This document shows, piece after piece, positions 1-37,853 of a stretch of DNA of 37,853 nucleotides (positions are counted from its first letter, which is position 1; every line of letters starts with the position of its first letter). Where the stretch lies: positions 1-37,853 of IMG/VR virus record IMGVR_UViG_3300031962_000111; one strand, given 5' to 3'. Under the pieces are notes generated by a model that had not been told where the DNA came from, ran no database searches, and worked only from the letters and a program-made list of their open reading frames with translations. A program made the position numbers and the translations under genes. Origin of the DNA: a virus.

Positions 1-402
1 GTCCGCGACCAAGTCGCCGCCCAAGTCGGCGACCAAGTCGACGCCCAAGTCCGCGACCAAGTCGCCGCCCAAGTCGCCGCCCAAGTCGGCGCCCAAGTCG
101 GCACCCAAGTCCGCGACCAAGTCCGCGACCAAGTCGCCGCCCAAGTCGCCGCCCAAGTCCGCGACCAAGTCGCCGCCCAAGTCGGCGACCAAGTCGACGC
201 CCAAGTCGGCGCCCAAGTCGGCGACCAAGTCCACGCCCAAGTCCGCGACCAAGTCGCCGCCCAAGTCAGCGACCAAGTCGCCGCCCAAGTCGGCACCCAA
301 GTCGCCGCCCAAGTCGGCGCCCAAGTCGGCACCCAAGTCAGCGACCAAGTCAGCGACCAAGTCCACGCCCAAGTCGACGCCCAAGTCCGCGACCAAGTCG
401 GC
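1..402 (+). repeat. 12-bp tandem array, left contig end (Val-x-x-Gln coding)
   Basis: About 33 perfect-length 12-bp units of the form GTC-NNN-NNC-CAA. The Val and Gln codons are invariant; codon 2 varies among CGC, GCC, GGC, GAC, AGC and CAC, and codon 3 among GAC, GCC and ACC. The array stays in frame with the gene that ends at 1146. Units from base 37 to 371 repeat the units at 37519-37853 in the same order. Confidence 0.97.
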
Positions 403-1146
403 GCGATCGTCGCGTGCATCCGAGACAACTATTACGCGTTCATTGGTGGACAGTTTTGGGTCGGCTGGGGCTGGGGCTGGGGCAGCCCGGCATACGTTAG
501 TTTCTTCCGAGAAGTGTGTGGGCTCGACATTGGCGCCGAGATGGCTGCTCGAGCCGATGCCTATGCCGGAACCGCGAGGACGGTCTGCTGGTGGTGGGTC
601 AGTGCGGGGCTCGTGGTTGCGAGCGAGCGACCGATCCGTATCGATCGCGACGATAGAGGGAGACTGCACTCGCTTTGTGCGAAAGCAATCGAATGGCCGG
701 ACGGCTGGGGTTTGTATCGCGTCCATGGCACCGATGTTCCCGCGTACATCATCGAGCATCCGGAGCAAATATCCGTCGCGCGCATTGATGCCGAACAAAA
801 CGCCGAGGTCCGGCGGGTGATGCTCGATCGGTTTGGAGAAGGCCGCTACCTCGAGGAATCAGGCTCATCGCTTGTGCAAGAAGACGAGTTCGGGAAGCTC
901 TATCGCCGAGAGCTGCCCGGCGACGAGCCTCTCGTGATGGTGAGGGTAGTCAATTCGTCGCCGGAACCCGATGGAACACACAAGATCTATTGGCTCCGCG
1001 TGCATCCGGAGCTCCGGCCGCTCTTCCGGGGCCAGCCGGGCGAACGCCCAAAGCTCGGCCCAACGCAGAAATTGACCGCTCGCAATGCGGTCGCGAGCAC
1101 CTTCGGCAAGCTCGGGTCCGAGTATGCGCCGCAGGTCCAGACTTGA
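1..1146 (+). CDS. DUF6745-like repeat protein, C-terminal part (5' part is at 36808-37853)
   Basis: The reading frame is open from base 1, so the gene is cut by the contig end. Bases 1-402 continue the Val-x-x-Gln tetrapeptide array. The remaining roughly 248 residues are unique sequence: a Trp/Gly-rich stretch (GWGWGW near base 465), a conserved FFREVCGL segment, a region with RLHSLCAKAIEWPDGWGLY, and a close with NAEVRRVMLDRFG, LYRRELPGDEPLVMVRVVN and EYAPQV. From memory this matches the C-terminal half of DUF6745 proteins, whose biochemical function is unknown to me. The end at 1146 looks native. Joined to 36808-37853 it gives one in-frame protein. An internal ATG at 514 is not needed. The last 160 bp overlap the opposing endolysin frame. 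Confidence 0.85.
   Translation, partial: VRDQVAAQVGDQVDAQVRDQVAAQVAAQVGAQVGTQVRDQVRDQVAAQVAAQVRDQVAAQVGDQVDAQVGAQVGDQVHAQVRDQVAAQVSDQVAAQVGTQVAAQVGAQVGTQVSDQVSDQVHAQVDAQVRDQVGAIVACIRDNYYAFIGGQFWVGWGWGWGSPAYVSFFREVCGLDIGAEMAARADAYAGTARTVCWWWVSAGLVVASERPIRIDRDDRGRLHSLCAKAIEWPDGWGLYRVHGTDVPAYIIEHPEQISVARIDAEQNAEVRRVMLDRFGEGRYLEESGSSLVQEDEFGKLYRRELPGDEPLVMVRVVNSSPEPDGTHKIYWLRVHPELRPLFRGQPGERPKLGPTQKLTARNAVASTFGKLGSEYAPQVQT
37..371. repeat. Terminal redundancy of the contig (left copy)
   Basis: This stretch of 28 repeat units matches 37519-37853 at a constant offset of 37,482 bp, with one difference (base 358 C, base 37840 A). The offset is divisible by three, so joining the copies keeps the repeat gene in frame. 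The first three units (1-36) do not match their partners. The join is therefore approximate, or the array was incompletely assembled. Confidence 0.8.
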
Positions 1147-1925
1147 CCGCGCTGGGGCATCCGATGAGCCTGCGGCAGATCGAAGAGACGGCGCTGCGCA
1201 AGGTCGTCCACCTGCCGATCTTGCGGGAGCTGCGCGGTCGGCAGTTCGGGCTCGGTGATTCGATCGGCAGGTCCGGCCGCGCACCAGACAAGATTTCCGC
1301 CAAGCGCATCCTGCATCACGCGCCCGAGATCGACCTTGACCCCCTCTAGGACTATATCCTCGGCTGTCTGGACCCACTGAAACCCGCGATTGGTCACCGA
1401 GCGCGGCCCGATGTCGCGGGCGTACGAGTGGAAGTTCGGCCTGGCATACAGCTGACTAGGCCCGAGCACGGCGGCGTATCCGACGTACAGGGTGCTGCCG
1501 AACGCGTCGATCACCGCGTTGGCCCACGCGTCGCAGTAGTCCGCGACTTGCTCGTCTGGCGTTCCGGGCCTGACCCCCTCGAGGTCGAGGACTAGGTTGC
1601 ACCCGTGAGGATACCCGACAAGCTCCGCGTTTCGTCGTGCAGCCTGGCCGTCCGCAACGCCGAGCTGCTGCGTCGGGGCCCAGCCCGGATAGCGCACGTG
1701 CTGAATAAGCCAGCAGCCGAGACCATGGCCAACGATGCGCTCGAGCTCGTCGTGGTCGATGTCGCCGGCGCCATTTTGCTGGAGACCGACATACCGCCCG
1801 ATCGCCGCTACGTGCCGATCTTCCCAGGTCGCCGCGCAGATGGCGTCGAGCATGGCGTCGGTGAGCTTCGTGTCGGTGTCGATTACGTTTGCGCCGTCCG
1901 GGGCGGTGGCCGGAACAAGCATCAT
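987..1925 (-). CDS. Endolysin-like protein, DUF1906-type glycoside-hydrolase-like domain
   Basis: A 312-residue frame. Residues about 10-215 resemble the DUF1906/Rv2525c-like glycoside-hydrolase-like fold found in phage lysins: GANVIDTDT near the start, IGRYV, then VLDLEGV with acidic residues, YCDAWANAV, YVGYA and a closing NLVWCA. Its likely role is cell-wall cleavage at lysis, which fits its place as the last leftward gene behind membrane proteins. The start at 1925 overlaps the previous stop (ATGA). The last roughly 95 residues do not look like the domain. They are antisense to the sigma-like fragment and to the end of the DUF6745-like gene, so the native C-terminus was probably replaced. 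Catalysis is inferred from the family. Confidence 0.75.
   Translation of the reverse strand: MMLVPATAPDGANVIDTDTKLTDAMLDAICAATWEDRHVAAIGRYVGLQQNGAGDIDHDELERIVGHGLGCWLIQHVRYPGWAPTQQLGVADGQAARRNAELVGYPHGCNLVLDLEGVRPGTPDEQVADYCDAWANAVIDAFGSTLYVGYAAVLGPSQLYARPNFHSYARDIGPRSVTNRGFQWVQTAEDIVLEGVKVDLGRVMQDALGGNLVWCAAGPADRITEPELPTAQLPQDRQVDDLAQRRLFDLPQAHRMPQRGQVWTCGAYSDPSLPKVLATALRAVNFCVGPSFGRSPGWPRKSGRSSGCTRSQ
1146..1250 (+). pseudogene. Fragment of a sigma-region-4-like gene
   Basis: Directly after the stop of the DUF6745-like gene, the plus strand can be read as GHPMSL, then RQIEETALRKVVHLP and ILREL. This parallels the C-terminus of the intact sigma-like gene at 29583-30041 (MNL, VRQIEEIVCRKVVHLP, IFREL). 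Over the 60 bases 1173-1232 about 46 are identical to 29595-29654 read on the minus strand. Four residues of the helix-turn-helix and the whole upstream part are missing, so this is a remnant and not a working gene. It lies antisense to the C-terminal tail of the endolysin frame. Confidence 0.7.
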
Positions 1926-2188
1926 GGATTCCCGAGCGAGACTGGCACGAGCTCTGTGGGCATATCGCCATGGGCGAGCAGGATCGTGCACGGCTGCATC
2001 GGCTGCCACCGGCGCCACTCTGCGCCAATAGCCGCGGTCGGGTCGATCGCGCACTCGCAACGGTTGCAGCGCATGTCGGACCCGGCGCCTTTGCCATCCG
2101 AAAAGAGGATCGCGGGCGCCTCGACCCGCCAATCATGCGTGACCCAATTCTCGAAGAGAAACTCGATGAGGTCCGGATGCAGGCTCAT
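1922..2188 (-). CDS. Hypothetical protein in lysis region, paired cysteines
   Basis: 88 residues, MSLHPDLIEFLFENW at the start, with a CNRCEC cluster in the middle and a further Cys (QPCTI). The cysteine spacing suggests a small metal site, but only one cluster is clear. The start at 2188 overlaps the preceding stop (ATGA), and its own stop overlaps the endolysin start (ATGA), so it is translationally coupled on both sides. No signal peptide or membrane segment is visible. I do not recognise the family. Its position between the small membrane-region genes and the endolysin is the only functional clue. Confidence 0.7.
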   Translation of the reverse strand: MSLHPDLIEFLFENWVTHDWRVEAPAILFSDGKGAGSDMRCNRCECAIDPTAAIGAEWRRWQPMQPCTILLAHGDMPTELVPVSLGNP

Positions 2189-2433
2189 GGCGACCCTGTC
2201 GGAAACTTCGCCGCCTCCGCCGCGTCGGCCGCGACGTTTGCCGCCGCAACCGCTGCGCGAAGCGCCGCCTGCGAAGTGTGCGACGCGAGCGCTTCGTTGA
2301 TTTTCACGGCCAGGGCCTCTAGCGCCGGCACGAGCGGATCGAACGCCGCGAGGCCAACGGACGGGAGGGCTACCTCCAAGGCCGTGCCGGCAATGGCGAT
2401 GGCTTGATTGATCTGGTCGGTCGTAATGTTCAT
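2185..2433 (-). CDS. Small alanine-rich hypothetical protein
   Basis: 82 residues. A strong Shine-Dalgarno (GGAGG) lies about 9 bases before the ATG at 2433, and the stop of the previous gene overlaps the start (ATGA). The protein is helical and Ala-rich (ALRAAVAAANVAADAAEAA near the C-terminus), with a mildly hydrophobic first half (IAIAGTALEVALPSVGLAAF) that could be a weak membrane segment. It sits inside the lysis block between a membrane protein and the endolysin. A holin accessory role is possible but not shown. No family recognised. Confidence 0.75.
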   Translation of the reverse strand: MNITTDQINQAIAIAGTALEVALPSVGLAAFDPLVPALEALAVKINEALASHTSQAALRAAVAAANVAADAAEAAKFPTGSP

Positions 2434-2867
2434 TTGCCGCTGCCTCCTTCGCAGGCCCCCGCGTCGCCGAGCAACGACCCGTGCCCACAATAATACGCGA
2501 CTACGCCCAGGCGGCAATCGTCGGCCTGCCGTTTTGTCGCCGCGAGTTCGACGCAGGACCTCATCTCCGTTGCGTACGCGGCTATTGCGAAGCGCACGAG
2601 CTCTTCGTGCGATTGATTCGCGCAGCCGTCGAGGCCGTATGCGGCGACGATCGCGAAGAGGCCTGCTCCGACGGCGCCCGCGATGAGCTCATTATTGATC
2701 GTCTTGTATGCCCGCACGATGTCCATGGGGTTGATCGCGAGCCACACGTGGAGAGCCTTGCCCCAGAAGCCCGCGGGCGGAACGACATGCCCAAGGGCGG
2801 ACAGGCTCACGTTGAGCGCCATCCAGAAACAGACCATTGACGGCCAGTGCGACGCCATCCAATGCAT
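2430..2867 (-). CDS. Membrane protein of the lysis cassette, holin/spanin-like candidate
   Basis: 145 residues. The ATG at 2867 has a near-perfect Shine-Dalgarno (GTAGGAGGT). Two hydrophobic segments are visible: residues about 9-30 (MVCFWMALNVSLSALGHVV) and about 62-78 (IAGAVGAGLFAIVAAYG). The second is followed at once by LDGC, which loosely resembles a lipobox, and then by a Cys-rich tail with four more cysteines. Genes of this kind next to endolysins are often holins or spanins, and that is the inference here. The lipobox is not canonical. The stop overlaps the start of the next gene. Confidence 0.7.
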   Translation of the reverse strand: MHWMASHWPSMVCFWMALNVSLSALGHVVPPAGFWGKALHVWLAINPMDIVRAYKTINNELIAGAVGAGLFAIVAAYGLDGCANQSHEELVRFAIAAYATEMRSCVELAATKRQADDCRLGVVAYYCGHGSLLGDAGACEGGSGK

Positions 2868-2876
2868 GCGGACCTC

Positions 2877-3260
2877 CTACCAGTGGTGCGTGAAAACGAT
2901 GCGGGCGATTTCCGGAAGCAGAAGCAGAGCGGCCGATATAACGGCCATCCAAACTTGGAATCTCTTGGCGAGGCTATCTCGCATCAGCCGCAGCTCGAGA
3001 TCGCTGACGAGCAGCTTGGCCGAATCCTCGGCCGTGTGCCGCACCATATCGGGCAGCGTTTCCAAGCGCCTTCGCATTGCCGCTTCCGAGATATTGAGCT
3101 TTCGCATGATGGCCTGGACGCGATCGAAGATCGCTGCGAGGTTGTGGTCAATCTGCACGTACAGATTTGCGAAGATGCGGCCGACTTCCGAGCTGGCCAC
3201 GTCCGGCGACATGCGCGGGGCCTCGAGCGGCACATATTGCCGCGCGGGGAAGTCGCTCAT
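2877..3260 (-). CDS. C-terminally anchored membrane protein, XhlA/holin-like
   Basis: 127 residues from ATG 3260, preceded by a GAGGG ribosome-binding site. A GTG at 3296 would add 12 residues and overlap the previous gene; I prefer the ATG. The first 95 residues are charged and helical, with several short possible coiled-coil stretches. One membrane helix lies near the C-terminus (VWMAVISAALLLLPEIARIVF). This layout, a soluble helical domain with a C-terminal anchor, is that of XhlA-type holin partners, and the gene opens the lysis block. The assignment rests on topology and position only. Confidence 0.65.
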   Translation of the reverse strand: MSDFPARQYVPLEAPRMSPDVASSEVGRIFANLYVQIDHNLAAIFDRVQAIMRKLNISEAAMRRRLETLPDMVRHTAEDSAKLLVSDLELRLMRDSLAKRFQVWMAVISAALLLLPEIARIVFTHHW

Positions 3261-3286
3261 CGACGCGCCCTCGTCGCTGCCGTTTC

Positions 3287-3643
3287 TCACAGCCACACCA
3301 GCTGAACATCTTCGATTTGCGCCGACGAGACCCAGAACGAGCCGCCCGCCGACATTCCGCCGACGAATGGCAGAAAAGTACCCGTGAAGCCCGCACCACC
3401 GCTCGTGCCTGAAAATGTCTTGCTGTTCGTGCTGCCCGCGGGAGAGAGCACCATGACGCCGTTGACTGTCTTGCCGCTCGCAATCGACGGCGCAAGGATT
3501 TGCGTGTTGCCAACCTGCAGAGTCACGTAGGTTGGGCGCGCCGCATTCGTGTTCGCCGCTACGCTCTGCCCGATGGGCGCCGTTTGCTGAAACGAATCGC
3601 CCGAAATCTGAGCCTGTACGGAAAGTGTCGCGGTGTTGGCCAT
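3287..3643 (-). CDS. Small structural protein, tail-fibre associated candidate
   Basis: 118 residues, rich in Thr, Ser, Gly and Val, with the beta-strand-forming composition of virion surface proteins. The start is ATG 3643, 12 bases after the tailspike stop; an upstream in-frame start would run into the tailspike gene. No signal peptide, cysteine or catalytic motif is visible. It lies between the tailspike and the lysis genes, so a role as a tailspike partner, head fibre or decoration protein is possible. Family not recognised. Confidence 0.65.
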   Translation of the reverse strand: MANTATLSVQAQISGDSFQQTAPIGQSVAANTNAARPTYVTLQVGNTQILAPSIASGKTVNGVMVLSPAGSTNSKTFSGTSGGAGFTGTFLPFVGGMSAGGSFWVSSAQIEDVQLVWL

Positions 3644-3654
3644 GATGTGTGTAC

Positions 3655-5946
3655 CTAGGGGAGCGCGAGGATCGTGATGGTGCCCGAATTTCCGCGCCAC
3701 TTCAGCTTGTTGTCTGCAGAGTCCACGTACAGCGTGTTATTGATCGTGGGAGCCGTGATGGGCAGCAGCGTGGGCGCCGTCGACTGGCCGCCCATGCCGC
3801 ACAAGGTCCAGCCTGCATTGGGCGTGTAAATGAATTCGGCCCACTGGTGGGCGAGCAGGATCACGGCACCGCTCGCGCATGTGACCGTCGCCGTGAACGC
3901 GTCGGACGAATAGGCGCGATAGACCTTCATCCGGAGGCCGAAATCGGCGCAGCCGGTGTTTGATAGAAGATACGAACGGTTCGTCGTGAGCGTGCCGATC
4001 TCGTGGATATCGGCCGCCACCATCGGAACACCCGGCGGCACCTGCACTCGCCCAATGGCGAGTGAGTAGCCGGTCGCATCGTAGATGTTTGAATCGTTGA
4101 TCACGGCCGAAGGCGAGACGATTCGGGTGACCGCCTGAGAGCCGCCAAAGCCGTTGGTCGGCGAGTTGCCCGAGCCGTTGAATGTCACGCTCGCGTTCAC
4201 GACGGAGGTTGATGCATTCGTCGTAGTCAAAACCTGGGAGGCCGAATTGTACTGTTTCACCCACGCATTGAGCGTGGCGCCCGCCGCGCCGGCGCCGGCG
4301 ATGGCGACCCCGATCCCGACCGACTGCGCCGTGAAAGGGTTGCTCGTTGCGCAATTGAGCACGTTGCTAGCCGAATTGATGGCGCCGTCCGTCACGGTCG
4401 TGAGGGCGATCGACGTGTATCGGGTGCCGACCTCCTCGACGAGCTGTCCCTGAAAACCCGAATCGTAAATGAAGCCCTGCCCGGAAGCCGCAAAGCTCAC
4501 ACCGATCGCTACGAGCGGCTGATTGCCGTACATGACGCCGTTGAATGTCGCGGCGGCCGGATCGCTATGAATCGATGCGGTCATCTCGACATTCTCGAGC
4601 AGGACCCGCATCGTGTGGCAAGTGTAAATTGTCGTGTTCTGCATCTGCACGTCGCGCAGCGTGACGGTGTTTGCCGATGATGCGCCTGCGGTGAAGGCCA
4701 CCTTGAGAAACGGCGCCGTGTCCCCCTCGTTGTAGAGCTTTTGAAACGTGCAGGACGCGCAGACGGTTTGAATGAGAATGCCCGCATTCGTCCAGCCGAA
4801 CATCTGACTGTCGTAGACGTCGCAAGAACCCTGGCTGAAATTGAAAATGTTCGTACCGTTGCGAAACGAGCAGGCATCGTACTTGATTACAAAAGCGTTC
4901 GCGTTCTCGTTGAACACGACGTTTGCAGCCAGTCGGTTGTTTGCCCAAATATCGTTATTGAGTGTGCACCTGTGAAATGACGTGAAGTCGATCTCGAGCT
5001 GCCCGTTCACTACGCCATAATGGTGAAGGCTTCCGGCGAGCGGTGCGGCACCCGAAAAGGTGCACATCTCGAAGTGATGCTCAACGGTGAAATACTCGTA
5101 ATCGAACACCGCCTGGCTGGCGAGAAAGTTTCCGTCGAACCAGATCTGCTCGTACCAAACGTGGTCGGTCGAATCCCTGAAGAGATACGGTTGCGAGGTC
5201 ATCAGGCACAGCCTCACCGCCGGGTTGGTGTTGCCGCCGTTGCCCGAGTTGTCTCCACGAAACCGTAGGCCGCCCTGCTGTCCGCCGCTGAGAGTGAAGC
5301 CGGCGCTCACGCAATAGATGCCCGTCGGGAAGTAAATCGACGAGGAAATCAGGTTGCTGCGTGCCGCCGCGATGGTCGCGTTGATGGCCGCGAGATTGTC
5401 TGTGCCGAAGTTGACCTCTGCTGCCGATGCGACGCTCGTGGACGCGGCGGCCGTCAGCGTCACATGGCCGGCGTCGGTGAAGCCGGAGATCGTAGTCGCC
5501 AGCTGTCCGCCGGCCGCTCCAGCGCCCCAGACAGAGATGAGTTTGCCGACATCGGCGGCATGAAACGGATTGCTTGTGGTGCAGGCCAAGGCGTGGCTAC
5601 CCGACGAGATGGCGCCATCGGTAACTCGAATGCCGTCTGGCACCGCTCCGAACCACCGGACGTTCATATGCGCGCCGATGACGCGATTCCACCTGCCCAT
5701 CGGAGTGCCGGCTACGGCCAGAATCGTCCCGCCGTCGTCCGCGCGCGTGTCCGCCGCGGACCAGACGAAGACCCCGCCGGCGCCGTCGGCCTGATTGCCG
5801 TTGTAGCTGTCACAAACGATGGACCCGGAGCCGGCGAGCACCGGCTGCAGCGACCGGAGACCGAGGACAGAGCTCGTGATATTCGAGCCGGCCGCACCAG
5901 TGCCGATCGGGAGTGCCGTGCCGCCGGTGTTGACGTAGGAGGGCAT
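3655..5946 (-). CDS. Tailspike with pectate-lyase-like beta-helix
   Basis: 763 residues. Residues 90-108 (WNRVIGAHMNVRWFGAVPDG) contain the RWFGAVPDG-type entry motif common before phage pectate-lyase-like beta-helices. The region 180-510 has repeated short strands with Asn, Gly and aromatic ladders, as expected for a right-handed parallel beta-helix. It probably binds, and may cut, a host surface polysaccharide. Residues 109-181 and 519-591 are copies of one module (TDGAI, TSNPF, GAGAAG, STSV). The C-terminus has a trimerisation-like end with NNTLYVDSADNKLKWR. The ATG at 5946 directly follows the stop of the 275-residue gene. Depolymerase activity is inference; no catalytic residues could be assigned by eye. 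Confidence 0.82.
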   Translation of the reverse strand: MPSYVNTGGTALPIGTGAAGSNITSSVLGLRSLQPVLAGSGSIVCDSYNGNQADGAGGVFVWSAADTRADDGGTILAVAGTPMGRWNRVIGAHMNVRWFGAVPDGIRVTDGAISSGSHALACTTSNPFHAADVGKLISVWGAGAAGGQLATTISGFTDAGHVTLTAAASTSVASAAEVNFGTDNLAAINATIAAARSNLISSSIYFPTGIYCVSAGFTLSGGQQGGLRFRGDNSGNGGNTNPAVRLCLMTSQPYLFRDSTDHVWYEQIWFDGNFLASQAVFDYEYFTVEHHFEMCTFSGAAPLAGSLHHYGVVNGQLEIDFTSFHRCTLNNDIWANNRLAANVVFNENANAFVIKYDACSFRNGTNIFNFSQGSCDVYDSQMFGWTNAGILIQTVCASCTFQKLYNEGDTAPFLKVAFTAGASSANTVTLRDVQMQNTTIYTCHTMRVLLENVEMTASIHSDPAAATFNGVMYGNQPLVAIGVSFAASGQGFIYDSGFQGQLVEEVGTRYTSIALTTVTDGAINSASNVLNCATSNPFTAQSVGIGVAIAGAGAAGATLNAWVKQYNSASQVLTTTNASTSVVNASVTFNGSGNSPTNGFGGSQAVTRIVSPSAVINDSNIYDATGYSLAIGRVQVPPGVPMVAADIHEIGTLTTNRSYLLSNTGCADFGLRMKVYRAYSSDAFTATVTCASGAVILLAHQWAEFIYTPNAGWTLCGMGGQSTAPTLLPITAPTINNTLYVDSADNKLKWRGNSGTITILALP

Positions 5947-6774
5947 TTAGAAGTTTACGGCCAATGTGTTTGCGCCGTGCGTCCAGACGAGGGCCAAGGA
6001 CCCTGACAAGACGCTGCTCGAGGTGTACGTCTTCGTTGCCGTACCGTTTTTGAAGACGACACCAAACGTGGCGCCGAGAGTGACGCCGCTCATGTCGAGC
6101 ACGTAGAAGCCGTTCGACGCGTTCGTCGTAAAATCGATCGTTCCGTTGCTTGAAAACGTGCCGCTTGTGACAATGAGTCCCGGCGTCGGTGACGCGGGAA
6201 CCGTCTGTGTTCCCCCTGTGCCGAGCGCGATCGTCTGCGAAGAGTTGAGATCGATCGCGCCCTTGAAGCTAGCCGTGTACGTTTCGAGGTCGGACCATCG
6301 ATTACCGCTCGCGCCGAAAGCAATCTGATTGTCGGTAATCGGGTAGTAAAGCGCTGCGGTCAGCTGAACAACGGTCGCACCGTTGATCGCCTGATTGATC
6401 GCGCCGCCAGTCGGCACGTTCGTGACTGTGAGCGTCGGCCCCGCTCCGAACGTGTAGTTCGTTGTGCTCGGGGCTGCGGTGCCGAGCCAGGCGAGATTTT
6501 CGCCAGAGGACAACGGACCGACCTGAAACGCATTCGCGGCGCCCCGGAGTACTCTGAGAAACGCCTCGGCCCCTGCCCCCGTTGGAACCTGCAGTTGAAT
6601 GATGACATTTCCGCCGCCCTGATCGGTCGGGTGCGTCGACTGCTGCGGCTGGATCGTAAAGTCCGCGCCCTTGATGTTGTCGACCTGGCTGTCCTGCCCT
6701 AGAAACGCGGCGGAATCCTTTGCAAAGTTGATGGTGCTCGTCACGAGCCCGTTGATTCGCGAGTAGAGGCCCAT
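5947..6774 (-). CDS. Tail fibre-like protein
   Basis: 275 residues, immediately upstream of the tailspike and adjacent to it (stop at 5947, next ATG at 5946). The sequence is Thr, Ser, Gly and Asn rich with many predicted short strands. It contains NQIAFGASGNRWSDL near residue 155, a motif type seen in phage tail fibres where a strand repeat precedes a distal domain. The C-terminal third (SNGFYVLDMSGV onward) resembles fibre-tip beta domains. It may link the spike to the tail or form a second fibre. The family assignment comes from composition and position. Confidence 0.68.
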   Translation of the reverse strand: MGLYSRINGLVTSTINFAKDSAAFLGQDSQVDNIKGADFTIQPQQSTHPTDQGGGNVIIQLQVPTGAGAEAFLRVLRGAANAFQVGPLSSGENLAWLGTAAPSTTNYTFGAGPTLTVTNVPTGGAINQAINGATVVQLTAALYYPITDNQIAFGASGNRWSDLETYTASFKGAIDLNSSQTIALGTGGTQTVPASPTPGLIVTSGTFSSNGTIDFTTNASNGFYVLDMSGVTLGATFGVVFKNGTATKTYTSSSVLSGSLALVWTHGANTLAVNF

Positions 6775-6777
6775 GGC

Positions 6778-7206
6778 TTAGCTCCCCGGTACTGAGTATT
6801 CGACCAGAACGTGCCCCGAGCCAACCGAGGGTGATCCGGCGATCGTGACCAGGACAGGCAGCGCGGATGCGCCCCATGCGGTCATTTGCGGCGCGTCGAA
6901 CGAGTTGATCGCGTCCGGCTGGCTATCGGCCGTGCCCATGAGAAGCGCCGCCGAGCCAGTCTGGCCGACCGTGACCGTCGTTTCGTCGGAGTACGCGACC
7001 TCCACGTTGATGGCGCACCGGGTGACAATGGCGCCCGCGGGCAGCACCGTCGTACTTGTGACTGGAGAGGCTTGAGCGATTGGAATCCAGAGTTGCATTT
7101 CCTGTTCTTTCGGTGAGCCCTGGTCGTCGACGATGAGACCTGTCGTGATTCTCCTGTTTTGCCGCGCGAGCCCCCGGCGCGTGGAGACTCGCCAATCGTC
7201 GGGCAT
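6778..7206 (-). CDS. Small tail/virion structural protein
   Basis: 142 residues from ATG 7206, which touches the stop of the previous gene. An alternative ATG at 7098 (MQLWIPIAQ) would drop a basic N-terminal extension of 36 residues. The part from MQLWIPIAQASPV on is the clearly folded-looking section: alternating hydrophobic and polar residues, TVTVGQTGSAALLMG, and a C-terminal GHVLVEY, all suggesting a beta-sandwich. It lies among tail fibre genes. Function not recognised beyond virion component. Confidence 0.65.
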   Translation of the reverse strand: MPDDWRVSTRRGLARQNRRITTGLIVDDQGSPKEQEMQLWIPIAQASPVTSTTVLPAGAIVTRCAINVEVAYSDETTVTVGQTGSAALLMGTADSQPDAINSFDAPQMTAWGASALPVLVTIAGSPSVGSGHVLVEYSVPGS

Positions 7207-7207
7207 T

Positions 7208-7699
7208 TTAAGTTGGCCTCCCGCTCGGGAAGATTCTGATTTGTCCAGCGCCCACTCCGACCACGCCGAGAAAGCGATCGTCGGGCAGCGCGTAGAAGCC
7301 CTCCGTCGTGCCTGCGAAAATGCGACGGCATGCGCCAGCCGTCCCGGCATTGCCGTTGGTCGCAAAGACCGGCGCGTTGACGCCCGACACGCTCGCCGAA
7401 GTCGGTCCGGACACGATGCCCATGTCGGTGCCGTCGGCCGTGACGTCGATCCATCGCCCGAGGTTGCCGCTCGGCGTGATGATCGGCAGGGCTTTCACCG
7501 TGCCGCCCCCGGACGCGCCGTCGGCGACCGACGGGCCGCCCGCCTGCATGGGGCTCGTCATGGCATTGTCGAGCGAGGGCGACTGCTCGCCGCCTGTCGC
7601 GAGGTCGACGACGATCGCCACCGCCGACACTGCCGCGACGATGCCTTTGCCAGTGCGCGGCAAGAGCCGCTCGCCAGAGGTCCTCGATGCATGATCCAT
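7208..7699 (-). CDS. Virion-region protein with one N-terminal hydrophobic segment
   Basis: 163 residues. The start at 7699 shares one base with the previous stop (TGATG). Longer frames upstream are the antisense shadow of the 893-residue gene. A hydrophobic segment spans residues about 18-33 (GIVAAVSAVAIVVDLA). After it comes a Gly/Ser-rich linker and a beta-rich domain (GRWIDVTADGTDMGIV, GAGQIRIFPSG). This could be a membrane-interacting minor virion protein that acts with the large ejection proteins just upstream. No family recognised. Confidence 0.7.
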   Translation of the reverse strand: MDHASRTSGERLLPRTGKGIVAAVSAVAIVVDLATGGEQSPSLDNAMTSPMQAGGPSVADGASGGGTVKALPIITPSGNLGRWIDVTADGTDMGIVSGPTSASVSGVNAPVFATNGNAGTAGACRRIFAGTTEGFYALPDDRFLGVVGVGAGQIRIFPSGRPT

Positions 7700-10380
7700 C
7701 ACACCCTCACTTGTCCGGTTGCGAGCGTCGCGCTCTCGGCGAAGCCCTTGACGATTCGTTTGGTCGGCCGCGGTTGCGGCGTAGCATCGGCGCTGCCCGC
7801 GTTCAGGTCCTTGGAGTACGAGGCTTGGCAAGCCGCAATGAACTCGGCCCGGAGAGTCGGATCGAGCGTCGTAGCCGTGAGCTTGGAGAGAAGTAGGCGC
7901 TTCTCGTAGGTGTCCTTTTCGGGGTGCTTGGCCATTTCGGCCATTGCCATCTGGCCGACTTCCGCGAGCATCTTCGGTTTGGTCGCCCGGATGGCCGCGA
8001 GCTCGTCGCCGTGGAGCTTCTTCGCCTCGAGTCCGCGGACGAGCGTTCCGACTGGATCGTTTACCGCCCCGCGGATGCGAAGCTGCTGCGATGCGTGGAA
8101 ATCGCTCGTGCGCACCGGCTTGCCGAGGATCGGGGGAGGCCCCGGCTGCTTTGGCCGCTGGGCCGCGAGATATCGCGCGCCCGTGTTGACTACTTGCGCG
8201 ATCGCGCTCGCGTGCTTCGGTGCGTGCGCGGTCATCTGCGGGAAAACCCCATTGACCTGCTCGGGCGTGACTGCTTGCGGCGTTTGCGGCTGCTGCTCTT
8301 CGGACTTCTTGTATCGGTCCTGGACGTCGGCCTCCGGTGCGCTGGCGAAATGGCGCAAGCGGATCGTCGGCGCCGCTTTGCTCTCGCCTTGCACGAACGT
8401 CTTGACTGCGCCGGCAAGTTCTCTGTCGACGCGTTGTGAGGCGCGCGCGATGAGGTCGAGCTTCGCGATGCGCCCGAGGGCGACGGCTGCCATGGCATTG
8501 CCGCGCGTTCGAATCGCCTTGTGCGCATAGGCGGTCGCGATGCCGCCGAGAGCCGTCACCGGGTGACCTGACGCGAGCGCCCCGACAGCCGTCCCGACGC
8601 CCCACATGTTGTCGGAGAGCGAGAGATTGCGGTTGGTGACCATGCGCGCGCTCGTGTCCTCTGCCGCGTCCTGCGCGATGCGAAGATGCTGGTAATCGGT
8701 GCGTAGCTGTTTCAGCTCCGCGCCCACACCCGATTGGCCAGCCTTCTCCGCGGCCGCGTCGAAGCCTTTGATTTCGAGATCCGCGAGCTTCGCCCGCACG
8801 TCGCGCAGGGCCTCGACGCGCAGCTCGGGGTCGAGCGCCTTGGTCTCCTTGTAGACGATCTCGTCGAGCGACTTTCGCTGGTCCATGAGATCGGTGATCG
8901 GCACCGGCTTGTCCGCGATGGCCTTCGGTGTCTCTCCCTCGGCCGTTTTCACGTGAAACGCAGCGTCATCTGGCAGCTTGCCCGTCGTCGCGAATTGCGT
9001 CGCGGCATCCGGATTCGCCTTGAGATATTCGGCGATCTCCGGTCCGCTGCGCGCCACGCGCTGCGCCGCGATCGGTTCAGACTCCTCCGTTCCAATGGCG
9101 AGCTTGTCGAGCAGCGACGTCTTATAGGTCTCGAGGGACTTCACGATCGGCTCGAACCCAGCCTTTCTGCGCAATGGCGCGATCACGCTCTCGACGGCAT
9201 CGACCACATCCCCGCCACGGACCTCGCCACCGGTCGCGCTCATGAGCTCGCGCATCTGGCCCCATTTGCGCGAAACCGCGTCGTCGATCTTCGGCGCGAG
9301 GTCCTCAACCGATAGCCCGGCCGTGAGAGGATTGTCGGGAAGGTCGAGCTCCTTTCGGAGCGTGTTGCCGATCGCCTCGACCCCGCCGGCTCGCGCCTCG
9401 GCCTCTTTCGTGAACTTCTTGAGCGGTGATAGCGCCTTCCACATTTGCGTGTTTGCTTCGCGCTCGATGCTGGGCGCAATGCGGTTGAGAACCGCACCCG
9501 CGAGCTCGCGCCCCGTGCCGGCCGCGGCCCCCAGGCCACCGCCGAGCATTCCGCCATACATCGCGCCGTGTCCGATGGCCGCGACGAGCTTCTCCGCGTT
9601 GAGCTCATGGTCGCCGAGAGCATCCTCGCTGATTTCCTGCCCCCCACCGAAAAGCGCACCCTCCGCGGCTCCCCTGACGCCCGCCTTCGCCGCCATCCTG
9701 GTAATGCGGGCTACCGCCCCCTCGGCTCCGGGCGTGCCCATCACGACATCAAGCGCCCGCGACGCAAGCGCCTCGGCTCCTCCGCCGGCCTCGCCCACGG
9801 CCCGCGCTGGCGCCCCCACGGCGCGCAGCAGCTGCCCCATGCGGTCGGTGAGGCCCGCGGCCTTGGCGACGTCCATAGCGCCCGCGGCGAGCTCGGGGGC
9901 CTCGACGGCGCCGGCTGCGCCGCCGGTCGCCAGCATCGGCGCAGCGGCACCCAAAATCTCGCTTCCACCCGCAACGATCGGGTGAGCTTCCTTCTCTTCC
10001 GCGAGGTGCGTCCGTGTAGCCTCCGCGGCCTGGTCGCCACCAAACATCCGGGCCGCACCGATGGCGAGCGGGTCGGAGAGGCCGACCGTCGCCCCGCGTA
10101 CCGCGCCTTCACCGGCCGCGGCGAGCGTGCCGCCTACGCCGCCGTATTTTTCATCGAGCTGCGCCGCGCGATACTCCGAATGCGGGACAACCTGAGCCCC
10201 CGAATCGACAGCCGCCTTGAAATCCTTCGCAGCGACCAAGCCCATCGTGCCATCTGCAGCACGCATAGGAACGTCAGCAGTGTCGCTCTCGAAAAGGTGC
10301 GTTCCTTGCGCGATCGCCGGCTGCACCTGCTCTTCCGGGACATCCTCAAACTCCTTCGTTTGGGCGTTGAGGAGCTTCAC
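7699..10380 (-). CDS. Large internal virion / ejection protein
   Basis: 893 residues from a GTG at 10380 that overlaps the previous stop (GTGA). The N-terminal 80 residues are a small domain (VPMRAADGTMGLVAAKDF) of a kind I recall at the start of phage internal virion proteins. Gly/Ala-rich, weakly hydrophobic stretches follow (near residues 85-100, 140-165 and 255-290), then long charged helices to the C-terminus. No lytic transglycosylase motif is visible. With the two upstream genes it forms a trio like the T7-type inner core, whose members leave the capsid and make a conduit for DNA. That role is inferred from size, composition and position. Confidence 0.7.
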   Translation of the reverse strand: MKLLNAQTKEFEDVPEEQVQPAIAQGTHLFESDTADVPMRAADGTMGLVAAKDFKAAVDSGAQVVPHSEYRAAQLDEKYGGVGGTLAAAGEGAVRGATVGLSDPLAIGAARMFGGDQAAEATRTHLAEEKEAHPIVAGGSEILGAAAPMLATGGAAGAVEAPELAAGAMDVAKAAGLTDRMGQLLRAVGAPARAVGEAGGGAEALASRALDVVMGTPGAEGAVARITRMAAKAGVRGAAEGALFGGGQEISEDALGDHELNAEKLVAAIGHGAMYGGMLGGGLGAAAGTGRELAGAVLNRIAPSIEREANTQMWKALSPLKKFTKEAEARAGGVEAIGNTLRKELDLPDNPLTAGLSVEDLAPKIDDAVSRKWGQMRELMSATGGEVRGGDVVDAVESVIAPLRRKAGFEPIVKSLETYKTSLLDKLAIGTEESEPIAAQRVARSGPEIAEYLKANPDAATQFATTGKLPDDAAFHVKTAEGETPKAIADKPVPITDLMDQRKSLDEIVYKETKALDPELRVEALRDVRAKLADLEIKGFDAAAEKAGQSGVGAELKQLRTDYQHLRIAQDAAEDTSARMVTNRNLSLSDNMWGVGTAVGALASGHPVTALGGIATAYAHKAIRTRGNAMAAVALGRIAKLDLIARASQRVDRELAGAVKTFVQGESKAAPTIRLRHFASAPEADVQDRYKKSEEQQPQTPQAVTPEQVNGVFPQMTAHAPKHASAIAQVVNTGARYLAAQRPKQPGPPPILGKPVRTSDFHASQQLRIRGAVNDPVGTLVRGLEAKKLHGDELAAIRATKPKMLAEVGQMAMAEMAKHPEKDTYEKRLLLSKLTATTLDPTLRAEFIAACQASYSKDLNAGSADATPQPRPTKRIVKGFAESATLATGQVRV

Positions 10381-12086
10381 GGCGCGCCCCCAACGGTCGA
10401 TCCGGCTTTGAACGGTGTTGCCGCTGCACCGGGTGTGCCTTCGTCCTTGAACTCCGAGACGATCGAATACCGACGCTCTCGCTCGCCCGTCTTCGGATTC
10501 TGGTAGGCCATCGGCACGACGACATGCTGCGCGGAGGTTCCAAGCGCGTGGTGCGCCTCGGCCCGCACCTTGTTGGCGATGTCCTGACCGGCATTGGCGA
10601 TGCCGGGAGTGAACACTCCGAAGGTGGGCGACACGGGATCTGTGAATGCCTTGAAGATGCCCAAGCCCCCCTTGCCTGCGCCCTCCTGAATCTCGGGCGC
10701 GGTGAACACCTTTCCGGCCTCCTGCATCTCTTTGCGCCAGCCGGGACCTCGCTGAAGAAGCGAGGTAGCGGCGAGGGCCTTCAGGCGCGGGAGCGCCGCG
10801 TCGATGTCCTGCGAAGCGTGGATCTTGCCAATGGCCTTCTGCCGAGCTGCTGCGTCGGGGATTGTGACATACCGACCATCGAGGCCCCGCACGACCTCTT
10901 CGGGCTTGACATCGCTCGGCGCGCTTGAGGCTCCGCCCGCCATCGACGGTCCGTGGAATTTGAGCACCGAGGACATCGCTTCCGCGGCCTTCTGTTGCGC
11001 CTGCCCGCGCATCACTTGCCCGTTGGCGAGCGCCTGCTGCGAATCGGTACGCGCCATAGCCGCCTGAATCTGGTGGTCAACTGCGAGCCAGTGCTCGCTT
11101 TCGAGTGCGGCGTTTGCCTTGCGGTCATCGCCGAGCATCCGCAGGCGCTCCTGCCACTGATTGCCCTCTTGCTCGAGCGCCTTGCCCTTGTTTTCGTGCT
11201 CCTGGCGCTGGGCCTCGATGTCGTGATCGATCGCCTTCTGGATCATCTCGATTGAATCGTTCTGCGTATGCGTCATGGCGGCGCCGAAGGCCGACAGTCC
11301 GCTACCGATGGCGAGCGCGATGACCTTCGGTGCGCCCATCGTTTTGAAGAGGCGCTTCGGATCTTCCTTCTCCTCGGCCCAAAGCTGTTTGCGGGTCTGG
11401 ACCGACTTGATCCAGTTTTGCGCGTCGGTCTGCTGGACCTGGTAGTCATGCAGGTTTTGCAGGTGTTCGGCCTGGATGCCCTTCCCGCCGGCTTCGGTGA
11501 GGTCGGCCTGCTGGCCCAGGCCCTCGGCTTTCGCCTCCGCGCCCGACTGAATGCCGCTCTCGATGTTCCGCTCGCCCTCCGCGAATTGCTTGCGGAGGCC
11601 CGGCTCCATTGTGTTCGTCCAGCCGGCTGGCTGCACTGCGCCTTGTGCCGGCTGCGCACCGGCGCCGCCCGCTGCGCCTTCGGGCTTGCCATACCCGCCG
11701 CTCGAGCCCCTCGAGACGTCGGGCTTGGCTTCCGGAGTGGCACCTTGCGGCGGTTGTGCGACCGATTCGCGCGCCTGCGCAGCCGCGCCCTGGGAAGCCG
11801 TGCCGAGTGGCGTTTGGCCGCCGACGAGCGACGATAGGAAGCTGTGCGGCTGCTGCGGCGGGAGCGACCCAGGTCCGATGAGCGGCATCCCCTCGGTCGG
11901 CGTCTGCGGCGTGGGAGCCGGCGCGGCGACGCTCGGCGCGGTCGGCGCCATCGACGCTTGCGGTGGCGCCTGGGACACCGCACCGGGCCCCGGCTGCATC
12001 GACATGAGCTGCTGGCCTAGCTGGGCATTGGACATGCCCGCCGGCCCGACGCCGGATTGCAACATCTGCTGCTCTTCGGGCGTCAT
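10377..12086 (-). CDS. Internal virion protein, Pro/Ala/Gln-rich N-terminus
   Basis: 569 residues. The start at 12086 overlaps the previous stop (ATGA). Residues 1-170 are low-complexity (Pro, Ala, Gln, Gly). Residues about 170-390 are strongly helical and charged, with likely coiled coil (IQKAIDHDIEAQRQEHENKG). A short hydrophobic stretch (IALAIGSGLSAFGAAM) sits near residue 260. The C-terminal part is more globular. It belongs with the neighbouring 893- and 670-residue genes as presumed ejection or core proteins. No enzyme motif is visible. Confidence in it being a gene is high; confidence in the role is moderate. Confidence 0.7.
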   Translation of the reverse strand: MTPEEQQMLQSGVGPAGMSNAQLGQQLMSMQPGPGAVSQAPPQASMAPTAPSVAAPAPTPQTPTEGMPLIGPGSLPPQQPHSFLSSLVGGQTPLGTASQGAAAQARESVAQPPQGATPEAKPDVSRGSSGGYGKPEGAAGGAGAQPAQGAVQPAGWTNTMEPGLRKQFAEGERNIESGIQSGAEAKAEGLGQQADLTEAGGKGIQAEHLQNLHDYQVQQTDAQNWIKSVQTRKQLWAEEKEDPKRLFKTMGAPKVIALAIGSGLSAFGAAMTHTQNDSIEMIQKAIDHDIEAQRQEHENKGKALEQEGNQWQERLRMLGDDRKANAALESEHWLAVDHQIQAAMARTDSQQALANGQVMRGQAQQKAAEAMSSVLKFHGPSMAGGASSAPSDVKPEEVVRGLDGRYVTIPDAAARQKAIGKIHASQDIDAALPRLKALAATSLLQRGPGWRKEMQEAGKVFTAPEIQEGAGKGGLGIFKAFTDPVSPTFGVFTPGIANAGQDIANKVRAEAHHALGTSAQHVVVPMAYQNPKTGERERRYSIVSEFKDEGTPGAAATPFKAGSTVGGAP

Positions 12087-14095
12087 GCGAGGGCCAGGGC
12101 TGAAATAATCGCGCCGGCCGCCGCCGCGCCGCTACCAATGAGTTGATTGGTGGATTGCTGATTCGCGATGGCCTGTTGAGTCGCCTGGGCGCTCTGGCCA
12201 ATGTCGATGTTTGCCTGCCCGCTCGCGAGATTTGACGCTAGAGTCGCCTGCTGCTGCGCCGCCTGCTGCTGCGCAAGTGCGTAGTTCTGCTGTTGCTGCA
12301 AGGCGCCCTGCGCGGCCTGATTGTACTGGCCGGCTGCCGCGATTTGTTGGCCGGACAGCTGCGAGGCGAGTGTGCCGTAGTTATTGGCGGCGCCGAGTTG
12401 CATCCCCGCATTCGTACCGGCCTGTGCCGCGTAGGCTTGTGCGGCGCCGAGCTGCTGGCCCGAGAGGACCCCTGCTTGCTGCGCAGCGGCCTGCTGCGCC
12501 GCCTGCTGTTGCCCGGCGAGCACTCCCGCCTGCTGGCCGTACGCCTGTAGCGCGCCGAGCTGCTGGGCGGAGAGGCCCGTCAGGTTTTGCGCCTGCGCCG
12601 CCTGCGCCTGGGCTTGCGTTGCCGCGGCCGTGTTGGCGATCTGCCCGTAATTCGCGGCGGCACCAGCCTGCGTTCCGGCCGCGGCATTGCTGGAACCGGC
12701 GAGATTTTGCAAGCCCTGTGCTTGGAGCGCAGCCTCTTGCCCGGCCCCCGCGACAAGGCCTTGCTGCGCGCCGATTTGCGTGCCCGCCGCGGCATTCGAC
12801 TGCCCAGCGAATTGCTGCTGCGCGGTCGCCATCTCTTGTGCGCGAAGCTGCGCTGTCTGCGCGGCATTCGCGGCCCCCAGGCGCGCCCCGGTCGACTGGG
12901 CCTCTTTTTGCGCGTTGGCGAGGCCAAACTCACCGCGCGTCGAGCCAGCGCGCGCCATCGCCTCGGCCTGCGCGGCCTGCGTGCCCTGAAGCATCTGCTC
13001 CTGCGCAGCGCTCGGTTGATTGCCTTGCGCGGCGCTCTCGAGAAGGCCGAGGGACCTGGCATTTGCCTGTTGGCCGGCGTTCTGATTCTGCGCGCTCGCC
13101 GCGAGCGGATTGAGGGCGCCGACGACGCGCCCTTGACCAGAGAGCTGCTCGGCGCCCTGGGCAGCGAGGCCCTGATTCGCGGCGACGTTCTGAGCTTGAA
13201 AGCCGCTCGTGCCTTGCGCGAGGGGAGCAAGCGCGCCGAGCCCTTGGCCGGTCTGCTGCTGAAAGCCTCCCTGACCAGCTGCGCTCGTCGCAAGTGGCGC
13301 GGCCCCCGCATACGCGGCCTGCTGGCCCGTCGTCTGGCCGGTGGCGCCCTGACCCATCATCCCGAGCGCGCCCTGCGCGGTGCCCGTCGAGGCGTTCTGC
13401 CCCGCGGCTCCGCCCTGCAGCTGCGCGAGCGCGGCGCCCGCGTTTTGCTGCCCGGGGAGAGCCCCAACGGCGCCCTGGGCGTTGAGCGTGTTCGCTTGTG
13501 TCGCGCCGATTTGCGCGCCGGTTCGGCCCGTCGCGCCGAGCCCCACTGTCCCGAGGGCCGCCCCCGCGTTCTGCTGGCCGCTGAGCGTACCAGCGGCGCC
13601 TTGGCCGAGCGTGCCGACGCTGCCACCGAGAGTTTGCCCAGCGGGCCCGGTGAATGTGCCGGCGCCCGCGGCCCCCCATGCGTTTGCAGCATTGCTGGCG
13701 CCGGCATAATTGCCGTACTCGAGCGTTCCGGCAATCGACGGTGGGCCGCCACCATTGCCCCATGCCCTACCTGTGTCGGGAGTGTAGGAGTTGCCCATCA
13801 GGCCGGCGGGCTGCGCCGTCGTAACTCCACCGGCGCTGGTGAACGTGGCGGCGGGGTTGACCGTCGCCGCGCCAGGCGACCATCCTCCGACGCCAGGCGA
13901 GTAGCTGGTCCCCGGCGGGAGACCCGCCGGTTGAGGCGGCGTTGGCGGTGGAGTCCCCCCGATGGTGGGATACGGATTGGCGACCGGCGCCACGCCCGAG
14001 CCGAACTGTCCAGCCACGGGCGTCGGCGGAGCCTGGACGGCCTGCTGCACCTGGCCAAGCTGGGCGGAGTTGAGGAGAGACCCTGCGTTCGCCAT
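12083..14095 (-). CDS. Ala/Gln/Gly-rich internal virion protein with C-terminal hydrophobic tail
   Basis: 670 residues with extreme composition: Ala, Gln and Gly dominate. The middle (about 160-640) is built from degenerate repeats in which short blocks such as QQNAGAAL, SNAAAGTQ, LSGQQ and NYG recur. The last 20 residues form a hydrophobic segment (GSGAAAAGAIISALALA), a pattern I associate with ejection or channel proteins in short-tailed phages. The N-terminal 120 residues are Pro/Gly-rich. It follows the tail nozzle gene and overlaps the next internal protein gene by ATGA. Opposite-strand frames here are shadows. Confidence 0.7.
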   Translation of the reverse strand: MANAGSLLNSAQLGQVQQAVQAPPTPVAGQFGSGVAPVANPYPTIGGTPPPTPPQPAGLPPGTSYSPGVGGWSPGAATVNPAATFTSAGGVTTAQPAGLMGNSYTPDTGRAWGNGGGPPSIAGTLEYGNYAGASNAANAWGAAGAGTFTGPAGQTLGGSVGTLGQGAAGTLSGQQNAGAALGTVGLGATGRTGAQIGATQANTLNAQGAVGALPGQQNAGAALAQLQGGAAGQNASTGTAQGALGMMGQGATGQTTGQQAAYAGAAPLATSAAGQGGFQQQTGQGLGALAPLAQGTSGFQAQNVAANQGLAAQGAEQLSGQGRVVGALNPLAASAQNQNAGQQANARSLGLLESAAQGNQPSAAQEQMLQGTQAAQAEAMARAGSTRGEFGLANAQKEAQSTGARLGAANAAQTAQLRAQEMATAQQQFAGQSNAAAGTQIGAQQGLVAGAGQEAALQAQGLQNLAGSSNAAAGTQAGAAANYGQIANTAAATQAQAQAAQAQNLTGLSAQQLGALQAYGQQAGVLAGQQQAAQQAAAQQAGVLSGQQLGAAQAYAAQAGTNAGMQLGAANNYGTLASQLSGQQIAAAGQYNQAAQGALQQQQNYALAQQQAAQQQATLASNLASGQANIDIGQSAQATQQAIANQQSTNQLIGSGAAAAGAIISALALA

Positions 14096-14098
14096 GGC

Positions 14099-17000
14099 CT
14101 ATCCCTGCTGCGCGATGGGCGTCCGGTACCCTCCGCGCGGCTCGGCGCCATAGTCAATCCGGACCCCCTGAAGGCGAATGCCGGCCCCAGTCACCTGTGA
14201 CCCGCCGCCGACGGTGTCGGTGATCGTCACCTGAATGCTTGACTCCTGGGGCCGCGTCGGCTGCAGGTTCAGTTGCGGCAAATTCGTAGGCATCGCGGCG
14301 ACCTGAGCCGCAGTGTAACTGAACGTATCGACCGCTGCACTTTTGCCACCATAGGCAAACGTCACGGTGATGCCGCACGGGTCGAGCACTTGGAATGCGA
14401 CCCGCACTTCCATCCACTGCGACCAACCCTGCAGGCCATCGGCCTTGATCCACGGCGATTGCCAGAGAAGCGATACGAACGAGGTGGCGCCGCCCGCGGC
14501 GAGCTTGTCGAGGTTGCTGGTCGGACTCTCGCGCATGGCGACGCCATCCGCGCGCAGGAGGTAGAGGGCCCGGGAAAACACCGTCGGGGGCCCCACGGAG
14601 GTAACCTCGTTGGCTGCAGCGGCAGACACGAAGCCGAGGGATGCCCCGACGATGCTTTCCGACCATGCGTTTAGCTCGTAGTCGTCGGCGACGATGAGCC
14701 CCGAGCGCGGAGCGGCTGCGTCGTCGGTGTTCTGCGTCCATAGGATTCGGCCGCCGGTCGGGTGAATCAGGGCCGCGGTCACCGTCGGCTGCGCCGTGTC
14801 GATATCGTCGACTTGCGTGACGGGCACGACCTGCAGGTTTCGGGTGAGAAGGCGCCGGCCGACGGGGCTCATGAAGTAGACGCCGTCGTGGGTCGTGACG
14901 ACGCTGCGCCAATCGACGCAGCCCGCATCGCTCGGGATGCGCTGCGGCGGCTGCCAGTCGTTGTTTTGCCCCGCGTCGTCCGGGCCCTGGCCGGTCATCA
15001 CGAATGGCCCGAGGAGATCGAAGAGGACGAGCTTGTCGTCCATCGATGCTGCCCCCGTCAATCGCGGCTGCGCGGCATCGACGCTGAAGGCGGTGGCCTC
15101 GTTGAAGGCGCTCCCCGCAAATGAGGTGAAGACTTTGGTGGGCCAGACGTTTTTGCCGTCGATTCCGAAGTAGCGATTTTGGTGGACGATTCCGAATTGA
15201 AACGCCGGGCCGCATTCGTTGTCGAGGATGTTGCCCGGTTGCGTTCCATCGGAGCCGTCGCCGTTTAGGAGATCGTTGCCGATGATGGCAGTATCCGCGG
15301 CGCCCTCGGAAACGGTGACGGCCACGGCGGCAGCGCTGTTGGTCGTTGCGAGACCGCCGTTCATAACGATGTTGTTGTAAACAGGCGGGTTGGCGTTGAC
15401 CTGCGTGCGGTAGAGTAGAATTTCGACGAACGTGCCGCGCGTAGGAGCTTCCGCCCATGGGCCTTCTGGTGAGTTGCCAATGCCAGAAATCGACTTACGT
15501 TTGTTGGTAAAGCCGAGGGTACCGATCGTCACGGTCGCCGTATTGGTGCTTGCCGCTACAATCGAGTAGGGTGCCGACCGCGCCGAGAGGTGGATTTGCC
15601 CACGGGTATCGCGCCACCGGTACTGCGCAATGTAGAGGTAAGTTCCGGCCGAGAGGTTGCCGGCTGCTCCTGCCATCGTGATGCTGGTGATGACCGGATA
15701 ATACGGAAAGCCGAGCTCGAAAAATCTTGAGCCATCATATCCGGATGCAACCCCACCGGCGACAAGAAGATTTTGGCCTAACTCGGCCGCCGACTTGTCG
15801 AGAGGGCTCGATAGGTCGAACGCGATGCGCGCCACCTGCATCGACGACGGGCTATTTGCCTGCGCGAATGGAGCTTGCATGACAGCTCCGCCCGCGAGAT
15901 AGGAGTTTGGCACGATGTGCGAGAGCGAGAGGAGTGTGGCAAAACCTCCGCCCTTGGGGCGAAGGCCACTCGAGAGCCTTGGCGCGATGATTCCTTCAAG
16001 TCGCAGTGGAAAATAATCGCCATTCGCTGCGCCAAACGCGATTACCGTGCCGGTCGTATTGGCCCATGCATCATCGGCAAATAGAAAGAAGGTGCCCTGC
16101 GTCGAGCTCGGGCAATAACCAAGGCAATACGCAATGCCGTTGAACAGAAGGTCTTTCGATGCGAGCGTGACGCCTGGGGTGATGCTTGGGAACTGCACCG
16201 TGTTGGGAACCACGGCGGCGCCCGAATCAGACCATTGCCAGCTCGCGATATAGGGCATGATCAAGTTGCCGGCTGGGTTCTGCTCGAATGCTCCACCGAG
16301 CGGGCTCCATCGAGTCTGATAGGTACTTTTGCCAGCCGCGGAGCGCACGAACGAAACCGAGACGACGGTGCCGCTATTGGTTGCCGCAATCGGTCCGATC
16401 GCGCCGCCAGCGAGCAGATTGATCGTCGACTCTTTTTGCACAAGAGTCGCATAGATGAAGATCCCCGCCGACATGCGCAGCACGTTCCACGTGTACGAAA
16501 AGGCAATTTCATTGCGGCCGGCGTCGGCCACGATTGCGCACCCAGACAGTTGCGCGTTTGCAAGCGAGACGCCTACGTCGGTGGTCCACTGCGCGTCGGA
16601 GGCGTCGATGGCAGCATTGCGCACGAGCGCGAGTGTCGAGCCGGTGATGACCGCCACTTTAATGTGCGCGACGCCCCCGACGATGCTCTCATAGAGGAGC
16701 ACGAAGTTGCCGGTGTCCCCCGATACGGTAGCGACGTCGAACGGTTGACCGAGCGTGTAGCCGTTGCCATCGCCGACGGTGAGGTTGATGCGCGTAGGCC
16801 CCATGATCTGCGGCGCCGTCGGCGCAAGGCTGTCGAAAACGCTCGCCAGGATGTTGTTGGCGGCCCCATCGTTCCAAACGACAACGAAATAGCGGCCAGC
16901 CGTGACAATGACTTGCGGCCGGCTTGCCGTGCCCGATGTTCCCAGAACAACCGGCCGCATCCATGGACTGCCGAGCGCCGCGTCCCGGCCAAACACCGTG

Positions 17001-17494
17001 AGGTACCTGCTGGTGCCCAACGCAACGAGGCACACGTAGAGCTCGAGACCGTTGGCAACGGCGCAATCACACTCCCCCGTGATCGGAGGCCCTGGACCGA
17101 CTAGCTCGGGTGGAAATAAATACGCGCTCGGCACAATGTCGGTCGCCGACCATTCGTTGAGACCATTGCCGTCCTGCAGGGTCGCCACGATCTGCTGCTG
17201 CGCGACAACACCGGAGCCTTGCCCGAACAAAACCGGGGAGCCTCGCAGACTGGTGAGGCGTCGGCCGGCCGTGAACGAGCCGGACGCATTCGAACCAGCG
17301 CCAACCTGCAGCGAATTTGTGTTCCAGGCGGCCGTGATGGCCTGAAGACCCTGGCGATGCTGCAGGCTCCCGCGCTTGTTTTTGATCACGTTCTGCGCGG
17401 TGAGGCTCGCGCCGGCCTCGAGCCAAAGCGCGTCCGCCTTCTGGTCGAGCCCTCCCTCAAACGGCAGCTCCACGGTCTTGATGGGGAGCACCAT
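14099..17494 (-). CDS. Tail nozzle / tubular-protein-B-like structural protein
   Basis: 1131 residues from ATG 17494, which shares a base with the upstream stop (TGATG). The upstream extension of the frame (to 17953) is antisense to the preceding gene and is rejected. The N-terminus has PFEGGLDQKADALWLEAGA, then LTAQNVI, GSLQHRQGLQ and TSLRG. This order (target residues, Asn, Lys/Arg-rich turn, GL) resembles the start of T7 gp12-type and P22 gp10-type tail proteins. The body is beta-rich, without cysteine clusters. Together with the 249-residue gene upstream it would close the portal and form the tail tube or nozzle. The assignment is by pattern and order. Confidence 0.7.
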   Translation of the reverse strand: MVLPIKTVELPFEGGLDQKADALWLEAGASLTAQNVIKNKRGSLQHRQGLQAITAAWNTNSLQVGAGSNASGSFTAGRRLTSLRGSPVLFGQGSGVVAQQQIVATLQDGNGLNEWSATDIVPSAYLFPPELVGPGPPITGECDCAVANGLELYVCLVALGTSRYLTVFGRDAALGSPWMRPVVLGTSGTASRPQVIVTAGRYFVVVWNDGAANNILASVFDSLAPTAPQIMGPTRINLTVGDGNGYTLGQPFDVATVSGDTGNFVLLYESIVGGVAHIKVAVITGSTLALVRNAAIDASDAQWTTDVGVSLANAQLSGCAIVADAGRNEIAFSYTWNVLRMSAGIFIYATLVQKESTINLLAGGAIGPIAATNSGTVVSVSFVRSAAGKSTYQTRWSPLGGAFEQNPAGNLIMPYIASWQWSDSGAAVVPNTVQFPSITPGVTLASKDLLFNGIAYCLGYCPSSTQGTFFLFADDAWANTTGTVIAFGAANGDYFPLRLEGIIAPRLSSGLRPKGGGFATLLSLSHIVPNSYLAGGAVMQAPFAQANSPSSMQVARIAFDLSSPLDKSAAELGQNLLVAGGVASGYDGSRFFELGFPYYPVITSITMAGAAGNLSAGTYLYIAQYRWRDTRGQIHLSARSAPYSIVAASTNTATVTIGTLGFTNKRKSISGIGNSPEGPWAEAPTRGTFVEILLYRTQVNANPPVYNNIVMNGGLATTNSAAAVAVTVSEGAADTAIIGNDLLNGDGSDGTQPGNILDNECGPAFQFGIVHQNRYFGIDGKNVWPTKVFTSFAGSAFNEATAFSVDAAQPRLTGAASMDDKLVLFDLLGPFVMTGQGPDDAGQNNDWQPPQRIPSDAGCVDWRSVVTTHDGVYFMSPVGRRLLTRNLQVVPVTQVDDIDTAQPTVTAALIHPTGGRILWTQNTDDAAAPRSGLIVADDYELNAWSESIVGASLGFVSAAAANEVTSVGPPTVFSRALYLLRADGVAMRESPTSNLDKLAAGGATSFVSLLWQSPWIKADGLQGWSQWMEVRVAFQVLDPCGITVTFAYGGKSAAVDTFSYTAAQVAAMPTNLPQLNLQPTRPQESSIQVTITDTVGGGSQVTGAGIRLQGVRIDYGAEPRGGYRTPIAQQG

Positions 17495-17934
17495 CAGAAA
17501 ATCTCCACCGTGCATGTGCCGCTCGCCGACGGAATGAGCGCAATGGCCTGCGCGGAGGTGATGCCCGCGGGGAGCGTCGTGCGGCGCACGAGCACGGCCG
17601 CCGCTGCGGGCGGATAGGTGTCGACGACGCCGTAGCCGATCGGGGCGCGCCCGAGGTTGTGATAGAGTAGCTTCGTTTGCCCCGAGACAAAGGCGACATT
17701 CTGAATGTACCGCGCCGCATTGTTTCGCGGATTGGTGCGACTTCCGAGTGTCGCGGCCGAAAGGCGGACCTGCACGTCGTTGACCGCGCGCGCGGCGGAT
17801 TCGGGCATATTCATGTCGTCGGCGGTGACCCTCACGATGCTGGCGGTCGACTGCGGGCGGCTCGTCGACTGCGGCTGCGTTTTGGCGCCGCCCGAGTTCA
17901 GCGATGTGACTGTGGTCGCCGAGCTTTTTTGCAT
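17494..17934 (-). CDS. Small virion protein of the tail region
   Basis: 146 residues; start 17934 and stop 17494 both share a base with the neighbouring genes (TGATG on each side). The N-terminal 40 residues are Ser/Thr/Gln-rich and probably unstructured. The C-terminal 80 residues have the pattern LLYHNLGRAPIGYGVV followed by a hydrophobic core and end in GTCTVEIF, which looks like a small beta domain common in phage structural modules. It lies between the two candidate tail tube proteins. Function unknown. Confidence 0.72.
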   Translation of the reverse strand: MQKSSATTVTSLNSGGAKTQPQSTSRPQSTASIVRVTADDMNMPESAARAVNDVQVRLSAATLGSRTNPRNNAARYIQNVAFVSGQTKLLYHNLGRAPIGYGVVDTYPPAAAAVLVRRTTLPAGITSAQAIALIPSASGTCTVEIF

Positions 17935-18683
17935 CAGCCCTTCCACCAGGCAATCGAGTCGTAGTCGATGAGCACGTCCTTCACGCGTTCGGCGGCGCCG
18001 GCGTCGGTGTCCCCCGCGAGTTCGGCGATCCGCTGCTCGATTTTTGCCATGCGCCCAAGCGCAAAGGATGCGTCTTCTTTCAGCTTGTGCTTGGCAGCCG
18101 CCACAGCCCACCAGACCGCGTACATGGTCCAGCCGTTGATGCTGTCGATCACATTGCCATCATTCGAGCCATCGAGGGCGAAAGACGGAAACGTGTAAAT
18201 GTAGTTGACATGGACTGGATACGTGGACTGCGGAATCGGCTGAAACCGCACGATCTTCTCGCCCACGATTCCAACATTCGCGATCGTGTCCGAGCCATAA
18301 ATCGCATAGTAGACGGGACTCCCGAAGTACCAGCCAGAGAAGGCGGGGTAGAGCCGGAAGGCGTTGCGCTCGAATTCCATGTACGGCGTGGCCGTCAGAA
18401 ATTGATTGGGCGACAGTTCGATGTCGAGGCTGAACATCTCGAAGAAGTCTGTCGGGAGCGGGTAGTCCGAAACGCCCTGCTGGCATTGAAAGACCGACGA
18501 GCGCCGGATGTGCCGTCGCGCGCCGTTGCTTCCGGCTTTCATCAAGAGTTCGTGGAACTCCTGCAAGCCCTCGTTCAGGTACCCGCGCTGCTCGGGCACG
18601 GTGACGAAGCCCGCGCGATTCTCGAGATTGGCCCTCTGCTGCAGCTGCAGAAGGAGCGCTGAGAACGCAACGGGTGCCGACAC
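17934..18683 (-). CDS. Head-tail adaptor / tail tubular protein A-like
   Basis: 249 residues from a GTG at 18683 with a good Shine-Dalgarno (AGAAGGGG) 8 bases upstream. The N-terminus (LLLQLQQRANLENR, YLNEGLQEFHELL) has the helical pattern of gp4/gp11-type adaptor proteins that bind under the portal. A beta region with YPLPTDFFEMFSLDI and YYAIYG follows, then a helical C-terminus (AAAKHKLKEDASFALGRMAKIEQRI). Size and place, just before the large nozzle-like protein, fit T7 gp11 or a related adaptor. I recognise the pattern, not a specific relative. Confidence 0.72.
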   Translation of the reverse strand: MSAPVAFSALLLQLQQRANLENRAGFVTVPEQRGYLNEGLQEFHELLMKAGSNGARRHIRRSSVFQCQQGVSDYPLPTDFFEMFSLDIELSPNQFLTATPYMEFERNAFRLYPAFSGWYFGSPVYYAIYGSDTIANVGIVGEKIVRFQPIPQSTYPVHVNYIYTFPSFALDGSNDGNVIDSINGWTMYAVWWAVAAAKHKLKEDASFALGRMAKIEQRIAELAGDTDAGAAERVKDVLIDYDSIAWWKG

Positions 18684-18695
18684 CGCTCACCCCTT

Positions 18696-19676
18696 CTAGA
18701 AGTTGACGATCGTGAGGCTTCCGGTACCGACGTCGTTCGTGTTGAACGTTCCGGCCGCGACCAGGGCCGTGACCGAAATGCTGCCCGTTCCGGCGATGCC
18801 GGCGGCGGTGGCTGCGCCGCCCGAAGTGTACGCGCCGTTGCGGTACGAGACCGTCGTCGAAGCGCCGGAGAAGTTGGTCGGCATGAAGATGCCGGCGGTC
18901 TTGGTCGTAGATAGAATCGGAACGTTCGTCACTGTCACGAAGCCAGTCACCAGCGTGACCTGCTGGGTGACCTGGCGCGGGTACCAGTCGTGATTGGTCG
19001 TGTCGACCGTGATGGGGCCAGCGGTCGTGACCTTCCAAAGGGTGCCACCGAATAGCGTGCCTTCCGGCCCGAGCTCGCAGACGATGCTCGCACCCTTGGG
19101 AAATACGGCGCCCGTCGCGAACGCGGCGAGCCGCGTCAACGGGGCGGTACCCGCGGCGACCACACCAACGACGTAGAGGCCGTTCTGCGTCTTCGTCGTC
19201 TGGCCGGCCAGCAGGACCACATCGCCCTGAACGTAGGTGACGCCATCGCGAATCGTGCCGCCCGTGACGCCCACGAACGCGGTCAGAGATTCGTTGTTTG
19301 CCGCCGAGACGCCGCGCGCGCGGTACACGACGGCCGGTTGGTCGAGCGCCTGGCAGACGAACAGGTTCGTGACCGTCGAGACGTTGTTGCCGTCGGAGAC
19401 TTCGGTCGTGATCGACAGGCTGCACGGTTGCGGCGGCAGGGCAATGGTGAAGCCAGCGGGGCTGGTGCCGGGCGTCCAGCGGTAGCTTTGCGTCGTCGCG
19501 ATGGGCAAACCCTGGATGACTACGGTCCACTCGGCCTGCACGACGCCCGTGGTCGATTGCAGGAGAACCGTCAGTGCATTGCCACTCGTGACGTACGCCG
19601 TCGTGTTCGCGGCGAGGTTCACCGCCGCCGCAGCGGCGCCATCCTGGTAGGAGATGATCGGTGCGGGAAGTGCCAT
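18696..19676 (-). CDS. Structural protein, beta-rich (fibre or decoration type)
   Basis: 326 residues, ATG 19676, two bases from the stop of nothing on its own strand but only 2 bp from the next upstream stop (19679). Composition is Thr, Val, Gly and Ala rich with few charges. A segment at about residues 120-160 (TAFVGVTGGTIRDGVTYVQGDVVLL) and the later GLYVVGVV and TLFGGTLWKV have the form of a fibre-type beta repeat. The C-terminus includes VTLVTGFVTVTNVPI followed by a second strand-rich block. Likely a head fibre or tail-associated protein. No enzyme motif. Confidence 0.65.
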   Translation of the reverse strand: MALPAPIISYQDGAAAAAVNLAANTTAYVTSGNALTVLLQSTTGVVQAEWTVVIQGLPIATTQSYRWTPGTSPAGFTIALPPQPCSLSITTEVSDGNNVSTVTNLFVCQALDQPAVVYRARGVSAANNESLTAFVGVTGGTIRDGVTYVQGDVVLLAGQTTKTQNGLYVVGVVAAGTAPLTRLAAFATGAVFPKGASIVCELGPEGTLFGGTLWKVTTAGPITVDTTNHDWYPRQVTQQVTLVTGFVTVTNVPILSTTKTAGIFMPTNFSGASTTVSYRNGAYTSGGAATAAGIAGTGSISVTALVAAGTFNTNDVGTGSLTIVNF

Positions 19677-19678
19677 GG

Positions 19679-19918
19679 CTAGTCCTTCTTCTTTTTCTTG
19701 CCCATCAAGATCATCGCGAGGTTTGGGCGCTCCTTCGCGGGCTCTTCGTCGTCTTCACCGGGTCCGTAAATCGTCATGCAGTGTTTCAGGGCCTCGGCCC
19801 CGGCCTCGTCATCGCCGTCGGCGATGGCGTGCCTCAGGACGCGGAAGGCCTTGATGCCTGGGTTCTCTTCGGACTCAGGCTCCTCAGCCTCGGGCTCTTC
19901 GGGCATGGGCGCGGGCAT
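19679..19918 (-). CDS. Small acidic protein with poly-lysine end
   Basis: 79 residues. The first 20 are almost entirely Glu, Pro and Ala (EEPEAEEPESEENPG), the middle holds a short helix (AFRVLRHAIADGDDEAGAEALKH), and the end is GKKKKKD. Strong charge separation suggests a linker or capsid-binding peptide, but I do not know the family. The gene lies between two structural genes, with gaps of 2-3 bp on both sides, so it is part of the head operon. Confidence 0.68.
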   Translation of the reverse strand: MPAPMPEEPEAEEPESEENPGIKAFRVLRHAIADGDDEAGAEALKHCMTIYGPGEDDEEPAKERPNLAMILMGKKKKKD

Positions 19919-19921
19919 CGC

Positions 19922-20365
19922 TCAGTTCCCGTAGGACTCCGACGAGTTTCGCAGGGCGAGCGTAATGACGGCGATGAGTGTGGAGTCGTTGGATACGGCT
20001 CCGCCGGCGGTCCACGTGGCCACCTTGAATGTCATCGGTTTGCCGGCTGTGCCGGTCACTCCGACCACGCCCCCAGTCGCCTGCCCGAGTTCGTTGGCGA
20101 CGCTGCCGAGCGTGGCGTATGCCCCGTTGGGAGTGTCGTCGCGCACATCCACGGCGTGCGCGACGAGCTCAGGCCACGCGTCGCGCATCGTGATGGTGCA
20201 GACGTTGGTCCCGCTGACGTGCGCCGTGGGCACGGCCTTGTCGAGAAACGAAGCGCCCGCAAGCACGATTGGCGCGCCGGTGCCGTTGAGCTTGAGCTTG
20301 ATTTCGGCGTAGACGCGTCCGACGCTTCCGCCGGACTGGCTCGGGTAGAGGGCTCGATCAGCCAT
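19922..20365 (-). CDS. Small head structural protein, decoration-type candidate
   Basis: 147 residues from ATG 20365, 9 bp after the capsid gene stop. The sequence is beta-rich (VYAEIKLKLNG, VCTITMRDAWPEL, MTFKVATWTAGG, LIAVITLAL), with few charged residues. A small protein immediately after the major capsid gene is commonly a decoration, cement or head-fibre protein, and that is the inference from position. No cysteine cluster or signal peptide. Confidence 0.65.
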   Translation of the reverse strand: MADRALYPSQSGGSVGRVYAEIKLKLNGTGAPIVLAGASFLDKAVPTAHVSGTNVCTITMRDAWPELVAHAVDVRDDTPNGAYATLGSVANELGQATGGVVGVTGTAGKPMTFKVATWTAGGAVSNDSTLIAVITLALRNSSESYGN

Positions 20366-20374
20366 CGCAGCCGC

Positions 20375-21661
20375 CTACCAGGTCGCGACGCCGTTCCAGA
20401 TCGGCGCTTCGCATGTGACGTTGGCGTAGTAACCGATACGCGTGTCGTACGCGTCTGCGTTGGGCGACCGCAGCATGATGAGCCCATCCTCGTCGAGGAT
20501 CATCGGGGCCTCGCCCAGGCTCTCGAGCGCCCAGGTATCCATCTGCAGCATGTAGCCGGTGCCCTTGGGACAGTTGATGTCCGAGATGACCTTGATCGGT
20601 CCCTTCGGCCCTTCGAGCTCGAACGCGCGGAAGCCGATACTCGGCTCGTCATTGGGGGCGACCTTATCGCGCGGGTAGACGCTCTTGGTGGAGAGGGCCT
20701 TGATGATGGCCGCCCAATCGGTTGGGGCGACGAAGAGGTGATCGGGGTTGCCGCCCTGCGCGCAAATCTTCGTCGCGATGTCGACGCACGTTTCCTCGAT
20801 GGGCGCTCCGCCACCGACCGATCTGCAGCCGTAGTAGCGGGAATCGACCGAGCGGTTGACGCCGAAGAAGTTGTCCGTGGACGCCGGGGGCTGCAGGGGG
20901 AGCCATGCGGCGAGCCCCTTGACCATCGCGTTGTAGTCGGAGCCGACACCGGGGCCGCCCTGGAAGAGGAAGTCTCCAGTGACAGCGCCCGTGACGTTCC
21001 AGTTCTGAGCCCCGAAGATGAGTCCATTGTCGCGGTCAACCTGCGTGATCTGATTCATCACGAGCGACCGAACGCCCGCGCCGCCGGTGCCGTCGTCGGC
21101 ACTGGTGCAAATCCACATCCCCTGCTCGAAATTGAACGTGTCGGAGATGTTGGTCAGCTGCAGGACGTTGGTCGCGATGCCGGTCGAAATCGTCGCGCCG
21201 CCCGTTCCGGGATAGGTGAACGAGGTCGTCGTGACCATCTGACCGCGCGCGCCGCCTCCGTTTCGGTACATCTGCACCGCGAGGCTGCGCATGCACACGT
21301 GGATGGCGCCGTCGATTTCCTTGGTCAGACCCTCGATGAGGGCGTTTTCGTCACCTTTTAGCGCCTTGACGGCTTCTCCCGTGATGGTCGCGGTCGCGTA
21401 GTCGAAGCTGCGCGTGACGACGAACCGGTTATAGATGCTGGCCGTGCGTGCTGCCTGCGCGATGGCGACCGTCGGCCCGCGCCCTTGCGGCACCGCCGAA
21501 CGAAGACCGATGACCTTGTTCTCCCCGCCAAAATCCGTGTTCTTGGTGATGAACGCGAAGAGCGGATTGTCGGGGTAGCAGAGAAGGTTGAATCTGCGCT
21601 GCGTATACTTCTGTTTCGCCGCCGCAGCGGCGGCGGGCATATCGAGCTGAATACCGGGCAT
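20375..21661 (-). CDS. Major capsid protein
   Basis: 428 residues, ATG 21661, after an 81-bp spacer. It follows the scaffold gene and precedes small head genes, the usual capsid position. An N-terminal helical arm is followed by a long alternating alpha/beta pattern consistent with an HK97-type fold: DYATATITGEAVKAL then LTKEIDGAIHVCMRSLAVQMYRNG (a spine-helix-like segment), later NPDHLFVAPTDWAAIIKAL, and a C-terminal MLRSPNADAYDTRIGYYANVTCEAP. The spacer upstream is the only sizeable gap in the leftward structural block and could hold its own regulatory signal. No protease gene is visible, so processing is unlikely. Confidence 0.85.
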   Translation of the reverse strand: MPGIQLDMPAAAAAAKQKYTQRRFNLLCYPDNPLFAFITKNTDFGGENKVIGLRSAVPQGRGPTVAIAQAARTASIYNRFVVTRSFDYATATITGEAVKALKGDENALIEGLTKEIDGAIHVCMRSLAVQMYRNGGGARGQMVTTTSFTYPGTGGATISTGIATNVLQLTNISDTFNFEQGMWICTSADDGTGGAGVRSLVMNQITQVDRDNGLIFGAQNWNVTGAVTGDFLFQGGPGVGSDYNAMVKGLAAWLPLQPPASTDNFFGVNRSVDSRYYGCRSVGGGAPIEETCVDIATKICAQGGNPDHLFVAPTDWAAIIKALSTKSVYPRDKVAPNDEPSIGFRAFELEGPKGPIKVISDINCPKGTGYMLQMDTWALESLGEAPMILDEDGLIMLRSPNADAYDTRIGYYANVTCEAPIWNGVATW

Positions 21662-21742
21662 TGCCGACCGAGCTCCATCGAAGGAGTCAGCCGCGCCGGA
21701 CCCTATCTAGCTGCACAATGCCGCTACTGGCCGCGGGCGCGG

Positions 21743-22720
21743 TCAGTCGAAGGGCAGCTTCTTTCGCATGCGCTCTGCGAGGATCTTGTTCTGTTCCTTG
21801 TCCGAGAGCTTGTCCCAATTTTCGGGGCGCCAGCCGCCGGACGATCCACTCGACGTCGCTTGCACAAGAGGCGCAGCCTTCCGACTGCTGGCGGTCTCAG
21901 TGCCTTGCCGACCGGTGGCATCCGCCGAAGCTTCCGCGGACTCTGCAGTTGAGGCTACACGGGCCTTGCGCGCCGTCAAGCGCTTTTCAAGGGCGTCGTC
22001 ATCCGCGTCGTCGAGCTCCTCCTCCGCTTTGAGGCGCAAGCGCTCTTCGGTCGCGAGCAAAATCTCTTCGTCTGTGTAGTTCGCGGCAACGAGCTCGGGG
22101 TCCTTGAGCAGCTCGCTATACGTCGCCATGTACTCCGCGACGAGGCGCTCTCGGTCGCGACCGACCTTCTTGGCGAGCAGCGGCGTCTTATCCTTGCTCG
22201 CATCGTGCGCGTCGTACATCTGCTTACGCGCCTGCGCGAGCAGATGCGCGTTGCGGGCTTCGGTGTCCCGACGTTCGAGCTCCTGGCGGATGCGATCGGC
22301 GTTGTCGTTCGCCTCCTTGATGCGACGCTCGATTTCCTCGTTCTGCGCCTCGGGGCTCGACTTCTTGAGGATGCGCTCGCCGAGCTGGCGCGCGGTCACT
22401 CCCCTCTTTTCGAGGTAGTCGAGCGGATCGGCCTCGAGCGCCGAGAGCTGCTGCTGCAGCTGCGCTAGCGCGCGCTTCGTTTCCTCCGATGCCGCTACCT
22501 GCGCGCGTAGCTGCGCGGTTTCGGCATCGCGTGCGCGCTCTCTTGCAATGCGCGCCTGCTCGCGGCGAGCGTACTCGGTGACATCCTGTCGGTCCTTCGC
22601 CTTCTTGGCTGCTGCTGCGTCCGGAGCTGGCGTCTCGGTTGCGACGACAGGTGGCGCACCGTTCGCCGGCACACGCGGCTCTTTCGCGAGCTTCTCGTCG
22701 ATTGCGGGGGGCCCTGCCAT
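21743..22720 (-). CDS. Capsid scaffolding protein
   Basis: 325 residues, start ATG 22720 (sharing a base with the previous stop, TGATG); a GTG one codon earlier is also in frame. The protein is very charged and helical: a disordered Pro/Ala N-terminus, a long coiled-coil stretch (about 45-250) rich in Glu, Arg, Lys and Ala, and a short basic C-terminus (KILAERMRKKLPF). Scaffolds of short-tailed phages have this make-up, and the gene lies between portal and capsid, as they do. The basic C-terminus could bind capsid subunits. Function inferred from composition and order. Confidence 0.78.
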   Translation of the reverse strand: MAGPPAIDEKLAKEPRVPANGAPPVVATETPAPDAAAAKKAKDRQDVTEYARREQARIARERARDAETAQLRAQVAASEETKRALAQLQQQLSALEADPLDYLEKRGVTARQLGERILKKSSPEAQNEEIERRIKEANDNADRIRQELERRDTEARNAHLLAQARKQMYDAHDASKDKTPLLAKKVGRDRERLVAEYMATYSELLKDPELVAANYTDEEILLATEERLRLKAEEELDDADDDALEKRLTARKARVASTAESAEASADATGRQGTETASSRKAAPLVQATSSGSSGGWRPENWDKLSDKEQNKILAERMRKKLPFD

Positions 22721-22854
22721 CACTTCTTCTTTCTCGGCTTGCCGGCCTTCTTGTATGCGGCCGCCACAGCCTGATTGGGCTTGTACCCGGCGCGGATCAT
22801 CTCGTTGATGTTGCCTTGCACGGTGGCCTTGGACTTTCCAGATTTGAGCGGCAT
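22720..22854 (-). CDS. Small basic phage protein (44 residues)
   Basis: 44 residues, MPLKSGKSKATVQGNINEM at the start, then GYKPNQAVAAAYKKAG and a basic end PRKKK. The pattern (Lys-rich start, NI-EMI-AGY-QAVA-A) is one I recall for very small conserved phage and bacterial proteins near structural genes; the role is unknown to me. The ATG at 22854 shares a base with the upstream stop (TAATG), and the stop shares one with the scaffold start (TGATG). Confidence 0.75.
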   Translation of the reverse strand: MPLKSGKSKATVQGNINEMIRAGYKPNQAVAAAYKKAGKPRKKK

Positions 22855-23036
22855 TACTTGTGCTCCATGGTGCTGCAGTTCTTCCCGAGCACGAAGTGGT
22901 GCCCGAAACCTTGGTCGCACTCGTAAGCGACGGCGACCGCTTGCAACTCGCCGCGTTCGGCTCGGGCCAATAGCTTACGCAGGGCCTGCGCTATCTCCGG
23001 CCATTTCGCTGATTGAATCCGGACGACTTGGCTCAC
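22854..23036 (-). CDS. Small hypothetical protein (60 residues)
   Basis: The GTG at 23036 overlaps the portal stop (GTGA). The peptide begins VSQVVRIQSAKWPEI and continues with a charged helix (LRKLLARAERGELQ) and VAVAYECDQGFGHHFVLG, a plausible compact alpha-beta fold of 60 residues. The longer frame listed upstream is antisense to the portal gene and is rejected. It is coupled to the next small gene by TAATG. No family recognised. Confidence 0.6.
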   Translation of the reverse strand: MSQVVRIQSAKWPEIAQALRKLLARAERGELQAVAVAYECDQGFGHHFVLGKNCSTMEHK

Positions 23037-24973
23037 GCCGCCACCGACGGCACTGCGGCTATGGGTGCTGCGGCGGGCGCGCCTCCTGGCTGCATCTGCG
23101 TGACGAGCTGCCCGGCTCCCCCTCCGCCTTGCACGGGCGTTCCTGGCGCGCTCGCCATCGTCTGCGGCATGGCCGGCTGCGCGGCCGCAGCGGTCATGTC
23201 CTGAAGTGACTGGTAGAAGTCCCGCAGAAGCTGCTGATTCTTTTCGGGGCGCCCCTCGCGCCACGCTTTCACGGTCGCAAGCAGCACTTGCCGCTTGGCC
23301 TGCTCGAGGTTCAGGAACGGGATCGGCTCGCGGTACTTGCCGTGCCGCAGCATGTCCGAGATGCACTGTTCGACTGCGTCGTAACTCGCATCCTCGAGAC
23401 TCTGATTTTCTTTGAGGTCTGGGATTCCCTTGATGAGCCGCTTGCCTTCGTCAGGGGTGAAGAGCCCCGCGGACATGCCGCGTTCGACCTGGGCGATGCG
23501 CTCGCTCGGCTCGTCGGCGAGCAGGTTCGTCTCCCACAGCTTCATGCGGTATTCGCCTGGGGGAAGGTCGACCTTCGAGAGCACGACTTTCCGAAATTGC
23601 CCCTTCCGGTCCATCGCGAGCGAGCCAAACTCGGGGTTTTCTTCTTTGACGATCGTGCGAGCGAGGTCGAGCCACGCGCGTGCGAGGCGCAGGAAGAGGT
23701 GGTGGTAGCGCTTGATCGCGACGCCAGTGCGCCGGTCGGTCACCGCGAGTTCCACCTGCTTGCTTTTGCCGCTCGCCTCGGGGCTCGGCATCGCTCCCTC
23801 GGCCTGCGCTTGGGGCACGCCCTCGAGCTCGTGCGCGCGCCGGATGAGCGTCTCTATTTGCGCGTACGTCTCCTGTGGAACGCAGAACGGTGGGACGGTT
23901 ACCTTCGGCTCCATCGAGGCGTCGCCCGAGTATTCGATGAGCGAGCCCGTCTCGTTATCCCACTTGCCGAAGTTTACCTTCGCGGCGCGGTTCGCGACCA
24001 CATGCCCCTTGCCGAGAAGGCGAAGGCCCTGCGAGCTCGCGAGCAGTAGCGAGTTGATCTCCGTCTGCGTCGACTCCTGCGTCTCCGCGATGGGGCTGCC
24101 GAACATCCCTTGCACCGGCGCCGAGCGAGAATAATCGAAGAACGGAAGCCACTCGTATTTCCACCGCTCGCATTCGAGCGTCGCGTTCTCGATGCACCGC
24201 ACGTACATGCCGTCCTTCGCGTCGTCGCCAGTCTTGCGGTGCCACATCTCGGTCACGAGCAGCTGGTCGCACACGGGGTCGTAGCCGATGGTCATCGCGC
24301 TCGGCTCGTTCGATTGCTTGGCATCGTCTATGGCCCGTAGCTTCGCCTCGTCGCCCTTGTACATCTCCTCGAGAACGGCGCGGTCGATCCACTTGTCGCG
24401 GCCGATCTGATGCCCCGGCGCACCCTCGCCGAGGCGCCACTCGTTTTCGTCGTAGAGAAGTTCAATCGGGAAGACACGCTCGCAGCTGACCCGCGCCTTT
24501 TTGCCGCTTCCGATGATGGCAAGGTAGAAGAAGCCGCTTCCGAAGATGCCGACGCCATCGAGGCAGACTTGCGGCGCCTTCTGGTAGAGGTCGCTGTCGT
24601 AGAATTGGCCTTCGATGAATGCCTCGAGCCCCTCCGCGTCCTCCTGCAGTTCCCAGTCGCCGCCCTCGGTCGCGAAGCTGACCTTCGGGTCGTCCTTGGT
24701 GATAGTCGCGACGAGGGAATCGGAAACGGCGCGAATGACGTTTGCTCCGAGGCGTCGGCCGCCGCTTCCGCCGAGCACCGGCCTGGTCGCGCCTTGGGCG
24801 AAGCCGTTGGTATTCGTGCCGTACATCCGCATGTGGCGAAGGCTCGCGTCCTTGTGCCATTGCAGCTGCTTTCGCATCAGCTTGGCGACGCGGATCACAT
24901 CGATGTGCCGCTCGGTTGCGGGCACGCCCTCGCGCCACCAGCGGCGGTCTTTGATGGTCTGCTCGTTACTCAC
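23033..24973 (-). CDS. Portal protein
   Basis: 646 residues from a GTG at 24973 that overlaps the stop of the lipoprotein gene (GTGA). N-terminal RRWWREGVPATERHIDVIRVAKLMRKQLQWHKDA and then LGANVIRAVSDSLVATITKDDPKVSFAT are typical of portals. The central part has CERVFPIELLYDENEWR, SAPVQGMFGSPIAETQESTQTEINSLL and a helix-rich stem. It ends in a Gln/Pro/Ala/Gly-rich tail. The gene sits between the TerL block and scaffold. The portal forms the dodecameric ring through which DNA enters and leaves the head; that function is known for the family, and the assignment is by pattern and order. Confidence 0.85.
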   Translation of the reverse strand: MSNEQTIKDRRWWREGVPATERHIDVIRVAKLMRKQLQWHKDASLRHMRMYGTNTNGFAQGATRPVLGGSGGRRLGANVIRAVSDSLVATITKDDPKVSFATEGGDWELQEDAEGLEAFIEGQFYDSDLYQKAPQVCLDGVGIFGSGFFYLAIIGSGKKARVSCERVFPIELLYDENEWRLGEGAPGHQIGRDKWIDRAVLEEMYKGDEAKLRAIDDAKQSNEPSAMTIGYDPVCDQLLVTEMWHRKTGDDAKDGMYVRCIENATLECERWKYEWLPFFDYSRSAPVQGMFGSPIAETQESTQTEINSLLLASSQGLRLLGKGHVVANRAAKVNFGKWDNETGSLIEYSGDASMEPKVTVPPFCVPQETYAQIETLIRRAHELEGVPQAQAEGAMPSPEASGKSKQVELAVTDRRTGVAIKRYHHLFLRLARAWLDLARTIVKEENPEFGSLAMDRKGQFRKVVLSKVDLPPGEYRMKLWETNLLADEPSERIAQVERGMSAGLFTPDEGKRLIKGIPDLKENQSLEDASYDAVEQCISDMLRHGKYREPIPFLNLEQAKRQVLLATVKAWREGRPEKNQQLLRDFYQSLQDMTAAAAQPAMPQTMASAPGTPVQGGGGAGQLVTQMQPGGAPAAAPIAAVPSVAA

Positions 24974-25140
24974 TTGCCGTAGTCCGTTTCGATGAACTGG
25001 GCGCAGCTCGGCGATTGCGCGTCTTTGCCGGCGTCGTGCGGCGCCGCATTGGGGCAGGTTATATCGACGTTGCGTATCGGTTCGTCGGGAATGCCACCGC
25101 ACGCGGCAATCACCATGAGCAGCAGAGCGGGCCTCTTCAC
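24970..25140 (-). CDS. Small predicted lipoprotein
   Basis: 56 residues from a GTG at 25140 overlapping the previous stop (GTGA). It starts KRPALLLMVIAACGG: a basic start, a short hydrophobic core and a lipobox-like IAAC with Cys at residue 14, so it is probably a lipoprotein. The mature part is short and polar (about 42 residues) with two further cysteines (Cys near 28 and near 46). This is an odd position for a secreted protein, between packaging and portal genes. It may alter the host surface during infection (for example in superinfection exclusion), but that is speculation. Confidence 0.65.
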   Translation of the reverse strand: MKRPALLLMVIAACGGIPDEPIRNVDITCPNAAPHDAGKDAQSPSCAQFIETDYGK

Positions 25141-25448
25141 GACTCGAAACCCTCGGTGTGCGCGAAGGTCAATCGGTCCGCCGCAGCCTGCTCCTCCACG
25201 CGCTTTCGCGCGGCCTGCTTCTCGCGGAAGGCTTTCACCGCGAGCGCGTTCGCTTCCGGGTTTGGATCGAACTTCGGCTCTTCTTGGGCAACGGGCGGCG
25301 GCTCCCAATGCGGGTCGAGTCGGATTCCGTACGCCTCGAGCACGCCGCACGCGCGCATCCTCGCGGACATCCATTCGAGATAGTCCTGGCGAAGGCTGCA
25401 CACGGGGCACTCGGTCTCTGGTGGGCCGGCCGGGATTGTATCCTTCAC
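25137..25448 (-). CDS. Small protein with CPVC motif
   Basis: 103 residues from GTG 25448 (GTGA overlap with the preceding gene). Residues 14-17 are CPVC, one half of a possible zinc site or a redox-like pair; a third Cys lies at about 34 (RACG). The C-terminal half is a charged helix (ALAVKAFREKQAARKRVEEQ). It lies between the TerL and portal genes, where small DNA-packaging accessory genes are common. Function unknown. Confidence 0.68.
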   Translation of the reverse strand: MKDTIPAGPPETECPVCSLRQDYLEWMSARMRACGVLEAYGIRLDPHWEPPPVAQEEPKFDPNPEANALAVKAFREKQAARKRVEEQAAADRLTFAHTEGFES

Positions 25449-25786
25449 GGCTTGATTTCCTTTGCCACCGCTTCGGCGGACAACATGAGCTCGAGCATCG
25501 CGAGCTCGGTCTTCTTCGCTTCGAACGTCGCGAGCTCGATGCGTAGCGTTTCGATGCGCGCCTTTACCTGCGCGAGAATGCTCGTGGCCGTGACAGTCGC
25601 TGGAGACGGAGCAGCAGTGACCGGGGGTTCTCGGGGGGGATTGACGGCCTCCGCTGCTGCGTCTTCAATGACCGTCTCCTTGGTCGCGCGGTCCTGCTCA
25701 ACTGCGCGGAGCACAGCGACAAGATTCGACGGGTCGCCCTTCGGTGCTCCGTTGATGCGTAGGCCGTACTTGCCGCTTACGGGCAT
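25445..25786 (-). CDS. Small coiled-coil protein downstream of terminase
   Basis: 113 residues, ATG 25786, 9 bp after the TerL stop. An N-terminal 45-residue charged part is followed by a Pro/Ala/Thr-rich linker and a C-terminal helix with heptad character (LAQVKARIETLRIELATFEAKK, then ELAMLELML). It may be an accessory structural or packaging protein. No family recognised, and no cysteines. Confidence 0.65.
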   Translation of the reverse strand: MPVSGKYGLRINGAPKGDPSNLVAVLRAVEQDRATKETVIEDAAAEAVNPPREPPVTAAPSPATVTATSILAQVKARIETLRIELATFEAKKTELAMLELMLSAEAVAKEIKP

Positions 25787-25795
25787 TGTCGAGCC

Positions 25796-27334
25796 TCATG
25801 CATAGGGGTCCGCCGCCTCATCCTTGCGATTCTGCCATTGTTTGTGCATGGAGGCGAGTAGTCGCTGTTGTTCCGCAGCGTAATAGGCCGGCGTACCGAC
25901 CTCCGGCGGAACCTCGGTCACCACGGGATCGATGAAGCATTTGTGGAGCGCCAGCGTCACCGAAGGCGCGTAGTCTGCGTGCCGCCCGTCACTCGTCTCT
26001 GGCAGATGGACGGTGAATCCGCCGGCCGTAGTCTGCCGCTGCGTGACCGCCAAGAGGTCCGCGCGCATCTGCAGGTTTCGGGGCAGCTCGATTTCGTCAT
26101 CCGAGAGTTTCATTTGCAAGTCCTCGTACCGCGCGAGCCGCGCCTCGCCGGTCTCACCATGGACCCACACCGATAGGTCAATCCCAGGCTCCTCCGCGAT
26201 GGCCTGCAGGCCGTATTTTTCATACTGGTCGGTATACACGCCGTCGATGCTGTAAAGGCGGCAGAGCGGGGCAATCTCACGCAGGATGCGTCGCGGATCG
26301 TTCGGATGGGCGTCGGTCCCTCGCCACTCGCGCGCGAGAACTACAGAGCGCTTGACCCGTCCGTTCACGAGTCGCTTGCCGGCAATCACGAACGTCCATG
26401 GGTTGCGGACGAACCCGGGGTCCATCGCTGCCACGTAGGAGACTCCGGCCTCGGCCTGGACGTCGCCCTCGTGCTTTCGCGTTGCGCGCTCGAGCAGCGT
26501 GGCCGAAAACATCGATTGGTCGGTGTCCTGCGTTGGCTCCGCGCCATATTCCCTTCGCCATCGTCTCTCGTCCCTTTCGAGCTCGCGCGTGCGCGCCTCG
26601 GTGACAGTTGGATTTGCGACCCACGTTGGTGCCCATCCAACGAGCTGCGCATCGGTGTTGCCCCTCGACCACGCCTCGTAGAAGTGTCCGAGGATGCCCA
26701 TCGGGCTCGAGAATATCCGCCCCCTGGCACTCGGATGCGTGACGGTCATCGCGCGGATGGAGGTGAGCACTTCGCTCGTCGGGTCCGCGCCTTCGCTCGA
26801 CCACTTGGCGCATTCGTCCGCCGTCCAGCCGATGCAGCGCCATCCGGAGACGGCGCCCACGCGGCATGCCAGAACCTTGATGCCGCGCGGAAGCCGACCG
26901 AGCTCGATGGTGTCGCCGGCGCGCTCGAATGGAACCGACAGGACGCGGAGATACTGCTCAAGCACGCCCAGCGTCTTGCTCGCTTCGTCGCGATTCTCCG
27001 CGACGTGCGTGTAGTAGTGCCGCTCACCGGGGGGGATGTCGAAAGCGCCGAAGAGTGTCTCGGCAATTGCCATCTTCGTCGACGTACGCGATTTGTCTCC
27101 GCCTCGGCCCACGCACTCCACGAGCGTCCTCGCGCTCTGGTGGCCATAGAATCGTGCGGCCTCGCCCTTCCAGTACGAGGACAACGCGGGCACGTTGCCG
27201 GCGGCCAGCTTCGCGTCGAGCGCGAGCAACGCTGCGTTGACGTCGATGGGCGCGGACTGCGAGTGCGGCGGCGCGCGCAAGGGCAGGGATGCGAGGTCCC
27301 GCTCTCGCTCGGCTCGTGCCCCAACGCGGTTCAC
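25796..27334 (-). CDS. terL: Terminase large subunit
   Basis: 512 residues from a GTG at 27334 that overlaps the preceding stop (GTGA). ATPase motifs: GRGGDKSRT (77-85) as a Walker-A-like loop, IGWTADE (168-174) as Walker B, and FSSP (208-211) as a coupling motif. Nuclease motifs: AAMDPG with Asp 305, an acidic position near 364-369 (IDGVYTDQ), and HADYAP with Asp 454. These fit the motor and headful- or end-cutting nuclease of TerL, which packages DNA through the portal. The Walker A loop is variant but of the terminase kind. No confident small subunit was found; the 146-residue gene at 29057 is the best candidate. Confidence 0.88.
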   Translation of the reverse strand: MNRVGARAERERDLASLPLRAPPHSQSAPIDVNAALLALDAKLAAGNVPALSSYWKGEAARFYGHQSARTLVECVGRGGDKSRTSTKMAIAETLFGAFDIPPGERHYYTHVAENRDEASKTLGVLEQYLRVLSVPFERAGDTIELGRLPRGIKVLACRVGAVSGWRCIGWTADECAKWSSEGADPTSEVLTSIRAMTVTHPSARGRIFSSPMGILGHFYEAWSRGNTDAQLVGWAPTWVANPTVTEARTRELERDERRWRREYGAEPTQDTDQSMFSATLLERATRKHEGDVQAEAGVSYVAAMDPGFVRNPWTFVIAGKRLVNGRVKRSVVLAREWRGTDAHPNDPRRILREIAPLCRLYSIDGVYTDQYEKYGLQAIAEEPGIDLSVWVHGETGEARLARYEDLQMKLSDDEIELPRNLQMRADLLAVTQRQTTAGGFTVHLPETSDGRHADYAPSVTLALHKCFIDPVVTEVPPEVGTPAYYAAEQQRLLASMHKQWQNRKDEAADPYA

Positions 27335-27633
27335 GGCTGCGCGGAGATTTGCTTGAGTGAGCGTTCGATGCCTTCGTCGGTCTGCACCGTATCGCCGCGC
27401 ACCGACCAACTGGAGAGGTTCTCGGGCCGCACGCAATACACTTGGCACTCGAGGTGGCTCTTGCGGCGTCGCTCGTTCCAAATCCGGACGATGCCCACCT
27501 CGGACATTTCGACGTGCCATTCGCCCATGCGCGAGGACAGGTGATCGTAGACCTCAATCGAACCGGAGAAGCCTTGCACGCGGATTGTGTGATTGAAGTA
27601 GACCGATTCAATGATTCGCGTGGGCTTGCTCAT
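27331..27633 (-). CDS. Hypothetical protein before terminase
   Basis: 100 residues, ATG 27633 (ATGA overlap with the membrane protein gene). The sequence mixes strands and helices with conserved-looking aromatics (ESVYFNHTIRVQGFSG, GEWHVEMSEVGIVRIWN), which suggests a compact alpha/beta domain. Its stop overlaps the TerL GTG start, so the two are probably translated together. A role in packaging is suggested by context only. Confidence 0.68.
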   Translation of the reverse strand: MSKPTRIIESVYFNHTIRVQGFSGSIEVYDHLSSRMGEWHVEMSEVGIVRIWNERRRKSHLECQVYCVRPENLSSWSVRGDTVQTDEGIERSLKQISAQP

Positions 27634-27896
27634 GACGGCTCGTCTTTGTCATAGGGAAATGCACCTGGATGGCGCGTTAGCCACAGGCGCTTGGCGTTGG
27701 GTATGGGCGCGTTCCACGAGCTCGGCATGGCCCAGCGTCCACGCTGCCAACTCCCGCGCCGACACAGCTCGTCACTCCCGCGCCGACACAGCTCGTCGAG
27801 CTTCGCATCCAGCTGCCGTTGGTGTGTCCGCCGCTCGAATGTTCGCCCAGCGATGAACGCAAAAGCCACCGCTAATGCCACAAGGATTGCCGTCAC
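27630..27896 (-). CDS. Small protein with N-terminal membrane helix and internal duplication
   Basis: 88 residues from GTG 27896, overlapping the previous stop (GTGA). Residues 1-16 are hydrophobic (TAILVALAVAFAFIAG), so the protein is probably membrane-anchored. Residues about 32-47 hold a duplicated peptide (DELCRRGS twice) from a 24-bp tandem repeat at 27751-27798. The rest is Trp- and Arg-rich. It might be a membrane or lysis accessory protein, but the gene lies in the packaging block. Function unknown. Confidence 0.66.
   Translation of the reverse strand: MTAILVALAVAFAFIAGRTFERRTHQRQLDAKLDELCRRGSDELCRRGSWQRGRWAMPSSWNAPIPNAKRLWLTRHPGAFPYDKDEPS
27751..27798. repeat. 24-bp tandem duplication in the small membrane protein gene
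   Basis: Two adjacent 24-base units, identical in 23 of 24 positions (27774 A, 27798 G). Each encodes an eight-residue block and stays in frame. Confidence 0.95.
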
Positions 27897-28327
27897 TGCA
27901 GCACCGCCCTTTCGTGCCCGTTGGGCTTCACGATGCGCGGAGCGGCTTCTGGTCTCGGCATCGGCAGAACGCACACCGCGAGCTCGAATGGAATCAGCAT
28001 GAATTGGTGACCCTTGTGGTCGAGGCAGATGACCTCTGGCTGCTTGAAGATCATGAGCAGTCGGTCCCATTGTCTGACTCCAACGACGTCGGGGCCGACC
28101 GAGATCGCGACCCAGCAAGGCATTTGTGCGGAGTCTGGGATGATGACTCCGGCCGCGGTCGTGCTCTTGCCAGCGTCGACCCGCATGCAAACGATGTATC
28201 GCCCGATCGCGCGGAGGCCCTCCCACTCGTAGTCGATGTGGCCGGCCTGCAGCGCAGCGAGGCTCGGCATCGGGGTCTGCTCGATTTCGACTAGCTTGCT
28301 GTCGGTCTTCGGTTTCGGTGCGCTCAA
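27893..28327 (-). CDS. GroES-like co-chaperonin
   Basis: 144 residues from a TTG at 28327 overlapping the acetyltransferase stop (TTGA). Residues about 37-127 follow the Cpn10 pattern: a first strand IGRYIVCMRV, a loop leading to AGVIIPDSA, VAISVGPDVV, the acidic VRQWDRLL turn and the closing FMLIPFELAVCVLP. The mobile loop between the first strand and AGVIIP is short. Phage GroES-like proteins such as T4 gp31 can replace host GroES so that the capsid protein folds in GroEL; that is known for gp31 and inferred here. The 36-residue N-terminal extension is unusual. This is weak-homology recognition by eye. Confidence 0.58.
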   Translation of the reverse strand: MSAPKPKTDSKLVEIEQTPMPSLAALQAGHIDYEWEGLRAIGRYIVCMRVDAGKSTTAAGVIIPDSAQMPCWVAISVGPDVVGVRQWDRLLMIFKQPEVICLDHKGHQFMLIPFELAVCVLPMPRPEAAPRIVKPNGHERAVLQ

Positions 28328-28803
28328 GAGATTTCCTCCATGGTCAACGGCTCGTATCGTCCGAAGTCGCGCGCACGAACTCGCAGATGCTTGCCAGGCC
28401 GATGCGTCAGGCGCAAGCCGGTCCGCGGCGGGTCAAGCAGAGTTTGCAGCAGCGCCGAAGCGATGCCATTGCGACGCGCCGGTTGCCGGACGTAGCAGTA
28501 GTGCAGGACCCCGGGTCCTCCGCACGCCCAGCCGAGCACGACGTCCGGCGCCTGGTCGAGCGTCGCCACGAGCACCGGCTGCGCCATCGTCAAGCGCTCA
28601 GCGCACCTAAGCGTCCACGCTTTTGCGCCCATGCCGTAGCTCGGCGCGTACGGCGGGCGAAATGGCAGGTAGCTGCGTACCCACGAGTCCAGCACGAATG
28701 GGCGTTCAGCCGCGGTCATCTGCGTGATGCGCAGTTGGCCCGTTGCCGGCGGCGACGCGTCGTGCGCCTCGCCAAGCGTGGCGATGTCGATCGCCGCGCT
28801 CAC
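28324..28803 (-). CDS. GNAT-family N-acetyltransferase
   Basis: 159 residues from GTG 28803. The acetyl-CoA-binding pattern is visible at about residues 103-121: CYVRQPARRNGIASALLQ, with R-R-N-G-I-A in place of the usual R/Q-x-x-G-x-G/A. Before it come a strand LVATLDQ, then VLGWACG and VLHYCYV, as in GNAT motif A. The substrate cannot be read off. In a phage it could modify a host protein or a small molecule. The last 20 residues are basic (GKHLRVRARDFGRYE). The following GroES-like gene starts on its stop (TTGA). Confidence 0.7.
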   Translation of the reverse strand: MSAAIDIATLGEAHDASPPATGQLRITQMTAAERPFVLDSWVRSYLPFRPPYAPSYGMGAKAWTLRCAERLTMAQPVLVATLDQAPDVVLGWACGGPGVLHYCYVRQPARRNGIASALLQTLLDPPRTGLRLTHRPGKHLRVRARDFGRYEPLTMEEIS

Positions 28804-28806
28804 AGG

Positions 28807-29043
28807 CTACTTTTTGCCCATCGAGTGATCGGCATGCTCTCGCGCGAGGTGGTCGTGCGAGCCCTTGTTGCCGCTCGCCGCGCGCGTCACACCCTCGATG
28901 TGACGGGCATGCACGTAGCTGCCCTTCATTTCGACGGCCGCCGTACCCGTACCCGGCTCGATGCCGTGAGTCCCCTCGCGGTGACTGCCGCGCATCTGTT
29001 TCGCGCCCACGCCCTTGTTTTGAACCGTTGTGACCTTGGACAT
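28807..29043 (-). CDS. His/Gly-rich small hypothetical protein
   Basis: 78 residues, ATG 29043. It is rich in His, Gly and Lys (eight His, for example HREGTHGIE, HARHIEG and HDHLAREHADHS) and nearly free of hydrophobic core, so it may be disordered or bind metal. A longer in-frame ATG upstream would run into the next gene's tail and is not needed. It lies 3 bp before the acetyltransferase start and 13 bp after the preceding stop. Family not recognised. Confidence 0.55.
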   Translation of the reverse strand: MSKVTTVQNKGVGAKQMRGSHREGTHGIEPGTGTAAVEMKGSYVHARHIEGVTRAASGNKGSHDHLAREHADHSMGKK

Positions 29044-29056
29044 ACGGCAGAGCGTG

Positions 29057-29497
29057 TCACTTTTCTGACTCGTCCGCAACCTTCTCGGGCAGAGCCCGTA
29101 TCGCGAGCCGCCGCCTGCATTCCGCCTCCAGGGCCTCTCGGTTCTGGCTCAGGTACTCAAGAGCCTTCTCGGGGCCGCCAAGCCATGTGATGACCCGCGC
29201 GGGCGTCGAGTTCTCCTCGGCCCACCGGCAATGCTCGAGCAGCCGCGTCGCCGCCGAGACGACGATGCCAGGAGCCGCACGATTACCTCGCCCCATCGCG
29301 ATGTGCATCGCCGACCAGATCGCATCAAGGGCGACCGAGCCGAGCGCAGAAGTTTCCGACGGGCGCTCCGGAATGACCACGGGAGCAGGCTGCCGCCTCG
29401 GTTTCCTTGGCCTTCTCGGCCTTCGCCCTCTCCCTCCCCTACCCCTCCCTCTCCCGTCGTTTGTATTGCCTACATCGGTACGGTCTTGACGCGTCAT
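29057..29497 (-). CDS. Basic protein, possible small terminase
   Basis: 146 residues, ATG 29497 (ATGA overlap with the 29-residue gene). Residues 12-36 form an Arg/Gly/Pro-rich basic tail (GRGRGGRGRR and PRRPRKPRRQ), which suggests nucleic-acid binding. Residues about 50-145 are helical (DAIWSAMHIAMGRGN, ATRLLEHCRWAEEN, WLGGPEKALEYL). The position ahead of TerL, a basic N-terminus and a helical body would suit a small terminase, but no specific motif is visible and the role is tentative. Confidence 0.6.
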   Translation of the reverse strand: MTRQDRTDVGNTNDGRGRGRGGRGRRPRRPRKPRRQPAPVVIPERPSETSALGSVALDAIWSAMHIAMGRGNRAAPGIVVSAATRLLEHCRWAEENSTPARVITWLGGPEKALEYLSQNREALEAECRRRLAIRALPEKVADESEK

Positions 29498-29583
29498 TCC
29501 GTCCCGTGCTCTCCCATATATGCCTTCTCGCTCTCGAGTCTGGTACCGCCCGGACTTCGCAGGACGAGCCCCACAGCTGACAT
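29494..29583 (-). CDS. Very small coupled ORF (29 residues)
   Basis: The ATG at 29583 shares a base with the sigma-like stop (TAATG), and the stop overlaps the next ATG (ATGA). Between two long genes whose other joins are all coupled, this 30-codon frame closes the gap exactly, which is the argument that it is translated. The peptide begins MSAVGLVLRSPGG. No family, signal peptide or cysteine is evident. It could also be just a coupling leader. Confidence 0.42.
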   Translation of the reverse strand: MSAVGLVLRSPGGTRLESEKAYMGEHGTE

Positions 29584-30041
29584 TATCCGTCCGCCAATTC
29601 CCGGAAGATCGGCAGATGGACGACTTTCCGGCAGACGATCTCTTCGATCTGTCGCACGCGCTCGCGGACCAAATTCATTGCGGCGCCGACGAGCTCGAGC
29701 GAGGCGGGGCCTCGGTCTGCGATGTCCAGGACACACGAGCGGCGCGGGTGCATCTCGGCGGGCTCGATGTCCGGGAAGTTTATTTTGAGCCCGGCACCCT
29801 CCCGGCTGTGAATGACGTCGAGATAGAGGTTCCAGCGGCAGAAAATGTGCGGACACGGGCGAGCCACGAGCGCACACTCGCCGCGCGTCGCCGGGATCTC
29901 CGTCCGCGGATGCTCGCGCAGCCAGGCGACGAGCGCATAACGCCGAAGCGTCTTTGGGCGCACGGGATGGACGCGGGCGCGACGAGCCGCTTCCCATTCG
30001 GGGTGCGAGGCCCGCCAAGCCTTTTGACGCGGGCCGTTCAC
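29583..30041 (-). CDS. Sigma-region-4-like HTH protein
   Basis: 152 residues from a GTG at 30041 overlapping the RusA-like stop (GTGA). The C-terminal 45 residues have the region-4 helix-turn-helix form: CVLDIADRG, LELVGAAMNLVRERVRQIEE. The central part has ECALVARPCPHIFCRWNLYLDV, with three cysteines. I recall proteins with this pair of features in Myxococcota and their phages; whether they act as sigma factors, anti-sigma or other DNA-binding proteins is not known to me. The place just before the packaging and structural block would suit a late-gene activator. A broken second copy lies at 1146-1250 on the plus strand. Confidence 0.65.
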   Translation of the reverse strand: MNGPRQKAWRASHPEWEAARRARVHPVRPKTLRRYALVAWLREHPRTEIPATRGECALVARPCPHIFCRWNLYLDVIHSREGAGLKINFPDIEPAEMHPRRSCVLDIADRGPASLELVGAAMNLVRERVRQIEEIVCRKVVHLPIFRELADG

Positions 30042-30472
30042 GGCGCCAGCTCGATTCGCACGCGCACCGCGTAGGTGCCGCGAGGCCCCTTCTCTTGTTC
30101 GTAGCGCCACATAACCCAGGGGCCCCCGTCGTCGACGCCCAACGCGTCCGATACCCCATCTCGCACAGCCTTGAAGCTCGCCTGTAACCCATCGCCGTCG
30201 AGCGTGCCGGCGCCGATGCGCGTCAGGTGCACGACGGCGGGAACGAGGCCCGCGCGAGTGAAGCCGGCCGAGTGAATCGCGGCGAGCGTCAGGACGTACG
30301 TCGTTCGCCGCTGCTTGGCGCGCTCTTGCGTGCTGATGATGGCGGCGAGGCGACTGTTACCGATGCGCGAGGCGTTCAGCGGGTTTCGCGTTCGGATGGG
30401 AAGCATCAGCGCCACGTGCGGGAGCTCGCCACCGACGCCGACTGAAAGGGCAGATAGGGCGGTTTGCGTCAT
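30038..30472 (-). CDS. RusA-like Holliday-junction resolvase candidate
   Basis: 144 residues, start ATG 30472 (ATGA overlap). The C-terminal half fits the RusA pattern: LVPAVVHLTRIGAG, then LDGDGLQASFKAVRDGVSDALGVDDG. This holds the spaced Asp residues, the Lys and the D-A-L...DD block that carry the active site in that family. RusA-type enzymes cut branched DNA during phage replication or packaging. The N-terminal half is less conserved. A longer upstream frame is antisense and rejected. Assignment by motif pattern; not proven. Confidence 0.58.
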   Translation of the reverse strand: MTQTALSALSVGVGGELPHVALMLPIRTRNPLNASRIGNSRLAAIISTQERAKQRRTTYVLTLAAIHSAGFTRAGLVPAVVHLTRIGAGTLDGDGLQASFKAVRDGVSDALGVDDGGPWVMWRYEQEKGPRGTYAVRVRIELAP

Positions 30473-31002
30473 GGTTTCGCCTGACATTGCCAGCATCGCC
30501 CGACGCCAGCGACGAGCATCCGCGAGCAGCCGCCGGAACATGGGTGAAGACGTTTGAAAATCCACGCCTCGTCGCGTTCGTCGGTGTTCATCAGCGAGAG
30601 CGGCATTCCGTGCTGCGCGACGTCCATGCATCGGCACGTCATGCCCACGCGCGCGCATCCGGTCTCGTGGGACGCTAGAAACTCTTTCTCATCTTTGCTC
30701 GCGACGTGCGGGGCGTTGTTCGTTTTCTCCTGTTCGGTCGGAGGAAATCGACGCTGAAGCTCCTGCTGGAATCGCCAACACCGTTCCTCTTCCGAGTGCC
30801 TTTGGCACAGGGCGCCGAAATAGCGACTCGCGACCCATTCGCGAACGCGGTTTACGGTCCGCGGCTTTTTGCCCTGTTGTTCGTCCTGCTCGGCCAGTCG
30901 AAAGCATTCAGAGCAACGCTGCGCGGGGGTCTCGTGCTGCGTCCAGCTTTCGCCCGTTCGATGTTGGAAGGTTGGATCGAACGCTCGGAGGGGATCACCC
31001 AT
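30469..31002 (-). CDS. Cysteine-rich zinc-finger-type hypothetical protein
   Basis: 177 residues, ATG 31002 (8-bp overlap with the replication-like gene; the longer frame to 31080 is a shadow). Cysteine pairs and His groups: CSECF (about 35-39), ALCQRHS, CRCMD, then HPCSGGCSRMLVAGVGRCWQC. The last gives a CxxxC...CxxC zinc ribbon at the C-terminus. Middle segments are basic and helical (FQQELQRRF). The place between a replication-like gene and a RusA-like gene suggests a DNA-metabolism accessory protein. No family recognised. Confidence 0.68.
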   Translation of the reverse strand: MGDPLRAFDPTFQHRTGESWTQHETPAQRCSECFRLAEQDEQQGKKPRTVNRVREWVASRYFGALCQRHSEEERCWRFQQELQRRFPPTEQEKTNNAPHVASKDEKEFLASHETGCARVGMTCRCMDVAQHGMPLSLMNTDERDEAWIFKRLHPCSGGCSRMLVAGVGRCWQCQAKP

Positions 31003-31735
31003 GGCCGTTTTCCTTTCCCATCTCCAGCATCCGGCGCTTGAACGCCTCGTCGGCCAGCGCCTTGCCTTTGGCGTTCGCACGATCGTCCTCGGGCAGCACC
31101 AGCGGTGCTACCGGGCGGCCCGCCACCATGCGCGTCGCGCTCTGGCGAGGCCTGCGCAGCCAGTTACGCCAAGCGGCCGACCAGTTCTTTTTGCTCGCGA
31201 CCTGCCCGGTTGCCGACCAAGCCCAATCCCGAAACGCCGGCCACTCTGAATGCGCCGTGTCGATGTTCCAACGGCGAGTGAACTCGGCCAGCTCGGCCTC
31301 ACCCTCCGGCATGCGACCCCCGCGCGACCCCTCTTTTGGGGTCGTTTTTGGGGTCGGTAAGAGGGTCAAAAGGGTCGTTTTGGGGTCGCGCGGGGTCGGC
31401 GCCGCGGCAGCGATCTCATTATCTCCGATCTTCTCTTCTCTTGTATCATGCTCTTTTTGCTGCTCTTTTTCTTCTCTGACAAACGGAGAGAGCACGAGAG
31501 AACCAGCGACCCCTGCTGCGGGGTCGTTTTGGGTCGTTTTGGGGTCGTTTTGGGGTCGCGCGGGGTCGCGCGGGGTCGCGCCGTTGGCCTTCCGACGTTC
31601 CCTCTTGAGGCGACACTTCTCGGCGTTGGAGAGCTTGCGAGGGGTTGTCGGATCGATCCCAGCAATCTCGAGAATTCGAGCGACAAGCTCAAGGGCCTCT
31701 TTGGCCAGGGCGATCCGGTCCCCGTCGAGACTCAC
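30995..31735 (-). CDS. Replication initiator / helicase-loader-like protein (DnaT/O-like C-terminus)
   Basis: 246 residues from a GTG at 31735 overlapping the HTH stop (GTGA). Residues 1-50: ALAKEALELVARILEIAG, then a basic segment SNAEKCRLKRERRKA. Residues about 50-160 are low-complexity (Pro, Thr, Asp, Lys), written over the iteron clusters at 31314-31398 and 31507-31578. The C-terminus has EFTRRWNIDTAHSEWPAFRDWAW and KKNWSAAWRNWLRRP, the W-x(n)-NWL pattern seen in DnaT and phage helicase-loader domains. An origin inside the disordered middle of a replication gene is the known lambda O arrangement. Function is inferred from that and from the tryptophan motif. Confidence 0.55.
   Translation of the reverse strand: MSLDGDRIALAKEALELVARILEIAGIDPTTPRKLSNAEKCRLKRERRKANGATPRDPARPQNDPKTTQNDPAAGVAGSLVLSPFVREEKEQQKEHDTREEKIGDNEIAAAAPTPRDPKTTLLTLLPTPKTTPKEGSRGGRMPEGEAELAEFTRRWNIDTAHSEWPAFRDWAWSATGQVASKKNWSAAWRNWLRRPRQSATRMVAGRPVAPLVLPEDDRANAKGKALADEAFKRRMLEMGKENGHG
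31314..31398. repeat. Iteron cluster A (GGGGTCG)
   Basis: GGGGTCG at 31338, 31350, 31382 and 31392, and AGGGTCG at 31371, with the inverted form CGACCCC at 31314 and 31325. Most spacings are 10-12 bp (one gap of 21), that is, about one helical turn. CGACCCC-N6-GGGGTCG (31325-31344) forms a perfect 7-bp inverted repeat. Confidence 0.85.
31415..31500. other. AT-rich stretch between the iteron clusters, candidate unwinding element
   Basis: Pyrimidine-rich and AT-richer than the GC-rich surroundings on the plus strand (runs such as CTCATTATCTCC and CTTTTTGCTGCTCTTTTTC). It lies exactly between two iteron clusters inside the replication-like gene. Together these would form a replication origin of lambda type. 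The role is inference. Confidence 0.5.
31507..31578. repeat. Iteron cluster B (GGGGTCG)
   Basis: GGGGTCG at 31520, 31541, 31552, 31562 and 31572, and TGGGTCG at 31530, with CGACCCC at 31507. Spacings are 10 or 11 bp throughout. CGACCCC-N6-GGGGTCG (31507-31526) mirrors the hairpin of cluster A. Confidence 0.9.
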
Positions 31736-31944
31736 GATGCGTCCCGCGCTTCGGCCAAGGCCGCCAGAACAGCGTGAAGTGGGTACTGGCGTCCGGGCCC
31801 CTGCCCGCGGTACGCGACCGGCTTGCCGGCCATGTAGAGCCGATTTCGGATGCGGTTGGCTTGCGTCTTCGACACACCCAAGAGCTCGGCCAGCTCGGCG
31901 AGCGTCACCCAATCGGACGCGGGCGCGACAGACGTTGCGTTCAC
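31732..31944 (-). CDS. HTH DNA-binding protein (excisionase/MerR-like)
   Basis: 70 residues from GTG 31944 (GTGA overlap with the upstream small gene). A helix-turn-helix is clear: LAELAELLGVSKTQANRIRNRL (about 14-35), followed by a wing-like AGKPVAYRGQGPGRQYPL. This is the layout of excisionase or MerR-type winged helices. It could regulate early genes or act as a replication accessory protein, since the next gene downstream is replication-like. Its stop overlaps that gene's start. Confidence 0.78.
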   Translation of the reverse strand: MNATSVAPASDWVTLAELAELLGVSKTQANRIRNRLYMAGKPVAYRGQGPGRQYPLHAVLAALAEARDAS

Positions 31945-32141
31945 GGCCGCGCCTCGAGGGCAGGGAGAGAGGTCGGAACGGTTTCGACGTTGGCGCCGCT
32001 ATCAAGAGCGCCCCCACGTCCGGCCTCTATCGCTACCCTCGTATGCGCGTCGAATCGCATGGCGCCGACTGCAACAGAACAACGGCGGCGAGTCAACGGT
32101 CGCGTTTGCTCCCACCGTAGAATTATCGCACCCGCCCGCAT
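31941..32141 (-). CDS. Small basic hypothetical protein
   Basis: 66 residues, ATG 32141, three bases after the upstream stop; its stop overlaps the HTH start (GTGA). Those tight joins are the main reason to believe it. The sequence (TRPLTRRRCSVAVGAMRFDAHTRVAIEAG) is basic, with a single Cys and no recognisable motif. A competing frame at 32002-32202 fits the joins less well. Confidence 0.5.
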   Translation of the reverse strand: MRAGAIILRWEQTRPLTRRRCSVAVGAMRFDAHTRVAIEAGRGGALDSGANVETVPTSLPALEARP

Positions 32142-32144
32142 GGG

Positions 32145-32588
32145 TCAGGATTGACCCCGATGGGAGAAGCATCGCCCCGAGTACCGCGCGACCTTGCCGC
32201 ACGGGCGGCCGTCGGCTTTAAGGTCGGGGCATCGGTAGAGCGTCGGTTCGAGTGGGCCCCCGCGCCGATGGCCAGCGCAGCCTTTCGAGTTCGCGCGCAA
32301 GCGAAAATTGTGCGCCATCATCGGCGCCCGATGGCCACACATGCACTCGACGAGCACACGTTCATCGCTTCGGCCGAAGTCGCGTGGCAAGAGCTCTACG
32401 ACCGTCAGCGGGCCCGAGGTGTCGCCGATCTTGAGCGGCGCGTGGACGCGTCGGCCGGTCCCAAGGGGCATTGTACCGGTTGCCTGGCGTGCGGCCCGAT
32501 GCGCGCCGTTTGCGCCCCGGGAAAGCGACGCGTCGACGAGCTCGCGCCGTCGGGCCTCGAGCGCTCTTTTCCAGAGCGGTTCGATCAC
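32145..32588 (-). CDS. Hypothetical protein with C-terminal cysteine motif
   Basis: 147 residues from a GTG at 32588 overlapping the methyltransferase stop (GTGA). The longer frame up to 33161 is antisense to the methyltransferase and is rejected. Features: GDTSGPLTVVELLPRD, then RVLVECMCGHRAPMMAHNFRL, a CxCG-type knuckle, and a C-terminal YRCPDLKADGRPCGKVARYSGRCFSH with further cysteines and His, like a small zinc site. I recall small phage proteins with GDxxGxLTVVE and this C-terminus, with no known role. Confidence 0.66.
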   Translation of the reverse strand: MIEPLWKRALEARRRELVDASLSRGANGAHRAARQATGTMPLGTGRRVHAPLKIGDTSGPLTVVELLPRDFGRSDERVLVECMCGHRAPMMAHNFRLRANSKGCAGHRRGGPLEPTLYRCPDLKADGRPCGKVARYSGRCFSHRGQS

Positions 32589-33679
32589 GGCGCGGCCTTT
32601 CTGGTGGCCGGATGCATGGCGCGCCACATCGACCGCGCCACGGCTTCGGCGAGCGGGGGCGGCATCGCCTGCCCGAGCTGCGACCACCTTGAGACCTTGG
32701 TCTTGCCGCTGAAGACCCAGCCGGGGGGAAACCCCTGCAGGATGGCGGCCGCCTTTTCGGAGAGCTTGATGGCGTTCGGGCCGCTCAGTCGCGATTGCTT
32801 GTGTTCTCCTGGTGGCGCGATCCGACCGTTTGGGTCCGAGTGAACGGTAGTGCACGGCCGATCCCATGGCCACTCGAGCAGTCGCGACGGTCGATGATTG
32901 GGGCCGTCGAAGACGATGTTGCCATCGCCGCCTGTGTCTTTCGTCGTCACGACGTGCGCGACCTCGTCGAGATGCGTCGCCCGCGGGCCTTTGCCGGTCT
33001 TGGTTTGCTGGCGCCATCGAAGCCGAACGGGCGAGCCCATGTCCGCCGGCGAGAGATGCGACAACGCTTGCCTGCATGTGACCCATGGCTTTCGCGGCGC
33101 CGTGATTCCCGGCAAGGTAGCGCCGCAAGCATCGGGCGCCGCGTGCGTTCGCTCGGGCCACTCAATGCAGCTAAAGCCGCGCGAATGACCAAACCAGAAG
33201 GGCCTGATGCGATGTTGGGGGACGCCGTAGTCGGCCGCGTCGAGGCGAGCAAAATCGATGCAATACCCCGCCGCTTTCGAGAGGCCTCCGATCTCGCGCT
33301 GCACAATCGGCCAATTCGGACCATCGTCGAGGCCAGGCACGTTCGCGAGCAGCCAGAATCGAGGATGCAAAATCGCGATGATTTCGACCGTAACGGCGAG
33401 CATGTCGCGGTCGTCGGCTTGCCCTTGGCGCTTCCCGGCGCGTGACCACGGTGTGCACGGCGGATCGGCCACGAAGAGGTCGACGGTTCCTGGCGACCAC
33501 CCTTCTTTGACCATTCGCAAGAGGTCGCGCGCGTCCAGCTGGATCGGTCGGTGCCCGAGATTCGCCGCGTACGAATTGCACGCGTCGTCGTCGCGGTCGA
33601 AGGCGAGATCGGGTTGCAGGCCAGCGCGGCGGAGACCTTCGGCCATCCCGCCCGAGCAACAGAAGACTTCGAGGATCAT
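32585..33679 (-). CDS. DNA cytosine-5 methyltransferase (variant motif VI)
   Basis: 364 residues, ATG 33679 (ATGA overlap with the upstream small gene). Motif I FCCSGG (6-11); motif IV PPCTPWS with the catalytic Cys at 75; motif VIII QHRIR (155-159); C-terminal ILQGFPPGW and LGQAMPPPL correspond to motifs IX and X (usual GN is GQ here). Motif VI is ANVPG at 112-116 where the family has ENV: the Glu that normally protonates the base is Ala. It may still bind DNA or be impaired. A host- or phage-defence role (protecting phage DNA from restriction) is the usual reading. No restriction enzyme is next to it. Confidence 0.84.
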   Translation of the reverse strand: MILEVFCCSGGMAEGLRRAGLQPDLAFDRDDDACNSYAANLGHRPIQLDARDLLRMVKEGWSPGTVDLFVADPPCTPWSRAGKRQGQADDRDMLAVTVEIIAILHPRFWLLANVPGLDDGPNWPIVQREIGGLSKAAGYCIDFARLDAADYGVPQHRIRPFWFGHSRGFSCIEWPERTHAAPDACGATLPGITAPRKPWVTCRQALSHLSPADMGSPVRLRWRQQTKTGKGPRATHLDEVAHVVTTKDTGGDGNIVFDGPNHRPSRLLEWPWDRPCTTVHSDPNGRIAPPGEHKQSRLSGPNAIKLSEKAAAILQGFPPGWVFSGKTKVSRWSQLGQAMPPPLAEAVARSMWRAMHPATRKAAP

Positions 33680-33942
33680 TTTGGCGCGGGCTCGACTTTC
33701 GCCGGGCGATTCGCGGTGAGGCCAGACGTACGGCGAGCGCGGCCCAAGACGGCGATGCAGTCCCTGGCGATCAAACGCTCTCGGTAGCCGGGGACGAATG
33801 GCAGGCGCCTGCTCGTCGGCGTACCCTCGGCGTTCCGCTCATACCCTGGGTAGCGAAAGCCCGTGATGAAGATTTCGCCGACGCGAACGACGAAGCCGCG
33901 CGCCGCCTTCTTGCTGGCAAGTCGCGCCTTCAGCTTGGCCAT
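33676..33942 (-). CDS. Small hypothetical protein, first gene of the leftward operon
   Basis: 88 residues, ATG 33942, the first frame of the long leftward run; its stop overlaps the methyltransferase start (ATGA). It begins MAKLKARLASKKAARGFVVR (basic) and contains VGEIFITGFRYPGYERN and RERLIARDCIAVLG, mixed alpha/beta with a basic surface. I do not recognise it. A longer frame to 34323 is antisense to the rightward zinc-ribbon region and is rejected. Being first suggests early expression. Confidence 0.6.
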   Translation of the reverse strand: MAKLKARLASKKAARGFVVRVGEIFITGFRYPGYERNAEGTPTSRRLPFVPGYRERLIARDCIAVLGRARRTSGLTANRPAKVEPAPK

Positions 33943-34003
33943 GCGCCCGAGGCTAGCGCGGCTCCCATTGCCACGCAATGGCCACGTGCTACGATGCATC
34001 GAC
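33943..34003. promoter_or_regulatory. Divergent control region with palindrome and candidate rightward promoter
   Basis: 61 bp between the leftward and rightward starts. The perfect palindrome CCATTG-CCACG-CAATGG lies at 33965-33981. For the rightward side, TTGCCA (33968-33973) and TACGAT (33990-33995) form a 16-bp-spaced sigma70-like pair, and the palindrome covers the -35. A leftward promoter must lie here too but is not clearly read. The palindrome is the best operator candidate for the adjacent RHH protein. Confidence 0.45.
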
Positions 34004-34168
34004 ATGGCGACAAAATACAACGTCCACGTGCGGCTCACGCAGGAGGAGCTGCGCGAAGTGCAGCTCGCAGCGGCAATAGATAGGCGCAGTATCGCTGCGT
34101 GGGCCGCGCAAACGCTGGCCGTCGCAGCGAAAAAGCGGATTGCGAAAAAACCGTCTCCAGCCGCTTGA
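34004..34168 (+). CDS. Ribbon-helix-helix regulator (Arc/CopG-like)
   Basis: 54 residues, ATG 34004. The pattern is a short N-terminal strand (KYNVHVRLT), then a first helix from the QEELREVQLAAA segment, then RRSIAAWAAQTLAVAAKKRI as the second helix: ribbon-helix-helix. It lies directly beside the divergent control region, and such proteins often autoregulate and bind palindromes. An upstream in-frame ATG at 33863 gives an antisense extension and is rejected. DNA binding is inferred from the fold pattern. Confidence 0.72.
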   Translation: MATKYNVHVRLTQEELREVQLAAAIDRRSIAAWAAQTLAVAAKKRIAKKPSPAA

Positions 34169-34193
34169 CTTGGCCAAACATTGGCCATAAGGT
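34165..34193 (+). promoter_or_regulatory. Candidate promoter with two TTGGCCA direct repeats
   Basis: TTGACT (34165-34170) overlaps the RHH stop and resembles a -35; a weak -10 (CATAAG near 34186, or TAAGGT at 34188) follows. Between them lie TTGGCCA at 34170-34176 and again at 34181-34187, 11 bp apart, so on one face of the helix. This looks like an operator in the spacer of the promoter for the zinc-ribbon and recombination genes. Confidence 0.42.
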
Positions 34194-34215
34194 CTAGACA
34201 GAAGGGCGGGCTACC

Positions 34216-34464
34216 ATGACGATGATCCCCCAAACCTGCTCCGGAGAATGCCCTTGTGACTGCCCCTGCACCTGCGCCGCGCGCGGCTTCGCAGAGGGTC
34301 GCCACAGCTTGTTTTGCGCGCAAAACCCGAAAAATGCCGTCGTGCGCCGAGCTCGCACCGCGCGCCGTGGGAAGCCCTGCTCACGATGCGGCGGCACGGG
34401 TTTTTTGCCGCAGTACGCGCACAACGGCGGACGCTGCTACAAATGCGGAGGCTCGCCATTATGA
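34216..34464 (+). CDS. Cysteine-rich zinc-ribbon protein
   Basis: 82 residues, ATG 34216. The N-terminus has a tight Cys cluster (CSGECPCDCPCTC) and the C-terminus CSRCGGTGFLPQ...GGRCYKCGG, a DnaJ-like zinc ribbon. Eleven cysteines in all make metal binding likely. The last codons overlap the exonuclease start (ATGA at 34461-34464). It probably acts in early DNA or regulatory processes with the neighbouring recombination genes. The family is known to me only as a small zinc-binding phage protein. Confidence 0.72.
   Translation: MTMIPQTCSGECPCDCPCTCAARGFAEGRHSLFCAQNPKNAVVRRARTARRGKPCSRCGGTGFLPQYAHNGGRCYKCGGSPL
34231..34251. repeat. 21-bp direct repeat, copy 1
   Basis: Identical to 34470-34490. 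Encodes QTCSGEC in the zinc-ribbon frame and contains CTCCGGAG, which includes a GGAG ribosome-binding-site core. Confidence 0.95.
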
Positions 34465-35318
34465 CCGCTCAAACCTGCTCCGGAGAATGCAGCATGCTCG
34501 ACGTCGCCCCGGGCATCCACTACGAGATTCCCGCCGACGTCTATCACCGCAAGGTCAAGGGGTTGGTCAGCAAGGGCGCGCTCGACAGGTTCGCCCACGC
34601 GCCCGCCTCGTACCTGCACTGGTTGAGCGAAGAAGAGCGAGAGACGCCGGCGCTCATGTTCGGCCGAGCGTTTCACTGCGCCGTCTTGGAGCCCGACGAG
34701 TTCACCCGCCTTTGGGCCGTTGAGCCCGAATTCGGCGACTGTCGCAAGACCGAAAACAAAAAGCGCCGTGACGCGTGGCGTGCCGAGAACGCCAGCAAAG
34801 GCCACGTCTCGGCCGAGGATTGGGCGAGGGCCCTCGGGATGGCGGCCTCGCTTCGCCGACACGCGGTCATCGGGTCGTTACTGGCGCGCGGCCGCGCCGA
34901 GGTCACCGCACGCTGGCGAGACTCCGAGACGGGGCTGCAGGCAAAAGCGCGCGCCGACATTCACGCCGCCGAATGGCAGTCCATTCTTGACCTGAAAACG
35001 ACCGAGGATGCCCGCGCAGCGGCCTTCTCTCGCTCGTGCGAGCAGTACCGATACGACGGACAGGAGGCGCACTACGTGCGCGGCTTCGGTGCTCTTGATG
35101 CCCCAGTCGAGCATTTCGTTTTTGGAGTTTGCGAGAAAGACCCGCCGTACCTGTGCGCGGCCTACACGCTACATGCCGAGAGCGTGATGGAGGCCGATGC
35201 AATCAATCGCTCGCTCATGCGCCGGATGGCCGATTGCCTCGCGTCGGATTCGTGGCCTGGCTTGCAGGCCGAAATGCTGGAATTGCGCCTGAGAAAATGG
35301 CGTTTGGAGAACAAATGA
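34461..35318 (+). CDS. RecE/exonuclease-VIII-like PD-(D/E)XK nuclease
   Basis: 285 residues from the ATG at 34461 (ATGA overlap). A second good start is ATG 34494, with GGAG at 34482-34485 before it (274 residues). Motifs: PGIHYEIPADVYH at the start, RAFHCAVLEP near residue 70, the RecB-type nuclease sites GRAEVTARW (about 144-152), ARADIH and ILDLKTT (Asp-x-Lys near 177-179), then QYRYDGQEAHY. This is the fold of RecE and other lambda-type 5'-3' exonucleases used with an annealing protein, and the next gene is RecT-like. Resection of dsDNA ends for recombination is the known family role. Confidence 0.8.
   Translation: MTAQTCSGECSMLDVAPGIHYEIPADVYHRKVKGLVSKGALDRFAHAPASYLHWLSEEERETPALMFGRAFHCAVLEPDEFTRLWAVEPEFGDCRKTENKKRRDAWRAENASKGHVSAEDWARALGMAASLRRHAVIGSLLARGRAEVTARWRDSETGLQAKARADIHAAEWQSILDLKTTEDARAAAFSRSCEQYRYDGQEAHYVRGFGALDAPVEHFVFGVCEKDPPYLCAAYTLHAESVMEADAINRSLMRRMADCLASDSWPGLQAEMLELRLRKWRLENK
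34470..34490. repeat. 21-bp direct repeat, copy 2
   Basis: Second copy of the 34231-34251 element, in the same codon frame (QTCSGEC), within the first 10 codons of the exonuclease gene. Its GGAG serves as a Shine-Dalgarno for ATG 34494. Confidence 0.95.
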
Positions 35319-36376
35319 CGAATGCCGAGAAACCTGAAGACAAGCCCGCGGCGCTCGCAACGAAAGTGCCGGCGCCCCCCATCGAGACGGACAACGAAGA
35401 TCCGTCGAGGGCGCTGAACGCCTTTGCGAGTGCCGCCAATTTCTCGACGGCGCAGCGCATCGCTCACGCGCTCTCGCAATCGACGCTCGTCCCGAAGGAG
35501 TACCAGAACAACCTTCCGAACGTGCTGATCGCCATGGAGATCGCCTCGCGCATCGGCGCCAGCGTTTTCATGGTGATGCAACATCTCGACATCATCCATG
35601 GGCGCCCAAGCTGGCGCGCTATGTTTCTCATCGCGACCGTGAATGCTTCGCAGCGCTTCACGCCGCTGCGCTTTCGGTGGGAGGGTAAGCGCGGCGAAGA
35701 CACGTGGGGATGCCGCGCGGTCGCGAAAGACCGCGAAAGCGGGGAAGAGTGCGTAGGCGCGCTCGTCTCATGGGCGATGGTCAACGCGGAGGGGTGGTCC
35801 ACCAAGAGCGGCTCCAAGTGGATGACGATGCCAGAGCAAATGTTCCTGTATCGCGCGGCCGCGTTTTGGACGCGCGTTTACTCGCCCGAGCTCTCGCTTG
35901 GAATGCAGACGAGCGAAGAGACCGTCGACGCGTTGCCTCCTCTCGAAATCGCGCCAGTGCGAAGCCTAGAAGAGAAGATCGCGGCCTCCAAATTGGAACC
36001 GACGCCAGAGCCCGAGAAGCCAAAGCCGGGGCTTTCAAAGGCCAAGGCGCGCGTGGCGGATGCCGAGCTGAAGGCGAAGGCCGACGCAGCCAAGGCAGAA
36101 GTGAAACCGGGCGACGCTCTCTTTGGCGCCGAGCAGGGCGGACGCGCGCCGATCGATCCCGTGCCCGATATCGGCAAGCCCAAGCCCGAGACCGGGACGC
36201 GTCGACGAACCGCGCCCGCCGGCGCCGCCGAGGCCTGCATGATCTGCAAAAAGACCATCGTCGGGCACTTCGTCGAGACGACGAGCCCGGACGGCGAAGT
36301 GGGTCGCCGTCACCACGCATGCGCTTGGCCGAAAGGCGACGATGGCGGAGCGGACGATCCAGATCAGGGGCCGTGA
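35315..36376 (+). CDS. RecT-like single-strand annealing protein
   Basis: 353 residues, ATG 35315 (ATGA overlap with the exonuclease). The core (about 45-220) follows the RecT pattern: SQSTLVPKEY, NVLIAMEIASRIG, VMQHLDIIHGRPSWRAMFLIATVN, then GALVSWAMVNAEGW, KWMTMPEQMFLYRAAAFW and SPELSLGMQTSEE. Such proteins anneal single strands made by the paired exonuclease. The C-terminal third is Pro/Lys/Ala-rich and ends in a small Cys/His motif (CMICKK, HHAC) that may bind zinc, an addition not usual for RecT. Family known; the zinc tail is what I see. Confidence 0.76.
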   Translation: MTNAEKPEDKPAALATKVPAPPIETDNEDPSRALNAFASAANFSTAQRIAHALSQSTLVPKEYQNNLPNVLIAMEIASRIGASVFMVMQHLDIIHGRPSWRAMFLIATVNASQRFTPLRFRWEGKRGEDTWGCRAVAKDRESGEECVGALVSWAMVNAEGWSTKSGSKWMTMPEQMFLYRAAAFWTRVYSPELSLGMQTSEETVDALPPLEIAPVRSLEEKIAASKLEPTPEPEKPKPGLSKAKARVADAELKAKADAAKAEVKPGDALFGAEQGGRAPIDPVPDIGKPKPETGTRRRTAPAGAAEACMICKKTIVGHFVETTSPDGEVGRRHHACAWPKGDDGGADDPDQGP

Positions 36377-36402
36377 TATTCACAACAAAAGGAGACCGAC
36401 CA

Positions 36403-36798
36403 ATGACCAAGCAAAAAAAGGTTCCATGGCAGTGCAGACAGGGCGATGTGTTTCTCGAGCGCATCGCGGCGCCGCCCAAGACCGGCAAGCCGATCCCGCG
36501 CGAGAGCGGGCGGATCGTTCTCGCACACGGCGAGGCTACAGGCCACGCTCATGTTATTGAGCACCGCAAGGCGCGCCTACTCGACATCGACCGCGAGGAC
36601 CATACGGCGGTCGGCGACGAGGTATGGGCGAACGTCATCGGAATCCTGCGGGCGAACGGACAGAAGCTCACGCTCAAGCACGACTGCCCAGGACAGGCGA
36701 AACCAGACCATGACACGATCCCGCTGCCGCCTGGAGACTACGCGGTCATCACGCAGCTGCAATACACGCCCGAAGCAATCATCCCAGTTGCGGATTGA
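36403..36798 (+). CDS. QGDV-motif small protein, neighbour of DUF6745-like gene
   Basis: 131 residues; GGAG at 36391-36394 is 8 bases before ATG 36403. N-terminal CRQGDVFLERI, then SGRIVLAHGEATGHAHVI, and LPPGDYAVITQLQYTPEA near the end. The QGDV and GHAH motifs are those of a small protein I often see beside DUF6745 genes in bacteria, phages and planctomycetes. The function is unknown, and the repeated pairing suggests the two act together. The His motif could bind metal. It is 9 bp before the DUF6745-like start. Confidence 0.66.
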   Translation: MTKQKKVPWQCRQGDVFLERIAAPPKTGKPIPRESGRIVLAHGEATGHAHVIEHRKARLLDIDREDHTAVGDEVWANVIGILRANGQKLTLKHDCPGQAKPDHDTIPLPPGDYAVITQLQYTPEAIIPVAD

Positions 36799-36807
36799 GT
36801 GGTAGTC

Positions 36808-37853
36808 ATGACCAATCGCATTGACAGCCTGACGCCGGAGCAGTCGACCCGCATGTCGGAGTGGGCGAAGAAATGGATCGACATTGGGCTACAGATCGCG
36901 CCAGCGGAGCGGCCCACATTCGAGAAGCATGCGCGCGCGTGTTACGCGCTATCTGGCCTGCCAGAACCAACGATTGCGTGGGCCAACTCACCACTGGTCA
37001 CAGTGCTGGCAGGGCCAATTGCTGCGCTGATCCTCAAACGTGGGCCGCTCTACGTCGAGGCCATTCGGCGCGCACTTGCGCGCATTCCCGGCGAAACTCA
37101 GGACGAGACCATTCGTGTCGTTCGCGAAGCTATCTCCGCCGCCCAAGTCCGCGCCCAAGTCCGCGCCCAAGTCGCCGCCCAAGTCAGCGACCAAGTCCAC
37201 GCCCAAGTCGGCGCCCAAGTCCGCGACCAAGTCGCCGCCCAAGTCGGCGACCAAGTCGCCGCCCAAGTCGGCGACCAAGTCGCCGCCCAAGTCGGCGACC
37301 AAGTCGACGCCCAAGTCGGCGCCCAAGTCGCCGCCCAAGTCCACGCCCAAGTCCGCGACCAAGTCGCCGCCCAAGTCCGCGACCAAGTCGCCGCCCAAGT
37401 CGGCGACCAAGTCGACGCCCAAGTCGGCGCCCAAGTCGCCGCCCAAGTCCACGCCCAAGTCCGCGACCAAGTCGGCACCCAAGTCAGCGACCAAGTCAGC
37501 GACCAAGTCCACGCCCAAGTCGACGCCCAAGTCCGCGACCAAGTCGCCGCCCAAGTCGCCGCCCAAGTCGGCGCCCAAGTCGGCACCCAAGTCCGCGACC
37601 AAGTCCGCGACCAAGTCGCCGCCCAAGTCGCCGCCCAAGTCCGCGACCAAGTCGCCGCCCAAGTCGGCGACCAAGTCGACGCCCAAGTCGGCGCCCAAGT
37701 CGGCGACCAAGTCCACGCCCAAGTCCGCGACCAAGTCGCCGCCCAAGTCAGCGACCAAGTCGCCGCCCAAGTCGGCACCCAAGTCGCCGCCCAAGTCGGC
37801 GCCCAAGTCGGCACCCAAGTCAGCGACCAAGTCAGCGACAAAGTCCACGCCCA
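36808..37853 (+). CDS. DUF6745-like repeat protein, N-terminal part (continues at 1-1146)
   Basis: ATG 36808; the frame is open to the contig end (346 complete codons before the end). Residues 1-111 are unique: SLTPEQSTRMSEWAKKWIDIGL, FEKHARACYALSGLPEPTIAW, LVTVLAGPIAALIL and a helix before the array. This matches my recall of the DUF6745 N-terminus (acidic start, W-x-x-x-W-x-x-I/L-GL, AGLP, a hydrophobic helix), and proteins of this type do carry tetrapeptide-like repeats. From 37141 the gene is the Val-x-x-Gln array. The matching C-terminus is at 1-1146. Role unknown. The GTC/CAA repeat may form a long helix. Confidence 0.85.
   Translation, partial: MTNRIDSLTPEQSTRMSEWAKKWIDIGLQIAPAERPTFEKHARACYALSGLPEPTIAWANSPLVTVLAGPIAALILKRGPLYVEAIRRALARIPGETQDETIRVVREAISAAQVRAQVRAQVAAQVSDQVHAQVGAQVRDQVAAQVGDQVAAQVGDQVAAQVGDQVDAQVGAQVAAQVHAQVRDQVAAQVRDQVAAQVGDQVDAQVGAQVAAQVHAQVRDQVGTQVSDQVSDQVHAQVDAQVRDQVAAQVAAQVGAQVGTQVRDQVRDQVAAQVAAQVRDQVAAQVGDQVDAQVGAQVGDQVHAQVRDQVAAQVSDQVAAQVGTQVAAQVGAQVGTQVSDQVSDKVHA
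37141..37853 (+). repeat. 12-bp tandem array, right contig end (Val-x-x-Gln coding)
   Basis: About 59 units of GTC-NNN-NNC-CAA on from 37147. Higher-order copies exist: a block of about 8 units starting GTC-GAC-GCC-CAA at 37303 recurs at 37411 with small changes. One substitution breaks the Gln codon at 37840 (CAA to AAA). The last 28 units repeat bases 37-371. Confidence 0.97.
37519..37853. repeat. Terminal redundancy of the contig (right copy)
   Basis: Matches 37-371 at offset 37,482 with a single mismatch. The upstream units (37483-37518) do not match 1-36, so the overlap is not perfect to the very end of the contig. Confidence 0.8.

Follow-up and report, generated by a model that had tools for sequence, protein, structure and literature searches.

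A probable phage replication origin formed by two iteron arrays in the linker of its putative initiator gene

Introduction

What is the function of two clusters of the heptamer GGGGTCG and its complement CGACCCC that lie within one gene of a virus? The DNA analysed here (the window, i.e. the whole stretch under study) consists of one virus record, 37,853 bp in length. An earlier note on its sequence had proposed that the clusters and the stretch between them are a replication origin arranged as in the lambda O gene. Here we describe the layout of the repeats, the gene that carries them and the occurrence of similar arrays in related and unrelated genes, and weigh the origin against other readings of the same DNA.

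The two ends of the window (1-371 and 37483-37853) match each other over 371 bp with 97.8% identity, within a 12-bp/108-bp tandem repeat array that is spanned by an ORF of VADLGGDLGADLG-type repeats at 36988-37848. Though classed as linear, the record may represent an almost complete genome that is circular or terminally redundant; a periodic array can mimic such an overlap. Rfam and tRNA searches of the window found nothing.

Results

Layout of the repeat region

Exact sites of GGGGTCG or CGACCCC number 16 in the whole window, 12 of which lie within the 265 bp from 31314 to 31578 (Table 1). These repeats are real and far above chance, the best heptamer of the 741-nt putative initiator gene being present in 12 copies, whereas 1000 synonymous-codon shuffles never gave more than 7 and 1000 dinucleotide shuffles never more than 4. 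Both clusters are composed of CGACCCC, a 6-nt spacer and then six direct GGGGTCG-type sites each, 9-12 bp apart (3 imperfect copies included), which is close to one helical turn. The inverted pair CGACCCC-N6-GGGGTCG described in the earlier note, together with its series of direct sites, is indeed present in each cluster (31325-31344 and 31507-31526), and one additional CGACCCC is found in cluster A at 31314. The clusters also match each other as proposed, sharing an identical segment of 27 nt (31372-31398 = 31542-31568) and a 28-nt match (31324-31351 / 31506-31533). Both shared segments are direct repeats and the clusters have one polarity, so the mirrored layout that had been suggested for them has to be given up.

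Copies of the repeat occupy all three reading frames, and the argument that conservation acts at the level of the DNA rather than of the protein therefore holds. Since no frame of GGGGTCG or of CGACCCC contains a stop codon, arrays could grow or shift within a flexible linker at small cost to the protein. Counted from the start of the gene, cluster B begins with nt 158. Between the clusters, the AT-richer stretch noticed earlier is borne out by the 100-mer at 31406, whose GC content of 45% is the joint lowest in the window; in 1-kb steps, the GC fraction of the window is approximately 0.58-0.72. GC skew computed on the window had no clear switch at the repeat region.

Table 1. Positions of the repeat arrays and of the genes and protein elements around them.
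Feature	Position	Strand	Description
Replication initiator ORF (most likely), 246 aa	30995..31735	-	GTG start at 31735; phrog_1408 match
C-terminal DnaT-like domain of initiator	31118..31315	-	F.D...G...K..W...WRNW.R; six-initiator profile match
Iteron cluster A (3' in gene)	31314..31398	.	two CGACCCC followed by six GGGGTCG-type sites, two of which are imperfect, 9-12 bp
Cluster A direct sites	31338, 31350, 31362, 31371, 31382, 31392		31362 is AGGGTCA; 31371 is AGGGTCG
AT-rich centre, candidate unwinding element	31406..31505	.	45% GC; coding strand purine-rich
Iteron cluster B (5' in gene)	31507..31578	.	CGACCCC-N6, then six GGGGTCG-type sites, 10-11 bp
Cluster B direct sites	31520, 31530, 31541, 31552, 31562, 31572		31530 is TGGGTCG
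Basic helix SNAEKCRLKRERRK, candidate iteron-binding element	31586..31630	-	AAERQARYRAKKK-type helices of L229, L234 and L282 align here
Small winged-HTH ORF, 70 aa	31732..31944	-	upstream of initiator; 4-nt overlap with its start

The gene that carries the repeats

The 246-aa product of the gene matched phrog_1408 (replication initiation protein) with E=6e-7 over residues 36-206, the match being limited to profile positions 103-264. Its second and third PHROG matches were phrog_3992 (primosomal protein; E=0.015) and phrog_15643 (E=0.18), and phrog_277, the lambda-type family, was not among the matches along the rest of the protein. Searched against Pfam, it had no match at E 0.1, whether to an N-terminal domain or to DnaT (PF17948). 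Its C-terminal 60-70 residues carry the F-D-G-K-W-WRNW-R pattern common to the initiators of mycobacteriophages, Pam5, Bcep176 and DinoDaryn. A profile of six initiators matched this domain with E=1e-22, the window itself being one of the six rows. By its C-terminal domain (F.D...G....K..W...WRNW.R) the protein belongs to the phrog_1408 group; it shows no match to an N-terminal winged helix-turn-helix (wHTH) as in Brujita or Pam5 and aligns instead with a subgroup characterized by a basic helix. Brujita and DinoDaryn match Pfam DnaT PF17948 weakly, under the curated cut-off (E=5e-4 for the C-terminal domain of DinoDaryn). A sequence search of the PDB with the C-terminal domain profile matched no solved structure.

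An AlphaFold model built from the single sequence was poor (mean pLDDT 58); it placed helices at residues 3-24, 37-50 and 144-194, the second of them at the basic helix SNAEKCRLKRERRK, and left residues 51-143 without structure. All arrays fall within this linker, which the low-confidence model predicts to be disordered, in agreement with the earlier placement of the repeats in a disordered part of the initiator. Comparison of the model with PDB structures gave Z values of at most 3.4, which are not meaningful. Judged from sequence, the 246-aa ORF most likely encodes the replication initiator.

Iteron arrays in related genes

Searches of viral_contigs and genome_contigs with the whole 246-aa protein returned no close relatives, and none near enough to compare exact sites. 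The one relative found by TerL (L122) is a record that begins at TerL, without the initiator region. Several of the RecT relatives carry phrog_1408 initiators. Each of two profile scans with the C-terminal domain added 80 loci. Six initiator-like ORFs from IMG/VR (L229, L230, L234, L282, L290 and L266) could be aligned to the window protein over their whole length with 25-31% identity, and all follow the same architecture of short N-terminal helices, a basic helix, a linker and the same C-terminal, DnaT-like domain.

To evaluate arrays across genes, exact 6- and 7-mers of both strands with a spacing of 9-13 or 19-24 bp were scored against synonymous-codon shuffles of the same gene. This iteron test was positive for 37 of 94 deduplicated IMG/VR genes with the C-terminal domain (37/80 in the first scan), versus 2 of 59 control ORFs taken from these loci and from the window. 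One of these two controls, L247 272-1051, has five CGTTAC sites and is possibly an initiator gene in its own right. The positive controls, lambda O and P22 gene 18, passed the test, and lambda P failed. By this strict exact-match measure, no array is seen in approximately 60% of the domain-bearing genes. The lowest-GC 60-mer lay in the iterons, or within 150 nt 3' of them, in 27 of 35 iteron-positive genes (per-gene chance 0.22-0.60).

Among the six full-length relatives, only the arrays of L282, L266 and L230 passed the shuffle test alone. L282 has CGGGACA four times at 11 bp (nt 158-191; p <=0.02), beginning where the first array of the window (B) begins, and L229 has three CGTTAC sites of similar look at nt 160-185 that are not significant alone. 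These relatives differ from the window in that a single short array, built of other letters, lies in a shorter linker without a second array. The linker of the window is about 50 codons longer than that of most of them, and the extra part corresponds to the AT-rich stretch together with the second array (A). An insertion would be the simplest account of this segment, the alignment of the linkers being loose.

In 19 of 105 initiator genes, two arrays built of the same 6-mer were detected at a distance of 70-260 bp from each other, as compared to 1.8 genes expected. Fewer than 19 of these are independent, since Brujita is counted twice (L308 is the same phage), L231 and L232 seem almost the same, and some of the named phages were picked after Brujita had shown paired arrays. 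Examples are Brujita, Dolores, Redi, Polly, G004 and G011. One open-access library yielded no published description of paired arrays in such initiator genes. As a separate observation, purine-rich repeats (GGGAACA, GGGAA) follow the second iteron array in L205 (2364-2400) and also in L199, L198, L215 and L211, and encode GKGREGKG-type linkers in L199 and L198; they are possibly a second origin element.

The same heptamer in other viruses

Near-identical letters recur within the linker of genes with this C-terminal domain in two unrelated phages, which favours an origin. In Pseudanabaena phage Pam5 (ON014757), the linker of such a gene holds GGGGTCA sites. The gene (34535-35338; L224 1087-1890), which is absent from the record annotation, differs from that of the window by an HTH_36 N-terminal domain and by a single array built of inverted 19-bp dyads. 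A second case is L156 (IMGVR 3300021426_000155), where an initiator-like ORF with a weak C-terminal domain match (E=1.5e-4) has GGGGTCG spaced at 11 bp in its linker; it differs in its N-terminal domain and has a single array, and was found by DNA pattern and thus chosen for its letters. Searching by DNA pattern also yielded two more initiator-like ORFs, L172 3339-4208 and L149 3-443, both from high-GC viruses, whose low-complexity linker holds CGACCCC arrays.

In viral contigs as a whole, GGGGTCG arrays at 10-11 bp occurred in 60 stretches, versus 16 for a single control motif matched in composition. Most of the 60 came from one AT-rich, probably marine group, often as mirrored arrays outside long ORFs, and several other matches were simple repeats. 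In L046, L118, L140, L151, L168 and others, GGGGTCG at 11 bp, often mirrored, is located between the genes for an exonuclease and the terminase small subunit, where it is a candidate origin or packaging site. The C-terminal domain was found in L156 only among the 16 array-bearing records searched, many of them fragments. Outside L156, the shared heptamer is probably due to convergence, and in part an effect of searching by letters; given that the domain is absent from the searched AT-rich contigs and that the letters were the search key, we claim no common descent.

The adjacent HTH gene and alternative readings

The 70-aa ORF that precedes the initiator gene matched phrog_57 (terminase small subunit) with E=1e-4 and phrog_539 (excisionase) with 2e-4. 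Under the respective cut-offs, it also matched Pfam HTH_17 (E=0.002) and lambda O PF04492 (E=0.08). Fold matches of its model were to generic winged helices only, including SmtB, RdfS and BldC. The protein is a possible accessory DNA-binding protein.

TerS of SPP1 binds two sites around its cut. The arrays could by analogy form a pac site, both being bound by a TerS-like HTH protein, with cleavage by the terminase nearby; the weak phrog_57 match points in this direction, as does the TerS gene found a few hundred bases from mirrored GGGGTCG arrays in the viral contigs. The arrays are, however, inside a gene that matches replication initiation proteins, about 3.8 kb from TerL, the excisionase match of the HTH protein is equally good, and, for the initiator-like protein, genes sharing its C-terminal domain repeatedly carry iteron arrays in very different phages. 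We consider a pac site improbable, and less likely than an origin.

The arrays might alternatively be nothing but an operator, through which the 70-aa HTH protein regulates its own expression. The HTH gene is adjacent and overlapping, the direct repeats are phased, and BldC, one of the weak fold matches, binds direct repeats of DNA as cooperative multimers according to PMC5859096. Against this stand the position of the sites, some 150-420 nt into the gene with no promoter-like site found near, and the AT-rich centre and the recurrence of arrays in initiator linkers, which favour an origin. An operator without origin function thus appears quite unlikely, while the two roles are not mutually exclusive.

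Also less likely than an origin, and very improbable in our view, is a G-quadruplex, in which four-base G runs would fold on the plus strand and serve as the signal through this fold rather than through a protein code: the only G4+ pattern of the window is in cluster B and both arrays fit a G3+ pattern, yet neither the TCG after the G runs nor the inverted CGACCCC is needed for a quadruplex, and many arrays of relatives (TCGCGA, ACGCGT, TCGACGA) lack such runs. Equally hard to sustain, and again less likely than an origin, is a low-complexity linker expanded by slippage without function at the DNA level, as its predicted disorder and the duplication suggested by the identical 27-nt segment would allow, for the unit length is not a multiple of 3, all frames are used, inverted copies are present and synonymous shuffles never attain the observed count.

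Discussion

We conclude, with a probability of roughly 0.8, that the repeat region is a phage replication origin located within the linker region of its own initiator gene. This reading, already put forward in the earlier note for the iterons and the AT-rich stretch, is well supported because the ORF matches a replication initiation family, the linker over the repeats is predicted to be disordered, and genes sharing the C-terminal domain carry arrays far above controls.

The likeness to lambda drawn at the outset stands as a way of working and falls as a family relation. As in the lambda ori within gene O (L309; PMC7466680), iterons and an adjoining AT-rich tract lie in the middle of an initiator gene, and a tract rich in A and G on the coding strand follows the lambda iterons, similar to the centre of the window. 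In lambda, four 18-bp iterons are annotated in a single row and the AT tract lies to one side of them, whereas in the window two direct arrays of 7-bp sites flank the tract. The N-terminal Phage_rep_O domain (PF04492), matched by lambda O itself with 6e-36, was not found in the 246-aa protein. The best reading of the window is thus a two-array variant of the lambda ori/O way of working, outside the lambda O family.

Paired arrays of a single motif within an initiator gene are also present in mycobacteriophage Brujita (gp63) and in Dolores, Redi, Polly and Xeno, all of the phrog_1408 group and with a C-terminal domain of the same kind. Their arrays are approximately 190-240 bp apart (start to start). 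They differ from the window in their TCGCGA/CGCGAA-type sites, in that the first array is within the wHTH codons, and in a low-GC tract that is not consistently between the arrays.

From these comparisons we infer how such an origin would be used. Several copies of the initiator may bind the phased sites via the basic N-terminal helix, or with the help of the 70-aa wHTH protein, forming one nucleoprotein complex per array. The complexes would strain the AT-rich DNA between the arrays until it opens, and the DnaT-like domains could then recruit the replicative helicase of the host. For the protein that reads GGGGTCG, the basic helix of the 246-aa protein would be our first choice and the 70-aa wHTH protein our second. 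Joint action of both arrays would be an extension of this scheme. We offer only tentatively the broader idea that two-array origins in initiator genes are a widespread and undescribed phage design, with a complex on each array, opening between them and one helicase loaded on each side, and that the phage of the window gained its second array and AT-rich tract by insertion into the linker.

Few phage origins have been mapped. A test for arrays at helical spacing in genes with the DnaT-like domain flags candidates in dozens of phages, including those of Mycobacterium, Gordonia and Pseudanabaena, and with the excess of genes carrying paired arrays, the opening of DNA between two phage initiator complexes becomes testable.
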